The notes under the pieces were generated by a model that saw nothing but the letters and a program-made list of their open reading frames with translations, was not told the origin of the DNA and ran no database searches. A program made the translations under genes and the position numbers. This document shows positions 1-64,000 of a stretch of 64,000 nt of DNA, piece by piece. This stretch comes from Cellulomonas cellasea (GTDB lineage Bacteria > Actinomycetota > Actinomycetes > Actinomycetales > Cellulomonadaceae): NCBI RefSeq assembly GCF_006538745.1, contig NZ_BJLR01000026.1:1-64000 (forward strand). Direction: 5' to 3'. Position 1 is the stretch's first letter, and every line of letters starts with the position of its first letter.

Positions 1-112
1 GGAGCCGCTCCAGCAGCGAGGTCCTGAGCCGGACGGGCTCGTCGCCTCGCTGACGGCGCGGCTCGGTCCGGTGGGCCGGGGTGAGGGTCGTGGACACGCG
101 CTTCCTCCGTCC

Positions 113-144
113 GTGGGTGGCCCGGCGCGGGCCGGGCCACCCAC
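113..144 (-). terminator. Hairpin downstream of the sugar-binding lipoprotein gene
   Basis: A perfect 14-bp stem (113-126 with 131-144) encloses a 4-base loop, 36 bases past the stop of the solute-binding protein gene on the minus strand. No T-run follows, so it may be a factor-dependent terminator or, as in many sugar ABC operons, an mRNA-stabilising hairpin between the binding-protein gene and permease genes lying left of the window. Nothing else is seen in bases 1-179. Confidence 0.6.
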
Positions 145-179
145 CTGGTCGGTGCAGCCGGAGTGGTCGAGCGGTCGGG

Positions 180-1460
180 TCAGCCCCCGATCGCTTCCTC
201 GACGTTCTTCAGGCCGGTCTCCCACGCGTCCTCGGGAGCGGTGTTGCCGGTCTGCATGTCCGCGAGGGCGTTGAGCAGGCCGCCGCCGATCGCGCCCGTG
301 TCGGGCCCGTTGTGAGAAGACCTGGCCTGGAGCACCGACTCGCTCATGACCTTCCCGATGGGCGAGTCGCCAAAGAACTCGTCGGTGTGGCTGAGGACCG
401 CCTCGGTCGTCAGCGCCTCCTTGGCGGCGGGGAACGTGCCGGTCTTCTCGAAGTGCTCGGCCTGGGCCTCGGGCGACATCATCGTCTCGATGTACTGCCA
501 GGCCCCGGCCTTGTTCTCGGCGCGGGCGGGGATCGCGATGACGCTGCCGCCCCAGTTGCCCCCGACGCCGGGCACGGACGTCACGCGCCACTTGCCGGCG
601 GTGTCCGGGGCGGCGTTCTTGATCTGCGAGAGCATCCACGAGGGCGCGATCGAGACCGCGAACGACCCGTTCGCGCGGCCGGGGTCCCAGCCGGAGGACC
701 AGGCGGCGATGTCCGCGCTCAGGCCGGCCTCGTAGGCGTCCACGGCGACCTGGAACGCGTCCTCGACCTCCGGGTTGGTGTCGTAGATCAGCTCGCCGTC
801 GTCGGAGTAGTACTTCTCCTCGACCTGGTTGACGGTGGCGAAGAAGACGGTCGTCTCGACGTTGTCGACGAACGGCTGCCCGGTCTTCTCGGTGTACGCG
901 GTCCCCATCGCGATGAAGTCGTCCCACGTGGACCACGCGGCCGCGACCTCGGCGGGGTCGGTCGGCAGCCCGGCCGCCTCGAACAGGTCCGCCCGGTACG
1001 CCAGGCCGAGTCCGCCGACGTCGGTCGGGACCCCGATGAGCGCGCCGTTCTCGGCGGTCGCGAAGCTCGTCGCCCAGTCCAGGTAGTCGTCCCCCAGGTC
1101 GTCCCCGCCGAGCGTGCGCAGGTCGACGAAGTTGTCCGGGTTCTCCACGAACTTCGGCAGGTCGTCGTTCTGGATCATCACGAGGTCGGGCACCTCGCCG
1201 CCCGCGAGCGCCGCGGTGAGGGCCGTGGCGGTCTCGGTGGTGCTGCCGACCTCGGAGAGCTTGACCTTCGCGTCGGGCTTCTTGGCGAGGTACTCCTCGA
1301 GCCCGTCCTGGGCGCCGATCCCCGTGAACGACCAGAACGTCACCTCGGCGTCCGGGTCCTGCGACCCCGCGTCGGCGCCGCCCCCACCGCCCGAGCACGC
1401 CGTCAGGACGAGAGCCAGGGTTCCTGCTGCGGCGGCGAGCGCCGACCTACGAGGCTTCAC
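180..1460 (-). CDS. Sugar ABC transporter solute-binding lipoprotein
   Basis: This 426-residue protein looks like a family 1 extracellular solute-binding protein that would capture a sugar or oligosaccharide outside the membrane and deliver it to an ABC permease. Residues 1-23 are a lipoprotein signal peptide (basic start, Ala/Leu-rich core) ending in a VLTAC lipobox, followed by a Gly-rich tether. The body has the usual cues of the family: TFWSFTG near the start, [14 protein letters not shown] and a GGSVIAIPA segment. The GTG start was chosen because GAAGGGG lies 7-8 bases upstream and translation from it gives a complete signal peptide. Permease genes are expected to the left. Two GAAA-N2-GTTTC palindromes upstream suggest LacI-type control. 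The exact sugar cannot be read from sequence. Confidence 0.9.
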
Positions 1461-1545
1461 GACAGTTCCCCTTCGTTGGAGTCCCACCCGGTCCCGCATC
1501 GTCGCGGGCACGGCCACCGCTCTTGCCCTTCGCCGTCGAAGGGTG

Positions 1546-1556
1546 GAAACAGTTTC
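1546..1556. promoter_or_regulatory. Operator-like palindrome GAAACAGTTTC
   Basis: A perfect palindrome with a one-base centre lies 86 bases upstream of the GTG of the solute-binding protein gene, next to an AT-rich CATATT (minus strand) that could be its -10 element. Palindromes of this size near sugar transporter promoters are usually bound by LacI-family repressors. The regulator is not identified in the window. Confidence 0.5.
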
Positions 1557-1677
1557 GCAATATGTCCCTGCTCCCGGACAGTAGCCAGCGGCCGACTCGG
1601 GCGTCAAGGGTCCGCATGCGCGCGACGGCCCGCGCGCGAGCGCGGACGAACGAGCCACCCGGCGGAACGGCTGGCGT

Positions 1678-1690
1678 CGAAATTGTTTCG
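1678..1690. promoter_or_regulatory. Second operator-like palindrome CGAAATTGTTTCG
   Basis: Five-base arms flank a three-base centre. The core GAAATTGTTTC matches the site at 1546-1556 in 9 of 11 positions, so the two look like copies of one operator 132 bases apart, allowing a looped repressor complex in the divergent region. The rest of the 279-base gap (1461-1739) shows nothing further that I can assign. Confidence 0.4.
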
Positions 1691-1739
1691 GCGCCCCGCG
1701 CGACGGCACGGCGTCACAGCATCCGGCCAGACTGCTCCC

Positions 1740-2072
1740 ATGACCGTCCTGCGCTCCCTGGTCCTGTTCGCCGTCGCGGCCCTCGCCGAGATCGGCGGTG
1801 CGTGGCTCGTCTGGCAGGGCGTGCGCGAGCACCGCGGCGCCCTCTGGGTCGGCGCCGGCGTGCTCGCGCTCGGCGCGTACGGGTTCGTCGCGACCCTGCA
1901 GCCCGACGCGAGCTTCGGGCGGCTCCTCGCGGCGTACGGCGGCATCTTCGTCGCCGGGTCCCTGGCCTGGGGCATGGTCGTCGACGGGTTCGAGCCGGAC
2001 CGCTGGGACGCGCTCGGCGCCGGGACCTGCCTGCTCGGCGTCGCGGTGATCATGTACGCGCCGCGCGGCTGA
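1740..2072 (+). CDS. YnfA/UPF0060-family small membrane protein
   Basis: The 110-residue protein has four predicted membrane helices (about 5-25, 32-51, 60-78, 88-106) and ends in the MYAPRG tail common in this family. It carries the conserved early Glu-Ile-Gly-Gly motif ([11 protein letters not shown]) and the [19 protein letters not shown] segment. YnfA proteins resemble small multidrug resistance transporters in size and topology; some work links Enterobacteriaceae YnfA to drug efflux, but substrate and role in actinobacteria are unknown. It is a single gene, divergent from the sugar-binding lipoprotein. Calls beyond family membership would be guesswork. Confidence 0.85.
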
Positions 2073-2121
2073 CCGTCCCCCACCAGCCGCGCGACGGGCC
2101 CCGGACAAAGCGCTGACCGGC

Positions 2122-2127
2122 TAGCAT
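2122..2127 (+). promoter_or_regulatory. Likely -10 element of a leaderless promoter (TAGCAT)
   Basis: TAGCAT lies 6 bases before the ATG of the ArsR-family gene. No ribosome-binding site fits between them, so the transcript probably starts at or next to the ATG, a common arrangement in actinobacteria. No convincing -35 is visible. Confidence 0.45.
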
Positions 2128-2133
2128 CGTCAC

Positions 2134-2535
2134 ATGGCGATGACACAGGCTCTCAGCGATCCGGTCGACACCGACGAGGGGCCCGCGCTCGAGGCGGCCG
2201 CCTGCCTGTTCCGCGGGTTCGGCGACCCGTCGCGGCTGCGGATCCTGCGCCACCTCGCGCTCGGGGAGCACCGCGTCGTCGACCTGACCGAGCACCTCGG
2301 GCTCGCGCAGTCCACCGTGTCGCAGCACCTCGCGTGCCTGCGGGACTGCGGCCTCGTGACCTCGCGTCCGCACGGGCGGGCGTCGGTGCACCGGCTGACG
2401 CACCCCGAGGCGCTCCTCGACGTCCTGTCGGCGGCCGAGCGGCTGCTCGGGCTCACGGGCGACGCCGTCACGCTGTGCCCCACGTCCGGCACTGGTGCGG
2501 CCGCCGGCACGGGACCGGACCGGCTGACCGCATGA
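2134..2535 (+). CDS. CmtR-like ArsR/SmtB metal-sensing repressor
   Basis: This 133-residue winged-helix repressor has the ArsR/SmtB fold: GDPSRLRILRHL in the first helices and the recognition helix around residues 57-70 (LAQSTVSQHLACLRD). Cys68 and Cys72 in the CLRDCG segment, with Cys115 near the C-terminus, match the three cysteines that bind Cd(II) or Pb(II) in Mycobacterium tuberculosis CmtR. The inference is a Cd/Pb (perhaps Zn) sensor. Its stop overlaps the start of a cation exporter by ATGA, and a second exporter follows, which fits a self-regulated metal-efflux operon. Cys24 is extra to that triad. The ATG was chosen because the -10 element lies directly upstream. Confidence 0.85.
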   Translation: MAMTQALSDPVDTDEGPALEAAACLFRGFGDPSRLRILRHLALGEHRVVDLTEHLGLAQSTVSQHLACLRDCGLVTSRPHGRASVHRLTHPEALLDVLSAAERLLGLTGDAVTLCPTSGTGAAAGTGPDRLTA

Positions 2536-3233
2536 GCGCCACGAGGCAGCTCGACGCCGCCGAGGTCGAGCGGCTCACGCGCCGTGGGCTCCGGCTCGCG
2601 CAGCTCACCGTCGCCTACAACGTCGTGGAGGGCGCGGCCGCGATCGCCCTCGGACTGCTGGCCGGGCTCGTGTCGGTCGTCGGGTTCGGGATCGACTCCG
2701 GGATCGAGTCGATCGCCGCGGTGCTCGTCGGGCTGCGCCTGGCGGCCCGGCTCCGGCACGGCGAGCCGGACGAGCGCAAGGAACGGACCACGCTGAGGCT
2801 CGTCGCCGCGACGTTCTTCCTCCTGGCCGGCTACGTCACGTTCGAGGGCGTGCGGAGCCTCGTCACCGCCGAGACGCCCGAGACGTCGGCACCGGTCGTG
2901 GTGCTCCTCGTCGCCTCGATCGTCGTCATGCCGGTCCTGGCAGCGGCCAAACGCAGGGTCGGCCTCGCGCTCGGCGACAACCTCGTCCTCGCCGACGCCG
3001 CCGAGACCCGCATCTGCGTCCTGCTGAGCATCTCGACGCTCGCCGGGGTCGTGCTCTTCCAGCTCACCGGCGCGGCGTGGCTCGACCCGGTGGCGGCGTT
3101 CGTGATCGCGGCGTTCGCCGTGCACGAGGGCCGGGAGGCCTGGGAGGGCGAGCTCGTCCACGACCATCACGACGACCACGACCACCACCACGACGCAGAG
3201 GCCCCGGTCGGGGGGTCCGAGGGGCCCGGATGA
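2532..3233 (+). CDS. Cation diffusion facilitator-like transporter, short form with His-rich tail
   Basis: The 233-residue protein has about five or six membrane helices resembling the membrane half of CDF transporters. The aspartates of the metal site are visible in GFGIDSGIES (first half) and in NLVLADAAET (second half). It lacks the cytoplasmic C-terminal domain of typical CDF proteins and instead ends in a His/Asp-rich stretch (HDHHDDHDHHHD) that could bind Zn, Cd or similar ions. The role inferred is efflux of the metal sensed by the upstream CmtR-like repressor. ATG starts overlap both neighbours (ATGA), so the three genes form one translation-coupled operon. Such short proteins are common beside ArsR genes in actinobacteria. 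Confidence 0.82.
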   Translation: MSATRQLDAAEVERLTRRGLRLAQLTVAYNVVEGAAAIALGLLAGLVSVVGFGIDSGIESIAAVLVGLRLAARLRHGEPDERKERTTLRLVAATFFLLAGYVTFEGVRSLVTAETPETSAPVVVLLVASIVVMPVLAAAKRRVGLALGDNLVLADAAETRICVLLSISTLAGVVLFQLTGAAWLDPVAAFVIAAFAVHEGREAWEGELVHDHHDDHDHHHDAEAPVGGSEGPG

Positions 3234-4147
3234 GCACCGGCCACGACCACGGTCACGGCACCGCGACCGGGCAGCACCGCCGACGGCTCGTCGCGGTGCT
3301 GGTCCTCACGCTCGGCGTCGTCGGGATCGAGGTCGTCGGCGGTCTGCTCTCCGGGTCCCTCGCGCTGCTCGCGGACGCCGGGCACATGCTCACCGACGCC
3401 ACCGGCGTCGCGGTCGCCCTCGTCGCGAGCACCCTGGCCACCCGGCCGGCGACGAACGAGCGCACCTACGGCCTGCAGCGCGCGGAGATCCTCGCGGCCC
3501 TGGCCAACGGGCTGCTGCTCGGCGGCCTCGCGGTGTGGGTCGTCGTCGAGGCCGTCGGGCGGTGGGCGGACCCGCCCGAGGTCGCGACCGGCCTCATGAT
3601 CGCCGTGGCCGCCGTCGGCGCGGTGGCGAACCTGGCGAGCCTGCTCCTGCTGCGCGGCGGTCAGCGCGAGAGCCTGAACGTGCGCGGCGCCTACCTCGAG
3701 GTGCTCGGCGACCTCGTCGGGTCCGCCGCGGTGCTCGTCGCCGGCGTCGTCGTCGCGACCACGGGGTACGTCCGGGCCGACGTCATCGCCTCGGTCGCGA
3801 TCGGGCTGCTGATCGTCCCGCGCGCCTGGTCGCTGCTGCGCGAGGTGGTCGACGTGCTGCTCGAGGCCACCCCGCGGGGGCTCGACCTCGACGAGGTCCG
3901 CGACCACATCCGTGCCGTCCCGGGCGTCGTCGACGTGCACGACCTGCATGCCTGGACCATCACGAGCGGCGTCGCGGCGCTGTCCGCGCACGTCGTCGTC
4001 GACGAGGCGTGCATCGACCGGCGCCGGCCCGGTGAGGTCCTCGACGCCCTCGACGCGTGCCTGGGCGAGCACTTCGCGATGGAGCACTGCACGTTCCAGC
4101 TCGAACCCGTTGGGCACCGTCCGCACGAGGGCGCCCACCACGACTAG
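3230..4147 (+). CDS. CzcD/ZitB-type cation diffusion facilitator
   Basis: This 305-residue protein is a full CDF transporter: a short His-rich N-terminus (GHDHGHG), six membrane helices, and a cytoplasmic domain from about residue 210 containing the DVHDLHAW motif typical of the family. The transport site is seen as LADAGHMLTD in helix 2 and YLEVLGDLVGS in helix 5; in the latter a Glu replaces the His of Escherichia coli ZitB, which may change metal choice. It would export Zn or another divalent cation in exchange for protons. The gene overlaps the preceding short transporter by four bases. Why two CDF proteins share one operon is unclear; they may differ in substrate or work together. Confidence 0.9.
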   Translation: MSTGHDHGHGTATGQHRRRLVAVLVLTLGVVGIEVVGGLLSGSLALLADAGHMLTDATGVAVALVASTLATRPATNERTYGLQRAEILAALANGLLLGGLAVWVVVEAVGRWADPPEVATGLMIAVAAVGAVANLASLLLLRGGQRESLNVRGAYLEVLGDLVGSAAVLVAGVVVATTGYVRADVIASVAIGLLIVPRAWSLLREVVDVLLEATPRGLDLDEVRDHIRAVPGVVDVHDLHAWTITSGVAALSAHVVVDEACIDRRRPGEVLDALDACLGEHFAMEHCTFQLEPVGHRPHEGAHHD

Positions 4148-4232
4148 GTGCCGGCTCCCGGCGCCCGCTCCTCGCTCCCCTGCTCGCGGACGGGTCGGCC
4201 GGGCGTCCGGTGCCGGGTCGTCGGGCCGTGGC

Positions 4233-4238
4233 TAGGGT
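4233..4238 (+). promoter_or_regulatory. Likely -10 element of a leaderless promoter (TAGGGT)
   Basis: TAGGGT lies 7 bases upstream of the ATG of the TetR gene with no room for a Shine-Dalgarno, so a leaderless transcript is likely. The gap 4148-4245 shows no clear terminator for the metal operon. Confidence 0.5.
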
Positions 4239-4245
4239 GAGCCGC

Positions 4246-4857
4246 ATGCCACGCACGGACCGGGTGCCGCGCCGGCGCCTCGACCCCGACGCCCGCCGCG
4301 AGGCGATCCTGACCGCGGCGGCCGAGGCGTTCGCGCGCGAGCCCTACGCCGACGTGACGCTCGCGTCCGTCGCCCGGCTCGCGGGGGCCTCGGAGGCGCT
4401 GCTCTACCGGTACTTCGCGGGCAAGGAGCAGCTGTACACCGCCGTCGTCGGCCTCGCGGTCGAGGAGCTGCTCGCGGCGCAGGCCGCCGCGCTGGACGGG
4501 CTCCCGGCCGGCACGCCGGTGCGGGAGCGCGTGCTCGCCGCCACGCGCGTGCTGCTGGACCACGTCGCGGACCACCCCCGGGCGTGGGCGCTGCCCCTGA
4601 GCGGCGCGGCGAGCGAGCCGGCGGCGACCGCGGAGCTGCGCCTGCGGGCGCGCGCGGACCACGTCGAGCGGCTGCGCGGGCTGCTCGCACCGAGCGGCGC
4701 CGCGCGTCACGAGTACGCGCTCTGGGGGTTCTTCGGCTTCCTGGACGCCGCGTGCCTGCGCTGGGTGCGGGACGGCTGCCCCGAGCACGACCGGCAGCCG
4801 CTGCTCGACGCCTCCGTCGGGGCGCTCGAGGGGGCGCTGGGCGACTGGGGCGCGTGA
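4246..4857 (+). CDS. TetR-family transcriptional regulator
   Basis: The 203-residue protein begins with a basic N-terminus and a TetR helix-turn-helix at about residues 17-63 (AILTAAAEAFAREPYADVTL, then LLYRYFAGKEQLYTAV). The C-terminal two thirds are a helical ligand-binding domain with no recognisable specificity. It sits just upstream of, and in line with, a GH13 gene whose promoter carries a 21-bp perfect palindrome of TetR-operator character, so control of the glycoside hydrolases is a reasonable inference, though unproven. A -10-like TAGGGT suggests leaderless translation. Confidence 0.88.
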   Translation: MPRTDRVPRRRLDPDARREAILTAAAEAFAREPYADVTLASVARLAGASEALLYRYFAGKEQLYTAVVGLAVEELLAAQAAALDGLPAGTPVRERVLAATRVLLDHVADHPRAWALPLSGAASEPAATAELRLRARADHVERLRGLLAPSGAARHEYALWGFFGFLDAACLRWVRDGCPEHDRQPLLDASVGALEGALGDWGA

Positions 4858-4917
4858 CGCGGTCCGGACGTGGACCCCGCCGCCTGCCGCCTGCCGACTC
4901 GGCAGCGGGCGAGGCGC

Positions 4918-4974
4918 TTGCGGGTCGATCGCGGCGTCGGGTAGCGTCGCGCTTTAGTGAGTCCGACTCACTAA
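4918..4974 (+). promoter_or_regulatory. Promoter and 21-bp palindromic operator of the GH13 gene
   Basis: A -35-like TTGCGG (4918-4923) and -10-like TAGCGT (4942-4947) are 18 bases apart. They are followed at 4954-4974 by a perfect palindrome: TTAGTGAGTC, one base, GACTCACTAA. The palindrome covers the predicted start of transcription and ends just before the GGAGG ribosome-binding site (4976-4980), an ideal repressor position. Its length and odd centre fit a TetR-family dimer; the adjacent TetR gene is the obvious candidate. The rest of 4858-4953 shows only a weak 6-bp hairpin (4891-4905). Confidence 0.7.
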
Positions 4975-4986
4975 CGGAGGTACGAC

Positions 4987-6228
4987 ATGACCTGGTTCGA
5001 GCACGCCATCTGGTGGCACGTCTACCCGCTGGGCTTCACGGGGGCGCCGATCCGCACCGCGCACGACGCCCGGCCCCGCCTGGAGCACGTGCGGGCGTGG
5101 CTCGACCACGCGGTCGAGCTCGGCGCGTCGGGCCTGCTGCTCGGCCCCGTCTTCACGTCGGAGACGCACGGCTACGACTCCGTCGACCAGTACCGCATCG
5201 ACCCCCGCCTCGGTGACCTCGCGGACTTCGACCGGCTCGTCGCCGCGTGCCGGGAGCGGGGCCTGCGGGTCGCGCTCGACGGGGTCTTCAACCACGTCGG
5301 CGCCGGTCACCCGTGGGTCCGGCGCGCGCTCGCCGAGGGACCCGACGGCGAGTACGCCCGGTTCTTCCGGATCGACTGGTCCGACCCCCGGTCGCCCCGG
5401 CCCGCGGACTTCGAGGGGCACTCCTCGCTCGTCGCGCTCGACCACGCGACCCCCGCGGTCGCCGACCACGTCACGGACGTCATGTCGACGTGGCTCGACC
5501 GCGGCGTCGACGGGTGGCGGCTCGACGCGGCCTACGCCGTGCCCGCGCCGTTCTGGGCCGAGGTGCTGCCGCGCGTGCGCTCCCGGCACCCCGACGCCTG
5601 GTTCCTCGGCGAGGTCATCCACGGCGACCACGCCGCGTACGCCGCCGCGTCCGGGATCGACTCGATCACGCAGTACGAGCTGTGGAAGGCGATCTGGAGC
5701 AGCCTCCTGGACCGCAACCTGTTCGAGCTCGACTGGGCCCTCGCGCGCCACGTCGAGCTCGGCCGCGGCCAGCTCCCGGCGACGTTCGTCGGCAACCACG
5801 ACGTCACCCGCATCGCCACGACCGTCGGCCCCGAGGGGGCGGTCCTCGCCCTCGTCGTGCTCATGACCGTCTCCGGCGTGCCGTCGGTGTACTACGGCGA
5901 CGAGCAGGCGTTCACCGGCACCAAGGAGGAGCGCGTGGGCGGCGACGACGCGGTCCGGCCCGCGATGCCGGGCACGCCCGCCGACCTCGCGCCGTCGGGC
6001 GGGTGGATGTTCCGCGTCCACCAGCAGCTCCTCGGCCTGCGCCGGCGCCACCCGTGGCTCGTGCGCGCGACCACCACCACGACGGAGCTCACGAACACGC
6101 GCTACGCGTACACCGCCCGGGGAGCCGGCGCCGCGGACGTGCTGCACGTCGAGCTCGACCTGACGGACGGCCACCGCGCCGTCGTGCGCGACGACGCGGG
6201 CGGGGTGCTCTTCTCGTACGACGGCTGA
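4987..6228 (+). CDS. GH13 alpha-amylase family glycoside hydrolase
   Basis: This 413-residue cytoplasmic enzyme is a single-domain GH13 protein acting on alpha-glucans, malto-oligosaccharides or trehalose-type substrates. Catalytic residues are visible: nucleophile Asp180 in DGWRLDAAY, acid/base Glu209 in FLGEVIHG and transition-state Asp272 in FVGNHDVTR; DGVFNHVG (98-105) and GYDSVDQYRID (63-72) are the other conserved boxes. It lacks a signal peptide, a starch-binding module and most of the usual C-terminal beta-domain, so it likely works on imported oligosaccharides. A strong GGAGG precedes the ATG. The operator upstream suggests substrate-induced expression together with the next gene. 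Exact specificity is not readable. Confidence 0.88.
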   Translation: MTWFEHAIWWHVYPLGFTGAPIRTAHDARPRLEHVRAWLDHAVELGASGLLLGPVFTSETHGYDSVDQYRIDPRLGDLADFDRLVAACRERGLRVALDGVFNHVGAGHPWVRRALAEGPDGEYARFFRIDWSDPRSPRPADFEGHSSLVALDHATPAVADHVTDVMSTWLDRGVDGWRLDAAYAVPAPFWAEVLPRVRSRHPDAWFLGEVIHGDHAAYAAASGIDSITQYELWKAIWSSLLDRNLFELDWALARHVELGRGQLPATFVGNHDVTRIATTVGPEGAVLALVVLMTVSGVPSVYYGDEQAFTGTKEERVGGDDAVRPAMPGTPADLAPSGGWMFRVHQQLLGLRRRHPWLVRATTTTTELTNTRYAYTARGAGAADVLHVELDLTDGHRAVVRDDAGGVLFSYDG

Positions 6229-6312
6229 GGCGCCGCGGGCAGGTTTGGACGTGACCCCGACGCAGCGGCACGCCAGACTGGGGGTCGCCGCGGCCGAGCG
6301 CGCCGCCCGTAG

Positions 6313-6330
6313 ACTTACGGACGAGTAAGT
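6313..6330. promoter_or_regulatory. Weak inverted repeat upstream of the GH3 gene
   Basis: ACTTAC and GTAAGT form 6-base arms around a 6-base centre, 58 bases before the GH3 start. The right arm with its flank (AGTAAGT) resembles one half-site (AGTGAGT) of the perfect operator at 4954-4974, but the arrangement differs, so shared control by the same TetR protein is only a possibility. The remainder of 6229-6388 shows no clear terminator. Confidence 0.35.
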
Positions 6331-6388
6331 AACTGCCGCCCGCCCTCTCACCGCGCTGCGGTGTCCCGCCCGACGTGAAGGAGCAGCC

Positions 6389-8689
6389 GTGACCGGCGCC
6401 CCGTACCAGGACCCGCAGCTGCCCGTCGAGCAGCGGGTCAAGGACCTGCTCGAGCGCATGACCCTGCCCGAGAAGGTCGGGCAGATGCTCCAGCTCGACG
6501 CCCAGGGGGACGTCCGGCACCTCGTGGAGGACCTGCACGCGGGCTCGATCCTGCACGCCGCGCCCGAGCAGGTCCTGCGCGCCCACGAGCTGACGGCGGG
6601 CACGCGCCTGCGCATCCCGCTGCTCGTGGCGGAGGACTGCATCCACGGGCACTCGTTCTGGCGGGGCGCGACGATCTTCCCGACCCAGCTCGCGATGGCG
6701 GCGACCTGGGACCCGGCGCTCGTCGAGCGCGTCGCCCGCGTCACGGCCGTCGAGGTCGCCGCGACCGGAATCCACTGGACCTTCTCGCCCGTGCTCTGCA
6801 TCGCGCGCGACCTGCGCTGGGGCCGCGTCGACGAGACGTTCGGCGAGGACCCCCTGCTCATCGGCGAGCTCGCCTCCGCGATGGTCCGCGGGTACCAGGG
6901 CGACGGCCTCGCCGACCCGACCGCCATCCTCGCGACCGCCAAGCACTTCGCCGGGTACTCCGAGACGCAGGGCGGGCGGGACGCGTCCGAGGCCGACATC
7001 TCGCGCCGCAAGCTGCGCTCGTGGTTCCTCCCGCCGTTCGAGCGCGTCGCGCGCGAGGGGTGCCGGACGTTCATGCTCGGCTACCAGACGATGGACGGCG
7101 TCCCGATCACCGTCAACGACTGGCTCCTGAGCGAGGTCCTGCGGGAGGAGTGGGGCTACACCGGGACGCTCGTGACCGACTGGGACAACGTCGGGCGCAT
7201 GGTCTGGGAGCAGAAGGTCCAGCCCGACCACGCGCACGCGGCGGCCGCGGCCGTGCGGGCCGGCAACGACATGATCATGACCACGCCGCAGTTCTTCGAC
7301 GGCGCGCAGGAGGCGATCGGGCGCGGCCTGATCGCCGAGCACGACCTCGACGCGGCCGTCGGGCGGATCCTCACGCTCAAGTTCGAGCTCGGGCTCTTCG
7401 AGGACCCGCGCCGCCCCGACCCGGAGCGCATCGCGGCCGTCGTGGGCGCCGACGAGCACACCGAGGTCAACCTCGACGTGACCCGCCGCTCGCTCGTGCT
7501 GCTGCGCAACGACGGCGTCCTGCCGCTCGCGGGCGGCCACGCACCGGGGAGCCCGACCGACGCGGCAGGGCGCGCGGCCGTCGCCGGGCCGCGGCGCACG
7601 GTGGCGGTCGTCGGCCCGCTCGCCGACGACGCGCAGACCCAGCTCGGCGACTGGGCCGGGTCGTCCGGCCAGGCGGACTGGCTCCGCGACGGGCAGCCGC
7701 GCGAGCTCATCACGACCGTCCTCGACGGCCTGCGCGCGCACGTGCCCGAGGGCTGGACGGTCACCCACGCCCCCGGCGCCCAGATCCTCGACATCACCCC
7801 GGACCCCGAGGGCCCGTTCTTCCCCGACGGCCAGCCGCGCCCGCCGCTCGTCGCGCCCGCGACCCCCGACGAGCAGCTCCTCGCTGACGCCGTGGCGCGC
7901 GCCCACGAGGCCGACTACGTCGTCGCGGTGGTCGGCGACCGCGTCGAGCTCGTCGGCGAGGGCCGCTCGACCGCCACGCTCGAGCTCGTCGGCAGCCAGG
8001 TCGCGCTGCTCGACGCGCTCGCCGCGACCGGGACCCCGCTCGTGGTGGTCCTGCTCGCCTCCAAGCCGCTCGTCCTGCCCGAGTCCGCGCTCGCCGCCGC
8101 GGCCCTGGTGTGGGTCGCGAACCCGGGGATGCAGGGCGGGCGGGCGATCGCCGAGCTGCTCCTCGGTGTGGTCGAGCCGTCGGGGCGCCTGCCGATCTCG
8201 TTCGCGCGGCACGTCGGCCAGCAGCCGACCTACTACAACCAGATCCGCGGGCAGCACGGCACCCGCTACGCCGACCTCACGCAGCGCCCGGCGTTCGTGT
8301 TCGGCGAGGGCCTGTCGTACAGCACGGTCGAGTACTCCGGCCTGCGGCTCGACGCCGACGAGGTCGCCGCCGCGGACGTCCTGCGCGGCGGGGTCACCGT
8401 CCGCAACACCGGCGCACGTCCGGTGCGCGAGACCGTCCAGGTCTACGTGAGCGACACCGTGACGTCCGCGAGCTGGGCCGACCGCGAGCTCAAGACGTTC
8501 ACCCAGGTCGACCTCGCACCCGGCGAGACGCGGGTCGTCGCGCTCGAGCTGCCGGTCGCCGCGTGCACGATCGTCGACGCGCACGGCCGCCGGCTCGTCG
8601 AGCCCGGCGCGTTCGAGCTGCTCGTCGGACCGTCGTCGCGCTCGGAGGACCTGCTGCGTGCGTCGTTCACCGTCCGCGCAGGCGACTGA
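6389..8689 (+). CDS. GH3 beta-glucosidase-type hydrolase
   Basis: The 766-residue enzyme has the three-domain layout of GH3: an N-terminal barrel (about 12-340), an alpha/beta sandwich (about 360-620) and a fibronectin III-like C-terminal domain (about 660-760). The nucleophile is Asp264 in LVTDWDNV; AKHFAGY (185-190) and the EDCIHGHSF region match substrate-binding boxes. Such enzymes release glucose or xylose from beta-linked oligosaccharides. There is no signal peptide, so it should act on imported sugars inside the cell. The GTG start is supported by AAGGAG six bases upstream. It follows the GH13 gene by 160 bases on the same strand; alpha- and beta-specific enzymes side by side suggest mixed oligosaccharide use. 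A hairpin follows the stop. Confidence 0.9.
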   Translation: MTGAPYQDPQLPVEQRVKDLLERMTLPEKVGQMLQLDAQGDVRHLVEDLHAGSILHAAPEQVLRAHELTAGTRLRIPLLVAEDCIHGHSFWRGATIFPTQLAMAATWDPALVERVARVTAVEVAATGIHWTFSPVLCIARDLRWGRVDETFGEDPLLIGELASAMVRGYQGDGLADPTAILATAKHFAGYSETQGGRDASEADISRRKLRSWFLPPFERVAREGCRTFMLGYQTMDGVPITVNDWLLSEVLREEWGYTGTLVTDWDNVGRMVWEQKVQPDHAHAAAAAVRAGNDMIMTTPQFFDGAQEAIGRGLIAEHDLDAAVGRILTLKFELGLFEDPRRPDPERIAAVVGADEHTEVNLDVTRRSLVLLRNDGVLPLAGGHAPGSPTDAAGRAAVAGPRRTVAVVGPLADDAQTQLGDWAGSSGQADWLRDGQPRELITTVLDGLRAHVPEGWTVTHAPGAQILDITPDPEGPFFPDGQPRPPLVAPATPDEQLLADAVARAHEADYVVAVVGDRVELVGEGRSTATLELVGSQVALLDALAATGTPLVVVLLASKPLVLPESALAAAALVWVANPGMQGGRAIAELLLGVVEPSGRLPISFARHVGQQPTYYNQIRGQHGTRYADLTQRPAFVFGEGLSYSTVEYSGLRLDADEVAAADVLRGGVTVRNTGARPVRETVQVYVSDTVTSASWADRELKTFTQVDLAPGETRVVALELPVAACTIVDAHGRRLVEPGAFELLVGPSSRSEDLLRASFTVRAGD

Positions 8690-8715
8690 GCCGTCGGGAG
8701 GCGGGTTCACTCGGA

Positions 8716-8752
8716 CGGGTCGGGCGCCGGGCCTTCACCGGGGCCCGACCCG
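8716..8752 (+). terminator. Stem-loop after the GH3 gene
   Basis: Ten-base arms (8716-8725 and 8743-8752) are perfectly complementary around a 17-base loop, 27 bases past the GH3 stop and 16 bases before the HD-GYP ATG. It could terminate the hydrolase transcript or structure the leader of the next gene. Confidence 0.5.
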
Positions 8753-8768
8753 CACCGATGAACGACCT

Positions 8769-10847
8769 ATGGCCGCGGGACCCACGCAGAACTACGACGA
8801 CGCGACCCTCGGCAGCTGGAGACCTCACCCTGCGCTCGCGGCGGTCGTGCGCGCGGCTGTCGGGCTCGCGCCCCTGCTGATCGCGCTCGCGACCGGCCTC
8901 GCGGCGTACCGGTGGCTCCCACCGGCGCGCGTCGGGCTGCACCCGTGGGTCTGGCTCGCCCTGCAGGTGACCTGCTCGACCGCGGTGCTGCTGCTCGCCG
9001 CGTGGGCCGTGCGCCGGTTCCTGCCGCTCGACGTCCTGCTGCGGCTCAGCCTGTTCCTGCCCGACCGTGCCGCGTCGCGGTTCGCCGTCGCGCGCCGCCG
9101 GCACTCCCCCGCGGTGCTGCACGCCCGCCTCGAGGAGGGCCGCCCGCTGCTCGGGACGGACGACGAGGCCGCGCACGGCGCCGAGCTCCTCGCCCTCGTC
9201 GCGCGGCTGCGGGCGCACGACCGGGGGACGTTCAGCCACAGCGAGCGTGTCCAGGCGCTCGCCGCGCTGATCGGGACCGAGCTCGGGCTCTCCCGCGTCG
9301 AGGCGGCGCAGCTCGGGTGGGCGGCGTTCCTGCACGACATCGGCAAGCTCGAGGTCCCGCGCGAGATCCTCACGAAGCCCGGTCGCCCGACGGACGACGA
9401 GTGGCGGGTCGTGGCATGCCACCCCGAGCACGGCGAGGCGCTCGCCGCGCCGCTGTCGCCGTGGCTCGGGCCGTGGGTCGACGCGGTCGGGCAGCACCAC
9501 GAGCGCTGGGACGGCGCCGGGTACCCGCACGGGCTCGCGGGCGAGCAGATCAGCCTCGGCGCCCGGATCATCGCGGTCGCGGACGCGTTCGACGTCATCA
9601 CCTCGGCGCGGTCCTACAAGAAGCCGCTGTCCGCGAGCGCCGCGCGCACCGAGCTCGCGCGCTGCGCCGGCTCGCAGTTCGACCCCGAGGTCGTCCGCGC
9701 GTTCCTCGCGGTCGGGCTGGGCCGGCTGCGCGCCGTCGCTGGCCCGGCGTCGCTCGTCGCGGCGGTCCCCGGCCTGCGCTCGATGCCGTGGCCCGACCTC
9801 GCGGGTGCGGCCTCGCGGCTCACCGTGGCGGGACCGGCGGCGGGGGCGGCGTCCCTCGCGACCGGGGTCGCGCTCGTGCTCGCGGTCGTCGCTCCCGGGA
9901 CGCCGCTGCTCGCGCCGCTCGGCGGCGGCGGGTCGTCGGTCACCGCGTCGGCCCGGGCCGATGCCGAGGCGGCGCAGGCCGGCTCGGGCGGCGGTTCGGG
10001 GGGCGCGGGGTCCGGCGGGGCCGGGTCCGACGACGCGGTTCCCGGCGGGCTGGGCACCGACGGTCCCGGCCGGGGCGCCGGCGCGGGGCAGGACGGGACG
10101 ACCGTCGCCGGCCTCGGGAGCACGGGCCCGGGCTCGGGCGCCGACGACGGCTCGACCACCGGTGTGCCCGGAGCTCGTCCCGGTGCGACCCCGGTACCGT
10201 CCGAGTCCGCCGCCGCCGCGTGCCGGCGTGCGCGTGGCGGAGCCACCGACCTCGCGCGTGCGGCGCTCTCCCGCTGCCGGCTCACCGGCGACCTCCGGGG
10301 CGCGAACCTCGCCGGCGCCGACCTGAGCGGCGCGACCCTCACGCGCGTCGACCTCACCGGGGCGCGCCTGACCGGGGCGAACCTGCGTGGCGCGGTCGTC
10401 TCGGGGAGCACGTTCGACCGCGCCGACCTCACGGGCGCGGACCTCACCGGCGCGCTCGTGACGTCCTCGACCTTCCGGGCGGCGACGCTCGGCCCGACGA
10501 CGTTCCGGGGCGCGACGCTGCGGGACTGCGTGCTCGACCCCGGTGTCGTGACGAGCCCGGCACCGGCCGGGGGTGTTCCCGCTCCGGCGACCCCCGCGGG
10601 ACCTGCTGCGCCTGCGCCCGCAGCACCCGCACCGGCACGGCCCGTACCGGCAGCACCGGGGCCGGCCGCTCCGGCGCCCGCTGTCCCGGCCGCACCCGCT
10701 CCGGCGGCACCCGCCCCCGCGGGCGGGCAGCCCGCCGGACCCGCGCCCGCCCCGGGCGGCGCCCCGTCCGGCGCGGGAGGACCGGGTGGGGTGGGCGCCA
10801 CGTCGGGCCCGGCGCCGGCCGCCGAGCGGGCGTCCGGACGGCCCTGA
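8769..10847 (+). CDS. Membrane HD-GYP protein with pentapeptide repeats
   Basis: This 692-residue protein joins parts I do not know as a standard fusion. Two membrane helices (about 27-48 and 58-80) precede an HD-GYP domain (about 130-330) with the HD pair at His189-Asp190 (AAFLHDIGKLEVP) and a complete GYP triad at 251-253 (HHERWDGAGYP), so it is a likely cyclic di-GMP phosphodiesterase. A third helix (about 357-384) would send the rest outside: a Gly/Ser linker, a pentapeptide-repeat block (A[DN]LxGA units, about 515-590) flanked by single cysteines, and a Pro/Ala-rich tail of about 95 residues suited to crossing the cell wall. The ATG lacks a clear ribosome-binding site and follows a hairpin closely, so the start is somewhat uncertain. 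The gene stands alone. Confidence 0.85.
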   Translation: MAAGPTQNYDDATLGSWRPHPALAAVVRAAVGLAPLLIALATGLAAYRWLPPARVGLHPWVWLALQVTCSTAVLLLAAWAVRRFLPLDVLLRLSLFLPDRAASRFAVARRRHSPAVLHARLEEGRPLLGTDDEAAHGAELLALVARLRAHDRGTFSHSERVQALAALIGTELGLSRVEAAQLGWAAFLHDIGKLEVPREILTKPGRPTDDEWRVVACHPEHGEALAAPLSPWLGPWVDAVGQHHERWDGAGYPHGLAGEQISLGARIIAVADAFDVITSARSYKKPLSASAARTELARCAGSQFDPEVVRAFLAVGLGRLRAVAGPASLVAAVPGLRSMPWPDLAGAASRLTVAGPAAGAASLATGVALVLAVVAPGTPLLAPLGGGGSSVTASARADAEAAQAGSGGGSGGAGSGGAGSDDAVPGGLGTDGPGRGAGAGQDGTTVAGLGSTGPGSGADDGSTTGVPGARPGATPVPSESAAAACRRARGGATDLARAALSRCRLTGDLRGANLAGADLSGATLTRVDLTGARLTGANLRGAVVSGSTFDRADLTGADLTGALVTSSTFRAATLGPTTFRGATLRDCVLDPGVVTSPAPAGGVPAPATPAGPAAPAPAAPAPARPVPAAPGPAAPAPAVPAAPAPAAPAPAGGQPAGPAPAPGGAPSGAGGPGGVGATSGPAPAAERASGRP

Positions 10848-10854
10848 CGGCCAG

Positions 10855-10951
10855 GGACCGACGAGGACGCCGAGGCTCGGGGACCGACGCGGACACGCTG
10901 ACGGTCACGGACCGACGCGGACGACCCTCACCGTCACGGACCGACGAGGAC
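10855..10951. repeat. Four direct copies of a 14-bp repeat at the lutC 3' end
   Basis: GGACCGACG[AC]GGAC occurs at 10855-10868, 10881-10894, 10909-10922 and 10938-10951, with periods of 26, 28 and 29. The last copy lies inside lutC, encoding its final residues; the last two also share flanking bases on both sides (GTCAC before, GACCC after). This looks like local duplication of the end of lutC into the convergent spacer with the HD-GYP gene. Confidence 0.75.
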
Positions 10952-11614
10952 GACCCGCAGGTCGCGCGGACCGTGCACGCCCTCGACACGCACGAGCTCG
11001 ATGTCGCTCGTCGCGCTGGGCCCGCTGATCCAGGTGAGCGGCCGATCCGGGTGCGCCTCGAGCAGGCGCACGGCCTCCGGGACCGAGCCGACGACCTGGT
11101 CGGCCCGCACGACGCACACGTGCCGGTCCGGGACGAGGGTCAGGACGCGCCGGCCCTGCCCCGGCCCGGCGTCGAGCACGATCGTCCCGGTGTCGGCGAC
11201 GGCGACCCGGCAGCCCGTGACCACGGCGTCCGTCCGGTCGAGCGCGGCGGCACCGAGCGGCCGCCCGGGCTCGTCGGCCAGCACGCTCGCCCCGCCGACC
11301 CTGACCGCGTCGACCCACGCCTCCGGCAGCCCGTGCGGGACGGCCACGGACGCGGCGCCGGCGAGCTCGCGCGCCACGGTCGCCGCGACGTCGTCCGGCC
11401 CGCACCGCGTGACCCGCGCCCGGTAGTCGAGGAGCCGGTGCTCGAGCAGGTCGCACGCGGCCACGGAGCCCGGCGCGGTGCCCGTTGCGACCCGGTACGC
11501 GCGCGGCACGTGGACGGCGCGGGGCCCGCCGGGCACGGGGGACGCGGGCTCCCCGTCCGGCCCCCGGCCGAGCGCCGCCCGCACCGCGGCGAGCACCTCC
11601 TCGCGCGCGGTCAC
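10934..11614 (-). CDS. lutC: Lactate utilization protein C
   Basis: This 226-residue protein belongs to the LutC/YkgG family, a subunit of the LutABC complex that oxidises L-lactate to pyruvate. Conserved stretches include the ADTGTIVLDAGPGQGRR segment and the SATSDIELVRVEGVHGP ending that marks the family. The GTG start overlaps the lutB stop (GTGA), the pattern also seen between lutB and lutA; an upstream ATG 13 codons earlier would overlap lutB much more and is less likely. It is the last gene of the rhamnose-lactate operon. Its last codons contain one copy of the 14-bp repeat that continues past the stop, hinting that the 3' end has been duplicated. Confidence 0.9.
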   Translation of the reverse strand: MTAREEVLAAVRAALGRGPDGEPASPVPGGPRAVHVPRAYRVATGTAPGSVAACDLLEHRLLDYRARVTRCGPDDVAATVARELAGAASVAVPHGLPEAWVDAVRVGGASVLADEPGRPLGAAALDRTDAVVTGCRVAVADTGTIVLDAGPGQGRRVLTLVPDRHVCVVRADQVVGSVPEAVRLLEAHPDRPLTWISGPSATSDIELVRVEGVHGPRDLRVVLVGP

Positions 11615-13113
11615 GGCCGTCCCCGCCCGTCGGTGCGCCGGGCCCGCGCCCACGCGTCACGGAACGACCGCACGGGCAGCGCCGGCAGGTCGCGCCCGGC
11701 CGTCCACAGCGAGCCCGGCCACGGCAGCCGGCGGACGCGGCGACCGCCGAGCACGCGGCCCGCGAGCGCGGACGCCCGCAGCGCCCAGCGGAACCGCGGT
11801 CCGGAGGACAGCACCGCGGCCGCGGCACCCATCGCGGCGCCCGCGGCGGTCGGGCGGCGCGGCGCGCCGTCGTGCAGCGCCCGGTCGCGCAGGTGCACGA
11901 GCGCCGTGGGGATGTCGATCTTGACCGGGCAGGCGTCGTAGCACGCGCCGCACAGCGTGCTCGCGAACGGCAGCGACGCGGTGGCCTCGTCGGCGTCGTC
12001 GAGCCCGAGGAGCTGTGGGGTCAGGATCGCGCCGATCGGGCCCGGGTACACCGAGCCGTACGCGTGCCCGCCGGTGCGCTCGTAGACCGGGCACACGTTG
12101 AGGCACGCCGAGCAGCGGATGCAGTGCAGCGCCTGGCGCCCGATCTCGTCGGCGAGCGCGCGGGTGCGGCCGTTGTCGAGCAGCACGAGGTGGAAGTCCT
12201 GCGGGCCGTCGCCGGGGGTCACGCCGGTCCACATCGTCGTGTACGGGTTCATGCGCTCGCCGGTCGAGGAGCGGGGCAGGAGCTGGAGGAAGACCTCGAG
12301 GTCACGGAAGTCGGGGAGCACCTTCTCGATGCCCATCACGGTGACGAGGGTCCGGGGCAGCGTGAGGCACATGCGGCCGTTGCCCTCGGACTCCACGACC
12401 GCGACGGTGCCGGTCCCGGCGATCGCGAGGTTCGCGCCGCTGATCGCGACGTCGGCCCGCAGGAACAGCGCCCGCAGGTGGGCCCGGGCGGCCATGGCGA
12501 GCGCGGCCGGCTCGTTGGTCAGCCCCGCGGGGGCGTCGGGCATCCGGGTGCGGAAGACGTCGCGGATCTCGTCGCGGTTGCGGTGGATCGCGGGCACCAG
12601 GATGTGCGACGGCCGGTCCCCCGCGAGCTGCACGATGAGCTCGGCGAGGTCGGTCTCGTGCGCCGCGATGCCCTCCGCCTCGAGGTGCTCGTTGAGGCCG
12701 ATCTCCTGGGTCGCCATCGACTTGACCTTGACGACCTCGCGCGCGCCGGCCGCCCGCACGAGGTCGGTCACGATGCGGTTCGCCTCCGCGGCGTCGCGGG
12801 CCCAGTGCACCGTCCCGCCGCGCGCGGTGACGGTGACCTCGAGCTGCTCGAGCAGCTCGGGGAGCCGCTCCATGGCGTCGGCCTTGATCGCGGCCCCGGC
12901 GTCGCGCAGCGCCTCCCAGTCGGGCAGCTCGGCGGTGACCGCGACGCGCTTGTCGCGGATCGTGCGCGTCGCGCGGCGCAGGTTGGTGCGCAGCTGGGCG
13001 TCCCCGAGCGTCCCGCGGGCCGCCTCGGGGAACGTCGGGCCCCAGCGGAGCGGGTCGAGCGGCTCGGCCGCGGGCTTCGGCGGCACGCCCGGCATGCCGA
13101 GGTAGGTGCTCAC
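11611..13113 (-). CDS. lutB: Lactate utilization iron-sulfur protein B
   Basis: The 500-residue protein is the LutB/YkgF subunit of the lactate-oxidising complex. Two ferredoxin-like 4Fe-4S motifs lie near the C-terminus: CIRCSACLNVCPVY (from residue 331) and CGACYDACPVKID (from about 388). The N-terminal two thirds hold the LUD domain, with VVKVKSMATQEIGLNEHLE and AISGANLAIAGTGTVAVVESEGNGRM as landmarks. The complex is cytoplasmic or membrane-associated and passes electrons on to the respiratory chain. GTG start and stop both overlap neighbours by four bases, so lutA, lutB and lutC should be made in fixed ratio. Confidence 0.93.
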   Translation of the reverse strand: MSTYLGMPGVPPKPAAEPLDPLRWGPTFPEAARGTLGDAQLRTNLRRATRTIRDKRVAVTAELPDWEALRDAGAAIKADAMERLPELLEQLEVTVTARGGTVHWARDAAEANRIVTDLVRAAGAREVVKVKSMATQEIGLNEHLEAEGIAAHETDLAELIVQLAGDRPSHILVPAIHRNRDEIRDVFRTRMPDAPAGLTNEPAALAMAARAHLRALFLRADVAISGANLAIAGTGTVAVVESEGNGRMCLTLPRTLVTVMGIEKVLPDFRDLEVFLQLLPRSSTGERMNPYTTMWTGVTPGDGPQDFHLVLLDNGRTRALADEIGRQALHCIRCSACLNVCPVYERTGGHAYGSVYPGPIGAILTPQLLGLDDADEATASLPFASTLCGACYDACPVKIDIPTALVHLRDRALHDGAPRRPTAAGAAMGAAAAVLSSGPRFRWALRASALAGRVLGGRRVRRLPWPGSLWTAGRDLPALPVRSFRDAWARARRTDGRGRP

Positions 13114-13907
13114 GAGGCGCTCCGGGCTGCTGCGGGGCGCGTGCCCGGGGGTCGCCACGGCTCTCCGCGCGTCGCGGCCAGGATCTCCGCGAGGTGGACC
13201 GCGCGGACCCCCGCTCCCCGCCGCGAGAGCGCGCCGTCGATGTTCATCAGGCACGACCAGTCCCCCGCCGTCACGACCTCGGCGCCTGAGGCCTGCACGC
13301 AGTCGGCCTTGTCGGAGACCATCGCGACCGACGTTGCGGAGTTCTTGAGCGCGAACGTGCCGCCGAACCCGCAGCACTGGTCGGCGTCGGGCAGGTCGAC
13401 GAGCCGGAGCCCGTCGACCTGCCCCAGGAGCCGCGTGGGCCGGTCGCCGACCCGGAGCATCCGCAGCGAGTGGCACGTGGGGTGGTACGTCACGGTGTGC
13501 GGGAACCACGCCCCCACGTCGGTCACGCCGAGCACGTCGACGAGCAGCTCCGACAGCTCGTACGTGCGCGCGGCGACCCGCTCGGCGGCGACGGCCAGCC
13601 GCTCGTCGCCCGCCTGCCGCGCGACGCGGGCCTGCTGGTGCCGGGTCGACCCGACGCACGACCCCGAGGGGGCGACGACCGCGTCCCACTCCCCCGCGAC
13701 GACCGGCCAGAACGCCCGCACGTGGTTGCGCACGACCGGCTCGGCCTGCGCCGGGTAGCCGGAGTTCACGTGCATCTGCCCGCAGCACGCCTGACCGGGC
13801 GGCACGACGACCTCGTGGCCCAGGCGCTCGAGCAGGCGCACCGTCGCCGCGGCGGCGTGCGGGAACAGGCCGTCGACGAGGCACGTCGTGAACAGGGCGA
13901 TGCGCAT
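13110..13907 (-). CDS. lutA: Lactate utilization protein A (CCG-domain protein)
   Basis: This 265-residue protein is the LutA/YkgE subunit, related to GlcF and heterodisulfide reductase subunits. Two cysteine-rich CCG motifs are present, QACCGQMHVNSGY and DQCCGFGGTF, which in this family bind a non-cubane iron-sulfur centre. The ATG is supported by GGAAGGGG upstream. Only 27 bases separate it from rhaD, so lactate oxidation genes are read from the rhamnose promoter. That is metabolically sensible: rhamnose breakdown yields lactaldehyde, which the fused dehydrogenase upstream can oxidise to lactate. Confidence 0.92.
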   Translation of the reverse strand: MRIALFTTCLVDGLFPHAAAATVRLLERLGHEVVVPPGQACCGQMHVNSGYPAQAEPVVRNHVRAFWPVVAGEWDAVVAPSGSCVGSTRHQQARVARQAGDERLAVAAERVAARTYELSELLVDVLGVTDVGAWFPHTVTYHPTCHSLRMLRVGDRPTRLLGQVDGLRLVDLPDADQCCGFGGTFALKNSATSVAMVSDKADCVQASGAEVVTAGDWSCLMNIDGALSRRGAGVRAVHLAEILAATRGEPWRPPGTRPAAARSAS

Positions 13908-13934
13908 GCGGTCCCCTTCCGGGCGGACGTCGGC

Positions 13935-14762
13935 TCAGTGGACCCAGGGCGAGACGATCCCGAACTGGGCGGCGACCTCGGAGATCTCCGCGTCCGTGAG
14001 CCCCTCCGCGGCACCGCCCGCGACGATGTTCATGTACTCGTACCGCGCGCCCGTCTCGGCGTACTCGATCCGGTCGACCGCGCGCGTCACAGAGACGTCC
14101 GAGCGCGCCATGATGCCGTGCTTGGACCACAGCACGATCTGGTGCTCCCGGAGCCCCTCGACGTTGGCCTTCATCATCCCCTCGGACCCGGGGACCAGGA
14201 ACGGCAGGACCCCGATCCCCTCGGACAGGGCGACGATACTCTCCGGCTCCCAGCGAAGCACGCGCGCGTTGAACGCCGCGGTGTCGCGGTACGCCGGGAT
14301 GTGCGAGAGGTACGTCAGGTGCATCGGCTGGGCGTGCACGACGGCGTGGAGGTCGAGCCCGCGGCGGGCGACGTGGTCCTGGTGCACGGCGAGGTGGGAG
14401 TTGAGCTCGCTCGTGAGCTGCTCGAAGAGCCGGCGCGGCGAGGTGAACAGCGTCGCCGTCAGGCCGTCCCCGTGCACCCGGAGCGCCCCGACGTTGGCCT
14501 CGGGGTCCTGGTGGATCTGGCGCAGCCGCCGGCCCGAGCCGGTGACGAGCAGCGTGCGGCCCGCGAGCGCGGGGACGGGGAGCGGCAGCGCGACGTCCTC
14601 CTGCTGCGGGAAGCGGTGGCGCAGCTCGACGTCCCACCCGGCGTACACGGAGATGTTGCCGGCGCCTGCCTCGCTCGCGTCGATGTCGCTGATGCGGCTC
14701 CCGGCGGCGCCCATCGAGCGCAGCAGCTCGTCGAGCTCGGGGAACGGTCCTGCGTCGGGCAT
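13935..14762 (-). CDS. rhaD: Rhamnulose-1-phosphate aldolase, class II
   Basis: The 275-residue protein is a class II aldolase of the RhaD type, splitting L-rhamnulose 1-phosphate into dihydroxyacetone phosphate and L-lactaldehyde with a metal ion. GAGNISVY near residue 33 and the SKHGIMARS segment (metal-binding His) are typical. The VVHAQPMHL segment aligns with the His-Cys-His of Escherichia coli RhaD but reads His-Ala-Gln, so the second ligand may differ or the metal may be held otherwise. A second aldolase for the same step lies two genes upstream as part of a fusion, making this enzyme apparently redundant. Confidence 0.88.
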   Translation of the reverse strand: MPDAGPFPELDELLRSMGAAGSRISDIDASEAGAGNISVYAGWDVELRHRFPQQEDVALPLPVPALAGRTLLVTGSGRRLRQIHQDPEANVGALRVHGDGLTATLFTSPRRLFEQLTSELNSHLAVHQDHVARRGLDLHAVVHAQPMHLTYLSHIPAYRDTAAFNARVLRWEPESIVALSEGIGVLPFLVPGSEGMMKANVEGLREHQIVLWSKHGIMARSDVSVTRAVDRIEYAETGARYEYMNIVAGGAAEGLTDAEISEVAAQFGIVSPWVH

Positions 14763-14795
14763 GTCGGATCCTTCGTCGGTCGGCCGGGGCTGGGC

Positions 14796-16283
14796 TCAGC
14801 CCCGGAGGCTCTTCTCGGCGCGCGCCCAGGCGGCGTGGTCGCCGGACGGCTCGTAGCGGCGGGTGGGCGTCGAGGCGCGCACGACGGCCCGCATCGCCGC
14901 GAGGTCGTCCCCGACGTCGCCCGCGGCGGCGGCCTGGACGAGCAGGTTGCCCGTCGCCGTCCCCTCGGCGGGGCCGGCCTCGACGGGCAGCCCGGTCGCG
15001 TCCGCGGTGAGCCGGCACAGCAGCGCGTTGCGCGCGCCGCCGCCCACGAGGTGCACGACGGCGACGTCGCGCCCCGCGAGCCCGGCCGCCTGGCGCACCG
15101 CGCGGGCGTGGGCCAGCGCGAGCGAGTCGAGGACGACGCGCACGACCTCGGCGGGCCCGCTCGGGGCCGGCTGTCCCGTGGCGCGCGCCACGTCGGCGAT
15201 CCGCGCGGGGACGTCCCCGGGGGCGGCGAACGCGGGGTCGTCGACGTCGACGACGCACCGCAGCCCCGGCACGTCCGCGGCCTGGCGGAGCAGCGGCTCG
15301 AGCTCCTGCGGGCGGCCCTGCGCGGCCCACGTCGCGAGCGCCTGCTCGAGCAGCCAGAGGCCGGTGACGTTGCGCAGGTAGCGCACGGTCCCGTGCACGC
15401 CGAGCTCGTTCGTGAAGTTCGCGGCGCGGCTCGCCTCGGTGAGGACGGGCGCGTCGAGCTCGAGGCCGACGAGCGACCACGTGCCCGACGAGATCCAGGC
15501 CGCGTCCCGGCCCGCGACGGGGACCGCCGCGACCGCCGACGCGGTGTCGTGCGAGCCGACCGCGACGACGGTGGTGCCGTCGAGGCCGAGCGCACGGCCC
15601 ACCTCGGGACGCACGGCGCCGACGACGGAGCCGGGCGCGACCAGGCGCGGCAGGAGCGCGGCGACGTCGACGCCCGCGAGCGCCGAGGCGGCGGCCGTGA
15701 CCTCGGTGCTCCACGTCCGGGTCGTCGCGTCGAGCAGACCGGTCGTCGAGGCGTTGGTCAGCTCCGCGACCTGCTCCCCCGTGAGCCAGGACGCGAGCAG
15801 GTCCGGGATCAGCAGCGCTCGCCGTGCGGCGGCGAGCTGCGCCGTGCCGGCGGCGGCGACGAGCTGGAAGACGGTGTTGAACGGCTGGAGCTGGACGCCG
15901 GTGAGTGCGTAGTGTCGCTCCGGGGTGATCCGCTCGAACAACCGGCGGGGGGCGTCCGCGGTGCGGGGGTCGCGGTAGTGCACCGGGTTGCCGAGCAGCG
16001 CGCCGTCGGCGTCGAGCAGCCCGTGGTCGACCGCCCAGCCGTCGATCCCGACCGACGTCACCGCGCCGAACCGCCGGGCCGCAGCCGCGAGCCCGTCCTG
16101 CACGCCCGCCCACAGCCGCAGCACGTCCCAGTGCAGCGTCGCCCGCCCCCCCGGCCCGGGCGCGCTGACCGGGACGTTGGGGAACCGCCCGGTCTCCTCC
16201 GTCACGAGCCGGCCCCCCTCGACCCGGCCCGCGATGACCCGCCCGCTCGTGGCGCCGAGGTCGACGGCGACGTAGGTGCGCAC
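14796..16283 (-). CDS. rhaB: Rhamnulokinase
   Basis: This 495-residue FGGY-family sugar kinase phosphorylates L-rhamnulose to its 1-phosphate. The N-terminus has the ATPase fold signature VAVDLGATSGRVI and the catalytic region DGWAVDHGLLD; the C-terminal half has GSHDTASAVAAVP, WISSGTWSLVG and the adenosine-binding VHLVGGGARNALL. The GTG at 16283 was preferred: it lies five bases past the stop of the aldolase-dehydrogenase gene and keeps the family's usual start. It is the third gene of the rha-lut operon. Confidence 0.92.
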   Translation of the reverse strand: MRTYVAVDLGATSGRVIAGRVEGGRLVTEETGRFPNVPVSAPGPGGRATLHWDVLRLWAGVQDGLAAAARRFGAVTSVGIDGWAVDHGLLDADGALLGNPVHYRDPRTADAPRRLFERITPERHYALTGVQLQPFNTVFQLVAAAGTAQLAAARRALLIPDLLASWLTGEQVAELTNASTTGLLDATTRTWSTEVTAAASALAGVDVAALLPRLVAPGSVVGAVRPEVGRALGLDGTTVVAVGSHDTASAVAAVPVAGRDAAWISSGTWSLVGLELDAPVLTEASRAANFTNELGVHGTVRYLRNVTGLWLLEQALATWAAQGRPQELEPLLRQAADVPGLRCVVDVDDPAFAAPGDVPARIADVARATGQPAPSGPAEVVRVVLDSLALAHARAVRQAAGLAGRDVAVVHLVGGGARNALLCRLTADATGLPVEAGPAEGTATGNLLVQAAAAGDVGDDLAAMRAVVRASTPTRRYEPSGDHAAWARAEKSLRG

Positions 16284-16288
16284 GGCGC

Positions 16289-18343
16289 TCAGCGCAGGAA
16301 CGCGGCGGCGACGCCGGAGTCGACGGGCACGTGCAGCCCGGTCGTCTGCACGAGGTCGGGCCCGGTCAGCGCGAAGACCGCGGCCGCGACGTGCTCCGGC
16401 AGGACCTCCTTCTTGAGGATCGTGCGCTGCGCGTAGTACTGGCCCAGCTCCTCCTCGGGCACCCCGTACGTCGCCGCGCGCTGCGCGCCCCAGCCGCCGG
16501 CGAAGATCCCCGAGCCCCGCACGACGCCGTCGGGGTTGACCCCGTTGACCCGGATCCCGTGCGCGCCGAGCTCGGCGGCGAGCAGCCGCACCTGGTGCGC
16601 CTGGTCGGCCTTCGTGGCCGAGTACGCGATGTTGTTCGGGCCCGCGAACAGCGAGTTCTTCGACGCGATGTAGACGACGTCGCCGCCCATCCCCTGTGCG
16701 ACCATCGCCCGGGCGGCCTCGCGCGAGACGAGGAACGAGCCCTTCGCCATGACGTCGTGCTGCAGGTCCCAGTCGCGGGCCGTGGTCTCGAGCAGCGGCT
16801 TCGAGATCGACAGCCCGGCGTTGTTCACGACGAGGTCGACCCCGCCGAACGCGAGGACCGCCGCGTCGACCATCGCCCGCACGTCGACCTCGGACGTCAC
16901 GTCCGCCCGCACGGCGATCGCGACGTCGGTCCCGCCGAGCGAAGCGGCGACCTCCTGCGCGCCGTCGAGGTTCAGGTCCGCGACGACGACGCACGCGCCC
17001 TCGGCGGCCAGGCGCTCCGCGATCGCGCGCCCGATGCCGGACCCGGCGCCGGTCACGAGCGCCACGCGCGTCGCGAGCGGCCGGGGCCTCGGCATGCGCC
17101 GGAGCTTGGCCTCCTCGAGCGCCCAGTACTCGATCCGGAACTTCTCCGCCTCGTCGATCGGCGCGTACGTGCTGATCGCCTCGGCGCCGCGCATGACGTT
17201 GATGGCGTTGACGTAGAACTCCCCCGCGACCCGCGCGGTCTGCTTGTCCTTGCCGAACGAGAACATCCCGACGCCGGGCACGAGCACGATCGCGGGGTCC
17301 GCGCCGCGCATCGGCGGGCTGTCGGGCGTCGCGTGGCGCGCGTAGTACGCGGCGTAGCCCTCCCGGTACGCGGCGTGCAGCTCGGCGAGGCGCGCGACGA
17401 CGCCCTCGAGCGGCGCGTCCGCGGGCAGGTCGACCACGAGCGGCGTGACCTTGGTGCGCAGGAAGTGGTCGGGGCAGGACGTCCCGAGCGCGGCGAGCAC
17501 CTCGAGCCGCTCGCGCGACAGGAAGTCGAGCACGACGTCCGAGTCGGTGAGGTGGCCGACCTGCGGGCGGTCGGTGCTCGCGAGGCCGCGGACCACCGGG
17601 GCCAGCGCCGCCGCACGGGCGCGCCGCTCGGCCCGCGGGAGCGCCTCCCGCCCGGGGACGACGGCGCCGAACGCGTGCCGCCCCTGCGCGGCCAGCCGGC
17701 GCTCGCGCTCGACGATGAAGCCCTCCGCCGCCGCGATGATCTCGAGCGAGCGGGCCTCGGCCTCGTCGGACGTGGCGCCCCACGCGGTGATCCCGTGGCC
17801 GCCGAGGATGCAGCCGATCGCGCGCGGGTTCGCGTCCGCGATCGCGGCGATGTCGAGCCCGAGCTGGAACCCCGGCCGGCGCCACGGGACCCAGGCGACC
17901 CGGTCGCCGAAGATCTCGCGGGTCAGCGCCTCGCCGTCCGCCGCGGTCGCGAGCGCGATCCCGGCGTCCGGGTGCAGGTGGTCCGCGTGCGCGGCGTCGA
18001 GCAGCCCGTGCATCGCGGTGTCGATCGACGGCGCCGCACCGCCCTTGCCGTGCAGGCAGTAGTCGAACGCCGCGACCATCTCGTCCTCGCGCTCGACGCC
18101 CGGGTAGACGTCCGCGAGCGCGCGCAGCCGGTCGAGGCGCAGCACGGCCAGGTTCTGCTCGGTGAGCGTGCCGAGGTCGCCGCCCGAGCCCTTGACCCAG
18201 AGCAGCTCGACGTCCTCGCCGGTCACCGGGTCGGTTGCGGTGCCCTTGGCGGAGGTGTTCCCGCCCGCGTAGTTGGTCGTGCGCGGGTCGGCGCCGAGGC
18301 GGTTCGACCGGGCGATGAGGTCGGCCGCAGTGGGGTGCGTCAT
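16289..18343 (-). CDS. Bifunctional rhamnulose-1-phosphate aldolase/lactaldehyde dehydrogenase
   Basis: The 684-residue protein fuses a class II aldolase (about 1-425; NYAGGNTSAKG near residue 25, ILGGHGITAWG near 185) to a short-chain dehydrogenase (about 430-684; cofactor site VTGAGSGIG, NNAG and a catalytic YSATK). This is the architecture called RhaEW or YuxG, in which the aldolase cleaves rhamnulose 1-phosphate and the dehydrogenase oxidises the released lactaldehyde to lactate. The lut genes downstream in the same operon would continue to pyruvate. A 105-base gap separates it from rhaI, with no obvious terminator. The separate rhaD gene duplicates half of its function. Confidence 0.93.
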   Translation of the reverse strand: MTHPTAADLIARSNRLGADPRTTNYAGGNTSAKGTATDPVTGEDVELLWVKGSGGDLGTLTEQNLAVLRLDRLRALADVYPGVEREDEMVAAFDYCLHGKGGAAPSIDTAMHGLLDAAHADHLHPDAGIALATAADGEALTREIFGDRVAWVPWRRPGFQLGLDIAAIADANPRAIGCILGGHGITAWGATSDEAEARSLEIIAAAEGFIVERERRLAAQGRHAFGAVVPGREALPRAERRARAAALAPVVRGLASTDRPQVGHLTDSDVVLDFLSRERLEVLAALGTSCPDHFLRTKVTPLVVDLPADAPLEGVVARLAELHAAYREGYAAYYARHATPDSPPMRGADPAIVLVPGVGMFSFGKDKQTARVAGEFYVNAINVMRGAEAISTYAPIDEAEKFRIEYWALEEAKLRRMPRPRPLATRVALVTGAGSGIGRAIAERLAAEGACVVVADLNLDGAQEVAASLGGTDVAIAVRADVTSEVDVRAMVDAAVLAFGGVDLVVNNAGLSISKPLLETTARDWDLQHDVMAKGSFLVSREAARAMVAQGMGGDVVYIASKNSLFAGPNNIAYSATKADQAHQVRLLAAELGAHGIRVNGVNPDGVVRGSGIFAGGWGAQRAATYGVPEEELGQYYAQRTILKKEVLPEHVAAAVFALTGPDLVQTTGLHVPVDSGVAAAFLR

Positions 18344-18448
18344 CCGACGTGTCCTCTCGTCAGGGGTGCGGGCGCGGTGGCCCGACGGTTCGGTGTCCGT
18401 GCGGTGCGTGCGGGGAGTTCCGGGCCCGGGGTTCGCGTCGCCGGGGGC

Positions 18449-19648
18449 TCAGGCGCCCCAGCCGGCCTGCGTGCCGCCGACGCGGTCCTCGGCGATGCGT
18501 GCGAGGTAGCCGCTCGCGAGGAACGCGGCCATGGGGTCGGCGGGCAGCCCGCGCTCCTCGCGCCACGCGGCGAGCGCGGGCCGGACATCGGTATAGAACG
18601 CGTCCATGAACACCCCGTGGGCGCCCAGCACGTCGTTGGCCGCCTGCGCGGCCGCGAGCGCCTCGCGGTCGAGCAGCAGCGCCCGGGCGGTCATCTCCTG
18701 GACGTTGAGCACCGAGCGGATCTGGCCCGGAACCTTGTCCTCGACGTTGTGGCACTGGTCGAGCATCAGCGCGACGTCCGAGCCGGGGCCGAGCCCGCCG
18801 CCGCGGACGACCTCGACGAGGATGCGGAAGAGCTGGAACGGGTCCGCGGCGCCGACGATGAGGTCGTCGTCGGCGTAGAAGCGCGAGTTGAAGTCGAACG
18901 AGCCGAGCCTCCCGAGCCGCAGCAGCTGGGCCACGATGAACTCGATGTTCGTGCCGGGGGCGTGGTGGCCGGTGTCGAGGCACACGACCGCACGCTCGCC
19001 CAGGGCCGTGACCTGCGCATACGCGGTCCCCCAGTCGGGCACGTCGGTGTGGTAGAACGCCGGCTCGAAGAACTTGTACTCGAGCACGAGCCGCTGGTCG
19101 TCGCCGACCTGCGCGTAGAGCTCGGCGAGCGACTCCGCGAGGGCGTCCTGACGGGCGCGGATGTCGTCCTGGCCCGGGTAGTTCGTGCCGTCGGCGAGCC
19201 AGATCTTGAGGTCGCGCGACCCCGTCTCCGCCATGATCGCGAGGCACTCGAGGTGGTGGTCGACCGCGACCCGGCGCACCGCGGCGTCCCGCGACGCGAG
19301 CGAGCCGAACTTGAAGGTCTCGGCCTGGAACGTGTTCGAGTTGACCGTGCCGAGCCCGACCCCGAGGTCGTCCGCGTGGCGGCGAAGCCCGGCGTAGTCC
19401 TCCACGGCGTCCCACGGGATGTGCAGCGCGACGGTCGGCGCGAGCCCGGTGTACCGGTGGACCTGCGCGGCGTCGGCGAGCTTCTCCTGCACGGTGCGCG
19501 GGGTGCCCGGCGACGGCCAGACCCGGAAGCGCGTGCCGGAGTTGCCGAACGCCCAGGAGGGCAGCTCGATCGCGAGGTCGTCGAGCGTGGCGGGGCGACG
19601 GTCGGGCAGCCCGGCGGCGGGCAGGTCGGGGGACGCGGGAGCGGTCAC
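18449..19648 (-). CDS. rhaI: L-rhamnose isomerase (RhaI type)
   Basis: This 399-residue protein belongs to the Pseudomonas stutzeri-like rhamnose isomerase family rather than the Escherichia coli RhaA type; it interconverts L-rhamnose and L-rhamnulose with Mn or Co in a TIM barrel. Metal-site segments are visible: VLEYKFFEPAFYHTD, VVCLDTGHHAPGTNIEF, GSFDFNSRFYADDDL and VALMLDQCHNVEDK. The GTG is preceded by GAAGGA at a good distance. It is the first gene of the seven-gene operon, with a LacI-type operator 20 bases upstream of the start codon. Confidence 0.92.
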   Translation of the reverse strand: MTAPASPDLPAAGLPDRRPATLDDLAIELPSWAFGNSGTRFRVWPSPGTPRTVQEKLADAAQVHRYTGLAPTVALHIPWDAVEDYAGLRRHADDLGVGLGTVNSNTFQAETFKFGSLASRDAAVRRVAVDHHLECLAIMAETGSRDLKIWLADGTNYPGQDDIRARQDALAESLAELYAQVGDDQRLVLEYKFFEPAFYHTDVPDWGTAYAQVTALGERAVVCLDTGHHAPGTNIEFIVAQLLRLGRLGSFDFNSRFYADDDLIVGAADPFQLFRILVEVVRGGGLGPGSDVALMLDQCHNVEDKVPGQIRSVLNVQEMTARALLLDREALAAAQAANDVLGAHGVFMDAFYTDVRPALAAWREERGLPADPMAAFLASGYLARIAEDRVGGTQAGWGA

Positions 19649-19668
19649 GGTGGTCCTTCGTTCGTCTT

Positions 19669-19680
19669 TGAATCGATTCA
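19669..19680. promoter_or_regulatory. LacI-type operator TGAATCGATTCA before rhaI
   Basis: A perfect 12-bp palindrome with a central CG, the hallmark of LacI-family operators, lies 20 bases upstream of the rhaI GTG. On the minus strand a -10-like TACGCT is immediately upstream of it, so bound repressor would block transcription. The LacI-family gene next door is the likely binder, with rhamnose or a derivative as inducer. Confidence 0.8.
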
Positions 19681-19711
19681 TAGCGTAGCGGCCCACGTCC
19701 ACGCGCAACAA

Positions 19712-19736
19712 GACCCCGCGAGAAGGAGGCGGGGTC
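19712..19736 (-). terminator. Rho-independent terminator of the lacI-family gene
   Basis: Eight-base arms GACCCCGC and GCGGGGTC (19712-19719, 19729-19736) flank a 9-base loop; on the minus strand the stem is followed by TTGTTG. Unusually the stem includes two bases of the regulator's own stop codon. It would insulate the regulator gene from the rha operon just downstream. Confidence 0.7.
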
Positions 19737-20766
19737 AGCCGGCGTAAGTGCTCGAGTCGCGCACGACGAGCTCGGGCTGGAACACGACGTGCTGCTCGAC
19801 GGACCGGTCGTCCTCGAGCAGGATCGCCGCCGCGCGGTAGCCCATCTCGAGCGCCGGCTGGCGCACCGACGTGAGCGGCGACGCGAGCTCGCTCGAGATG
19901 TCGAGGTCGTCGTAGCCGACCAGCGCCGTCGAGCGCAGCAGCGCCGTGCCGCCCAGGGCCCGCAGCGCGCGCTGCGCGCCGATCGCGACGAGGTCGTTCA
20001 CGCACACCACGGCCTCGGGCGCCGCCCCGTCCCGGTCCGCGACCAGACGCCGCATCGCGTCGTCGCCGCCGCGTGCGTCCATGCCGGACACCGTGACCTC
20101 GCGGACCACCTCGTCGGGGTCGAGGCCCGCCCGCTCGACGGCGTCCCGCACCCCGCGCTGCCGGTCCACGCACTGCCGGATGGTGTGCGGGCCGTTGAGC
20201 AGCACGAGCCGGTCGTGGCCCCGCTCGAGCAGGTGCCCGGCGGCGAGCGCACCGCCGGCCCGGTCGTCGACCGCGACCGACGGGATCCCGGGGATCGACG
20301 ACGGGTGGTCGAGCAGCACGACGCGGGTCCCGCGGGCGTGCACCTCCTCGACGGCGCGCGTGCCGGCCGAGCCGGGGACGACGAGCATCCCCAGCACCCC
20401 GTGCTCCTCGAACAGCCGCAGGTAGCGCCGCTCGCGCTCGGGGTCGTCGTCCGAGCTCGCGAGCATGAGCGTGTGGTCGTCGAGGCTCAGCCGGTCCTCG
20501 ATGCCGCGCGCGACGTCCGTGAAGTACGGGTTGCGGATGTCGAGCACGAGCGCGCCCACCGTCGTCACGGTGCGCGACCGGAGCTGGCGCGCGACGCCGT
20601 TCGGCACGAAGCTCAGAGCGGCGATGGCCTGCTCGACGCGCGCCCGGGTCTCGTCCTTGACGACGTCCGGGCGGTTCAGGACGTTCGAGACTGTGCCGAC
20701 GGACACGCCCGCCTCGCGCGCCACGTCCATCACGGAGGCTCGCCGTCGCGACGTCGGGGCAGCCAT
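19735..20766 (-). CDS. LacI-family repressor, probable rhamnose operon regulator
   Basis: The 343-residue protein has the LacI helix-turn-helix at about residues 11-35 (VMDVAREAGVSVGTVSNVLN, with hinge-helix residues FVPNGVARQLRS) and a periplasmic-binding-protein-like effector domain. VGALVLDIRNPYFTDV and the VGYDDLDISSELASPLTSVRQP region are standard. It lies directly upstream of the rhamnose genes on the same strand, separated by its own terminator and a perfect LacI operator, so it is the obvious repressor of the rha-lut operon. The effector is not known; rhamnose or rhamnulose would be reasonable. Confidence 0.9.
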   Translation of the reverse strand: MAAPTSRRRASVMDVAREAGVSVGTVSNVLNRPDVVKDETRARVEQAIAALSFVPNGVARQLRSRTVTTVGALVLDIRNPYFTDVARGIEDRLSLDDHTLMLASSDDDPERERRYLRLFEEHGVLGMLVVPGSAGTRAVEEVHARGTRVVLLDHPSSIPGIPSVAVDDRAGGALAAGHLLERGHDRLVLLNGPHTIRQCVDRQRGVRDAVERAGLDPDEVVREVTVSGMDARGGDDAMRRLVADRDGAAPEAVVCVNDLVAIGAQRALRALGGTALLRSTALVGYDDLDISSELASPLTSVRQPALEMGYRAAAILLEDDRSVEQHVVFQPELVVRDSSTYAG

Positions 20767-21108
20767 GTCCGTCCTCTCCTGCGCGTGCGCGGTCCGGGCA
20801 CCCCGGCGCGCGACGCGGCGAGGGCGTGCGCCCAGCCTAGGTCCGGCGGTCGGGCGACCCGCGGACCCGCCGATCGCGAGCCCGGCGGCGGGTCGGGGTG
20901 ACGCGGTCCCGGACGATCCCGGGCGCGCGGACCGCGGTCACGACCGTCCCACAGCGCGAGACGCAACGGGACCGCGTGGGACCGCGGCCGGGCGCCGCGC
21001 ATGATGGGCGGTGCCCGTGCGGCGCTCACCCGCCGCCCGGTGCCCCTGCGGCGCTCACCCGCCGCCCGGACCGACCCGCCCTGAGACGACCCGACCCGGA
21101 GGATCCCC
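20767..21108. other. Gene-free spacer with a 29-bp tandem duplication
   Basis: This 342-base divergent spacer between the LacI-family gene and the PPOX gene encodes nothing I can support. At 21009-21066 a 29-bp unit (core GCGGCGCTCACCCGCCGCCC) is repeated in tandem with one mismatch (GTGCCCGTG versus GTGCCCCTG). A GGAGGA ribosome-binding site for the next gene closes the region (about 21098-21103). Confidence 0.7.
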
Positions 21109-21519
21109 GTGCCCGTCCCCCCGCTGCCCGACGACGTCGCTGCTCTGCTCGCCCGCCCGAACGCGGCGGTCATGGCGACCGTCGCGTCCGACGGCCGCCC
21201 CGTGACCGTCGCGACGTGGTACCTCGTCGAGGAGGACGGCACCGTGCTGCTCAACCTCGACGCGTCCCGCGCGCGCCTGACGCACCTGCGCACCGACCCC
21301 CGGGTCTCGCTCACCGCGCTCGACGAGAGCAGCTGGTACACGCACGTCAGCGTGCAGGGCACGGTCGTGTCGATCGAGGACGACCCGGAGCTGGTGGACA
21401 TCGACCGCCTCTCGACGCACTACACGGGACGCCCGTACCCGACGCGCGACCGTCCCCGGGTCAGCGTGCGGGTCCGCATCGACCGCTGGCACGGCTGGGG
21501 CGCCGCGAAGCAGGACTGA
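21109..21519 (+). CDS. PPOX-class F420/flavin-binding protein
   Basis: This 136-residue split-barrel protein resembles the small F420-dependent PPOX enzymes of actinobacteria (Rv1155-like). Landmarks are the opening AVMATVASDGRPVTVATWYL, the central TVLLNLDASRARLTHLRTDP with the Arg and His that usually hold the cofactor phosphate, and VSLTALD. It probably transfers hydride from reduced F420 to a small substrate, or simply binds the cofactor. The GTG start is supported by GGAGGA. It opens a run of three redox genes on one strand, the other two of which overlap. Confidence 0.8.
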   Translation: MPVPPLPDDVAALLARPNAAVMATVASDGRPVTVATWYLVEEDGTVLLNLDASRARLTHLRTDPRVSLTALDESSWYTHVSVQGTVVSIEDDPELVDIDRLSTHYTGRPYPTRDRPRVSVRVRIDRWHGWGAAKQD

Positions 21520-21641
21520 GCCCGGCGGTCGGCGCCGGCGGCCGTCGCCGCGGAGCGCCCGGCTCCCCGCCCGACCGATAAGTTCCGGCCCGCCGGCGCG
21601 TCAGCCCCGCGACGAGATGCTCGAGCCCGGGAGGCGGGACC

Positions 21642-22136
21642 ATGGCGGTCGACGACGGAGCGGACGACGCGACGGTGGCGGACGAGGTGCGGCGCGTGGT
21701 GTCGGCGGCCACGTACCTGACCGTCGCCACCGCCGACGCGGAGGGGCGGCCGTGGGCGACCCCCGTGTGGTTCGCCGCCCGCGACTGCGCCGAGCTCGTC
21801 TGGGTGTCGCGTCCCGGCGCCCGCCACTCCGTCAACATCGCCGCGCGGCCCGCCGTGGCCGTCGTCGTCTTCGACTCGGCGGCCGCGGTGGGCGAGGCGG
21901 CGGCGGTCTACGTGGAGGCCGAGGCCGCCGAGATCGGTCCCGACGGCCGGGCCGCCGCGCTCGCGGTGTACAACCGGCGCACCGCCGAGCAGGGCCTGCG
22001 CGCGTGGACCGAGGACGACGTCACCGGCGCGGCGCAGTTCCGGCTCTACCGGGCCCGGACGACGCGCGTCTGGGTCCTCGACGAGCACGACGGGCGGGTC
22101 GAGGTCGGCCCTACCGGAGAAGCGGTGCGGGGATGA
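21642..22136 (+). CDS. Pyridoxamine 5'-phosphate oxidase-like flavin protein
   Basis: The 164-residue split-barrel protein starts the family's fold at YLTVATADAEGRPWATPVWFAA and continues with VSRPGARHSVNIAARPAVAVVVFD, the cofactor-phosphate-binding stretch; a VYVEAEAAEIG strand and FRLYRARTTRVWVLD at the end complete the barrel. Related proteins use FMN or F420. Its stop overlaps the start of a luciferase-like oxidoreductase (ATGA), suggesting they are made together and may share a cofactor. The true substrate is unknown. The gap 21520-21641 shows no clear terminator. Confidence 0.82.
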   Translation: MAVDDGADDATVADEVRRVVSAATYLTVATADAEGRPWATPVWFAARDCAELVWVSRPGARHSVNIAARPAVAVVVFDSAAAVGEAAAVYVEAEAAEIGPDGRAAALAVYNRRTAEQGLRAWTEDDVTGAAQFRLYRARTTRVWVLDEHDGRVEVGPTGEAVRG

Positions 22137-22942
22137 CGGGAGCGCTCAGGCCCTTTCGCTTCGGCGTCGTCGCGCCGGTGACGACCGACATGCGCGCGTG
22201 GCGGGAGCAGGTGCGGCGGATCGCGGACCAGGGTTACTGCACGGTCCTCATGCCCGACGTCCCGGGCTGGCAGCCGTCACCGGCGCCGACGCTGGCGGTC
22301 GCCGCGAGCATCACTGACCTTCGCGTCGGCACCTGGGTCTACGCGTCTCCGGTGCGTCCCGCATGGGAGATCGCGTGGGAGGCACATTCGCTCACGCAGC
22401 TCACGGAGGGCCGCTTCGAGCTCGGGATCGGGACGGGACGGCCCGGCATCGAGGACCTCGTCCGCGACCTCGGCCTGCCGCCGGTCCGTACCCGCGAGCG
22501 TCTCGAACGCATCCGTGCGGCGGTCGAGGACCTGCGGAGGCTGGACGGGCCTGACGTGCGTACGCCGGTGGCCATGGCAGTACGCGGACCCCAGGCGCGG
22601 GCTCTTGCCGCAGAGGTGGCGGACATCGTCACGATCGCCATGCTGCCCGCCGACCGCCGCGACAAGATCGAGAGGATCGCGCGTGAGTTCCGGGACGTCC
22701 GCGACATCGCGCTCGCCTTGCACGTCTCCGTCGTCGGCGAGACCGTCGCTCCGTTCATGACGGGGCCGGACACCGTGCCGGCCGAGCTGCGGGCTGCCGA
22801 CTCGCTCGCGTACCTCTCCGACGACCCGTCCGCTGCGGTGGACGAGCTTCAGCGCCGGCGTGACGAGACCGGCTTCACCTACGTCGTCATCGGCTCGAAC
22901 TCCGCCGACACGCTCGCGCCGGTCGTGGCGCAGCTCGTCTAG
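22133..22942 (+). CDS. Luciferase-like (F420-dependent) monooxygenase family protein
   Basis: This 269-residue TIM-barrel protein matches the bacterial luciferase/F420 reductase superfamily, as seen in RFGVVAPVTTDMRAWREQVR, TLAVAASITDLRVGTWVYA, LTEGRFELGIGTGRPGIEDL and the C-terminal TFVVIG-like TYVVIGSNSADTLAPV. TIGR03621-type actinobacterial members use F420. The 3' two thirds use noticeably more A/T-ending codons (for example around 22330-22760) than its neighbours, which may point to later acquisition than the flanking DNA. It is translationally coupled to the PPOX-like gene before it and faces the convergent thiolase across an 83-base gap with no clear terminator. Confidence 0.85.
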   Translation: MTGALRPFRFGVVAPVTTDMRAWREQVRRIADQGYCTVLMPDVPGWQPSPAPTLAVAASITDLRVGTWVYASPVRPAWEIAWEAHSLTQLTEGRFELGIGTGRPGIEDLVRDLGLPPVRTRERLERIRAAVEDLRRLDGPDVRTPVAMAVRGPQARALAAEVADIVTIAMLPADRRDKIERIAREFRDVRDIALALHVSVVGETVAPFMTGPDTVPAELRAADSLAYLSDDPSAAVDELQRRRDETGFTYVVIGSNSADTLAPVVAQLV

Positions 22943-23025
22943 TGGTGGGGCTGGTGGTCGGGCAGGGTGCGGACACGGGCCCCGCGGCCGACCCCGCGCA
23001 CGGCCCGGTCCCGTCGTGCGTGCGC

Positions 23026-24210
23026 CTACCGCCGCAGCAGCAGTGCCTCGCCCTGTCCCCCGCCGCCGCACAGCGCGACGCCCGCGCGTCCCGACCCGCG
23101 CCGCGCGAGCTCGAGCGCCGCGTGCCCCGCGAGCCGCGCCCCGGACGCGCCGATGGGGTGGCCGAGGGCGATCGCCCCGCCGTGCACGTTGGTGCGCTCG
23201 TGCGGGTAGCCGAGGTCGGCGAGCGACCGGACGAGGACCGACGCGAACGCCTCGTTGATCTCGACGAGGTCGAGGTCGGCGACGTCCCACCCGGCGCGCG
23301 CGAGGGCCGCCGTGAGCGCCGCGGACGGCTGGGAGTGCAGCGACGTGTCGGGCCCCGCGACCTGGCCGGACGCGCCGACCTCCGCGAGCCACGGCAGCCC
23401 GCGCGCCTCGGCGGCCTCCCTGCTCATGACCACGACGGCCGCCGCGCCGTCCGTGAGCGGCGAGGCGTTCCCGGCGGTGATCGTGCCGTCAGGGGCGAAC
23501 GCCGGGGCCAGCCGAGCGAGCGTCGCCGCGGTCGTGTCGGGCCGGATGCCCTCGTCCGCCGCCACCCGGACCGGGTCCCCGCGGCGCTGCGGGACGTCGA
23601 CAGGCACGATCTCCTCGGCGAGCACGCCGTCCTTCGCGGCGAGCGCGGCGCGGCGGTGGCTCTCCGCAGCGACCTCGTCCTGCTCCTCGCGCGTGATCCC
23701 GAGCGCCGCGTTGCCCCGCTCGGTCGACGCGCCCATGGACTCGTGGTCGAACGCGTCGGTGAGCCCGTCGTGCGCGAGCGAGTCGACCGCCCGCACGTCG
23801 CCGAACGTCCAGCCGCGGCGCGAGCCGGGCAGCAGGTGCGGGGCCTGGCTCATCGACTCCTGACCGCCCGCGACGACGACGTCGGCCTCGCCGAGCCGGA
23901 TCGTGCGCGCGGCGTCGATGATCGCGCTGAGCCCGCTCAGGCACACCTTGTTGACCGTCGCCGCCGGGACCGACCAGGAGAGGCCGGCGCCGCGGGCCGC
24001 CTGGCGTGCGGGATTCTGGCCGGCGCCCGCCTGCACGACCTGGCCCATGAGCACCTGGTCGACCTCCTCGGGCGCGACCCCCGCGCGGTCGAGCGCGCCG
24101 CGGATCGCCACGGCCCCGAGCTCGGCCGCGCTGAGCGTCGACAGCCCGCCGCCGAGGCGTCCCATCGGCGTGCGCGCGAACGCCACCAGCACCACGTCCC
24201 GCCCGGTCAT
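23026..24210 (-). CDS. Acetyl-CoA C-acetyltransferase (thiolase)
   Basis: The 394-residue thiolase would split acetoacetyl-CoA into two acetyl-CoA, or run in reverse. The nucleophilic Cys is in [11 protein letters not shown] (near residue 89), followed by [11 protein letters not shown]; the C-terminal catalytic motifs [19 protein letters not shown] and [14 protein letters not shown] contain the active His and Cys. Its ATG overlaps the stop of the CoA-transferase beta gene (ATGA). Together they finish leucine breakdown: acetoacetate is activated by the transferase, then cleaved here. Confidence 0.93.
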
Positions 24211-24875
24211 CGCAGCACCATCTCGGGGACGTCGCCCTCGACCGCGAGCGCCACGTCGGTCGTCGCGTCGAGGACCTCCTGGACGCTGACGCCCGGCGCG
24301 CGCTCGCGCAGGACGAGGCCCGCGGGGGTCACGTCGACCACCGCGAGGTCGGTGATGACGCGGTCGACGACCGCGCGCCCGGTGAGCGGCAGCGTGCACG
24401 CGCGCACGAGCTTCGCCGAGCCGTCCCGCGCGGTGTGCTCCATGAGCACGACGATGCGCCGGGCTCCGTGCACGAGGTCCATCGCCCCTCCCATGCCCTT
24501 GACCATCTTCCCGGGGATCATCCAGTTGGCGATGTCCCCGCCGACCGACACCTGCATCGCGCCGAGGATCGCGACGTCGACCTTCCCGCCGCGGATCATC
24601 GCGAAGCTCGTCGCGGAGTCGAAGAAGCTCGCGCCCGGCTCGACCGTGATGGTCTCCTTGCCGGCGTTGATGAGGTCGGGGTCGACGCCGTCCTCCGCGG
24701 GGTAGGCGCCGACGCCGAGGACGCCGTTCTCCGACTGCAGCACGAGCTCGACCCCGTCGGGCACGTGGTTCGGCACGAGCGTCGGCAGCCCGATGCCGAG
24801 GTTCGCGTACGTGCCGTCGACGAGCTCCTGCGCGGCGCGCGCGGCGAGCTGGTCGCGCGTGAGCCGCCCGGTCAC
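24207..24875 (-). CDS. scoB: 3-oxoacid CoA-transferase subunit B
   Basis: This 222-residue beta subunit carries the catalytic glutamate in [11 protein letters not shown], which forms the covalent CoA thioester in family I CoA-transferases. GGHVDVA-type [14 protein letters not shown] and [16 protein letters not shown] are conserved. With ScoA it transfers CoA from succinyl-CoA to acetoacetate. The GTG start overlaps the scoA stop (GTGA), and the stop overlaps the thiolase ATG. In Mycobacterium tuberculosis the counterpart is Rv2503c, also next to the leucine genes. Confidence 0.92.
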
Positions 24876-25660
24876 GACGTGCCTCCAGTGGAGCCGGCGC
24901 TGACGGTGCGGCGCTCGATGCGCTTGTCGGCGGCCTGCTCGGGCGTGAGCGCGACGACCCGGTCGACGAAGATGCCGGGCAGGTGCACCGCGTCGGGGTC
25001 GATCGCCCCCACCGGGACGAGGTGCTCGACCTCGGCGAGCGCGACCCGCCCGGCCGCCGCGGCGAGCGGGTTGAAGTTGCGGGCCGACGCGCGGAACACG
25101 AGGTTGCCGGCGCGGTCGCCCTGCCAGGCCCGCACGAGCGAGAAGTCGGCGGTGATCGCCCGCTCCAGGACGTACTCGCGCTCGACGCCGCGGACCGTGA
25201 ACCGGTCGACCGGCTTGGGCGGCGACGCGACCGCCACGCCCCCGTCGGGGTCGTAGCGCCAGGGCAGCCCGCCCTCGGCGACCTGCGTCCCGACGCCCGT
25301 CGCGGTGTAGAACGCCGGGATGCCGCTGCCGCCCGCGCGCAGGCGCTCCGCGAGCGTGCCCTGCGGCGTCAGCTCGACCTCGAGCTCCCCCGCGAGGAAC
25401 TGGCGGGCGAACTCCTTGTTCTCCCCGACGTAGGACGCGATGACGCGGCGCACCCGGCGGGCCTGGAGCAGCAGCCCGAGGCCCCAGTCGTCGACCCCGC
25501 AGTTGTTGCTCACGACCTCGAGGTCGTGCGTGCCGGCGTCGAGCAGCGCCCCGATCAGCACGCTCGGGATGCCGCAGAGCCCGAACCCCCCGACCGCGAG
25601 CGTCGCGCCGTCGGGGATGTCGGCGACCGCCTCCTGGGCGGACCGGACGACCTTGTCCAT
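24872..25660 (-). CDS. scoA: 3-oxoacid CoA-transferase subunit A
   Basis: The 262-residue alpha subunit begins [15 protein letters not shown] and has the glycine-rich [14 protein letters not shown] loop that binds CoA, with [14 protein letters not shown] and the [11 protein letters not shown] segment typical of the family. The ATG at 25660 is chosen over an earlier GTG (25726) because GGAGG precedes it and it matches the family start. It is divergent from the branched-chain ketoacid dehydrogenase genes across a 171-base spacer that must hold both promoters; a TACGCT (25757-25762) could be the forward -10. Confidence 0.92.
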
Positions 25661-25831
25661 GGGCGTGCCTCCTCGCACCACTGCGTGCCAGCACGTGCAC
25701 CGCAGCCTCGTGAGCGACGCGCGCACCTCCTCGGAGCACCGTAACCCCGGTCGTCGTACGCTGGCAGCACATCGGGCGATGGAGCCCAGACCTCACGAGG
25801 GCGCGGGCTCCGCCGAACAACGGAGCACACC

Positions 25832-27142
25832 ATGTTGCGTTCAGATCTGCGTCCAGACCTCACCCCGCACACCGACCCCCCGACCGCCGAGCAGGCCACC
25901 ACCACCCCCGGCGACGTCCTCCCCCGGCCGACGGCCGCAGGTCCGGACCACGAGACCGGCCCGCGTCCCGACCCCGGCCCGGCCCCCGCGATGGTCCAGC
26001 TGCTCGCCCAGGACGGCACCCGCCGCCCCGACCCCGAGCACGACCCGTGGGTCGCCGACCTCGACGACGAGCGGCTCGTCGCCCTCTACGAGGACATGGT
26101 CGTCGTGCGCCGGCTCGACATCGAGGCGACTGCGCTGCAGCGCCAGGGCCAGCTCGGGCTGTGGCCGCCCCTCCTCGGCCAGGAGGCCGCGCAGGTCGGC
26201 TCGGCGCGCGCGCTGCGACCTGACGACTTCGTGTTCTCGAGCTACCGCGAGAACGCCGTCGCGTGGTGCCGCGGCGTGTCGACGACCGACCTGGTGCGCG
26301 TGTGGAAGGGCACCGCGGCGACGGGCTGGGATCCCCGCGCGGTCGGCATGGCGACCCCGACGATCATCATCGGCGCGCAGACCTTGCACGCGACCGGGTA
26401 CGCGATCGGCTGCGCCAAGGACGGCGTCGACTCGGTGGCGGTCGCATACTTCGGCGACGGCGCGACGAGCGAGGGCGACGTGCACGAGGCGATGGTCTTC
26501 GCGGCGTCGTACCGCGCGCCCGTCGTGTTCTTCTGCCAGAACAACCAGTGGGCGATCTCGGAGCCCGTGGGCCTGCAGTCGCGGCGACCGCTCGCGGACC
26601 GCGCGCCGGGGTACGGCATCCCGAGCGTGCGCGTCGACGGCAACGACGTGCTGGCCGTGACCGCGGTGACCCGCGTCGCGCTCGACCGGGCGCGCACCGG
26701 CGGCGGGCCGACGTTCGTCGAGGCCGTGACGTACCGGCGCGGTCCGCACACGACGTCGGACGACCCCACGCGCTACGTCGACCCGGCGGTGCACGAGCGG
26801 TGGGTCGCGCTCGACCCGATCGCGCGCGTCGAGCGGTACCTCGAGCGCCGCGGCCGGCTGACCGACGAGCTGACGGGCACCGTCACGGCGCGGGCGGACA
26901 CTGCGGCCGCCGAGATGCGTGCGGGCTGCCACGGGCTCGAGCCCCCGCCGCCGCTCAGCGTGTTCGACCACGTGTACACGACGCCGACGTCGTGGCTCGA
27001 GCGCCAGCGCAGCCAGTACGCGGCGTACCTCGCGATGTTCGACGAGCGCACCGGGGACGGCCCGGCGGGCGACGGCTCAGAAGGTGGCGGCACGGCGGGC
27101 GACGACGCGGCGGACGAGGGCACGGCGGGGGGCACCCGATGA
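25832..27142 (+). CDS. bkdA: Branched-chain ketoacid dehydrogenase E1 alpha
   Basis: This 436-residue ThDP-dependent subunit decarboxylates 2-oxoisocaproate and related ketoacids (a pyruvate-type role cannot be excluded from sequence alone). The ThDP/Mg motif runs from [14 protein letters not shown] to [21 protein letters not shown] and [18 protein letters not shown] are conserved. It has a low-complexity Pro/Thr N-terminal extension of about 55 residues and a Gly/Asp-rich tail, both outside the core. A later ATG (residue 54) lacks a ribosome-binding site, so the first is kept. Neighbouring leucine-pathway genes favour the branched-chain role, as for Rv2497c. Confidence 0.9.
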
Positions 27143-28146
27143 CGGCGCTGACCCTCGGCGGGGCGCTCAACGCGGCGCTGCGGCGCGCGCTCGAGGACGA
27201 CCCCAAGGTCGTGCTGATGGGCGAGGACATCGGCACGCTCGGCGGGGTCTTCCGTGTCACCGACGGGCTGCAGCGCGACTTCGGCGCCGACCGCGTCATG
27301 GACACCCCGCTCGCTGAGGCCGGCATCGTCGGGACGGCCGTCGGGCTCGCGTACCGCGGGTACCGGCCCGTCGTGGAGATCCAGTTCGACGGCTTCGTCT
27401 TCCCGGCGTTCGACCAGCTCGTCACGCAGGTCGCACGGCTGTACCACCGCACCGGCGGCGCGATCCGGATGCCGATCACGGTCCGGATCCCGTACGGCGG
27501 CGGCATCGGCGCGGTCGAGCACCACTCGGAGTCGCCCGAGGCGTACTTCGCGCACACCCCGGGCCTGCGCGTCGTCACGTGCGCGGACCCGCAGGACGCG
27601 CACACGCTGCTGCGCCAGGCGATCGCGTGCGACGACCCGGTGATCTTCTTCGAGCCCAAGCGGCGGTACTGGGTCAAGGGCGAGGTCGACGACGTCATCG
27701 ACGGCTCGACCGCGCCGATGCACGCCGCCCGCGTCGTCGTGCCCGGGACGGACGTGACGCTCGTCGCCTACGGGCCGCTCGTGATGACCGCGCGCGACGT
27801 CGCGCTCGCCGCCGCGGACGACGGCATCTCGGTCGAGGTCATCGACCTGCGCTCGCTGTCGCCGATCGACCTCGCCACGGTCGAGGCGTCCGTGCGGCGG
27901 AGCGGCCGGCTCGTGATCACGCACGAGGCGCAGCAGCACGGCGGGCTCGGCGCCGAGATCGCCGCGAGCATCACCGAGCGGTGCTTCTTCCACCTCGAGG
28001 CTCCCCCGGTCCGCGTCACCGGGTTCGACGTCCCGTACCCGGCCGCGAAGCTCGAGGAGCACTTCCTGCCCGACCTCGACCGGATCCTCGACGCGGTCGA
28101 CCGCGTGCTCGGGCGCGAGCACTCGCTGACCGGCTGGAGGGGCTGA
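27139..28146 (+). CDS. bkdB: Branched-chain ketoacid dehydrogenase E1 beta
   Basis: The 335-residue beta subunit pairs with the preceding gene to form the E1 heterotetramer. Landmarks are VLMGEDIGTLGGVFRVTDGL, DTPLAEAGIVGTAVGLA, EIQFDGFVFPAFDQLV and a transketolase C-terminal domain with VEVIDLRSLSPID. The RIPYGGGIGAVEHHSES loop is characteristic of branched-chain and pyruvate E1 beta. Start and stop sit within a tightly packed operon: ATGA overlap upstream, one base to the E2 gene downstream. Confidence 0.92.
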   Translation: MTALTLGGALNAALRRALEDDPKVVLMGEDIGTLGGVFRVTDGLQRDFGADRVMDTPLAEAGIVGTAVGLAYRGYRPVVEIQFDGFVFPAFDQLVTQVARLYHRTGGAIRMPITVRIPYGGGIGAVEHHSESPEAYFAHTPGLRVVTCADPQDAHTLLRQAIACDDPVIFFEPKRRYWVKGEVDDVIDGSTAPMHAARVVVPGTDVTLVAYGPLVMTARDVALAAADDGISVEVIDLRSLSPIDLATVEASVRRSGRLVITHEAQQHGGLGAEIAASITERCFFHLEAPPVRVTGFDVPYPAAKLEEHFLPDLDRILDAVDRVLGREHSLTGWRG

Positions 28147-28147
28147 C

Positions 28148-29674
28148 ATGGCGGTCGAGGAGTTCGCGATGCCGGACCTCGGCGAGGGCCTGACCGAGGC
28201 GGAGCTCGTGTCGTGGGAGGTCGCCGAGGGCGACACCGTCGCGCTCAACCAGGTGATCGCGGAGGTCGAGACGGCCAAGGCCGCCGTGCAGCTGCCGTCG
28301 CCGTACGCGGGGGTCGTCGCCCGGCTGCTCGTCGAGCCCGGCACGACCGTGCTCGTCGGGTCGCCGATCCTCGCGGTCGACACGGCGCCGGCGGGTGTCG
28401 AGGGGACGCTCTCGGCCCACGGGGCCGGGGCGTCGTCCGCGGCGGCGGGTGCCGCGCTTGGCGCCGCAACCGCGTCCGCACCCGCGACCGCCGAGCGTCT
28501 GCCCACGACGGCGAACGGCGCGTCGTCGTCCGCGGCAGACGCCGGTGCCCCGTCGCCGGTGGTCGCGCGCACGTCCGTGCTCGTCGGCTACGGGCCGACG
28601 GTCGGCACGACGGACCGACCACGACGCCGTCCCCGCACATTGCGACCGGGTGCCCCGGGACCGCACACCGGGCGCGCACCGGCGGACCCGGCGCCGACGG
28701 ACCACGCGGGCACCGGCGGCCGCACCGCACGGCCCGTGGGCACCCCCGAGCGGCCACGCACGTACCCGCCGGTGCGCAAGCTCGCGCACGAGCTCGGCGT
28801 CGACCTCACGGGCGTCGTGGGCACCGGACCCGACGGTGTCATCACGCGCGACGACGTCCTGGCCCGCGCACACCCGGACGGCGGGTCGGCGCAGGCCGGC
28901 TCACCGACGGACGCGGCACAGGCACCGGCCGCTTCGGCCACGTTGGTCGCGTCGGTCACGTCGCAGGGATCACCGCGCGAGGAGCGCACGCCGGTGACGG
29001 GAGTCCGCCGCCGCACCGCCGCCGCGATGGTCGCGAGCGCGTTCACCGCCCCGCAGGCGACGGTCTTCCTCACGGTCGACGTGACCCCGACGCTCGAGCT
29101 GCTCGACGACCTGCGCCGCGACCGCGCGCTGGCAGGCCACCGCCTCACGCTGCTCACGGTGGTCGCCAAGGCCGTGACGATCGCGGTCGCCCGCACGCCC
29201 GAGGTCAACTCCCGCTGGGACGAGGCCGCCGGGGAGATCGTGCGGCCGCGCTACGTGAACCTCGGCATCGCCGCGGCGACCCCCCGCGGGCTGCTCGTGC
29301 CCAACGTCAAGGACGCCGACGGGCTGCACCTCGACGCGCTCGCGGACGCCCTGGCGCATCTCACCGAGCAGGCGCGTGCGGGCACGACGCCACCGGCCGA
29401 CCTCGTCGGCGGCACGATCACGATCACCAACGTGGGGGTCTTCGGCATCGATGCGGGAACCCCGATCCTCAACCCGGGCGAGTCCGCGATCCTCGCCGTC
29501 GGCGCGGTGCGGCGCCGGCCGTGGGAGCACCGGGACCGGATCGCGCTGCGCAGCGTCGTGACGCTCGCGGTGACGTTCGACCACCGCGTCGTGGACGGCG
29601 AGCAGGCGGCCCGGTTCGTCTCGGACGTCGGCGCGGTGCTCGCCAACCCGGGGTCGGTGCTCGCGATGGTGTGA
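28148..29674 (+). CDS. bkdC: Dihydrolipoamide acyltransferase E2 component
   Basis: This 508-residue protein forms the core of the ketoacid dehydrogenase complex. One lipoyl domain (1-80) carries the lipoylated lysine at residue 44 (VETAKAAVQ). A long Ala/Pro/Thr linker leads to an E3-binding domain at about 205-240 (PVRKLAHELGVDLTGVVGTG) and the catalytic domain from about 285, with the active His479 and Asp483 in FDHRVVDGEQ. It moves acyl groups from E1 to CoA. No E3 (lipoamide dehydrogenase) gene is in the window, so a shared E3 from elsewhere is presumed. Confidence 0.92.
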   Translation: MAVEEFAMPDLGEGLTEAELVSWEVAEGDTVALNQVIAEVETAKAAVQLPSPYAGVVARLLVEPGTTVLVGSPILAVDTAPAGVEGTLSAHGAGASSAAAGAALGAATASAPATAERLPTTANGASSSAADAGAPSPVVARTSVLVGYGPTVGTTDRPRRRPRTLRPGAPGPHTGRAPADPAPTDHAGTGGRTARPVGTPERPRTYPPVRKLAHELGVDLTGVVGTGPDGVITRDDVLARAHPDGGSAQAGSPTDAAQAPAASATLVASVTSQGSPREERTPVTGVRRRTAAAMVASAFTAPQATVFLTVDVTPTLELLDDLRRDRALAGHRLTLLTVVAKAVTIAVARTPEVNSRWDEAAGEIVRPRYVNLGIAAATPRGLLVPNVKDADGLHLDALADALAHLTEQARAGTTPPADLVGGTITITNVGVFGIDAGTPILNPGESAILAVGAVRRRPWEHRDRIALRSVVTLAVTFDHRVVDGEQAARFVSDVGAVLANPGSVLAMV

Positions 29675-29682
29675 CGGGCGGC

Positions 29683-30183
29683 TCAGCGGTGCCCGCCGCG
29701 GCGTCCGGCACGGCGGGCCGGAGTCGGCACACGCCCCGCGCGCGGCTCCAGCATCACGGGCACGCCCCGGCGGCGTGACCGCTGCACGTCACCCCACGCC
29801 CGGCGCAGGCATACCAGCCCCGTCACGGCCAGGCCGAGGAGCAGGGCATCGAGCAGACCGAACGGCGTGACGTCGGCGAGCACGGCCGAGCCCGGGTCGG
29901 CGGGGTCGACCAGCACGTCGACCCGCTCGTTCGCCCGCAGGTCGGCCCCGCCGCCGTCGAGCGGTATCCGCGCGGTGGTGCCGGTCTCGAGCACCTCCAC
30001 CACGAGGACGTCGGGGACGCGCCGGCCCTGCTCGATGGTGACGACACGCGCCGCCGCGCGGGTGCCGTGCCGGACGAGATCGGCGTCGTGCACGACCGTG
30101 ACGACCAGCGCCACGGACGCCGCGACGGACAGCAGCAGCGCGACCACGAGCGACGTCCAGGCGTCGACTGCTCGGCGGCTCAC
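29683..30183 (-). CDS. DUF3592-like two-helix membrane protein
   Basis: The 166-residue protein has one membrane helix near the start (about 8-31), an extracytoplasmic beta-rich segment (about 40-105, with a VDVLVDPADPGSAVLAD strand-turn pattern) and a second helix (about 108-126), ending in a basic Arg/Pro-rich tail inside the cell. This layout is that of DUF3592 proteins, which have no established function. It faces the E2 gene across eight bases and seems unrelated to the catabolic genes around it. Confidence 0.7.
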   Translation of the reverse strand: MSRRAVDAWTSLVVALLLSVAASVALVVTVVHDADLVRHGTRAAARVVTIEQGRRVPDVLVVEVLETGTTARIPLDGGGADLRANERVDVLVDPADPGSAVLADVTPFGLLDALLLGLAVTGLVCLRRAWGDVQRSRRRGVPVMLEPRAGRVPTPARRAGRRGGHR

Positions 30184-30237
30184 GCGACCGACGCTACGCG
30201 TCCGGGCCGCGCCGGCGGCGCCGGGCCGCGTGGGAGC

Positions 30238-30957
30238 TCAGCGCCCCAGGCCGACCGGGTGCCCGAGGGCCGCGAGCGCCATCTCGGCGAGCAGCGCCTC
30301 GACCCGGCCGCGGGGCAGCGCCCGGGCGCTGTGGGGCGTCGAGTTGAGCAGCCCGAAGGTCGCGTGCGCGCGCAGCCGGAGCTCGGACCGCTCGGCGGAC
30401 GGGTCGAGCCGCGCCAGCACGTCGACCCAGAGCTCGACGTAGCGGCGTTGCAGGGTGCGCACGGACCGGCGGTCGTGCTCGGCGAGCTGCTCGAGGTCAC
30501 GGTCCTGGACGCGGATGACGTCGGGGTCGGCGAGCGCGAACTCGACGTGGAACGCGACGAGCCCCCGGAGCGCCTCGTCGTCGGCGGCGGCCCGCTCCAC
30601 GACGGTGCGGCCCCCGTCGAGCAGCTCCGCGCTGACCCCGCCGAGGAGCGAGGCGAGCACGGCGTGCTTGCCCGGGAAGTGCCGGTAGACCGCGGGGCCG
30701 CTCACCCCGGCGGCCGCGCCGAGGTCCTCCATCGACACGCCCTCGAAGCCGCGGAGCGCGAACAGGCGGGCCGCCGCCGCGAGCAGAGCAGCACGCCGCT
30801 CGGCCTTGGCTCGCCCTCGGGCCGTGCCCGCCGCGCGCGGTCCCTCGCGCCCCGAGGCTCGGTCGCCCGGATCGCCGGTGCGATCGGCGCTGCCCGATCG
30901 GCTCGGCGCGACCGGGAGCAGCGTGCTCGCACCGCGCTCGTGACGCTCCCCGCTCAT
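30238..30957 (-). CDS. TetR-family regulator of the leucine catabolic operon
   Basis: This 239-residue regulator has a low-complexity N-terminus of about 50 residues, then a TetR DNA-binding domain (AALLAAAARLFALRGFEGVS to SGPAVYRHFPGKHAVLASLL, about 53-100) and a ligand-binding domain resembling those that respond to acyl-CoA. It is divergent from the acyl-CoA carboxylase operon with a palindrome in between, the same arrangement as the TetR gene Rv2506 at the corresponding mycobacterial locus. Repression lifted by a branched-chain acyl-CoA is a reasonable inference. Confidence 0.87.
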   Translation of the reverse strand: MSGERHERGASTLLPVAPSRSGSADRTGDPGDRASGREGPRAAGTARGRAKAERRAALLAAAARLFALRGFEGVSMEDLGAAAGVSGPAVYRHFPGKHAVLASLLGGVSAELLDGGRTVVERAAADDEALRGLVAFHVEFALADPDVIRVQDRDLEQLAEHDRRSVRTLQRRYVELWVDVLARLDPSAERSELRLRAHATFGLLNSTPHSARALPRGRVEALLAEMALAALGHPVGLGR

Positions 30958-31020
30958 GCCGCTCCTCGCTCGTCCGCCCCCCTGGGGCGCACATCCGGTG
31001 AACGAACTCTAGCCGAATCC

Positions 31021-31038
31021 AGTGAATGGGTGTTCACT
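31021..31038. promoter_or_regulatory. TetR-type operator AGTGAA-N6-TTCACT
   Basis: An 18-bp inverted repeat with 6-base arms lies in the divergent spacer, 37 bases upstream of the carboxylase start codon. A further half-site-like GGTGAACGA lies about 25 bases further upstream (30998-31006). AGTGAA/TTCACT arms are typical of TetR-family regulators of acyl-CoA metabolism. The adjacent TetR protein is the likely binder. Confidence 0.6.
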
Positions 31039-31075
31039 CGAACCGGAGACCCGCGGTTCCCGGACAGGAGCGTCG

Positions 31076-32683
31076 ATGACGACGATCACGAGCACGGCCG
31101 ACCCCGTCGCGCCCCCCGCCGCCGCGCGCGAGACCGCCCAGCGCGCGCTCGTCGACGAGCTGCGCGCGCGCCTGCGGACGGCGGCCCAGGGCGGTCCGGC
31201 GGCGTCCCGCGAGCGCCACGTCGCCCGCGGCAAGCTCCTCGCCCGCGAGCGCGTCGACGCGCTGCTCGACGACGGCAGCCCGTTCCTCGAGCTCGCCCCG
31301 CTCGCCGCGCACGGGATGTACGGCGACGAGGCGCCCGGCGCAGGCGTCGTCGCCGGCATCGGCCTCGTCGCGGGCCGGCACGTCGTGGTGGTCGCGAACG
31401 ACGCGACGGTCAAGGGCGGCACCTACTACCCGATGACGGTCAAGAAGCACCTGCGCGCGCAGGAGGTCGCGCTCGAGAACCGGCTGCCGTGCGTCTACCT
31501 CGTCGACTCGGGCGGCGCGTACCTGCCCATGCAGGACGAGGTGTTCCCGGACCGTGACCACTTCGGGCGGATCTTCTACCACCAGGCCCGGCTCTCCGCC
31601 GCGGGGGTCCCGCAGGTCGCGTGCGTCATGGGCTCGTGCACCGCGGGCGGGGCGTACGTGCCGGCGATGAGCGACGAGACGGTCATCGTCCGCGGCCAGG
31701 GCACGATCTTCCTCGGCGGCCCGCCGCTCGTGAAGGCCGCGACCGGCGAGGTCGTCACGGCCGAGGACCTCGGCGGGGGCGAGCTGCACACGCGCGTCTC
31801 GGGGGTCGCGGACCACCTCGCCGAGGACGACGCCGACGCGCTGCGGATCGTCCGGCGCATCGTCGCGACGCTCCCCTCCCCGCGCGAGCACGCCTGGGCC
31901 GTCACGGAGGTCCGGGAGCCGCTCGCCGACCCGGCGGAGCTGTACGGCGTCGTCCCCGTCGACCTGCAGGAGCCGTACGACGTGCGCGACGTCATCGCGC
32001 GCCTGGTCGACGCGAGCGAGCTGCACGAGTTCAAGCGCGAGTACGGCACGACGCTCGTGACGGGCTTCGCGCGCCTGCACGGCCACCCGGTCGGGATCGT
32101 GGCGAACAACGGCGTGCTGTTCGGGGAGTCGGCGCTCAAGGGTGCGCACTTCGTCGAGCTGTGCGACCAGCGCGGCATCCCGCTGGTGTTCCTGCAGAAC
32201 GTCGTCGGCTTCATGGTCGGGCGCGACTACGAGGCGGGCGGCATCGCGAAGCACGGCGCCAAGATGGTCACGGCCGTCGCGACGGCCCGCGTCCCGAAGC
32301 TCACGGTCGTGATCGGCGGGTCGTTCGGCGCCGGCAACTACTCGATGTGCGGGCGCGCGTACTCCCCGCGGTTCCTGTGGATGTGGCCCGGTGCGCGGAT
32401 CTCGGTCATGGGCGGGGCGCAGGCCTCGGCGGTGCTCGCGACGGTGCGCCGCGACCAGCTCGAGGCCCGGGGCGAGACGTGGTCCGCGGAGGACGAGGAG
32501 CTGTTCGCGGCCCCGATCCGGGAGCAGTACGAGCGGCAGGGCTCGCCGTACTGGTCGACCGCCCGCCTGTGGGACGACGGCATCCTCGACCCCGCGGACA
32601 CCCGGCGCGTGCTCGGGCTCGCGCTCGACGTGTGCCGCGGCGTCCCCCTGGAGCCGCGCGCCGCGGCCGTGTACCGGATGTGA
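31076..32683 (+). CDS. accD1: Methylcrotonyl-CoA carboxylase-type carboxyltransferase subunit
   Basis: The 535-residue protein is the carboxyltransferase (beta) subunit of a biotin-dependent acyl-CoA carboxylase. [19 protein letters not shown] and [19 protein letters not shown] form the CoA-binding half; [22 protein letters not shown] and [16 protein letters not shown] form the biotin-binding half, all typical of methylcrotonyl-CoA carboxylase rather than propionyl-CoA carboxylase. It acts on 3-methylcrotonyl-CoA in leucine breakdown. The ATG at 31076 follows AGGAG; an earlier in-frame ATG would extend into the operator region. First gene of a five-gene coupled operon. Confidence 0.92.
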
Positions 32684-34785
32684 CCGCCGTGCCCGCCACG
32701 ACCTCGGCCCCGCCCGCTCCCCCGTTCCGCACCGTGCTCGTCGCGAACCGCGGCGAGATCGCGTGCCGCGTGATCCGCACGCTGCGCCGGCTCGGGATCC
32801 GCTCGGTCGCGGTCTTCAGCGACGCCGACTCCGGCGCGCCGCACGTGCGCCTCGCGGACGTCGCGGTCCGGCTGGGACCCGCCGAGCCGCAGGCGAGCTA
32901 CCTGGATGTCGACGCGGTGCTGCGCGCCGCGAAGGCGACGGGGACCGACGCGGTGCACCCCGGGTACGGGTTCCTGTCGGAGAGCCCCGCACTCGCGCGC
33001 GCGTGCGCCGCCGCCGGCATCGCGTTCGTCGGCCCGCCCGTGCACGCGCTCGAGGTCATGGGCGACAAGATCGGCGCGAAGGCGCACGTCGCGCGGTCCG
33101 GGGTGCCGGTCGTCCCGGGGACGGCCGAGCCCGGGCTCTCGGACGACGCGCTCGTCGCGCGCGCCGCCGACGTCGGCTACCCGCTGCTGGTCAAGCCGTC
33201 CGCGGGCGGCGGCGGCAAGGGCATGACGGTCGTCCGCACGCCCGACGAGCTGCCCGCGGCCCTGGCGGCGGCGCGCCGGGTCGCGGCGTCGGCGTTCGGG
33301 GACGACGCGCTGCTGCTCGAGCGCTACCTCGCCGCGCCGCGGCACATCGGGGTGCAGGTGCTCGCGGACGCCCACGGCGCGGTCGTGCACCTCGGCGAGC
33401 GGGAGTGCTCGCTCCAGCGGCGCCACCAGAAGGTCGTCGAGGAGTCGCCCTCGCCGGTCGTCGACGCGCGCACGCGCGCCCGGCTGGGTGAGGCCGCGTG
33501 CGCGGTCGCACGGTCGGTCGGGTACGTCGGTGCCGGGACCGTCGAGCTGCTCGCCGAGGCCGCCGCACCCGAGGACTTCTTCTTCATCGAGATGAACACG
33601 CGCCTGCAGGTCGAGCACCCGGTCACCGAGCTCGTGACCGGCCTCGACCTCGTCGAGCTGCAGCTGCGCGTCGCCGCGGGCGAGCCGCTCGGGCTGACCC
33701 AGGACGACGTGCGGCTCACCGGCCACGCGGTCGAGGCCCGCGTCTACGCCGAGGACCCCGCGCGGGCGTTCCTGCCGACCGCGGGCCAGGTCCTCGTGCT
33801 CGACGAGCCCGCCGGCGACGGCGTGCGGGTCGACAGCGGGCTCTCCGTCGGGAGCGAGGTGGGGTCCACCTACGACGCGATGCTGTCCAAGGTGGCCGCG
33901 TGGGGGCCCGACCGGGCCACGGCGCTCGCGCGGCTCGACGCGGCCCTCGCCTCGACGACCGTGCTCGGCGTGACGACGAACGTCCCGTTCCTGCGCCGCC
34001 TCGTCGCGCACCCCGAGGTCCGCGCGGGCCGGCTCGACACCGGCCTGATCGAGCGCCATCTTGACCAGCTGGCCGCACCGGCGCACGTGCCGGACGCGGC
34101 GCTCGTCGCGGCGCTCCGGGCCACCGCCGACCGTGCCGCACCGGCCGCGCGCGCCGCGTCCGCCGGCTCGGCGTGGGGCCCCGACGGCTGGCGGCTCGGT
34201 GAGCACCTCCCGACGCTGCACGTCGTGACGTCCGCCGACGGCGAGCGGACCGAGGTCGCGGTGCTCGGGCCCGCGCACGACGCGCAGGTCCGCCTCGACG
34301 ACGCGCCGCCGGTGCGTGCGCGCCTCACGCCGGTCGACGGCACGACCGCGCAGCTCACGGTCGAAAGCGTGGTCCGCACGGTCCGCGTCGCGTCCGACGG
34401 CGCGACGACGTGGGTCGGGCACGACGGTTCCGCCGTCGCGCTCCGGGTCATGGGCCGCCTCGACGCCCTGGCCGCGGCGCGCGCGCGCGACGACCGGCCG
34501 GCCGGGGCGGCCGACCCCGTGGTGCGCTCCCCGATGCCCGGGACCGTCGTCGCGGTCGACGTCGCGACCGGGGACCACGTGACCGCCGGCCAGCCCCTGC
34601 TCACCGTCGAGGCGATGAAGATGGAGCACCGGCTCACGGCGACGACCGACGGCGTCGTCACCCTCCAGGCCCGACCGGCCGACCGGGTGGCGCTCGACCA
34701 GGTGCTCGCGACGATCACGCCGCACGGCACCGACCGCACCGGGCAGGACACCACCGCGCCCGCCGAGGAAGGGACCCGACCATGA
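32680..34785 (+). CDS. accA1: Acyl-CoA carboxylase biotin-carrying alpha subunit
   Basis: This 701-residue protein combines biotin carboxylase (about 15-460; [16 protein letters not shown]-grasp [25 protein letters not shown]) with a middle BT domain and a C-terminal biotinyl domain carrying the lysine at about residue 647 (VEAMKMEH). It charges biotin with carbonate and hands it to the preceding subunit. Two in-frame GTG codons (32680 and 32689) are possible starts; the first overlaps the previous stop (GTGA) and is preferred. Its mycobacterial counterpart is AccA1 (Rv2501c). Confidence 0.92.
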
Positions 34786-35954
34786 GCCACGAGCTCACCG
34801 ACGCCCAGCAGCGCCTCGTCGACGAGGTGCGCGACTTCGCCGACACCGTCGTCGCACCGGCCGCGTACGAGTACGACACGAAGCGCGAGCTGCCCTACGA
34901 GATCCTCGCGCAGATGGGCGAGATGGGGCTGTTCGGACTGCCGTTCCCCCGTGAGTACGGCGGGCAGGGCCGGGACTACCTCGACCTGTGCCTCGCCGTC
35001 GAGCAGCTCGCGCGCGTCGACCAGTCGATCGCCGTGACCCTCGAGGCGGGCGTCGGGCTCGGCGCCATGCCGGTCTGGCGGAGCGGGACCGACGCGCAGA
35101 AGAAGGAGTGGATCCCGATGCTCGCGCGCGGCGAGGCGCTCGCCGCGTTCGGGCTCACCGAGGCCGACGCCGGCTCGGACGCGGCCGGGACCCGCACGAC
35201 GGCGGTGCTCGACGGCGGCGACTGGGTCATCGACGGCTCGAAGCAGTTCATCACCAACTCCGGGACGCGGATCACACGACTCGTCACCGTCACGGCGGTC
35301 ACCGGCGAGAGCATGCGACCCGACGGCTCGGTGCGCAAGGAGCTGACCGCGTTCCTCGTGCCGGCCGGGACCCCGGGGCTGCACGTCGGGCCGGCCTACG
35401 ACAAGGTCGGCTGGCACACCTCCGACACGCACCCGCTCGTGCTCGACCACGTGCGCGTCCCCGAGGAGAACCTGCTCGGCGAGCGCGGCCGCGGGTTCGC
35501 GAGCTTCATCCAGACGCTCGACGAGGGCCGCGTCGCGTTCGCCGCGCTCTGCACGGGCGCGGCGCAGGGCTGCCTCGAGGAGGCGATCCGGTACGCGGGG
35601 ACGCGCCGGGTGTTCGGCCGGACCATCGGGGAGAACCAGCACACCCAGTTCACGATCGCCCGCATGCAGGCCCGCGCGCACGCCGCGCGCCTCGCCTACC
35701 TCGACGCCGCGCACCGGATCGTCGCGGGGCGCCCGTTCAAGCTGGAGGCGAGCCTCGCCAAGCTCATCGGCAGCGAGGCGGCGATGGCCAACGCCCGCGA
35801 CGCCTCCCAGATCTTCGGCGGCTACGGCTTCCTCAACGAGAACCCCGTCGCCCGGCACTACCGCGACTCCAAGGTCCTCGAGGTCGGCGAGGGCACCACG
35901 GAGGTCCAGCTCATGGTGATCGCCCGCGAGCTCGGCCTGGCAGGACGCCCCTGA
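34782..35954 (+). CDS. Acyl-CoA dehydrogenase (isovaleryl-CoA dehydrogenase role)
   Basis: The 390-residue flavoprotein oxidises a short branched acyl-CoA; in this operon isovaleryl-CoA is the expected substrate (mycobacterial FadE19, Rv2500c). [17 protein letters not shown] and [12 protein letters not shown] hold FAD and substrate; [22 protein letters not shown] is the standard C-terminal signature. The motif GEGTTEVQ places a Glu at the general acyl-CoA dehydrogenase base position, unlike human isovaleryl-CoA dehydrogenase, whose base lies elsewhere. Specificity is therefore inferred from context only. ATGA overlap upstream, TGATG junction downstream. Confidence 0.9.
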
Positions 35955-36427
35955 TGCGCGACGCCGTGCAGCGCGGTCTCTGGTACGAGGAGCTCGAGAC
36001 CGACGTGCGCTACCTGCACCGCCCCGGCCGCACGCTCACGGAGGCCGACAACGTCGCGTTCACGACGATGACGATGAACACCCAGCCGCTGCACCTCGAC
36101 GCGGCGTGGTCGGCCGGGCAGCCGTTCGGTCGCCCGCTCGTGAACTCGATGCTCACGCTCGCGACGCTCGTCGGCAGCTCGGTCGCGCAGCTCACGCAGG
36201 GCACGCTCGTGGCGAACCTCGGGCTGACCGACGTGGACTTCCCGCACCCGCTGTTCCCGGGCGACACGCTGTACTCTGAGACGGTCGTGACGGGCAAGCG
36301 CCTGTCCGCCTCGCGCGAGGGCCAGGGCGTCGTGACGTTCGCGCACACCGGCCGCAACCAGGACGGCACCGTGGTCGCGACGGCGACGCGGACCGTGCTG
36401 GTGTGGCGGGCGGGTGCCCAGCCGTGA
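35954..36427 (+). CDS. MaoC-like itaconyl/methylglutaconyl-CoA hydratase
   Basis: This 157-residue hot-dog protein corresponds in position to Rv2499c, described as hydrating itaconyl-CoA and 3-methylglutaconyl-CoA. The catalytic segment reads TMNTQPLHLD; the classical hydratase-2 motif has Asp where this has Asn, and Asn where this has Gln, so catalysis must rely on the His and other groups. The DFPHPLFPGDTLYSET stretch is typical of MaoC folds. It would convert 3-methylglutaconyl-CoA to HMG-CoA, standing in for an enoyl-CoA-type hydratase (LiuC), which is missing. Junctions with both neighbours overlap. Confidence 0.83.
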   Translation: MRDAVQRGLWYEELETDVRYLHRPGRTLTEADNVAFTTMTMNTQPLHLDAAWSAGQPFGRPLVNSMLTLATLVGSSVAQLTQGTLVANLGLTDVDFPHPLFPGDTLYSETVVTGKRLSASREGQGVVTFAHTGRNQDGTVVATATRTVLVWRAGAQP

Positions 36428-37266
36428 CGGCCCGCACGCTCGGCCCCGCGCTGCTGTTCTGCCCGGCGGACCGCCCCGACCGCTACGCGAAGGCCGCCGA
36501 GCGCTCCGACGCCGTCGTGCTCGACCTCGAGGACGCCGTCGCGCCGTCCGCCAAGGCCGCCGCGCGCGCCGCGCTGGTCGACACCCCGCTCGACCCCGCA
36601 CGCACGGTCGTGCGGGTCAACGCCGCGGGCACCGCGGACCTCGACGCCGACCTCGACGCGCTGCGCCGGACCGCGTACCGGACCGTCATGCTGCCCAAGA
36701 CCGCGAGCGCCGCGGACCTCGACGCGCTCGAGGGGTTCGCGACGATCGCGCTCGTCGAGACGGCCGCCGGGGTGCTGCACGCCGCGGAGATCGCCGCAGT
36801 GCCGCACGTCGTCGCGCTGCACTGGGGCGCCGACGACCTCGTCGCCTCGCTCGGCGGGACCGCGAGCCGCCACCCCGACGGACGGTGGCGGCACGTCGCG
36901 CTGCACGCACGCTCGACCGTCCTCGTCGCCGCCGGCGCGCACGGCAAGCCCGCGTACGACGCGGTGCACATGGACATCGGCGACCTCGACGGCCTGGCCC
37001 GCGAGGCCGCGGACGCCGCCGCCTCAGGATTCGTGGGCACCGCGTGCGTCCACCCGAGCCAGGTCGCCGTCGTGCGGGCGGCGTTCCGGCCCGACGACGC
37101 GGCCGTGGAGCGGGCCCGGCGGCTGCTCGACGCGGCGTCCCGCGAGCGTGGCGTGTTCCGCTTCGCGGGCCGGATGGTCGACGGGCCGGTTCTCGCGCAC
37201 GCGCGGGAGGTGCTGCGCCGGGCCGGGTCGACCGAGGACGCCGCACCGCGCCCGGTCCAGCGCTGA
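36424..37266 (+). CDS. CitE-like beta-hydroxyacyl-CoA lyase
   Basis: The 280-residue TIM-barrel protein belongs to the HpcH/HpaI-CitE family: LLFCPADRPDRYAKA and DAVVLDLEDAVAPSAK at the start, ALVETAAGVLHAAEIA with the metal-binding Glu, and HWGADDLVASLGG with the metal-binding Asp. Its counterpart Rv2498c is reported to cleave both HMG-CoA and citramalyl-CoA, linking leucine and itaconate breakdown. That would explain why no HMG-CoA lyase gene (LiuE type) is found here. The products would be acetoacetate, handled by scoAB and thiolase, plus acetyl-CoA. The GTG start overlaps the MaoC stop (GTGA). Confidence 0.88.
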   Translation: MTARTLGPALLFCPADRPDRYAKAAERSDAVVLDLEDAVAPSAKAAARAALVDTPLDPARTVVRVNAAGTADLDADLDALRRTAYRTVMLPKTASAADLDALEGFATIALVETAAGVLHAAEIAAVPHVVALHWGADDLVASLGGTASRHPDGRWRHVALHARSTVLVAAGAHGKPAYDAVHMDIGDLDGLAREAADAAASGFVGTACVHPSQVAVVRAAFRPDDAAVERARRLLDAASRERGVFRFAGRMVDGPVLAHAREVLRRAGSTEDAAPRPVQR

Positions 37267-37277
37267 CTGCGCGGGGC

Positions 37278-37304
37278 GGCCGGACGTCGCACCGACGTCC
37301 GGCC
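37278..37304. terminator. Bidirectional terminator between leucine operon and ABC exporter
   Basis: An 11-bp perfect stem (GGCCGGACGTC with GACGTCCGGCC) and 5-base loop occupy the 52-base convergent gap. There is no T-run, as is usual in very GC-rich actinobacteria. Confidence 0.75.
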
Positions 37305-37318
37305 GGCCTATCGTGGGC

Positions 37319-39118
37319 TCAGCTGTCCGCGTACGCCGTCGCCTGGATGCCGAACAGCTCCGCGTACACACCGCCCCCGGGCCGCGCGAGCAGGTCCGGG
37401 TGCGTGCCGTGCTCGACGAGCCGGCCGTGCTCCATGACGAGGATCAGGTCCGCGCCGGCGACCGTGGAGAAGCGGTGCGAGACGATCACCGTGACGGCGC
37501 CGCAGTCCCGCGCCAGCCGCCGCGACCGCTCCATGTACCGCGCGAAGATCTCGTGCTCGCTCGGGGCGTCGAGCGACGCGGTGGGCTCGTCGAGCACGAA
37601 CAGCAGCGGCCGGGTCCGCATGCACGCCCGCGCGAGCGCGACCTTCTGCCACTGCCCCTCGGACAGCTCGGTGCCGTCGAACCGGCTGCCGAGCAGCGAC
37701 GCCCCAGCGGCTGGCAGCCGCGAGCGCAGCGCACCGGCGTCCGCGGCGGCGACCGCGGCGTCGACGGCCTCCCTCGAGGCCATCCGCGCCGGGTCGCCGA
37801 GCCCGACGGCCTCGTCGAACGTCGTCTGGTAGCGGCCGAAGTCCTGGAACGCGGCGCTCGTGACGGCGCGCCACCCCGGCGTCCCGATCTCGGCGAGGTC
37901 CGTGCCGTCGACCGTGATCCGGCCCGTGTCCGGCCGGTAGAGCTTCGTGAGGAGCTTGACGAGCGTCGTCTTGCCCGACCCGTACTCCCCGACCACCGCG
38001 ACGACCGTCCCTGCGGGGATCGTGACGCTGACGTCGTCGACCGCCGGCCGGGCCGCGCCCGGGTAGGTGAACGCGAGGTGCTCGAGCGTGATCGCCTCCG
38101 TGAGCGCCGTGGGCGGGGCCGCCGTCGCGACCTGGCCCGCGAGCCGCTCGGCGGCGAACGCCCGCAACCAGAGGTAGGGCTCGACGATCCGCCCGTAGCC
38201 GCCGGCGTCCGACGCGCGCCCGACCGCCTGCTGCACCACAGAGCGCAGCTGCGAGCCGACCGCCACGGCGAGCACCACGTCGCCGAGCGAGCCGCCGGGC
38301 TGACCCGCGGACCGCACGACGAGCGCGAGCGCGGCCGTGAAGCCTGCCGCGAAGACCGCCCACCCGGCGGTGCTCAGCGCGGCGGCCGTCAGGAGCGCCC
38401 GGGCGCGGGCGTGCACCACGCCGAGCGCCGTCGCCTGCTGCCGCGCGACGAGCTCGTCCTCGGCGCCGGCCACGCGGATCTCCTTGCTCGTGGCCGGGCT
38501 CGTGCACAGCTCGAACAGGTGGCGCTGGAGCCGCTGGTCCTCCGAGGTCGCGATCTCGGCGGCGGTCGACCGGCGGCGCCCCGCGGCGTCGAGCACGAGC
38601 TGCACCCCGGCGCACGGCACGAGCAGCAGGAGCCACGGGCTGACGCTGCCGAGCAGGGCGACCGTGAGCGCGAGCCGCAGCACGAGCGCAGCGGCCTCCA
38701 CGACCGACCAGGCGGAGTCCACGACGGCCCACGCCCGGCCCCGCACGGCGGTGATGCGGTCGAGGAAGTCGGTGCGCTCGAGGTGGTCGATCTCGTCCAC
38801 GTCCGTGCACGCGCGCATGACCTCGGGCTCGACGTCCGTCTGGGCGACACGCTCGACGACGTGCATCCGCATCGTGAAGCCGACGTCGTCGACGACCCAG
38901 TCGACGACGTACGCGACGGCCGTGACGACGGCGGCGAGCACGAGCAGGCGCAGGTCGCCCTCCACCGCGGCGTCCACCACGGTCTTCGACGCGAGCCCCA
39001 GCCCGGCGAACGCGACGGTGCCGACCGCCATGCACGCGAGCACGAGCAGCGTGAGCGCCCGCTCGGCGCGCCAGCACCGCGCCATGAGCTCGCCGGTCAG
39101 GCGTGCGCGCACCCTCAC
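37319..39118 (-). CDS. ABC exporter subunit (membrane-ATPase fusion), second of a pair
   Basis: This 599-residue half-transporter has about six membrane helices (30-330) and an ATPase domain (about 345-590). The Walker A is GEYGSGKTT, the signature reads LSEGQ, and LLFVLDEPTASLD is the Walker B; VIVSHRFSTV contains the switch His. Its GTG start overlaps the stop of the preceding ABC gene, so the two should form a heterodimeric exporter. Substrate is unknown: nothing adjacent encodes a peptide precursor or biosynthetic enzyme. Both Walker motifs and the signature seem intact apart from Glu in LSEGQ, a mild change. Confidence 0.9.
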   Translation of the reverse strand: MRVRARLTGELMARCWRAERALTLLVLACMAVGTVAFAGLGLASKTVVDAAVEGDLRLLVLAAVVTAVAYVVDWVVDDVGFTMRMHVVERVAQTDVEPEVMRACTDVDEIDHLERTDFLDRITAVRGRAWAVVDSAWSVVEAAALVLRLALTVALLGSVSPWLLLLVPCAGVQLVLDAAGRRRSTAAEIATSEDQRLQRHLFELCTSPATSKEIRVAGAEDELVARQQATALGVVHARARALLTAAALSTAGWAVFAAGFTAALALVVRSAGQPGGSLGDVVLAVAVGSQLRSVVQQAVGRASDAGGYGRIVEPYLWLRAFAAERLAGQVATAAPPTALTEAITLEHLAFTYPGAARPAVDDVSVTIPAGTVVAVVGEYGSGKTTLVKLLTKLYRPDTGRITVDGTDLAEIGTPGWRAVTSAAFQDFGRYQTTFDEAVGLGDPARMASREAVDAAVAAADAGALRSRLPAAGASLLGSRFDGTELSEGQWQKVALARACMRTRPLLFVLDEPTASLDAPSEHEIFARYMERSRRLARDCGAVTVIVSHRFSTVAGADLILVMEHGRLVEHGTHPDLLARPGGGVYAELFGIQATAYADS

Positions 39119-41016
39119 GAGAGCACCCCCGTCTCGAGCCGGTCGTCGTAGCCGCGCGCGAACCGCTGCGCCTGCAGCGCGAACATGTGCGCGTACGAGC
39201 CGCCGAGCGCCATGAGCTCGTCGTGCGTGCCGCTCTCGGCGATGCGCCCGTCGGCGAGCAGGACGATGCGGTCCGCGAGCCGGACCGTCGACAGCCGGTG
39301 CGACACGAGCACGGTCGAGACCCCCTGGGTGATGCCGGCGAGCCGGCGGAACAGCTCGGCCTCGGTGCGGACGTCGAGGTGCGCCGTCGGCTCGTCGAGC
39401 ACGAGGACGCGCGCCCCCGCACGCGTCGCGTAGAGCGCCCGGGCGAGCGCGACCTGCTGCCACTGCCCGCCGGACAGGTCCACCCCGCCGGTGCGGCTGC
39501 GCGCGAGCGGCGTCCGCCAGCCCGCCGGGAGCCCGTCGACGACCGGCCCCAGCCCGGCGTCGGTCGCCGCGCCGCGGACCGCATCCGGGTCGGGCCACGG
39601 CCGGTCCCCGCCGACCTGCCCGAGGGCGATGTTGTCCTCGAGCGAGAGCTGGTAGCGCACGAAGTCCTGGTGCACGACCGTGACACGGCGCCGCCACGCG
39701 CGCGCCCCGATCGCGCGCACGTCCACGCCGTCGGCGGTGACCCGCCCGGCGCTCGGCTCGTACAGCCCGGCGAGCACCTTCGTGAGCGTCGACTTGCCGG
39801 CGCCGTTGAGCCCGACGACCGCGAGCAGCTCCCCCGGCCGGATCTCGAGGTCGAGACCGCGCAGCACCGGCCCGCTCGAGCCCGGGTAGGCGAACGTCAC
39901 ACCCTCGAGGCGGACGTGCGGGGCGGCCGGCTCGGGCGCCGTCGCGGTCCCGGGCACGTGCCGGGTCTCGGTCTCGATCTCCCTCACGGCGCCGGGCACG
40001 GTCTCGGTCTCCGGCTCGGTCAGCCGCGCGCGCAGCGCCTCGGCCGCCCGGACGACCGGGCGCGCGCCCTCGACCATGAGCGCGTCGCCCGTCCCGGTGA
40101 CGGCGCTGAACACGCCCCACCCGGCCGCGAGGAGCCCGGCGAGGGCACCGACGGTGCCGTGCCCGCGCGTCGTCCCGACCGCCGCGACGACGAAGGCGGC
40201 GCCGAGGGGCACGACGGCCGCGAGCAGGACCCACCACTTCTCCCGGGCGGCCCGGAGGTCGTCCGCCCAGACGTCGTCGAGCTGCGCGTGCAGGTGCCGC
40301 TGGCGCCGGTCGACGACCCAGGCGCCGAGCCCGAACGTGCGCAGCTCCTTGGCCTCCGCGGGCGCGCTCGTGAGCTCCCCCCAGTAGTGCGCACGCCGGT
40401 TCTCGGGCAGCCCGTCGACCCAGATGCGGAAGTGCCGCACCCACTGGCCCCGCACGAGGTGGCGGACGACGACCGCCGGGACGACGAGCAGCGGGACGAG
40501 CCACCACGACCACGCCGCGACGACGGCCGCGGTCGACACCAGCCCGACCCACCGGACGAGCACGCTGAGCTGCCCGAGCGCACCCTCCGCGGGCGTCTTC
40601 TCGACCCACTCGCGGGGGTCAGCGGTTGCGGCCCGCACGAGGGCCTGCACCTCCGCGCTCTCGACGACGTCGAGCGTGGCGGTCCGGGTGAGCAGCCGCA
40701 TGACGTCGGCCCGGTGGCGCGCGTCGATGCGTCCGCGGACGAGCGTCACGAGCGGGCGCTGGAAGACGCTGCACGTCTGACCGAGCAGCAGCACGGCCCC
40801 GACGAGCAGGACCGCGCCGGCGGTCCCCGCGCCGGGCGTCGCGGCGGCGTCGAGCAGCCGGGCGGTCACCAGGGCGGTCGCCGCCGGGAGCAGCGCCTGG
40901 AGCACGCGCACCGCGACGAGCACCGCGAGCAGGGGCCGCCCGGCTCCCGGCAGCAGCGCCAGCAGCGCGGTCCGCTCGCGGGTCGCGGCACACAGCCGCC
41001 GGACCGTCTTCTGCAT
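39115..41016 (-). CDS. ABC exporter subunit (membrane-ATPase fusion), first of a pair
   Basis: The 633-residue half-transporter has a six-helix membrane domain (about 20-340) and an ATPase domain (about 385-610) with Walker A GLNGAGKST, signature LSGGQ, Walker B VLVLDEPTAHLD and switch VLVSHRLSTV. A charged linker of about 40 residues (Glu/Thr-rich, about 345-385) separates the halves. The ATG follows GGAGG closely, and earlier in-frame ATGs would reach into the spacer. It is coupled to the next ABC gene by GTGA. Exporters of this class move peptides, lipids or drugs; no inducer or substrate is evident. Confidence 0.9.
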   Translation of the reverse strand: MQKTVRRLCAATRERTALLALLPGAGRPLLAVLVAVRVLQALLPAATALVTARLLDAAATPGAGTAGAVLLVGAVLLLGQTCSVFQRPLVTLVRGRIDARHRADVMRLLTRTATLDVVESAEVQALVRAATADPREWVEKTPAEGALGQLSVLVRWVGLVSTAAVVAAWSWWLVPLLVVPAVVVRHLVRGQWVRHFRIWVDGLPENRRAHYWGELTSAPAEAKELRTFGLGAWVVDRRQRHLHAQLDDVWADDLRAAREKWWVLLAAVVPLGAAFVVAAVGTTRGHGTVGALAGLLAAGWGVFSAVTGTGDALMVEGARPVVRAAEALRARLTEPETETVPGAVREIETETRHVPGTATAPEPAAPHVRLEGVTFAYPGSSGPVLRGLDLEIRPGELLAVVGLNGAGKSTLTKVLAGLYEPSAGRVTADGVDVRAIGARAWRRRVTVVHQDFVRYQLSLEDNIALGQVGGDRPWPDPDAVRGAATDAGLGPVVDGLPAGWRTPLARSRTGGVDLSGGQWQQVALARALYATRAGARVLVLDEPTAHLDVRTEAELFRRLAGITQGVSTVLVSHRLSTVRLADRIVLLADGRIAESGTHDELMALGGSYAHMFALQAQRFARGYDDRLETGVLS

Positions 41017-41403
41017 GGAGCCTCCTCGTCGAAGCGCTACGACTGTGGGCAGCGAGGAGCGGCGTTCCCGTGCGTCACGCACCCCTGCGGAACCGGCCTG
41101 CCACGGCTGCGTCACGGACGCTCGGCACGGGTTCCTCCGCGAGTCTGGTCGCTGACCTGCTGCGATGTCCAGGCATATCGGTCGCGGCGTCGACGTTGCT
41201 CGCGCTGCTCGTGGTCACCCACCGAGTGCGACACCAGTCGAACCGCTTCAACGACGTTCGGTGCAGCCGTCGCAGAGACGCTCACGCGCGCACCGCGACC
41301 GCTCGTGTGCGTCGCGCTGCGCAGCAGTGATCGCCATCCGCATCTGCGTCAGTATTCCCCGATCAATGACGTTTCTGCGGATCCCGCGGTGAACCGCCCG
41401 GCT

Positions 41404-41441
41404 GTCGGCGCGCCGAAAGCCCGGGGCTCTCGGCGCGCCGA
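41404..41441. repeat. Paired self-palindromes TCGGCGCGCCGA
   Basis: The 12-base palindrome occurs at 41404-41415 and 41430-41441. The copies can pair with each other to form a 12-bp stem, with a smaller hairpin (AGCCC/GGGCT) in the loop. It may be a second termination structure or a protein-binding site. Confidence 0.6.
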
Positions 41442-41493
41442 CGTGCGCGGAGCCGGCGGAGGCACCGCTCCCCAGGTGTCTGCCGCCCGTAGC

Positions 41494-41556
41494 CCGGGCA
41501 CACCACAGGCTGGCGTCGACAGACGCCGGCCTGTGAGCTACCCGGTGTGTGCCCGG
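41494..41556 (-). terminator. Extended hairpin after the UDP-glucose pyrophosphorylase gene
   Basis: An inner stem (41504-41517 with 41522-41535, one G-T wobble) is continued by an outer 10-bp stem (41494-41503 with 41547-41556), interrupted by an 11-base bulge on one side. It starts 17 bases past the stop of the minus-strand gene and is a strong terminator candidate. Confidence 0.7.
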
Positions 41557-41573
41557 TACGCCCGGGCGGACGG

Positions 41574-42962
41574 TCAGGCGATCCCGTCGGGCCCGATCCG
41601 CGCGCCGTCCGGGAGCGTGGACGGCGTACCAGGGTCGGCGAGCGCCGCGTCGCCGGTCACGACGACGTCGCGACCGAACGTCCAGTCGCCCTGCACGCGC
41701 AGCGCGGACGCACCGGCGAGCGACGGGGCGACGGGGATGCGGTCGTCGAACTTCCCGATCGTCTTGTAGTGCTTCGGGTCGAGGTCCACGAAGGGCGCGT
41801 CGACGACGGCCTCGAGCCGGTGGTCCGCGGTCGAGCGGTACACGTCCGAGCGCAGCACGAGCAGGTCGTTCGTCGTCTTGACCGGCAGGAAGCGCGAGCG
41901 GTCCACCTCGAGCACGACGGCGCCGTCGAACACCTCGATCGCCGCGCCCATCGCCGACTCGATCTGCACCACGGGCGTCGACGAGGAGTCGGTCGGGTCG
42001 ACGGTCTTGTCGTTGCGGATGAGCGGCAGGTCGAGCACGCCCCCCGTGCGCTCGAGCTCGTCGGCCAGGGCGCGCAGGTCGAGCCACAGGTTGTTCGTGT
42101 TGAAGAACGGGTGCGTCTCGATGTCCGCGGCCGCCTCGGCGTCCTCGGGCAGCGTCTGCGCCGTCTCGCGCAGCACGATCCGGCCGTCCGCGGCGCGTAC
42201 CACGAGGTGGCCGCCCTTGCGGTCGGCCGGCGTCCGGCGCGCGACCTCCGCGGCGAACGGCGCACCCGTCGAGGCGAACCAGCCGGCGATGCGCGCGTCG
42301 GGCGAGACACCGAGGTTGTCGGAGTTCGACACGGACGCGTACCGGTAGCCGGCGTCGAGCAGGCGCTCGAGCGTGCCCGACGCGTAGAGCGCGGTGTACA
42401 GGTCGCCGTGCCCGGGGGGGCACCACTCGAGGCTGGGGTCCGCGGGCCAGTCGACGGGCGTGAGGTCGTCGGCGCGCAGCTTGGGCTCGCGGTTCTGCAG
42501 GAAGTCGAGCGGGAGGCCCTCGACGGCGAGCTCCGTGTGCGGCGCGAGAGCCTCGATCGTGTCCTCGCGCGTGCGGAAGCTGTTCATCAGGACGAGCGGG
42601 AGCCGCGCACCGGTCGCGGCGCGTGCGGCGAGGACCTGGTGGGCGATCACGTCGAGGAAGGTCTGCTCGCCGCGCACGCGCAGCAGCGACTTGGCGCGGT
42701 CCATGCCCATCGAGGTGCCGAGGCCCCCGTTGAGCTTGATGACGGCCGTCACGGCGAGGGCCTCGCGGGCCGCCTCGTCGGGCACGTCGAGGTCGGCCAG
42801 GTGGGGCACGTCGGTCAGCGGGCGCACGTCCTTCTCGGCGATCGCGCCGGTCTCCCCCGACTCGAGGAGACCGTAGAAGCGGGCGAAGACGTCGATCGCA
42901 GTGGGCGCCACCCCTGCGTCCGTCATCTTCTGGCGGGCCTGGTCCAATCCGTCAGCGCTCAT
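41574..42962 (-). CDS. UTP-glucose-1-phosphate uridylyltransferase, eukaryotic-type
   Basis: This 462-residue enzyme makes UDP-glucose from UTP and glucose 1-phosphate. It belongs to the UDPGP family typical of eukaryotes and some actinobacteria, not the GalU family of most bacteria. The nucleotide-binding loop is LNGGLGTSMGMDRAKSLL (residues about 78-95), with VLMNSFRT, WCPPGHGDLY and NSDNLG further on, and a left-handed beta-helix end with a KHYKTIGKFDDRI segment. It is transcribed alone, with a 197-base divergent spacer to the SWIM gene and strong hairpins behind it. Confidence 0.92.
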   Translation of the reverse strand: MSADGLDQARQKMTDAGVAPTAIDVFARFYGLLESGETGAIAEKDVRPLTDVPHLADLDVPDEAAREALAVTAVIKLNGGLGTSMGMDRAKSLLRVRGEQTFLDVIAHQVLAARAATGARLPLVLMNSFRTREDTIEALAPHTELAVEGLPLDFLQNREPKLRADDLTPVDWPADPSLEWCPPGHGDLYTALYASGTLERLLDAGYRYASVSNSDNLGVSPDARIAGWFASTGAPFAAEVARRTPADRKGGHLVVRAADGRIVLRETAQTLPEDAEAAADIETHPFFNTNNLWLDLRALADELERTGGVLDLPLIRNDKTVDPTDSSSTPVVQIESAMGAAIEVFDGAVVLEVDRSRFLPVKTTNDLLVLRSDVYRSTADHRLEAVVDAPFVDLDPKHYKTIGKFDDRIPVAPSLAGASALRVQGDWTFGRDVVVTGDAALADPGTPSTLPDGARIGPDGIA

Positions 42963-43147
42963 GCTTCGAGACTAGGGGCCGGACATGTCGGTGCACACCC
43001 GGCGCCCGACCCGTGGTCCGGGGCACCCGCGCGGTCACGGCGCGGGTCCGCCGGCGCGTCGACGCAGGTTCGCCGGCTCGCCCGCCGGCGTTCGGCTGCA
43101 CGTCACGCGGCTCGGGCGAGCCGTCGACCCGTGTCGGACGACGTGGC

Positions 43148-43153
43148 TACCGT
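43148..43153 (+). promoter_or_regulatory. Likely -10 of the five-gene operon (TACCGT)
   Basis: TACCGT lies 6 bases before the ATG of the SWIM gene with no ribosome-binding site in between, pointing to a leaderless transcript for the whole block. The rest of the divergent spacer shows nothing I can assign. Confidence 0.45.
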
Positions 43154-43159
43154 GACGCC

Positions 43160-44491
43160 ATGCCCCCGCGCTGGACCGTCGAGCAGGCGCTCGCGCTCGC
43201 CCCCGACGCGTCGTCGGCCGCAGCGGGGCGCCGGCTCGCCGCCTCGGGGTCGTGGACCGCGGCCGGTGCGGCGCCGGGCGTCGTGTGGGGGTCGTGCGCG
43301 GGCTCCGGGAAGGTGCCGTACCAGACGGTCGTCGACCTCACCGAGCCCGCGTTCAGCTGCTCGTGCCCGAGCCGGAAGTTCCCGTGCAAGCACGCGCTCG
43401 CGCTGCTCGTGCGGTGGGCGGGCGGCGAGGTGGCGGAGCACGACGAGCCGGCCGACGCCGCGGCGGCGTGGCTCGAGGCCCGGGCAGCCCGTGCCGCCCG
43501 GAGTGCCGAGCGTGCGGAGGCCAGAGCCGAGCGCACGACCACGACGGACCCCCGTCCCGCCGAGCGGCGTGCCGAGCAGCGCGAGCAGCGGGTCTCGGCC
43601 GGCGTCGCCGAGCTCGACCGCTGGCTGCGGGACCAGGTCCGCACCGGTGTGGCGTCCGCGGACACCGCGGGGTACGCGCTGACCGACCCGGTCGCCGCCC
43701 GGCTCGTCGACGCGCAGGCGCCCGGCCTGGCCGGAGCGGTGCGCCGCCTCGCGTCGGTCGCGGCGTCGGGCGAGGGGTGGCCCGGGCGGCTGCTCGAGGA
43801 GCTCGCGCTGGTGCACCTGCTGACGACGGCGCACCGCCGGCTCGCCGAGCTCCCCGCCGACCTCGCGGCCACCGTCCGCACGCGCGTCGGCGCCACCGTG
43901 CGCACCGAGGACGTGCTCGCCGGTCCCCCCGTGCGGGACCGCTGGGACGTCCTCGCGCTGCGGGACTCCTCGGACGGGCGGCTCACGACCCGGCGCGTGC
44001 ACGTGCGCGGCGCCGCGACCGGGCGGGACGCGCTCGTGCTGTCGTTCGCCGGGCCGGGCCACGTGCTCGACGTCTCGCTCGTGCCCGGCACGGCCCTCGA
44101 CGCCGACCTGCACTTCCACCCCGGTGCGCTCGGGCTGCGCGCGGTGGTCGGCGCCCGGCACGGGGAGCCCTGCCCGCTGTCCGCGGTCACGGGCGTCCCC
44201 GTGCGCCACGTGCTCGCGGCGTGGGCGCGCGCCCTCGCGGCCGACCCGTGGACGAGCGACCTGCCCGTGGTGCTCGGGGACGTGCACGTGCTCCCGGCGC
44301 CCGACGGCGCACCGGCCGGCTGGCTCGTCGCGGACACCGCCGGTGACGCGCTCCCGCTCGTGGCGGCGCCCGGGCTCTGGACGGTCCTCGCCGTCTCCGG
44401 CGGGCGTCCCGTGACCCTCGTCGGGGCGCTGACCCCGGGCGGCGTGCGGGCCGAGGCCGTGCTCCCCGACGGCGCGCTGGTGGTCGTGTGA
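43160..44491 (+). CDS. SWIM zinc-finger protein, first gene of the five-gene block
   Basis: The 443-residue protein carries a SWIM domain with ligands Cys67, Cys69, Cys76 and His78 (FSCSCPSRKFPCKHALAL). SWIM fingers bind DNA or proteins. A charged Ala/Arg/Glu-rich helical segment (about 100-150), possibly coiled coil, follows; the rest is a mixed domain with no family I recognise. Upstream extension of the frame to 43013 is rejected because the -10 element lies directly before 43160. It is coupled to the next gene by a GTGA overlap. Proteins with this start occur beside DUF5691, MoxR, DUF5682 and VWA genes in other actinobacteria, but no function has been shown to my knowledge. Confidence 0.85.
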   Translation: MPPRWTVEQALALAPDASSAAAGRRLAASGSWTAAGAAPGVVWGSCAGSGKVPYQTVVDLTEPAFSCSCPSRKFPCKHALALLVRWAGGEVAEHDEPADAAAAWLEARAARAARSAERAEARAERTTTTDPRPAERRAEQREQRVSAGVAELDRWLRDQVRTGVASADTAGYALTDPVAARLVDAQAPGLAGAVRRLASVAASGEGWPGRLLEELALVHLLTTAHRRLAELPADLAATVRTRVGATVRTEDVLAGPPVRDRWDVLALRDSSDGRLTTRRVHVRGAATGRDALVLSFAGPGHVLDVSLVPGTALDADLHFHPGALGLRAVVGARHGEPCPLSAVTGVPVRHVLAAWARALAADPWTSDLPVVLGDVHVLPAPDGAPAGWLVADTAGDALPLVAAPGLWTVLAVSGGRPVTLVGALTPGGVRAEAVLPDGALVVV

Positions 44492-46044
44492 GCACCGGTG
44501 TGCCGGCAGCGCGGCGCGTGCTCGGCTGGGACGACCTCGTCACCGCCGCGCTGCTCGGCGTGGCCCGGCGACCCGTCGACCCCGCGGCGCTCCCCGGGGA
44601 GGTGGGGCGCCTCGCGGGGACCCTCCCCGACGCCGACGCCCCCGGCCGGCTGCTCGACGCGGCGGCGCTGCTCACCACGCTCCGCCGGGCCGGCGGCGGC
44701 CCGCTCCTCGCACCCCCGCCCGGTCCCGCCGCGCCCCCCGAGGCGGCCTCTCCGGTGTCCGCCGCCGGGGGCGCCCGCCTCGCCGCCCTCCTCGCGCGGA
44801 CCGACCCGCTCGCCGAGCGCCTGCTCGACGAGTGGCTCGCTCTCGCCGCCGGTCGCGGCCTCCTCGTCCCGCCCGCGCAGCTACCGCGGCTGCTCGACTG
44901 GGCGAGCGCGCGCGGCGAGCGGGGCGAGGTCCGCCGGGACCGCGCCGAGCGCGTGGCACCCGTGCTCGGGGAGCGGGGACGTTGGCTCGCGCGCCACCGC
45001 ACCGACTGGGCGCCGACGGTCGCACCCGCGCCCGAGCCGGGCGACCTCGGGACGTACGGCACGGCCGCCGAGCGGCGCGACCACCTCCTCGCGGTGCGTC
45101 GGCGCGACCCTGCCGCGGCGCGCGACCTGCTGCTCGCCGCGGACCCGTCGACGCTGCGGGGCGAGGAGCGCGCGCAGCTCTACGGCGTGCTCGCGGACGG
45201 CCTCGGACCCGCCGACGAGGAGCTGCTCGAGCGCGCGCTCGACGACAGCCGCCAGGACGTCCGGACCGCCGCCGCGGCGATGCTCCGGCGGCTGCCCGGG
45301 AGCGAGTTCGCGTCCCGCGCTGCGGCACGCGCCGTCCCGCTCGTGCGCGTCGAGCGACGCCGGCTGCGGCGCGTGCTCGTCGTCGACCTCCCCGAGGTGG
45401 ACCCGGCCCAGCGGGACGACCGGGCGCTGCCGGCCGCACCGTCGGGGACCGGCGCGCGCGTGTGGCTGCTCCTTCACCTCGTCCTGGCCACACCGCTGCG
45501 CACGTGGGAGGAGGCGCTCGCCGCGACGCCCGACGAGCTCGTGGCGCTGCCCGTCGCGGACGACCTGCGCGGCCGGCTGCGCGCGCGCTGGCTCGGCGCC
45601 GCCCGCGACCAGGCCGACGCGGCGTGGGCCCGGGCGCTCCTGCGTGACGCGGACCCGGGCGAGCGGGTCGCGCTCCTCCCGGTGCTCGACGTCCAGGAGC
45701 GGGCCGAGCACGTCGCCGCCGCGGTCGACGCGCTCGCGGAGCAGGGCGGACGCGCGGCGCTCACCCACGTCGACGCGCTGCTCGGCACCTGCCCCCGGCC
45801 CTGGCCGCCCGTCCTGGCAGCAGCGGTGCTCCGCTGGCTCGCCCGCGAGCGCTCGACCGACACCTGGCACGCGGACTGGGCGCTGCGGACCGTCGCGATG
45901 CGGCTGCCGACCGACGCGGCCACCGAGGAGGCCGTGCGGACCGCCGGGCTCGCCCGCGGCGTCGACGACCCGTGGCGGGCGCGCGTGCTGACCGTCGCCG
46001 ACACGCTGCACGACCGACGCCACATGACCGAGGAGCTCCGTTGA
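44488..46044 (+). CDS. DUF5691-like helical protein
   Basis: This 518-residue protein is almost wholly helical, with repeated Leu/Ala-rich amphipathic helices in the style of HEAT repeats (for instance the RQDVRTAAAAMLRRLPGSEF unit near residue 255). WDDLVTAALLGVARRP at the N-terminus is the best family landmark and matches what I recall of DUF5691. It likely acts as a scaffold or adaptor. The GTG start overlaps the SWIM stop and the stop overlaps the TTG start of the ATPase, so its product is probably needed in step with both. No catalytic motif is visible. Confidence 0.78.
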   Translation: MSTGVPAARRVLGWDDLVTAALLGVARRPVDPAALPGEVGRLAGTLPDADAPGRLLDAAALLTTLRRAGGGPLLAPPPGPAAPPEAASPVSAAGGARLAALLARTDPLAERLLDEWLALAAGRGLLVPPAQLPRLLDWASARGERGEVRRDRAERVAPVLGERGRWLARHRTDWAPTVAPAPEPGDLGTYGTAAERRDHLLAVRRRDPAAARDLLLAADPSTLRGEERAQLYGVLADGLGPADEELLERALDDSRQDVRTAAAAMLRRLPGSEFASRAAARAVPLVRVERRRLRRVLVVDLPEVDPAQRDDRALPAAPSGTGARVWLLLHLVLATPLRTWEEALAATPDELVALPVADDLRGRLRARWLGAARDQADAAWARALLRDADPGERVALLPVLDVQERAEHVAAAVDALAEQGGRAALTHVDALLGTCPRPWPPVLAAAVLRWLARERSTDTWHADWALRTVAMRLPTDAATEEAVRTAGLARGVDDPWRARVLTVADTLHDRRHMTEELR

Positions 46045-47168
46045 CCACCACCCCTCAGGCCCCGCTCGCCGACGCGTCCGGGAACGCCGACGCGCTCCTG
46101 CGCCCGCACGCCGAGCAGGCGTTCGCCCACGAGCTCGCGGCGCTCGCGGCCCTCGACGACCGGCCGCGCCCGCCCGCGTGGCTGCTCTCGCCGGGCGCCG
46201 TGGTGACGTACCTGCTCGGCGGCACGCTCGGGGACGGGACCGTCATCACCCCCAAGTACGTGGGGCCGCGCCGGCTCGTCGAGGTCGCGGTCGCGACGCT
46301 CGCGACGGACCGGGCGCTGCTGCTCCTGGGCGTGCCCGGAACCGCCAAGACCTGGGTCAGCGAGCACCTCACGGCCGCGGTCAGCGGCCGCTCGACGCTG
46401 CTCGTCCAGGGCACGTCCGGCACGGGCGAGGACGCCATCCGGTACGGCTGGAACTACGCGCGGCTGCTCGCCGAGGGCCCCACCCCGGCGGCGCTCGTCC
46501 CCTCACCGGTCATGACGGCGATGCGCGAGGCGAAGATCGCGCGCATCGAGGAGCTCACGCGCATCCCGTCCGATGTCCAGGACGCCCTCATCACCGTGCT
46601 GTCCGAGAAGTCGCTGCCGGTCCCCGAGCTCGGCACCGAGGTGCAGGCGGCGAAGGGGTTCAACGTCATCGCGACCGCGAACGACCGCGACCGCGGCGTC
46701 AACGAGCTGTCCTCGGCTCTGCGGCGGCGCTTCAACACCGTCGTCCTCCCGCTGCCCGCGACCGAGCAGGAGGAGGTCGACATCGTCACCCGACGCGTCG
46801 CGCAGCTCGGCGCGGCGCTCGAGCTCCCGCCTGTCCCGGCGGCCGCCGAGGAGATCCGCCGGGTCGTGACGGTGTTCCGCGAGCTGCGCTCGGGCCGGAC
46901 GCTCGACGGGCGGACCACGCTCAAGCAGCCGTCGGGGACGCTCTCGACGGCCGAGGCGATCTCGGTGGTCACCCAAGGGCTCGCGCTCGCGGCGCACTTC
47001 GGCGACGGGACGCTCCAGCCGTCGGACATCGCCGCGGGGATCGTCGGCTCGGTCGTCAAGGACCCCGTCGCCGACCGGGCGGTGTGGTTCGAGTACCTCG
47101 AGGCGGTGGCCCGCGAGCGCGAGGGGTGGCACGAGTTCTACGCCGCGTGCCGCGAGGTCAGCGGATGA
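46041..47168 (+). CDS. MoxR-type AAA+ ATPase
   Basis: The 375-residue ATPase has Walker A GVPGTAKTW at 97-105, a sensor-1 region VIATANDRDRGVNE and an arginine-finger stretch SSALRRRFN. The expected Walker B (hydrophobic residues then Asp-Glu) reads IARIEELTRIP, lacking the Asp but keeping Glu residues, a departure that recurs in this gene neighbourhood as far as I recall. MoxR ATPases usually work with VWA proteins as chaperones that insert metals or remodel complexes; a VWA gene follows two genes on. The TTG start overlaps the previous stop (TTGA) and is supported by GAGGAG upstream; no ATG fits. Confidence 0.88.
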   Translation: MTTTPQAPLADASGNADALLRPHAEQAFAHELAALAALDDRPRPPAWLLSPGAVVTYLLGGTLGDGTVITPKYVGPRRLVEVAVATLATDRALLLLGVPGTAKTWVSEHLTAAVSGRSTLLVQGTSGTGEDAIRYGWNYARLLAEGPTPAALVPSPVMTAMREAKIARIEELTRIPSDVQDALITVLSEKSLPVPELGTEVQAAKGFNVIATANDRDRGVNELSSALRRRFNTVVLPLPATEQEEVDIVTRRVAQLGAALELPPVPAAAEEIRRVVTVFRELRSGRTLDGRTTLKQPSGTLSTAEAISVVTQGLALAAHFGDGTLQPSDIAAGIVGSVVKDPVADRAVWFEYLEAVAREREGWHEFYAACREVSG

Positions 47169-49648
47169 TGGTGGCCACCGCGGCGCACGAGGCGGCGGCG
47201 ACGCCGTCGGACCCCGCGAACGACGAGGGCGCCCCGGTCGTCGAGGTCATGGGCGTGCGGCACCACGGCCCGGGCTCGGCGCGCGCGGTGCGTGCGGCGC
47301 TCGAGCGCCTGCGACCGGACGTCGTGCTCGTCGAGGGCCCCGCCGACGCCGACGCGCTCGCGCCGCTCGCGGGCGACCCGGACCTCGTGCCGCCCGTCGC
47401 GATGCTCGCGTACGCGAACGACGACCCGGCGACGGCCGTCTTCTGGCCGTACGCCGTGTTCTCCCCCGAGTGGCAGGCGCTGCGCTGGGCCGCCCAGCAC
47501 GGCGTGCGGGTCCGGTTCTGCGACCTGCCCTCGGGCGCGGTGCTCGCTCGCGGCGGCGCGGAGGCGGTGTCCGGGCAGCGCCCGGAGACGCTCGAGCCCG
47601 CGGGCGTGGCCGGGCAGCAGCCGGCCACGACGGCAGCGCCCCCACCGGCGGCCGGGCCCGGACAGCCGGAGAGCCTGCGACCGGCGCAAGGACACCGGCC
47701 CGCCGAGGCACCGGGCGGCGCGCACGCCGCGGAGCGCGAGGACCCGTCCGCGGACGACGACACCGAGCCGGAGGACCCGTCTGCGGACGGCGCCGCGGCG
47801 CTGCGGCGCGACCCCGTCGCCGCGCTCGCCGCCGCTGCCGGGTACGACGACCCCGAGCGATGGTGGGACGACGTCGTCGAGCACCGGCTCGACTCCCCCA
47901 CCCCGTTCCCGGTGCTGACCGAGGCGATGGCCGAGCTGCGCTGGTCGGCGGAGCCGCTGCCGCCCGCGCGCCAGCTGCACGAGGACCGCCGCGAGGCCCA
48001 CATGCGCCAGGCGCTGCGCGCCGAGCTGCGTGCGGGTGCGCGGCGCGTCGCGGTCGTCTGCGGCGCGTGGCACGCGCCGGCCCTCGACGGCAGGCTCCCC
48101 CCGGCCGCGGCCGACGTGCGCGTCCTGCGCGGACTGCCGCGGCGGGCCACGTCGGTCACGTGGGTGCCGTGGACGTCCTCGCGGCTCGCGACGGCGTCGA
48201 GCTACGGCGCGGGCATCACGTCTCCCGGCTGGTACCACCACCTGTTCACGGCCCCGGACCACGTCGTCGCGCGGTGGCTCACGCGCGTCGCGGGCGTGCT
48301 CCGCGCGCAGGACCTGCCGGTCTCGTCGGCGCACGTCATCGAGGCGGTCCGCCTCGCCGACGCGCTCGCGACCCTGCGCGGGCGCCCCCTCGCGGGGCTC
48401 GACGAGGTGACCGAGGCGACGCGCGCGGTGCTGTGCGAGGGCGACGACGCGGTGCTCGCGCTGGTCACGGCCCGCCTCGTCGTCGGCGAGTCGCTCGGCA
48501 CCGTGCCCGAGTCGGTGCCGACGGTCCCGCTCGCGAGCGACCTGCGCGCGACCGCACGGCGGCTGCGGCTCAAGGTCGAGCCGCTGGCCCGCACGCTCGA
48601 GCTCGACGTGCGGAAGGACACCGACCGCGAGCGCTCGCGCCTCCTGCACCGCCTGCGCGTCCTCGACGTCGACTGGGGCGTGCCGGCCGCGGCGACCCGC
48701 CGCAGCACCGGGACGTTCCGCGAGCCGTGGACGCTCGTGTGGCGGCCCGAGCTCGCGGTCGCGGTCATCGAGGCGGCGCTGTGGGGCACGACGGTCGAGG
48801 CGGCCGCGGCTGCGCGTCTCGGCGCCGCTGCGGGGCCGGCGTCGCTCGCGGGGCTGACCCGGCTCGTCGAGGACGCTCTGCTCGCCGACCTGCCCGCCGC
48901 GATGACGCCGCTCCTGGCCGCGCTGGACGCACGCGCCGCGCACGACGTCGACGTGGTGCACCTCATGACGGCGCTGCCCCCGCTGGTCCGCGCGCACCGC
49001 TACCCCGGCGTGCGCGGCACCGACGTCGAGCAGGTCGGGCGGGTCGCGGACGCGCTGCTCGTGCGGGTCTGCGCGGCGTTGCCGTCGGCGGTCACGGCGC
49101 TCGACGACGAGGCCGCACGCGAGCTGCGCACGGCGCTCGACGCGGTGCACGACGCGGTGCTGCTGCGGGAGGAGCCCGCCGGCGCCGGCCTCTGGTGGGC
49201 GGCGCTCGCGTCGCTCGCCGACCGCGGGGACGTCTCGGGGCTGCTCGCGGGGCGCGCGACCCGGCTGCTGCGCGACGGCGGACGCCTCGATGACGCGCCC
49301 GTCCGCCTCGCTCGGGCCCTGTCGGTCGGCGCCCCCGCACCGGCGAAGGCGGCCTGGGTCGAGGGGTTCCTCGACGGCGGCGGGCTGCTGCTGGCCCGCG
49401 ACGACGAGCTCCTCACCGTCCTCGACACGTGGCTCGCGGGCCTGCCGGAGCGGGACTTCACGGACGTGCTCCCGCTGCTGCGCCGCACGTTCGGTGCCCT
49501 CTCGGCGCCCGAGCGGCGCGCGGTGAGGCAGGCCGCGGCGCACGGCACCCGGCGTCCCGCCGGCCCCGCGGAACCCACCGGCCTCGACGAGGAACGGGCG
49601 CTGCCCGCGCTGCGCACCGTCACGACGATCCTGGGAGGGCACCCGTGA
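47165..49648 (+). CDS. DUF5682 protein with TraB/EreA-like motifs
   Basis: This 827-residue protein opens with GVRHHGPGSARAVRAALE (30-47) and VVLVEGPADADAL (53-65), followed later by REAHMRQALRAEL and VAVVCGAWHAPAL. This order of His-containing and Glu-containing motifs strongly recalls TraB/PrgY and EreA-like proteins (GTxH, VxVE, R-YM, VVGxGH), so a hydrolase-like fold is inferred. An Ala/Pro/Asp-rich insert (about 130-212, with EDPSAD twice) interrupts the N-terminal domain. The C-terminal half (from about 370) is helical and unassigned. Two consecutive ATG codons are possible starts. Function is unknown. Confidence 0.8.
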   Translation: MMVATAAHEAAATPSDPANDEGAPVVEVMGVRHHGPGSARAVRAALERLRPDVVLVEGPADADALAPLAGDPDLVPPVAMLAYANDDPATAVFWPYAVFSPEWQALRWAAQHGVRVRFCDLPSGAVLARGGAEAVSGQRPETLEPAGVAGQQPATTAAPPPAAGPGQPESLRPAQGHRPAEAPGGAHAAEREDPSADDDTEPEDPSADGAAALRRDPVAALAAAAGYDDPERWWDDVVEHRLDSPTPFPVLTEAMAELRWSAEPLPPARQLHEDRREAHMRQALRAELRAGARRVAVVCGAWHAPALDGRLPPAAADVRVLRGLPRRATSVTWVPWTSSRLATASSYGAGITSPGWYHHLFTAPDHVVARWLTRVAGVLRAQDLPVSSAHVIEAVRLADALATLRGRPLAGLDEVTEATRAVLCEGDDAVLALVTARLVVGESLGTVPESVPTVPLASDLRATARRLRLKVEPLARTLELDVRKDTDRERSRLLHRLRVLDVDWGVPAAATRRSTGTFREPWTLVWRPELAVAVIEAALWGTTVEAAAAARLGAAAGPASLAGLTRLVEDALLADLPAAMTPLLAALDARAAHDVDVVHLMTALPPLVRAHRYPGVRGTDVEQVGRVADALLVRVCAALPSAVTALDDEAARELRTALDAVHDAVLLREEPAGAGLWWAALASLADRGDVSGLLAGRATRLLRDGGRLDDAPVRLARALSVGAPAPAKAAWVEGFLDGGGLLLARDDELLTVLDTWLAGLPERDFTDVLPLLRRTFGALSAPERRAVRQAAAHGTRRPAGPAEPTGLDEERALPALRTVTTILGGHP

Positions 49649-50841
49649 GCGCACCGGGCACACCCGTCGACGAGGCGGGGCGGCTGCGACGGTGGCGCCT
49701 CGTGCTCGGCGCCGCGGGCGAGCCCGGGGCGGCGCCGCTGCAGGGCCCCGACGCCGCGATGGACGCCGCCCTCGCGGCGCTCTACGACGCCGACGACCGT
49801 GGGGGGCCGCGTCCGGGCGGCCCGCGCGGTGCCGGACTCGGCGCGTCGGCGCCCCGGGTCGCCCGCTGGCTCGGAGACATCCGCACGTACTTCCCGAGCA
49901 CCGTGGTGCAGGTCATGCAGCGTGACGCCGTGGACCGCCTCCACCTGCGCCAGCTGCTGCTCGAGCCGGAGCTGCTCAGCGCCGTCGAGCCCGACGTGAG
50001 CCTCGTGGGGACGCTGCTCTCGCTCAACCGGGTCATGCCCGAGACGACCCGGGCCACGGCACGCCAGGTCGTCGCGACGGTGGTCGCGGAGGTCGAGCGG
50101 CGGGTCGCCGACCGGACGCGGTCGGCCGTCGCGGGAGCGCTGGACCGGACGAGCCGCACGCACCGCCCCCACCTGCGGGACGTCGACTGGGACGCGACCA
50201 TCCGCGCCAACCTGCGGCACTACCTCCCCGAGCACCGCACGGTCGTGCCCGAGCGCCTCGTGGGCCACGGCCGCCGCCGCCAGGTCGTCGCGCGCGACGT
50301 CGTGCTCGCGATCGACCAGTCGGGCTCGATGGCGGAGTCGGTCGTGTACGCCTCGGTGTTCGGTGCGGTGCTCGCCTCGATGCGCGCGCTGTCGACGTCG
50401 CTCGTGGTCTTCGACACCGAGGTCGTCGACCTCACCCCGCTGCTCGCCGACCCGGTCGACGTGCTGTTCGGGACCCAGCTCGGCGGCGGCACGGACATCA
50501 ATCGTGCGGTCGCCTACTGCCAGGGGCTCGTCCGCCGGCCGGCCGACACGCTGCTCGTGCTGGTCAGCGACCTGTACGAGGGCGGGGTGCGCGACGAGCT
50601 GCTGCGCCGGGTGGCCGACCTCACCGCGGCCGGCGTCCAGGTCGTCGTGCTGCTGGCGCTGTCGGACTCCGGTGCGCCGTCGTTCGACCGGGAGAACGCG
50701 GCGGCGCTCGTCGAGCTCGGGGTGCCCGCGTTCGCGTGCACGCCCGACGCGTTCCCCGACCTGCTCGCGGTCGCGCTGGCGAAGGGCGACGTCGGTGCGT
50801 GGGCGGACCGGCAGCTCACACCCGGGGTGTCGAGGGGCTGA
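49645..50841 (+). CDS. VWA-domain protein, last gene of the five-gene block
   Basis: The 398-residue protein has a helical N-terminal half (about 1-205) and a VWA domain (about 215-385) with an intact metal-binding MIDAS: DQSGS at 224-228, the Thr of GGGTDIN at about 283 and the Asp of VSDLYEGG. It lacks signal peptide and membrane helices, so it acts in the cytoplasm, presumably on or with the MoxR ATPase. VLAIDQSGSMAESVVYASVF and FDTEVVDLTPLL place it with MoxR-linked VWA proteins of the CoxE type. The GTG start overlaps the DUF5682 stop. A strong terminator follows. Confidence 0.87.
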   Translation: MSAPGTPVDEAGRLRRWRLVLGAAGEPGAAPLQGPDAAMDAALAALYDADDRGGPRPGGPRGAGLGASAPRVARWLGDIRTYFPSTVVQVMQRDAVDRLHLRQLLLEPELLSAVEPDVSLVGTLLSLNRVMPETTRATARQVVATVVAEVERRVADRTRSAVAGALDRTSRTHRPHLRDVDWDATIRANLRHYLPEHRTVVPERLVGHGRRRQVVARDVVLAIDQSGSMAESVVYASVFGAVLASMRALSTSLVVFDTEVVDLTPLLADPVDVLFGTQLGGGTDINRAVAYCQGLVRRPADTLLVLVSDLYEGGVRDELLRRVADLTAAGVQVVVLLALSDSGAPSFDRENAAALVELGVPAFACTPDAFPDLLAVALAKGDVGAWADRQLTPGVSRG

Positions 50842-50920
50842 TCCGGGGCCGAGCCGGGGTCCCGCGGCCGGAGCTCGATGACGTGGGCGGTCGGCGCCGC
50901 GGTGTGCCCCCGCACGTGAC

Positions 50921-50951
50921 CCCCGGCCGCCCTGGTGCAGGGCGGCCGGGG
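50921..50951. terminator. Bidirectional terminator after the five-gene block
   Basis: A 13-bp perfect stem (50921-50933 with 50939-50951) and 5-base loop lie between the convergent VWA and subtilase genes. Confidence 0.8.
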
Positions 50952-50964
50952 ACCACGGGTCAGG

Positions 50965-52839
50965 TCACCAGCTCAGCTGGATCGTGTACGCACCGGCGCT
51001 CGCGCCGGTCCCACCGCGGTAGTACGTGGTGCGGGCGTAGTACGTCGCCGTCGTCGTGCCGGTGTTGCGCACCGACGCCGTGTCGATCCGGCCCGCACCG
51101 AGCGTGCTGCTCGTGAGCGGCTGGCTCGACGAGCCGTACAGGTACAGGTCGTAGTCGGCCGTGCTCGAGCTGGGCGTGAGCCTCGCGGTGAGCGTCGCCC
51201 CGGGCGGGACGGCGACGGCGAAGTAGTCCGTGTCGGTGCTCGAGCCGATCGTGGCGGACAGGGTGCGCGCCGACGCGACGGCGTTCGCCGCGCTGCGCGT
51301 GTTGTTCGGCTCGACCTCGCTCGTGGCGACCGGCGTCGTCGTCGGGGTCGGCGTAGGCGTCGGGGTCGGCGTCGGGTTCGTCCCGCCGGTGGCGGCCCGG
51401 ACCGCGGCGTTCGCGTCCACCATGCCCGCGCCGCAGCTCGTGCACGACGCGACGAACGGCCGGGCGGTCGACTTCAGCGTGCTCTCGACCTGGTCGGGCG
51501 TCAGCGCCGGGTTGGCGGCGAGCACGAGCGCGGCGGCGGCGGCGACGTGCGGCGTCGCCATCGACGTGCCCTGGTAGTACGCGTAGGTGTCGGCGCCCGG
51601 GCCGGTGGCGCCCGAGTTGAGCGTCGAGAGGATGCCGCGCGTCTGGCCCCCGCTCATCTCGCCCCCCGGGGCCGCGATGTCGACGAGCGTCCCGTAGTTC
51701 GAGTACGACGCGCGCGCCCCCGTGGGTCCGTACGCGGCGACAGCGATGACGCCCGAGCAGTTGGCGGGGCTCGACGTCGAGACGTTCGTGCGCTCGTTGC
51801 CCGCCGCCACGACGACGACCGCGCCGTTCGCGCGGGCGGCCGTGATGGCCCGCTGGCTCGTCGTGTCGCAGGCGCCGCTGCCGCCGAGCGACAGGTTGAG
51901 CACGCGTGCGCGGTTCGGGTTCGCCGCGACGCCGCTCACGGTGCCGCCGGACGCCCAGACCATCGCGTCGGCGATGTCGGAGGTGTAGCCGCCGCACGTC
52001 CCCAGCACGCGGAGCGGGAGGATCTTCGACTCGGGCGCCCCGCCCGCGACGCCGGCACCGTTGCCCGCGACCGCCGCGATCGTGCCCGCCACGTGCGTGC
52101 CGTGCCAGCTCGAGGAGCTCGCCGGCGTCCCCGCGCCGCACTCGCCGGCGGCGGTGTGGTCGCCGGGGTCCCTCGCGTCGGCGTCCCGGCCGTTCCCGTC
52201 GTTGGACACCTGGGTGTCGCTGATCATGTCGTACCCGCCGACGACTGCGGACGCGAGGTCGGCGTGCGGGCGGAAGCCGGTGTCGATCACCGCGACGTTG
52301 ACGCCGGCACCTCGGGTCACGTCCCACGCGCCGAGCACGCCGATGCCGACGTCGCTCGTCTGGAGGCCCCACAGGCTCGACCAGCTGGGGTCGTTCGGGG
52401 CGGCGGCGGACGCGGTGAGGATCCGGTCGGGCTCGGCGTACTCGACCCCGGGGTCCTCGGCGGCGACCTGGGCGGCGAGCGCCTCGACGTCGGCGAGCGG
52501 GAGCGGCGCGGACAGCGCCCAGACCTGCGCGCCCTGAGCGGTGTCGCGCACGTACTCGACGGCAGCTCCCCGCGCCTGGGCGGCCCGCGCGATGCGGTCC
52601 TGCCGGGCGGACTGGACGTCGCTCCCGGCGCTCGCCCCGAGCGGCTGCGTGCGGTAGCGCACGATGATCCGGTCCGTGCCGGTGCTGCCCGCCGGGGCCT
52701 GCACGGCGGGTGCCGATGCGTCCGGTGCCGTCCCCTCGGAGGTCGCGGCCACGGCGTGCGGGGCCAGCGCCCAGGACGACGCCAGGAGGACGCCGGCGGC
52801 GACGGCGGCCACGGGGCGCCGCGTGAAGGTGTGCTGCAT
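50965..52839 (-). CDS. Secreted subtilisin-like serine protease (S8)
   Basis: This 624-residue protease has a signal peptide (1-32, ending AVAA), a propeptide (about 55-140, IIVRYRT to PDRILTA), the catalytic domain (about 150-470) with Asp186 (VIDTG), His246 (HGTHVAG), oxyanion Asn348 (AAGN) and Ser426 (GTSMATPH), a Pro-Thr linker (about 485-500) and a C-terminal pre-peptidase domain (about 510-624, SEVEPNNT to YTIQLSW). It should be exported and autoprocessed to degrade proteins outside the cell. The ATG at 52839 begins the signal peptide; the frame's longer reading starts inside the promoter. Four Cys in the catalytic domain could form disulfides. Confidence 0.93.
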   Translation of the reverse strand: MQHTFTRRPVAAVAAGVLLASSWALAPHAVAATSEGTAPDASAPAVQAPAGSTGTDRIIVRYRTQPLGASAGSDVQSARQDRIARAAQARGAAVEYVRDTAQGAQVWALSAPLPLADVEALAAQVAAEDPGVEYAEPDRILTASAAAPNDPSWSSLWGLQTSDVGIGVLGAWDVTRGAGVNVAVIDTGFRPHADLASAVVGGYDMISDTQVSNDGNGRDADARDPGDHTAAGECGAGTPASSSSWHGTHVAGTIAAVAGNGAGVAGGAPESKILPLRVLGTCGGYTSDIADAMVWASGGTVSGVAANPNRARVLNLSLGGSGACDTTSQRAITAARANGAVVVVAAGNERTNVSTSSPANCSGVIAVAAYGPTGARASYSNYGTLVDIAAPGGEMSGGQTRGILSTLNSGATGPGADTYAYYQGTSMATPHVAAAAALVLAANPALTPDQVESTLKSTARPFVASCTSCGAGMVDANAAVRAATGGTNPTPTPTPTPTPTTTPVATSEVEPNNTRSAANAVASARTLSATIGSSTDTDYFAVAVPPGATLTARLTPSSSTADYDLYLYGSSSQPLTSSTLGAGRIDTASVRNTGTTTATYYARTTYYRGGTGASAGAYTIQLSW

Positions 52840-53236
52840 GAAGGATCTGCCTCTCGGCTGCGGGGTGCGGTCGTCGCGTCGGCCGCGCGTCCCGAGGGTC
52901 CGGGACGCCGCTCGGGGCGACGTGCGACTCACGGTAAACACGGCTATGACTGCGGTCAAGGGCGTAAGTTACTCTGCGGTACAACGGGCGTTCTCCCGCC
53001 TGTCGGCGCACCGACCGAGCCGCTGGCGCGACCCTCGGCGCGCCCGGGGCCGGGTCCGGGCCTCCCGCTCCGACGCGGCCCGGGAGGCGCCTCCGGCGCA
53101 GGGCCGCCGTCCTCCCGGAGCCGTGCGCACGCGGCCCGGATGCGCCGCGGCGTGCACCCCCCGACGATGGCCGGGTGCGTCGGGACACGTCGCGCACGCA
53201 CCGGGGACCCGAGGGTCCCGCGCGGGAGGGGTCGAG
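52840..53236. other. 397-base divergent spacer
   Basis: The spacer between the subtilase and the ThDP enzyme holds the subtilase promoter on its left. Bases 52960-53236 show no promoter or hairpin that I can name with confidence; no small gene is supported. A GGGAGGGG stretch (53224-53231) serves as ribosome-binding site for the ThDP enzyme. Confidence 0.6.
52931..52959 (-). promoter_or_regulatory. Promoter of the subtilase gene
   Basis: On the minus strand, TTGACC (52954-52959) and TACCGT (52931-52936) are spaced by exactly 17 bases, a close match to housekeeping sigma-factor promoters. Transcription would begin near 52924, leaving a leader of roughly 85 bases before the ATG. Confidence 0.7.
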
Positions 53237-55039
53237 ATGGCGACGGTGGCGGACGGGATCGTGGCGCGGCTCGCGGAGTGGGGCGTCGGGCGCGTGTTCG
53301 GCTTCGCGGGCGACGGGATCGACCCGCTGCTGGCGGCGCTGCACCGCGCGTCGGGGACGGTCGAGCTCGTGACCGCGCGCCACGAGGAGATGGCCGCGTT
53401 CATGGCGACGGGTCACGCCAAGTACGGCGGCGGGGTCGGCGTCTGCCTCGCGACGCAGGGCCCGGGGGCGATCCACCTGCTGACCGGGCTCTACGACGCC
53501 AAGCTCGACCGCAAGCCGGTCGTCGCGATCGTCGGGCAGGTCGTCTCCACGGCGCTCGGCAGCGGCTACCTGCAGGAGGTCGACCTGCAGACGCTGTTCA
53601 AGGACGTGTGCGGCCAGTACGTCCAGACCGTGCACAGCCCCGAGCAGCTCCCGCTGGTGCTCGACAACGCGATCCGCACGGCGCTCGCGACGTCGAGCCC
53701 CACGTGCGTGATCGTGCCGCACGACGTGCAGAAGGAGGACCTCCCCGAGGACGCGCAGCACACGCACGGCGTCGTCGCGTCGTCCGCGACGTGGGCGCCC
53801 TCGCGCGTGCTGCCCGACGAGGCGTCGCTGGACCGGGCGGTCGAGGTGCTCGACGCCGGCGAGCGGGTCGCGCTCCTCGTCGGGCAGGGGGCCGCCGGTG
53901 CGGCGGAGCAGGTCCGGGCCGTCGCGGAGCGGCTCGGCGCGGGGATCACGACGTCGCTGCTGGGCAAGCCGGTCCTCGACGAGGGGCTCCCCTACCACTG
54001 CGGGGTCATGGGCCACCTCGGGACGACCGCGTCCGCGGACCTCCTCGCGCGCTGCGACACGCTCCTCATCGTCGGCAGCAGCGACCCGTGGACCGAGTTC
54101 TACCCACCGCCGGGAACCGTCCGGACGGTGCAGATCGACGTCGCCGCGCGCAACCTCGGCGCGAAGTACCCCGTGCAGGTCGGGCTCGCCGGCGACGCCG
54201 CGGAGACCCTGGACCTGCTGCTCCCGCGCCTGCGTGCGCGCGAGGGTTGGCGCGCCGACGTCGAGCGCAGCGTCGCGGCGTGGCACGAGGTCGCCCGACG
54301 GCGCGCGGCCGAGCCCGCCGACCCGCTCAACCCGCAGCTCGTCCTGCGCGCGCTGAGCGACCACCTGCCCGCCGACGCGCAGGTCTCCCTCGACGTCGGC
54401 TCGGTCGTCTACTGGTACGCGCGGTTCCTCCGGCTGCCCCGGGGCGTCCCCGCGCACCTGTCGAGCACGCTCGCGTCGATGGGGTCGGCGATGCCGTACG
54501 GCATCGCCGCCAAGCTGCTGCACCCGGACCGGCCCGTCGTCGCGCTCGCGGGCGACGGTGCGATGCAGATGAACGGCCTCTCCGAGCTCATCACGGTCGC
54601 CGCGCGCTGGCGGGACTGGGCCGACCCGAGGTTCGTGGTGCTCGTGCTGCACAACGGGGACCTCGCCGAGGTGTCCTGGGAGCAGCGCGAGATGGAGGGC
54701 GACCCACGCTTCCCGACGTCCCAGACGGTGCCGCCGTTCCCCTACGCGGCCTACGCCGAGATGCTCGGGCTCACCGGGATCCGCGTCGACGACCCGGCGG
54801 ACGTCCATGCCGCGTGGCGCACCGCGCTCGGCGCCGACCGCCCCTGCCTGATCGAGGCCGTCGTCGACCCGGACACGCCGCTGCTCGCGCCGCGCCAGCC
54901 CACCGAGAAGGTCGAGCAGATGCGCCGCGGGCTCGCACAGGAGCCGGGCGCGGGTCGCGCCACGGACCACCTCGACCGGCAGCGCGCGCACGAGGCGGAG
55001 CACGACCCGGCGGGCGTGTCGGCGGAGAACGACGCGTGA
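53237..55039 (+). CDS. PoxB-like ThDP-dependent enzyme
   Basis: The 600-residue protein is a ThDP enzyme of the pyruvate oxidase/acetolactate synthase superfamily. The catalytic Glu is in ARHEEMAAFMATGHAKY (near residue 54); the central FAD/NAD-like domain (about 190-340) and the C-terminal ThDP site LAGDGAMQMNGLSELIT are evident. It most resembles pyruvate:quinone oxidoreductases, which convert pyruvate to acetate and CO2 and feed electrons to menaquinone, but the short C-terminal membrane-binding tail of PoxB is not clear; the end is charged and Asp/Glu-rich. A different 2-oxoacid substrate is possible. Stands alone; a metal transporter follows after 48 bases. Confidence 0.85.
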   Translation: MATVADGIVARLAEWGVGRVFGFAGDGIDPLLAALHRASGTVELVTARHEEMAAFMATGHAKYGGGVGVCLATQGPGAIHLLTGLYDAKLDRKPVVAIVGQVVSTALGSGYLQEVDLQTLFKDVCGQYVQTVHSPEQLPLVLDNAIRTALATSSPTCVIVPHDVQKEDLPEDAQHTHGVVASSATWAPSRVLPDEASLDRAVEVLDAGERVALLVGQGAAGAAEQVRAVAERLGAGITTSLLGKPVLDEGLPYHCGVMGHLGTTASADLLARCDTLLIVGSSDPWTEFYPPPGTVRTVQIDVAARNLGAKYPVQVGLAGDAAETLDLLLPRLRAREGWRADVERSVAAWHEVARRRAAEPADPLNPQLVLRALSDHLPADAQVSLDVGSVVYWYARFLRLPRGVPAHLSSTLASMGSAMPYGIAAKLLHPDRPVVALAGDGAMQMNGLSELITVAARWRDWADPRFVVLVLHNGDLAEVSWEQREMEGDPRFPTSQTVPPFPYAAYAEMLGLTGIRVDDPADVHAAWRTALGADRPCLIEAVVDPDTPLLAPRQPTEKVEQMRRGLAQEPGAGRATDHLDRQRAHEAEHDPAGVSAENDA

Positions 55040-55087
55040 GCCCGGGGACGGCACCGACGTGCCGCCGCACGCACGGGGCGTAGCGGC

Positions 55088-55843
55088 GTGCCGGTGTGGC
55101 TCGAGGCCGGCCTGTGGGGCCTCGTCGCGGGCGGTGCGCTCGTGCTCGGCGCGCTCGTCGCGTGGCGGGTCCGCGTGCCGCAGCGCGTCGTGGCGGGTGT
55201 CATGGCGTTCGGTGCGGGCGTCCTCCTCTCGGCGCTCGCCTTCGAGCTCGTCGCGCCCGCCGAGGAGCAGGGCGGTCTCGGCCCGACCGTCGCCGGGTTC
55301 CTCGGCGGGGCGGTCGCGTACGTCGCCGCGAACGAGTGGCTCGCGCGGCGCGGGGCCCGGCACCGCAAGCGCTCGGGCGGTCACCAGCCCTCGGAGCAGG
55401 AGGCCGCGGGCAGCGGGGCGGCGATCGCGGTGGGCGCGCTGCTCGACGGCGTCCCCGAGTCGGTCGTCCTCGGGCTGTCGCTGCTCGGCGGCGAGGGCGT
55501 CGGGCTCGGCGTGCTCGTCGCGGTGTTCCTCTCGAACGTGCCCGAGGGGCTGTCGAGCGCGGCCGGGATGAAGCGGGCGGGCCGCGGCGCGCGCTACGTG
55601 TTCGGCGTGTGGGGTGCGATCGCCGCCGTGAGCGGGCTGGCCGCCGCGCTGGGCGCCGCCGCCCTCGGCGGTGCGTCGCCGACGACCGTCGCGGTCATCA
55701 CCGCGGTGGCCGCCGGCGCGATCCTCGCGATGGTCGCGGACACGATGATCCCCGAGGCGTTCGAGCGGACCCACGCGCTCACGGGCCTCGTCACCGCGCT
55801 GGGCTTCCTCACCGCCTTCGCGGTGCACCACCTCGGGGAGTGA
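55088..55843 (+). CDS. ZIP-family metal transporter
   Basis: This 251-residue protein has about eight membrane helices. The two metal-binding helices show VPE motifs: ALLDGVPESVVLGLS and VFLSNVPEGLSSAAG (ZIP proteins usually have HxxPE; here Asp and Asn replace the His residues, which may alter the ion). A His/Ser-rich cytoplasmic loop (about 91-112) lies between helices 3 and 4. It would move Zn or another divalent cation. The GTG at 55088 is taken; a second GTG two codons later is possible. A bidirectional hairpin follows the stop. Confidence 0.82.
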   Translation: MPVWLEAGLWGLVAGGALVLGALVAWRVRVPQRVVAGVMAFGAGVLLSALAFELVAPAEEQGGLGPTVAGFLGGAVAYVAANEWLARRGARHRKRSGGHQPSEQEAAGSGAAIAVGALLDGVPESVVLGLSLLGGEGVGLGVLVAVFLSNVPEGLSSAAGMKRAGRGARYVFGVWGAIAAVSGLAAALGAAALGGASPTTVAVITAVAAGAILAMVADTMIPEAFERTHALTGLVTALGFLTAFAVHHLGE

Positions 55844-55882
55844 GCGACGCCCCGCGACGCGAGCACGGCGCACCGGGACGCG

Positions 55883-55914
55883 GCAGGGCCCCGACGCACG
55901 CGCCGGGGCCCTGC
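55883..55914. terminator. Bidirectional terminator hairpin
   Basis: GCAGGGCCCCG and CGGGGCCCTGC form an 11-bp perfect stem with a 10-base loop between the convergent ZIP gene and the small minus-strand gene. Confidence 0.75.
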
Positions 55915-55936
55915 CTGCGGTCGTGGGTGGGACGTG

Positions 55937-56116
55937 CTACTGCCCCAGGTGCTGGTCGGCGGCGTCGCCGGCCTTCTCGAGCTGCTCGTCGTGCTTGCCG
56001 CCCGTCGCGTTCGAGGCCGCGTCCTGGCCCTTGTCGAGCGCGGCGTCGCTCGCCTTCTCGCCCTTCTCGCTGTCCAGCGCGCCTTCCGCCTTGCCCGCCA
56101 GGTCGTCGATGCCCAT
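55937..56116 (-). CDS. Small Rv0909/MT0933-type protein (annotated antitoxin family)
   Basis: A 59-residue hydrophilic protein, MGIDDLAGKAEGALDSEKG at the start and HLGQ at the end, rich in Lys, Asp, Ala and predicted helical. It matches the family built on Mycobacterium tuberculosis Rv0909, often annotated as an antitoxin; no Rv0910-like toxin gene is adjacent. A GGAG-containing stretch (GAGGAGACCGAC before ATG) gives a good start. It lies 87 bases downstream of a nuclease gene on the same strand. A general stress or DNA-associated role is equally possible. Confidence 0.75.
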   Translation of the reverse strand: MGIDDLAGKAEGALDSEKGEKASDAALDKGQDAASNATGGKHDEQLEKAGDAADQHLGQ

Positions 56117-56203
56117 GTCGGTCTCCTCACTGTCGAGGACGCACGTCGCGCGCGCCCTCGACCATGCTGCGGCCGAGTGCCCGCTCGCGCACGCCGACGC
56201 CCG

Positions 56204-57079
56204 TCAGAGCCGGATGTCCTGCGCGCTCGCGAGCGACACCCACCCGTCCCGCAGTGCCGGGCCGTGGTCCTGCGTCGAGACGGCCGCCAGCCGGTCCGCC
56301 GCGACGAGCGGCCCGAGATCGAGCCGGGTCAGGGCCTCGACGTCGCGGACCGGCACCTGGAACGTCCGGAACGGCCCGAGCGGCGGCACGTCCCCCGCGG
56401 CGAGCGCCTGCGCCGTCGCGGCCCGCAGGTCGATCTCGTCGAGCTGCGGCGTCTGGTCGAGCACGTAGGCGGTGCTCGCGAGCCGTGCGCCGGGGCCGGG
56501 GTCCGCGTCCCCGGGCACGTCGGCCCACGCCGCGACCTTCCAGAACAGCCGCGGGATCCCGACGCCGCGGTACACCGGGTCGCCCGCGTCCAGGACCGTC
56601 CCGGTGAGGACCGTGAGCCGCAGCCGGTGGGCGCGCGCGGGCTCGAGCAGGTAGTCCTCGAGCCCGTTCCAGAGCTCTTTCGACTGGTTGAACCGCGCGG
56701 CCTGCGGCGCTGCGTTCGGGTACGCGAAGGTGTCGGCGTTGGCCCGGCCTGCGACGGGCGCGGGGCCCCATACCGGGTCGCGGCGCCGCACGAGGTGACC
56801 GCGGTCGAGGTCGTTGCGGGCGTACAGCTGGGGGCCGGCCTGCTCGTCGGCACCGACCCGCGGGTCGAGGTGCCAGTCGTCCCCGCGCCCGAGGTCGAGC
56901 AGGCCGGCGCCGTCGATGTTCACGCCCGTCGCTGCCGCGAGCCGGCGGCGTGGGTCCAGCAGCACCGTGAAGTGCGTGTACGTCAGCTCCCGGAGCGGGG
57001 CGTCCGCCGGGGCGGTGGGCAGCGGGGCGCGCACGCCCAGGAAGTCGGGGTCGAACGCGTGCTCGTACGGCTCGGTCAT
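56204..57079 (-). CDS. DNA/RNA non-specific endonuclease (NUC1 type)
   Basis: This 291-residue protein has the beta-beta-alpha metal nuclease motif DRGH (in NDLDRGHLVRRRD, near residue 92) with the metal-binding Asn further on (PNAAPQAARFNQSKELWNGLE). That is the catalytic core of Serratia-type nucleases, which cut single- and double-stranded DNA and RNA with Mg. Unlike secreted members it has no signal peptide, so it would be cytoplasmic unless exported by other means. The small Rv0909-like gene follows on the same strand, which raises the question of inhibition. Family assignment is firm; biological role is not. Confidence 0.85.
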   Translation of the reverse strand: MTEPYEHAFDPDFLGVRAPLPTAPADAPLRELTYTHFTVLLDPRRRLAAATGVNIDGAGLLDLGRGDDWHLDPRVGADEQAGPQLYARNDLDRGHLVRRRDPVWGPAPVAGRANADTFAYPNAAPQAARFNQSKELWNGLEDYLLEPARAHRLRLTVLTGTVLDAGDPVYRGVGIPRLFWKVAAWADVPGDADPGPGARLASTAYVLDQTPQLDEIDLRAATAQALAAGDVPPLGPFRTFQVPVRDVEALTRLDLGPLVAADRLAAVSTQDHGPALRDGWVSLASAQDIRL

Positions 57080-57132
57080 GCCCCCGACCCCACCACGCGG
57101 CACCGACAGGCGCACGCGCTCCTCCGGCGGAG

Positions 57133-57900
57133 TCAGCCCTCCGCGCCTCGCCCGGGTCCGCCGCCGGCAGAGCCCCGCAACCGCTGCGCCCAGCGCTCCC
57201 ACGGCGGCTGCACGTCCCACCCGCGCCGCAGCGAGCGCCACGCGCGGTCGAACCGCCGCCGGCCCTGCGCCGCACCGCGCAGCGAGCGGCCCGAGACCCG
57301 CACCCGCAGCCCGCGGTCGTACCGCAGCCGGGCCCCCGGGCCGAGCGCGAACGAGAGGTCGACGTCGTCGTGGCTCTCGGCGTCCGTCCGGTTCACCCGG
57401 TCGCGCACCGCGAGCCACGCCGTGCGCCGCAGCGCCATGTTCGAGCCCCACAGCGGCGGGTGCGCCATCGCGGCGTGCATCGCGGCGTAGTACGTGCGCA
57501 GGTAGAGGCCGCCGACGAGGAGCGCGCGCCAGCGCGGGACGTCGTAGAACACCCCGGTGCCGGTCACGGCGTCGAGCGCGCCGTCGGACTCGAAGTGCCG
57601 GGCCACGTCCGCGAGCCAGTCGGGCGGCACGAGCGTGTCGGCGTCGCACCGGACGATGACGTCGCCGCGCGCTGCGTCGTACCCGGCCGCCGCCGCCGCC
57701 GGGATCCCGGGGGTCGACTCGGGCACCACCCGAGCGCCGTGGGCGACGGCCACCGCGGCGCTGTCGTCGGTCGAGCCGTTGTCGACGACGACGACCTCCC
57801 ACGCGGGGCGCGTCTGCCGGTCGAGGTGCGCGAGGCACGCGCGCAGCGCGACCGCGTCGTCCTTGACGGGGATGACGACGGACAGGGTGAGCGCGGGCAC
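57133..57900 (-). CDS. Family 2 glycosyltransferase
   Basis: The 255-residue cytoplasmic glycosyltransferase has the GT-A fold: LSVVIPVKDDAVALRACLAHL, VVVVDNGSTDDS and the metal-binding DXD within VIVRCDADTLVPPDWL. The WGSNMALRRTAWLAV segment is the acceptor region. It lacks membrane helices. The GTG start is supported by GAGAGGG. It lies 62 bases behind the UbiA gene on the same strand, so it may glycosylate the prenylated product of the adjacent cluster, though it could equally belong to cell-envelope synthesis. Confidence 0.87.
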   Translation of the reverse strand: MPALTLSVVIPVKDDAVALRACLAHLDRQTRPAWEVVVVDNGSTDDSAAVAVAHGARVVPESTPGIPAAAAAGYDAARGDVIVRCDADTLVPPDWLADVARHFESDGALDAVTGTGVFYDVPRWRALLVGGLYLRTYYAAMHAAMAHPPLWGSNMALRRTAWLAVRDRVNRTDAESHDDVDLSFALGPGARLRYDRGLRVRVSGRSLRGAAQGRRRFDRAWRSLRRGWDVQPPWERWAQRLRGSAGGGPGRGAEG

Positions 57901-57962
57901 GCCCCGACCCTCTCCCGGCGCGCTCGTCCGCGCACGCGGGCCCGTACCCGCCGGTCGGCCCG

Positions 57963-58820
57963 TCACGTCGCGGGCGCGGCGGCGACGAGGTCGGGGGCCG
58001 CCAGGACGAGCAGGGCGACGCACACGCCCGCGACCGCCATGCTCAGCGTGAACGGCAGCCTGCTGCGGCGACGCACGAGCGCGACCCCCCCGGCGACGAC
58101 CGCGAGCCCGAGCGCCACGGCAGCCCCGACCCACGCCGCCGTCCCCGGTCCGCCGGGCGGCGCGAGGACGACCACCGCGATCGCCGCGAGCAGCGCGCCG
58201 AGCGCCACGGCGGTCGCCCGTTTGCGCCCGAGCCGGTGCGGCAGGCCCTGGACGCCCGTCGCGGCGTCGTCCTCGAGGTCCGGCAGCACGTTCGCGACGT
58301 GCGCGCCGACGCCGAGCAGCGAGGCGGCGAGCACCCCCCACGCGCTGGGCAGCCCGCGCCCCGGCTGGGCGAGCGCGACGAACATCAGCAGCAGCCCGAA
58401 CGACACCGCGTAGGGCGCCCACGACCACACGGTCCGCTTGAGCCACGCGTTGTACGACCAGGCGCTCGCGACCGCCACGACGTGCACGGCACCGGGGACG
58501 AGCCCGGTCGCGAACGACAGCGGGACGCACGCCGCGAGCGCGCCGAACGCCCAGCGCCGCAGCACGCCCGCGTCGAGGAGACCCGCGACGACGGGCTTGT
58601 CGGGCCGGGCGACCGCCAGGTCCCGCCCCGCGTCGATCCAGTCGTTCGACCAGCCCACGGAGAGCTGCCCGGCGAGCACCGCGGCCGTGACCAGCACGGT
58701 CGTGCGCACCCCCGAGCCGAGGCCGAGCGCGAGCGACGCGGCGAGCACCGTGACGACCGCCGCGGGGCCCGGATGGCAGGCGAGCGCGAGGCCACGCGCG
58801 ACCCGTCCCGCTCGCTGCAC
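57963..58820 (-). CDS. UbiA-family prenyltransferase
   Basis: This 285-residue membrane protein has eight to nine helices and the two Asp-rich motifs of UbiA enzymes: NDWIDAGRD (near residue 59) and DLEDD (near residue 185). It would attach an isoprenoid chain to an aromatic acceptor in the membrane. It is divergent from a type III polyketide synthase gene with a 76-base spacer, so an alkylresorcinol or similar polyketide is a plausible acceptor. The GTG start has GGAGGGAG upstream. Homogentisate or menaquinone-type roles cannot be excluded from sequence. Confidence 0.88.
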   Translation of the reverse strand: MQRAGRVARGLALACHPGPAAVVTVLAASLALGLGSGVRTTVLVTAAVLAGQLSVGWSNDWIDAGRDLAVARPDKPVVAGLLDAGVLRRWAFGALAACVPLSFATGLVPGAVHVVAVASAWSYNAWLKRTVWSWAPYAVSFGLLLMFVALAQPGRGLPSAWGVLAASLLGVGAHVANVLPDLEDDAATGVQGLPHRLGRKRATAVALGALLAAIAVVVLAPPGGPGTAAWVGAAVALGLAVVAGGVALVRRRSRLPFTLSMAVAGVCVALLVLAAPDLVAAAPAT

Positions 58821-58896
58821 ACCCGCTCCCTCCGCCCGGCGGCCGAGGCTAGCAACCGGACGCGCCGATCCGCCTGCCACGTGCAACGATGCCGCA

Positions 58897-60003
58897 ATGT
58901 CCCGACTTGTCGCAGTGGCACCCGTGGTGCCCGACCACGTGTACGCGCAGGCGGACATCACCGCGGAGATCGGCCCGCTGCTCGCCCCGAGCCCGGCGCG
59001 GCGCGCGCTCCTCGACCGCTTCCACGGCGCGTCCGGCGTCAGTACCCGGCACTTCGCGCTGCCGCTCGAGAAGTACGCGGCGCTGACCTCGTTCGACCAG
59101 GGCAACGACCTGTTCATCAGCATCGGCGCCGAGCTCGCCGAGCGGGCGCTGCGCACGGCCCTCGACTCCGCGGGGCTCGAGCCGTCCGACGTCGACTTCG
59201 TGCTCTTCACCTCGGTGACGGGCATCTCGGCCCCGTCGATCGACTCGCTGCTCGTCGAGCGCATAGGCCTGCGCCGGGACGTCAAGCGGCTGCCGTCGTT
59301 CGGGCTCGGGTGCGTCGCGGGGGCCGCAGGGCTCGCGCGGGTGCACGACTACCTCGTCGGCCACCCGCACGACGTCGCGGTGCTGCTGTCGGTCGAGCTG
59401 TGCTCGCTCACGATCCAGCACGGCGACGACTCGACCGCGAACCTCGTCTCGAGCGGCCTGTTCGGCGACGGCGCCGCCGCGGTGGTCCTCGTCGGCGAGG
59501 AGCGCGCCCGGGAGACCGACGCGGCCGCCGGAGGGACGCCGGCCGGCGTCGACGTCGTCGGCAGCCGCAGCGCGGTCTACGCGAACAGCGCCGCGACCCT
59601 CGGGTGGGACATCGGGGGCTCCGGATTCCGCATCGTGCTCGGCGCGGGGCTCGCGGACGTCGTCGAGGAGCACCTGGCCGGCGACGTCGCCGCGCTGCTC
59701 GACGAGCACGGGCTGACGCACGCCGACGTCGCGTCGTGGGTCGGGCACGCGGGCGGGCCGCGCATCCTCGAGGCGGCCCAGCGCGCGCTCGGGCTCCCGG
59801 ACGGCGCGCTCGACCGCAGCTGGTCCTCGCTCGCGCGCGTCGGCAACCTGTCGTCCGCGTCGGTGCTGCACGTGCTCGCCGACACCCTCGCCGACGGCGC
59901 CCCGAGCCCCGGCGAACCCGCTGTGCTGTTCGCGTTCGGACCCGGGGTGAGCGCCGAGCTCGTCCTGCTCCGCGGCGCGGGGACGGAGAACCGATCGTGC
60001 TGA
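58897..60003 (+). CDS. Type III polyketide synthase
   Basis: The 368-residue thiolase-fold enzyme has the complete catalytic triad of chalcone synthase-like enzymes: Cys139 (FGLGCVAGAAG), His284 (WVGHAGGPRI) and Asn317 (VGNLSSAS). It condenses a starter, probably a fatty acyl-CoA, with malonyl-CoA units to alkylresorcinols or alkylpyrones. KAS III (FabH) is less likely because the N-terminal DITAEIGPLL and FALPLEKY features and the gene context match bacterial type III PKS clusters. Its stop overlaps the methyltransferase gene, giving a PKS-methyltransferase-oxygenase operon like Streptomyces griseus srsABC. Confidence 0.9.
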   Translation: MSRLVAVAPVVPDHVYAQADITAEIGPLLAPSPARRALLDRFHGASGVSTRHFALPLEKYAALTSFDQGNDLFISIGAELAERALRTALDSAGLEPSDVDFVLFTSVTGISAPSIDSLLVERIGLRRDVKRLPSFGLGCVAGAAGLARVHDYLVGHPHDVAVLLSVELCSLTIQHGDDSTANLVSSGLFGDGAAAVVLVGEERARETDAAAGGTPAGVDVVGSRSAVYANSAATLGWDIGGSGFRIVLGAGLADVVEEHLAGDVAALLDEHGLTHADVASWVGHAGGPRILEAAQRALGLPDGALDRSWSSLARVGNLSSASVLHVLADTLADGAPSPGEPAVLFAFGPGVSAELVLLRGAGTENRSC

Positions 60004-60614
60004 CCGTCTACCTGGTCCTGCTGGGGGCGACGGCCCTCGAGCGCCTCGCCGAGCTCGTCGTCTCGACGCGCAACGCGCGCTGGTCGTTCGCGCGCGGCGG
60101 CACCGAGCACGGGCGCGGCCACTTCCCGCCGATGGTCGCGCTGCACGCGGGGCTGCTCGTCGCGTGCGCCGTCGAGGTCCTCGTCGCGGACCGGCCGTTC
60201 GTGCCGGTGCTCGGCTGGACCGCGCTCGTCCTCACGCTCGCGAGCCAGGCGCTGCGCTGGTGGTGCATCGCGACCCTGGGCCCGCGCTGGAACACGCGGA
60301 TCATCGTGGTGCCGGGTCTGCCGCTCGTCACGGGAGGTCCGTACCGGTGGCTGCGACACCCCAACTACGTCGTCGTGGCCGTCGAGGGCATCGCGCTCCC
60401 GCTGGTGCACACCGCGTGGGTCACCGCACTCGTGTTCACGGTGCTCAACGCCGTGCTGCTGCTGGGCTTCCGCATCCCGAGCGAGGAGCGCGCGCTCGGC
60501 CTGCTCGACGCGGACGCCGCCGGCACGGCTGCGCCCGGGGCCGAGGACGGGGCGGGTGCCCCCACCGGACGCGTCGGCACCGACCCGGCCGCGCGCCGGC
60601 CCGACCGCGCGTGA
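59997..60614 (+). CDS. ICMT-family methyltransferase
   Basis: This 205-residue membrane protein has about five helices and the isoprenylcysteine carboxyl methyltransferase signature GGPYRWLRHPNYVVVAVEG (near 113-131). In srs-type clusters the equivalent SrsB methylates the phenolic hydroxyl of alkylresorcinols with S-adenosylmethionine. The GTG at 59997 overlaps the polyketide synthase stop by seven bases. The C-terminal 40 residues are a low-complexity Ala/Gly/Asp tail. Confidence 0.87.
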   Translation: MLTVYLVLLGATALERLAELVVSTRNARWSFARGGTEHGRGHFPPMVALHAGLLVACAVEVLVADRPFVPVLGWTALVLTLASQALRWWCIATLGPRWNTRIIVVPGLPLVTGGPYRWLRHPNYVVVAVEGIALPLVHTAWVTALVFTVLNAVLLLGFRIPSEERALGLLDADAAGTAAPGAEDGAGAPTGRVGTDPAARRPDRA

Positions 60615-61654
60615 GCACGCCGCTCGACGCCGACGTCGTGGTCGTCGGAGGCGGGCCCGTCGGGCTCGCGTGCGCGATCGAGTCGCGGCTCGCCGGCCTG
60701 GACGTCGTGGTCGTCGAGCCCCGCACCGGCTCGGTCGACAAGGCCTGTGGTGAGGGCCTCATGCCGGGCGCGCTCGCCGCGCTCGGACGGCTCGGGGTCG
60801 ACCCGCCCGGGCACGCGCTCGCGGGCATCAGCTACCGGCGCGGCGCCCACCACGCGGACCACCGCTTCCGCGGCACGCCGGGCCGCGGGGTGCGCCGCAC
60901 GACCCTGCACGACGCGCTGCGCGAGCGGGCCGACGAGCTCGGCGCGCGCCGGGTCACCGCGCGCGTGGACCACGTCGAGCAGGCGGCGGACGGCGTCGAG
61001 GTCGCGGGCCTGCGGGCGCGGCGGCTGCTCGCGTGCGACGGCCTGCACTCGACGGTGCGGCGGCTCACCGGGCTCGAGGTCGAGCCGCGCCGGTCGGGCG
61101 CCCGCGCCCCGGTCCGCCGGTTCGGCCTGCGCCGGCACTTCCACGTCGCGGCGTGGACCGACCTCGTCGAGGTGCACTGGGGGCGTGCCGTCGAGGCGTA
61201 CGTGACCCCGGTGAGCGACGACCTGGTGGGCGTCGCGCTGCTCGGGCCCGCCGGGGTGGACTTCGCGACCGCGCTCGCCACGTTCCCCGAGCTCGTCGAG
61301 CGGCTCGCGGGTGCCGAGCCCGCCGGGCCGGTGCGCGGCGCGGGCCCGTTGCGCCAGCGCACGCTGCGGCGCACGAGCGGCGCCGTGCGGCTCGTGGGCG
61401 ACGCGTCCGGCTACGTCGACGCGCTCACGGGCGAGGGGCTGCGCGTCGGCCTCGCCCAGGCCGCCGCGGCGGTGCGCCACCTGGACGACCCTGCGGCCTA
61501 CGAGCGGTCCTGGGCGCAGGCGACCCGGGGCTACCGCGTGCTCACGACCGGCCTCGTCGCCTGGGCCACCTCCCCGGCGCGCGGAGCGATCGTCCCCGTC
61601 GCCCGCTCGTCCCCGCGGCTCTACGGCACCATCGTCGAGGCGCTCGCCCGCTGA
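60611..61654 (+). CDS. FAD-dependent oxygenase
   Basis: The 347-residue flavoprotein has the FAD Rossmann motif VVVGGGPVGLACAIESRLAG at the N-terminus, an ACDGLHSTVR middle motif and the VRLVGDASGYVDALTGEGL motif binding FAD ribityl, as in aromatic hydroxylases and geranylgeranyl reductases. In the srs pathway SrsC hydroxylates the alkylresorcinol ring to a hydroquinone; that role is inferred here from position. The GTG start overlaps the previous stop (GTGA). Confidence 0.88.
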   Translation: MSTPLDADVVVVGGGPVGLACAIESRLAGLDVVVVEPRTGSVDKACGEGLMPGALAALGRLGVDPPGHALAGISYRRGAHHADHRFRGTPGRGVRRTTLHDALRERADELGARRVTARVDHVEQAADGVEVAGLRARRLLACDGLHSTVRRLTGLEVEPRRSGARAPVRRFGLRRHFHVAAWTDLVEVHWGRAVEAYVTPVSDDLVGVALLGPAGVDFATALATFPELVERLAGAEPAGPVRGAGPLRQRTLRRTSGAVRLVGDASGYVDALTGEGLRVGLAQAAAAVRHLDDPAAYERSWAQATRGYRVLTTGLVAWATSPARGAIVPVARSSPRLYGTIVEALAR

Positions 61655-61669
61655 GGGCCCGCGCGGTCC

Positions 61670-62296
61670 TCAGCGGTGCACGAGCGCCGGGTGCCGGGGG
61701 TCGTCGACGCGCACGACGACGTCCGCGGTCGCCTCGGGGTCGCACTCGCTCATGTGCCGGGCGTACGCCGGCAGCGTCCACCGCTCCTCGGGCGGCGTCC
61801 GGCGCTCGAGCGTCGCGGTGCGCAGCGCGAGGTGCACCGTGACGTCCACGTCGAGCCCGCGCCCCGCGAGCAGGCTCCCGTCGAGCACGAGCACCGTCCC
61901 CGCGTCGGCCAGCTCGCGCCGGGCACGCGTGGACCGGTCGCGCACGGGGTCGCGCAGGCTCGGCAGGTACTCCCCCGACCCGTGCGGGCCGAGCGGCCCG
62001 AGCACCTCGCGGTCGAGCGCACCGAGGTCGACCCAGTCGTCGTACAGCGCGAGCTCGTCCTCGCGCCCGTGCTCGAGCCGGACCGACGCGGCCCGCAGGA
62101 AGTCGCGCGCCCGCACCCGCACGACGGGCCGACCCGCCGCACGCAGCGGGTCGACGAGCGCGTCGGCGAGGACCTCGGCCCGAGCCGGCGGCGGGCCGTC
62201 GACCAGGACCCGCACGTGGCGGCTGCGGTCGCGGCCGGCGAGGAGCCCGACGACGTGGGCGACGAGCGCGTCGGGGGTCACCGGCTCGACGCGCAC
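61670..62296 (-). CDS. Uridine kinase-like protein with a degenerate P-loop
   Basis: This 208-residue protein resembles the small uridine kinase-like P-loop proteins of actinobacteria (RVRARDFLRAASVRLEHG, DWVDLGALDREVL, VLVLDGSLLAGRGLDVDVTVHL). However, the segment that should be the nucleotide-binding loop reads VLVDGPPPARAEVLADAL, with no GxGK[ST], so ATP binding is doubtful. It may be an inactive relative or use its fold for something else. It is a lone gene, convergent with the FAD oxygenase across 15 bases. Confidence 0.75.
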   Translation of the reverse strand: MRVEPVTPDALVAHVVGLLAGRDRSRHVRVLVDGPPPARAEVLADALVDPLRAAGRPVVRVRARDFLRAASVRLEHGREDELALYDDWVDLGALDREVLGPLGPHGSGEYLPSLRDPVRDRSTRARRELADAGTVLVLDGSLLAGRGLDVDVTVHLALRTATLERRTPPEERWTLPAYARHMSECDPEATADVVVRVDDPRHPALVHR

Positions 62297-62423
62297 GGAC
62301 CCAGTCTGCCCGCACGCTGCAGGCCTGCACCCCCGCGCGCCCGCACAGCAGCCGGTCGCCGACCCCTCACATGGGCGCCGGTCCCGCCGATCGGGTCCCC
62401 GACCACGCCGGACGAGGAGACGC

Positions 62424-63014
62424 ATGGACGGCATCACCGCGATCACGCAGCGCATGGCGGCCATCCAGGCGACCGTCGCGACGCTCGCCCCGCCCGCGCC
62501 GAAACCCGCGGCCAACCCGGCGTCGGCGACCGCGTTCGGCGCGGTGCTCGACCAGGCGGTCGCCCGGAGCGCCCCCGCCCCGGCCCCCGCGGCGCCGATC
62601 AAGCCCGCGGCGGTCTTCGTGGACGGCGTCCCGGCCGACCTCGCCCCGTACGGCAACGGCCGCGTCCCCGCCGACGCGCTCGAGCCCGTGGGGTCGACGG
62701 GCCACAAGCTGTGGGCCCCCGCCGCCGGGGCGCTCGAGGACGTGCTCGCCGCGGCCGCGCGCGACGGCGTGACGATCGGCATCACCGACTCGTACCGCTC
62801 GTTCGACGCGCAGGTCGACGTCGCGCAGCGCAAGGGTCTGTACTCGCAGGGCGGTCTCGCCGCGAAGCCCGGCACCAGCCCGCACGGCTGGGGCCTCGCG
62901 GTCGACCTCAAGCTCGACGCCACGGCTCAGGCCTGGATGCGGGCGAACGGCGGGCGCTTCGGGTTCGTCGAGGACACCCCCCGCGAGCCCTGGCACTGGG
63001 TCTACCGCGGCTGA
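62424..63014 (+). CDS. M15 D-Ala-D-Ala carboxypeptidase (VanY type) without signal peptide
   Basis: The 196-residue protein has the M15B peptidase motifs: SYRSFDAQ, the zinc-binding SPHGWGLAVDL and EPWHWVYRG, which give the Zn ligands His, Asp and His plus the catalytic Glu. The family trims peptidoglycan stem peptides. It has no signal peptide; instead the first 20 residues (ITAITQRMAAIQATVATLAP) form a helix followed by a Pro/Ala linker, similar to what I recall of peptidases in actinobacterial flagellar gene sets. No flagellar genes are in the window. RBS GAGGAG lies before the ATG. Confidence 0.85.
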   Translation: MDGITAITQRMAAIQATVATLAPPAPKPAANPASATAFGAVLDQAVARSAPAPAPAAPIKPAAVFVDGVPADLAPYGNGRVPADALEPVGSTGHKLWAPAAGALEDVLAAAARDGVTIGITDSYRSFDAQVDVAQRKGLYSQGGLAAKPGTSPHGWGLAVDLKLDATAQAWMRANGGRFGFVEDTPREPWHWVYRG

Positions 63015-63033
63015 CCCAGCCAGACGCACGAGA

Positions 63034-63057
63034 GCCCGGCAGGTCGTCCTGCCGGGC
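63034..63057. terminator. Terminator hairpin after the M15 gene
   Basis: GCCCGGCAGG and CCTGCCGGGC form a 10-bp perfect stem with a TCGT tetraloop, followed by CCTTCG. It separates convergent genes and can serve both. Confidence 0.85.
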
Positions 63058-63082
63058 CCTTCGCGTGCGCTCCCGAGGTGCG

Positions 63083-63280
63083 TCAGACCGTGCCCGGGTC
63101 GCGCGGGTTGAGGTTGCTCGGGTCCGCGTCGGGGTCGGCGTACTCCCCGCCCACGTCCGACGTCGTGTCGCGCGGGTTCAGGTTGTCCGGGTCGGTGTCG
63201 GTGTCCGTGTCGGGGTCGTACGGCTTCTCCGACTCGTTCACGGGCGTCTGGTCGCGGGTGCTCTCCGTGTTCTCGCTCAT
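63083..63280 (-). CDS. Small acidic repeat-containing hypothetical protein
   Basis: A 65-residue protein, very rich in Asp, Asn, Pro and Thr, with the motif NLNPRD twice (about residues 33-38 and 55-60) and alternating Asp-Thr/Asp-Pro runs in between. No hydrophobic core, helix or signal is visible, so it is probably disordered. I do not recognise a family. The start is an ATG before a clear Ser/Glu-rich opening; an upstream GAGGGGC could be the ribosome-binding site. Confidence 0.6.
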   Translation of the reverse strand: MSENTESTRDQTPVNESEKPYDPDTDTDTDPDNLNPRDTTSDVGGEYADPDADPSNLNPRDPGTV

Positions 63281-63333
63281 GCCCCTCACGGTGCCACCGG
63301 CCGGGCGGCCCCGCATCCGATGCGCGGTGGTGG

Positions 63334-64000
63334 TCAGCCGCGACGGTGGTCCTGCACCGTGAGCCAGGGCCCGCGTCGGGGCGCGAACGCGCGGCCCGTG
63401 AGCTCGAGGAGCCGGATTACCCGGTACCGGTGCGGGCGCCACGGCGCGAGGAGCTCGAGCATCGTCGCGTCGTCGACCCGCCGGCCCACGAGCGCCCAGC
63501 CCACGCCCTTCGCGAGGTGGTAGTCGCCGACCGACACCGCGTCGGCGTCGCCGAGCGCGCGCTGCGCGACCTCCGCCGCGGTCCACACGCCGACCCCCGG
63601 GACGGCCTGGAGGCGCCGCGCCGCGTCGTCGGGCGCCATCGTGGTGGCCTCCTCGAGGCGGCCGGCGACCCGCGCGCACGCCAGGACGGTGCGGGCGCGC
63701 CGGGGGTCGACGCCCGCGCGGTGGAAGTCCCACTCGGGCACGCCGAGCCAGCCGTGCGCGTCGGGCACGACCCGCATCCCGACGGGTGCCGGGCCGGGGG
63801 CCGGTGACCCGTGCCGGTCAAGCAGCCACCGCCACGCGCTGAACGCGGTGCTCGCGATGACGCGCTGCTCGAGCACCGCCGGGACGAGCGCCTCGAGCAC
63901 GCGCCCCGTGCGCGGCACGCGCAGGCCCGGGTGCCGGCGGTGGGCGTCGTGCAGGTCGGCGCGCAACGGCGTGAACGACGACGGGTCGTCGCGGTCCCCG
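63334..64000 (-). CDS. AlkA-like DNA-3-methyladenine glycosylase (partial, N-terminus off the window)
   Basis: The 222 codons present are open to the right edge, so the gene starts beyond base 64000. They encode the helix-hairpin-helix glycosylase domain: PRTGRVLEALVPAVLEQRV, the hairpin LQAVPGVGVWTAAEVAQRA and the catalytic-Asp segment VSVGDYHL, ending GPWLTVQDHR. Such enzymes remove alkylated bases in base excision repair. The internal TTG at 63966 is not the true start because conserved residues continue upstream. It is convergent with nothing on its 3' side, ending 53 bases from the small acidic gene. Confidence 0.87.
   Translation of the reverse strand, partial: GDRDDPSSFTPLRADLHDAHRRHPGLRVPRTGRVLEALVPAVLEQRVIASTAFSAWRWLLDRHGSPAPGPAPVGMRVVPDAHGWLGVPEWDFHRAGVDPRRARTVLACARVAGRLEEATTMAPDDAARRLQAVPGVGVWTAAEVAQRALGDADAVSVGDYHLAKGVGWALVGRRVDDATMLELLAPWRPHRYRVIRLLELTGRAFAPRRGPWLTVQDHRRG

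Follow-up and report, generated by a model that had tools for sequence, protein, structure and literature searches.

The question raised by the block of five genes at positions 43160-50841 of the Cellulomonas cellasea window (the whole 64,000-nucleotide stretch of DNA that was analysed) is whether a MoxR-type ATPase, a VWA protein and three less familiar neighbours work together and, if so, on what. A previous sequence-only reading had described five genes joined by four 4-base stop-start overlaps behind a leaderless-type -10, and all of this was confirmed. The genes, all on the forward strand, encode a SWIM zinc-finger protein of 443 aa (43160-44491; Pfam SWIM 2.4e-06, 27.4 bits), a DUF5691 protein of 518 aa that includes a putative HEAT-like repeat region (44488-46044; Pfam 1e-108, 365.4 bits), a YehL-like MoxR-type AAA+ ATPase of 375 aa (46041-47168; AAA_5 2.8e-38, 131.5 bits), a DUF5682 protein of 827 aa (47165-49648; Pfam 4.9e-267, 888.5 bits) and a CoxE-like VWA protein of 398 aa (49645-50841; VWA_CoxE 4.9e-52, 177 bits), all scores being above the Pfam cut-off. 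The NTGA overlaps are, in gene order, GTGA (44488-44491), TTGA (46041-46044), ATGA (47165-47168, with a second ATG at 47168) and GTGA (49645-49648). A TANNNT-type hexamer, TACCGT (43148-43153, forward strand), is separated by 6 nt from the ATG at 43160 in a leaderless arrangement and reads as a putative promoter; this stretch upstream of the SWIM gene is identical in a congener (L028). As regards the 13-bp terminator proposed earlier, a hairpin does lie behind the operon (50921-50951, forward strand), but it is a perfect 14-bp one without a U-tract. It is a probable terminator; the 71-nt stretch that carries it reached -50.6 kcal/mol (z -4.31) on folding. A convergent gene on the minus strand (50965-52959), whose product we take to resemble a secreted subtilisin-type protease, ends just past this hairpin.

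The strict coupling of the genes had been taken to imply a stoichiometric complex, and this claim was not supported. A simple gene caller based on codon usage, run over 22 stretches of this genome (448,535 bases), gave 238 tandem same-strand pairs, of which 81 could have an in-frame NTGA overlap, a base rate of 34% at which we discarded overlap as proof of a complex. The chance of four overlaps in a row is then 0.34^4, about 1.3%, and the four of the window are the longest run among the 22 stretches, the next longest being three. Such packing is a slightly unusual instance of something common in this genome. Furthermore, only 8 of the 38 collinear relatives keep all four overlaps, and 20 of the 80 loci (19 in Streptomyces and one in Actinacidiphila) have SWIM or DUF5691 in the reverse orientation.

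The five-gene set is nevertheless a real unit, as its co-occurrence, linkage and natural fusions demonstrate. Among the 80 best relatives found when one genome per species was scanned, 70 carry all five families together, and they are spread over several phyla. Thirty-eight of these complete loci are collinear in the order of the window and one more (L113) has DUF4132 added; two are collinear with the printed order disturbed by long open frames (L077, L088), in 17 SWIM is encoded on the other strand, and 12 have SWIM::DUF5691 in one open frame. The ten incomplete loci comprise three cyanobacterial ones with neighbours missing from the DNA covered (L071, L091, L098), one that is broken or cut (L120) and six that end at contig edges. 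It should be noted that the cyanobacterial loci present DUF5682, one of them with VWA, and that the other genes, absent nearby, may lie elsewhere in the genome. In the family of C. cellasea, DUF5682 was found in 17 of 61 genomes and DUF5691 above the cut-off in five, all five adjoining a DUF5682; one further genome has a below-cut-off fragment. In a sample of 198 genomes of the actinobacterial phylum, DUF5682 is present in 17 and DUF5691 in 19, of which 16 are above the cut-off, and in all 16 the two genes are at most 3.5 kb apart; the remaining three DUF5691 matches are fragments in genomes without DUF5682. The co-occurrence and order that the earlier reading had pointed to are therefore found, the families being not mostly apart in other genomes.

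That the set is self-contained, as had also been suggested, agrees with those 70 loci and with four annotated plasmids of Deinococcus, Rhizobium, Hymenobacter and Methylosinus, which carry the set with unrelated flanks. In the Hymenobacter plasmid the SWIM motif lies within the DUF5691 protein, and no VWA gene is listed in the incomplete gene table of the Methylosinus one. The search for a sixth partner was unproductive: the 25 most frequent flanking families were shared only within related actinobacteria, among the matches listed. In several Streptomyces loci (L078, L085-L087 and others) the set is bracketed by what we presume to be sucC/sucD and the gene for a B12-binding mutase small subunit; such common flanks occur only in related actinobacteria, among the matches listed. 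Besides SWIM::DUF5691, DUF5682::VWA fusions were observed in five other loci (type C, see below), and gene fusion in nature is a usual sign of protein contact. The distances of the MoxR, DUF5682 and VWA proteins correlate at 0.96-0.97 over all types and at 0.89-0.91 within type A (59 of 114 loci). The core proteins thus keep step, and the core seems to be a single engine whose accessory parts can be swapped.

The MoxR-DUF5682-VWA core is, judging by sequence identity, homologous to YehL-YehM-YehP of Escherichia coli. The sequence-only reading had missed these relatives, beside which lie the SWIM gene yehQ and the DUF4132 gene yehI. Compared with yehI-yehK-yehL-yehM-yehP-yehQ, the core order is the same, a SWIM gene is present and the identities are 41% for MoxR (360 positions), 25% for DUF5682 and 38% for VWA. 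However, YehI (DUF4132) replaces DUF5691, the SWIM gene is last in E. coli and first in the window, and PF18944 gives no match in the E. coli control genome. The genes yehLMPQ were matched in 5301 of 5426 complete E. coli genomes, with at least 80% covered in 5162. They are dispensable, since strain DGF-298 carries a 29-kb deletion that includes them, according to the available part of PMC10652928.

At least four subtypes, differing in accessory genes, exist. Type A is that of the window, SWIM-DUF5691-MoxR-DUF5682-VWA, and type B is that of E. coli, yehI-L-M-P-Q. In the family, the remaining 14 DUF5682 loci, two of which share their genome with a type A locus, are DUF4132-MoxR-DUF5682-VWA; an open frame with CxCx5CxH ends beyond the VWA gene in all 14 of these type B loci, in E. 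coli (yehQ), and in two more loci of the same type, L133 and L136. In type C, from five genomes of one actinobacterial genus, the order is DUF4132, a protein of 1632-1779 aa, MoxR, DUF5682::VWA and a CxCx5CxH protein of 616-656 aa, the DUF4132 being confirmed by Pfam in L131 only. The large protein (L128-L132, e.g. L131:1360-6699), between the short DUF4132 gene and MoxR, gave no Pfam match over the cut-off in the two of five scanned. Two genomes of that genus carry type D, in which a gene without a Pfam match (one of two scanned) is followed by VWA, MoxR and DUF5682. In Terrimonas, a DUF4132 relative (L113:12418-15354) is a sixth gene beside the full five-gene set, so that both accessory kinds are joined. 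In L138-L142, all of one family, the DUF5691 open frame is shortened to about 310-350 aa.

Three of the five products, the MoxR AAA+ ATPase, the MIDAS VWA protein and the SWIM finger, are intact by sequence. The ATPase has its Walker A at residues 97-103, two glutamates (EE, 170-171) at the Walker B position and TAN at 212-214. Residues 97, 99-101, 103, 170-171 and 212-214 are unchanged in 113 of 113 other loci, as are 14 of the 16 motif residues counted; the two exceptions are R229 (112 loci) and A102 (111 loci). With intact Walker A, Walker B, sensor and arginine residues, its similarity to YehL and a gene neighbourhood shared with yehL-yehM-yehP, it can be assigned to the YehL subfamily, one of seven named MoxR subfamilies in the text available of PMC3893208. 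In the VWA protein, whose top Pfam match is VWA_CoxE, the DxSxS, T and D of a CoxE-like adaptor were all found (D224-x-S226-x-S228, T283, D309); D224, S226 and S228 are kept in 112 of 113 other loci (one gap) and D309 in all 113, and position 283 is T in 109 and N in four. The pairing of MoxR and VWA proposed earlier is supported. The SWIM motif, CxCx6CxH at residues 67-78, is invariant in five aligned sequences and of the zinc-finger form CxCxnCxH, and its Pfam score compares with a cut-off of 19.6 bits. DUF5691, with its putative HEAT-like segment, is probably a scaffold or adaptor; a sequence search of the PDB gave no credible match for it. We also considered DUF5691 as a DUF4132 homologue and rejected it, since hhalign paired a single HEAT-like segment with a probability of 1.9%.

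The remaining component, DUF5682, looks like a previously unrecognised hydrolase, a role that had been suggested as possible and is consistent with its predicted fold. The AlphaFold2 prediction (mean pLDDT 84.8) presents an N-terminal alpha/beta domain resembling TIKI/TraB/ChaN (about residues 22-336; 47228-48172, forward strand) and a C-terminal alpha-solenoid. The N-terminal domain was also folded alone (mean pLDDT 79.4) because the fold search with the whole protein was filled by alpha-solenoids (residues about 454-794). Its model has a parallel beta-sheet flanked by helices on each face, as in the TIKI fold, and the invariant H33, E57 and H303 would be located at matching elements of the TIKI/TraB/ChaN/erythromycin-esterase (Ere) fold; together with R276 and E277 they are candidate functional residues. 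A second Glu at the RRSP position (2His/2Glu set) was not found in DUF5682. The best named structure match of the model was ChaN, and the top three rows of the search with this model were a Tetrahymena complex IV subunit. Sequence similarity to the superfamily is near or under detection: hhalign gave TraB at E 0.0043 (probability 8%) and ChaN at E 0.011 (3.8%), against 0.083-0.63 for five unrelated control profiles, no match to the superfamily appeared in the Pfam scan of DUF5682, and PDB sequence searches returned no match with DUF5682 nor with one TraB protein. A TraB-like composite motif, devised after seeing DUF5682, occurs in 108 of 114 DUF5682 proteins and in none of 4099 control ORFs, but only in 3 of 11 TraB proteins, and is supportive at best. 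The superfamily fold is a prediction with weak sequence and Foldseek support, and DUF5682 differs from the known members in that its domain continues into a large alpha-solenoid and is associated with an AAA+ machine.

Taken together, we favour, with a probability of roughly 0.4, a remodelling machine of the YehL-type MoxR/VWA kind that includes a TIKI-type hydrolase subunit of its own, acting in a stress setting. What is observed is the parts list, the linkage and the fusions; the hexamer, the client and its cleavage are inferred. By analogy with NorQ/NorD (available text of PMC9976466), a hexameric MoxR ring would use the VWA protein as a client-binding adaptor, the MIDAS metal gripping the client. 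SWIM and DUF5691 would form one accessory unit that recruits or scaffolds the client, and DUF5682, fused with VWA in type C, would hydrolyse a bond in the client that the ring exposes, a peptide bond being the simplest candidate. DUF5691 of type A and WGR/DUF4132 of type B replace one another in the accessory layer, which suggests a general-purpose engine fitted with different client readers. A bolder version, which we regard as doubtful, is a new class of ATP-dependent protease present in several phyla and near-core in E. coli, in which the ring and the DUF5682 hydrolase are served by exchangeable client-reading modules (SWIM+DUF5691 or WGR/DUF4132+SWIM).

The best surviving alternative, in itself unlikely, is a maturation or metal-insertion chaperone resembling NorQ/NorD or CoxD/CoxE, where MoxR and VWA open a client enzyme for a metal or cofactor and the TIKI-like domain binds or carries the cofactor, as ChaN does haem, instead of cleaving. 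NorQ/NorD, CoxD/CoxE and RavA/ViaA also pair an AAA+ ATPase with a MIDAS VWA partner; we know of no DUF5682, SWIM or DUF5691 partners of these pairs, nor of any MoxR/VWA pair that comes with a TIKI-type hydrolase of its own. The VWA_CoxE and ChaN matches fit this chaperone, and so does NorQD, which remodels cNOR for iron insertion and requires the VWA MIDAS (same text of PMC9976466), as well as molR of E. coli, named for molybdate use (title of a 1990 paper; table in PMC4245954). However, among the matches listed for the 25 commonest flanking families, no cofactor-enzyme gene is found repeatedly beside the operon in distant lineages, and no molybdoenzyme or CO dehydrogenase is listed in the incomplete gene table of the four annotated plasmid loci, nor CO dehydrogenase genes beside E. 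coli yeh; in Deinococcus radiodurans, moeA/moeB did not follow the changes of the DUF4132 genes in the part available of PMC8533742.

Improbable, in our opinion, is an anti-phage conflict system, where infection would cause the machine to set a hydrolase effector free. MoxR-vWA pairs are the core of such ternary systems (VMAP, iSTAND, FtsH, beta-propeller; accessible sections of PMC7159879), which likewise join MoxR, vWA and further proteins in one operon, and the patchy presence of type A (5 of 61 genomes of the family) and the narrow passing of the bpMoxR cut-off (27.5 vs 27 bits) agree with them. The third component of the operon is instead DUF5682 with its predicted TIKI-like domain; no VMAP component was found among the five proteins by Pfam, nor a VWA propeller, FtsH or STAND partner over the cut-off, and the VWA protein presented no beta-propeller at E up to 1. 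The PADLOC 2023 models gave only weak ATPase matches (E 0.029 or worse), the viral_contigs scan confirmed no relative, and DUF5682 occurs, unannotated, in one of 50,697 phage records and on 16 of 72,556 plasmids, all typed non-mobilizable. These counts argue against mobile phage defence, which the set does not look like; the wide coverage of yehLMPQ in E. coli and the flanks shared in Streptomyces point the same way. The single phage record, a DUF5682 relative at 11406-12782 of MT835988.1, is a 14-kb unannotated faecal sequence named Bacteriophage sp., possibly a misfiled bacterial contig. Finally, a loose string of genes that act apart, with overlaps due to genome compaction, would suit the overlap frequency, the opposite-strand loci and the three cyanobacterial loci, but is very improbable given the 16/16 linkage, the fusions and the order kept across phyla.

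The set is not a new kind of operon, since YehL is already named as a MoxR subfamily (PMC3893208, part available) and public records carry annotations for the families. In agreement with the earlier reading, literature searches, with subscription journals mostly outside their scope, found no functional study of the set; as far as they show, neither the TIKI-like domain in DUF5682 nor the fusions nor the replacement of DUF5691 by DUF4132 has been described. If the favoured machine is true, the E. coli set gains a testable fold, candidate catalytic residues and partner contacts, and DUF5682, DUF5691 and DUF4132 a common functional frame.

As regards the stress setting of this machine, a cytosolic stress response is most likely, possibly linked to DNA damage. 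For DNA damage or molybdate use there are weak hints: molR, neighbour of the E. coli yeh genes, is among the LexA-regulated genes in the parts available of PMC11039860 and PMC4576408; deletion of molR1 combined with lepA gave a synthetic growth defect (PMC4245954, in part); and a D. radiodurans DUF4132 gene is up upon DdrO depletion (PMC8533742, in part). This link rests on DUF4132/WGR genes, which counts against such a role for the present operon. SOS-box control of type A was rejected, as none of 72 scanned loci (of the 80) had a box with at most one mismatch in the 300 bases ahead of the first open frame, a region set by a start that is not always the true one. The CTG-N10-CAG core was located directly before a start only at E. 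coli yehF, with 7 mismatches from the 20-mer consensus.
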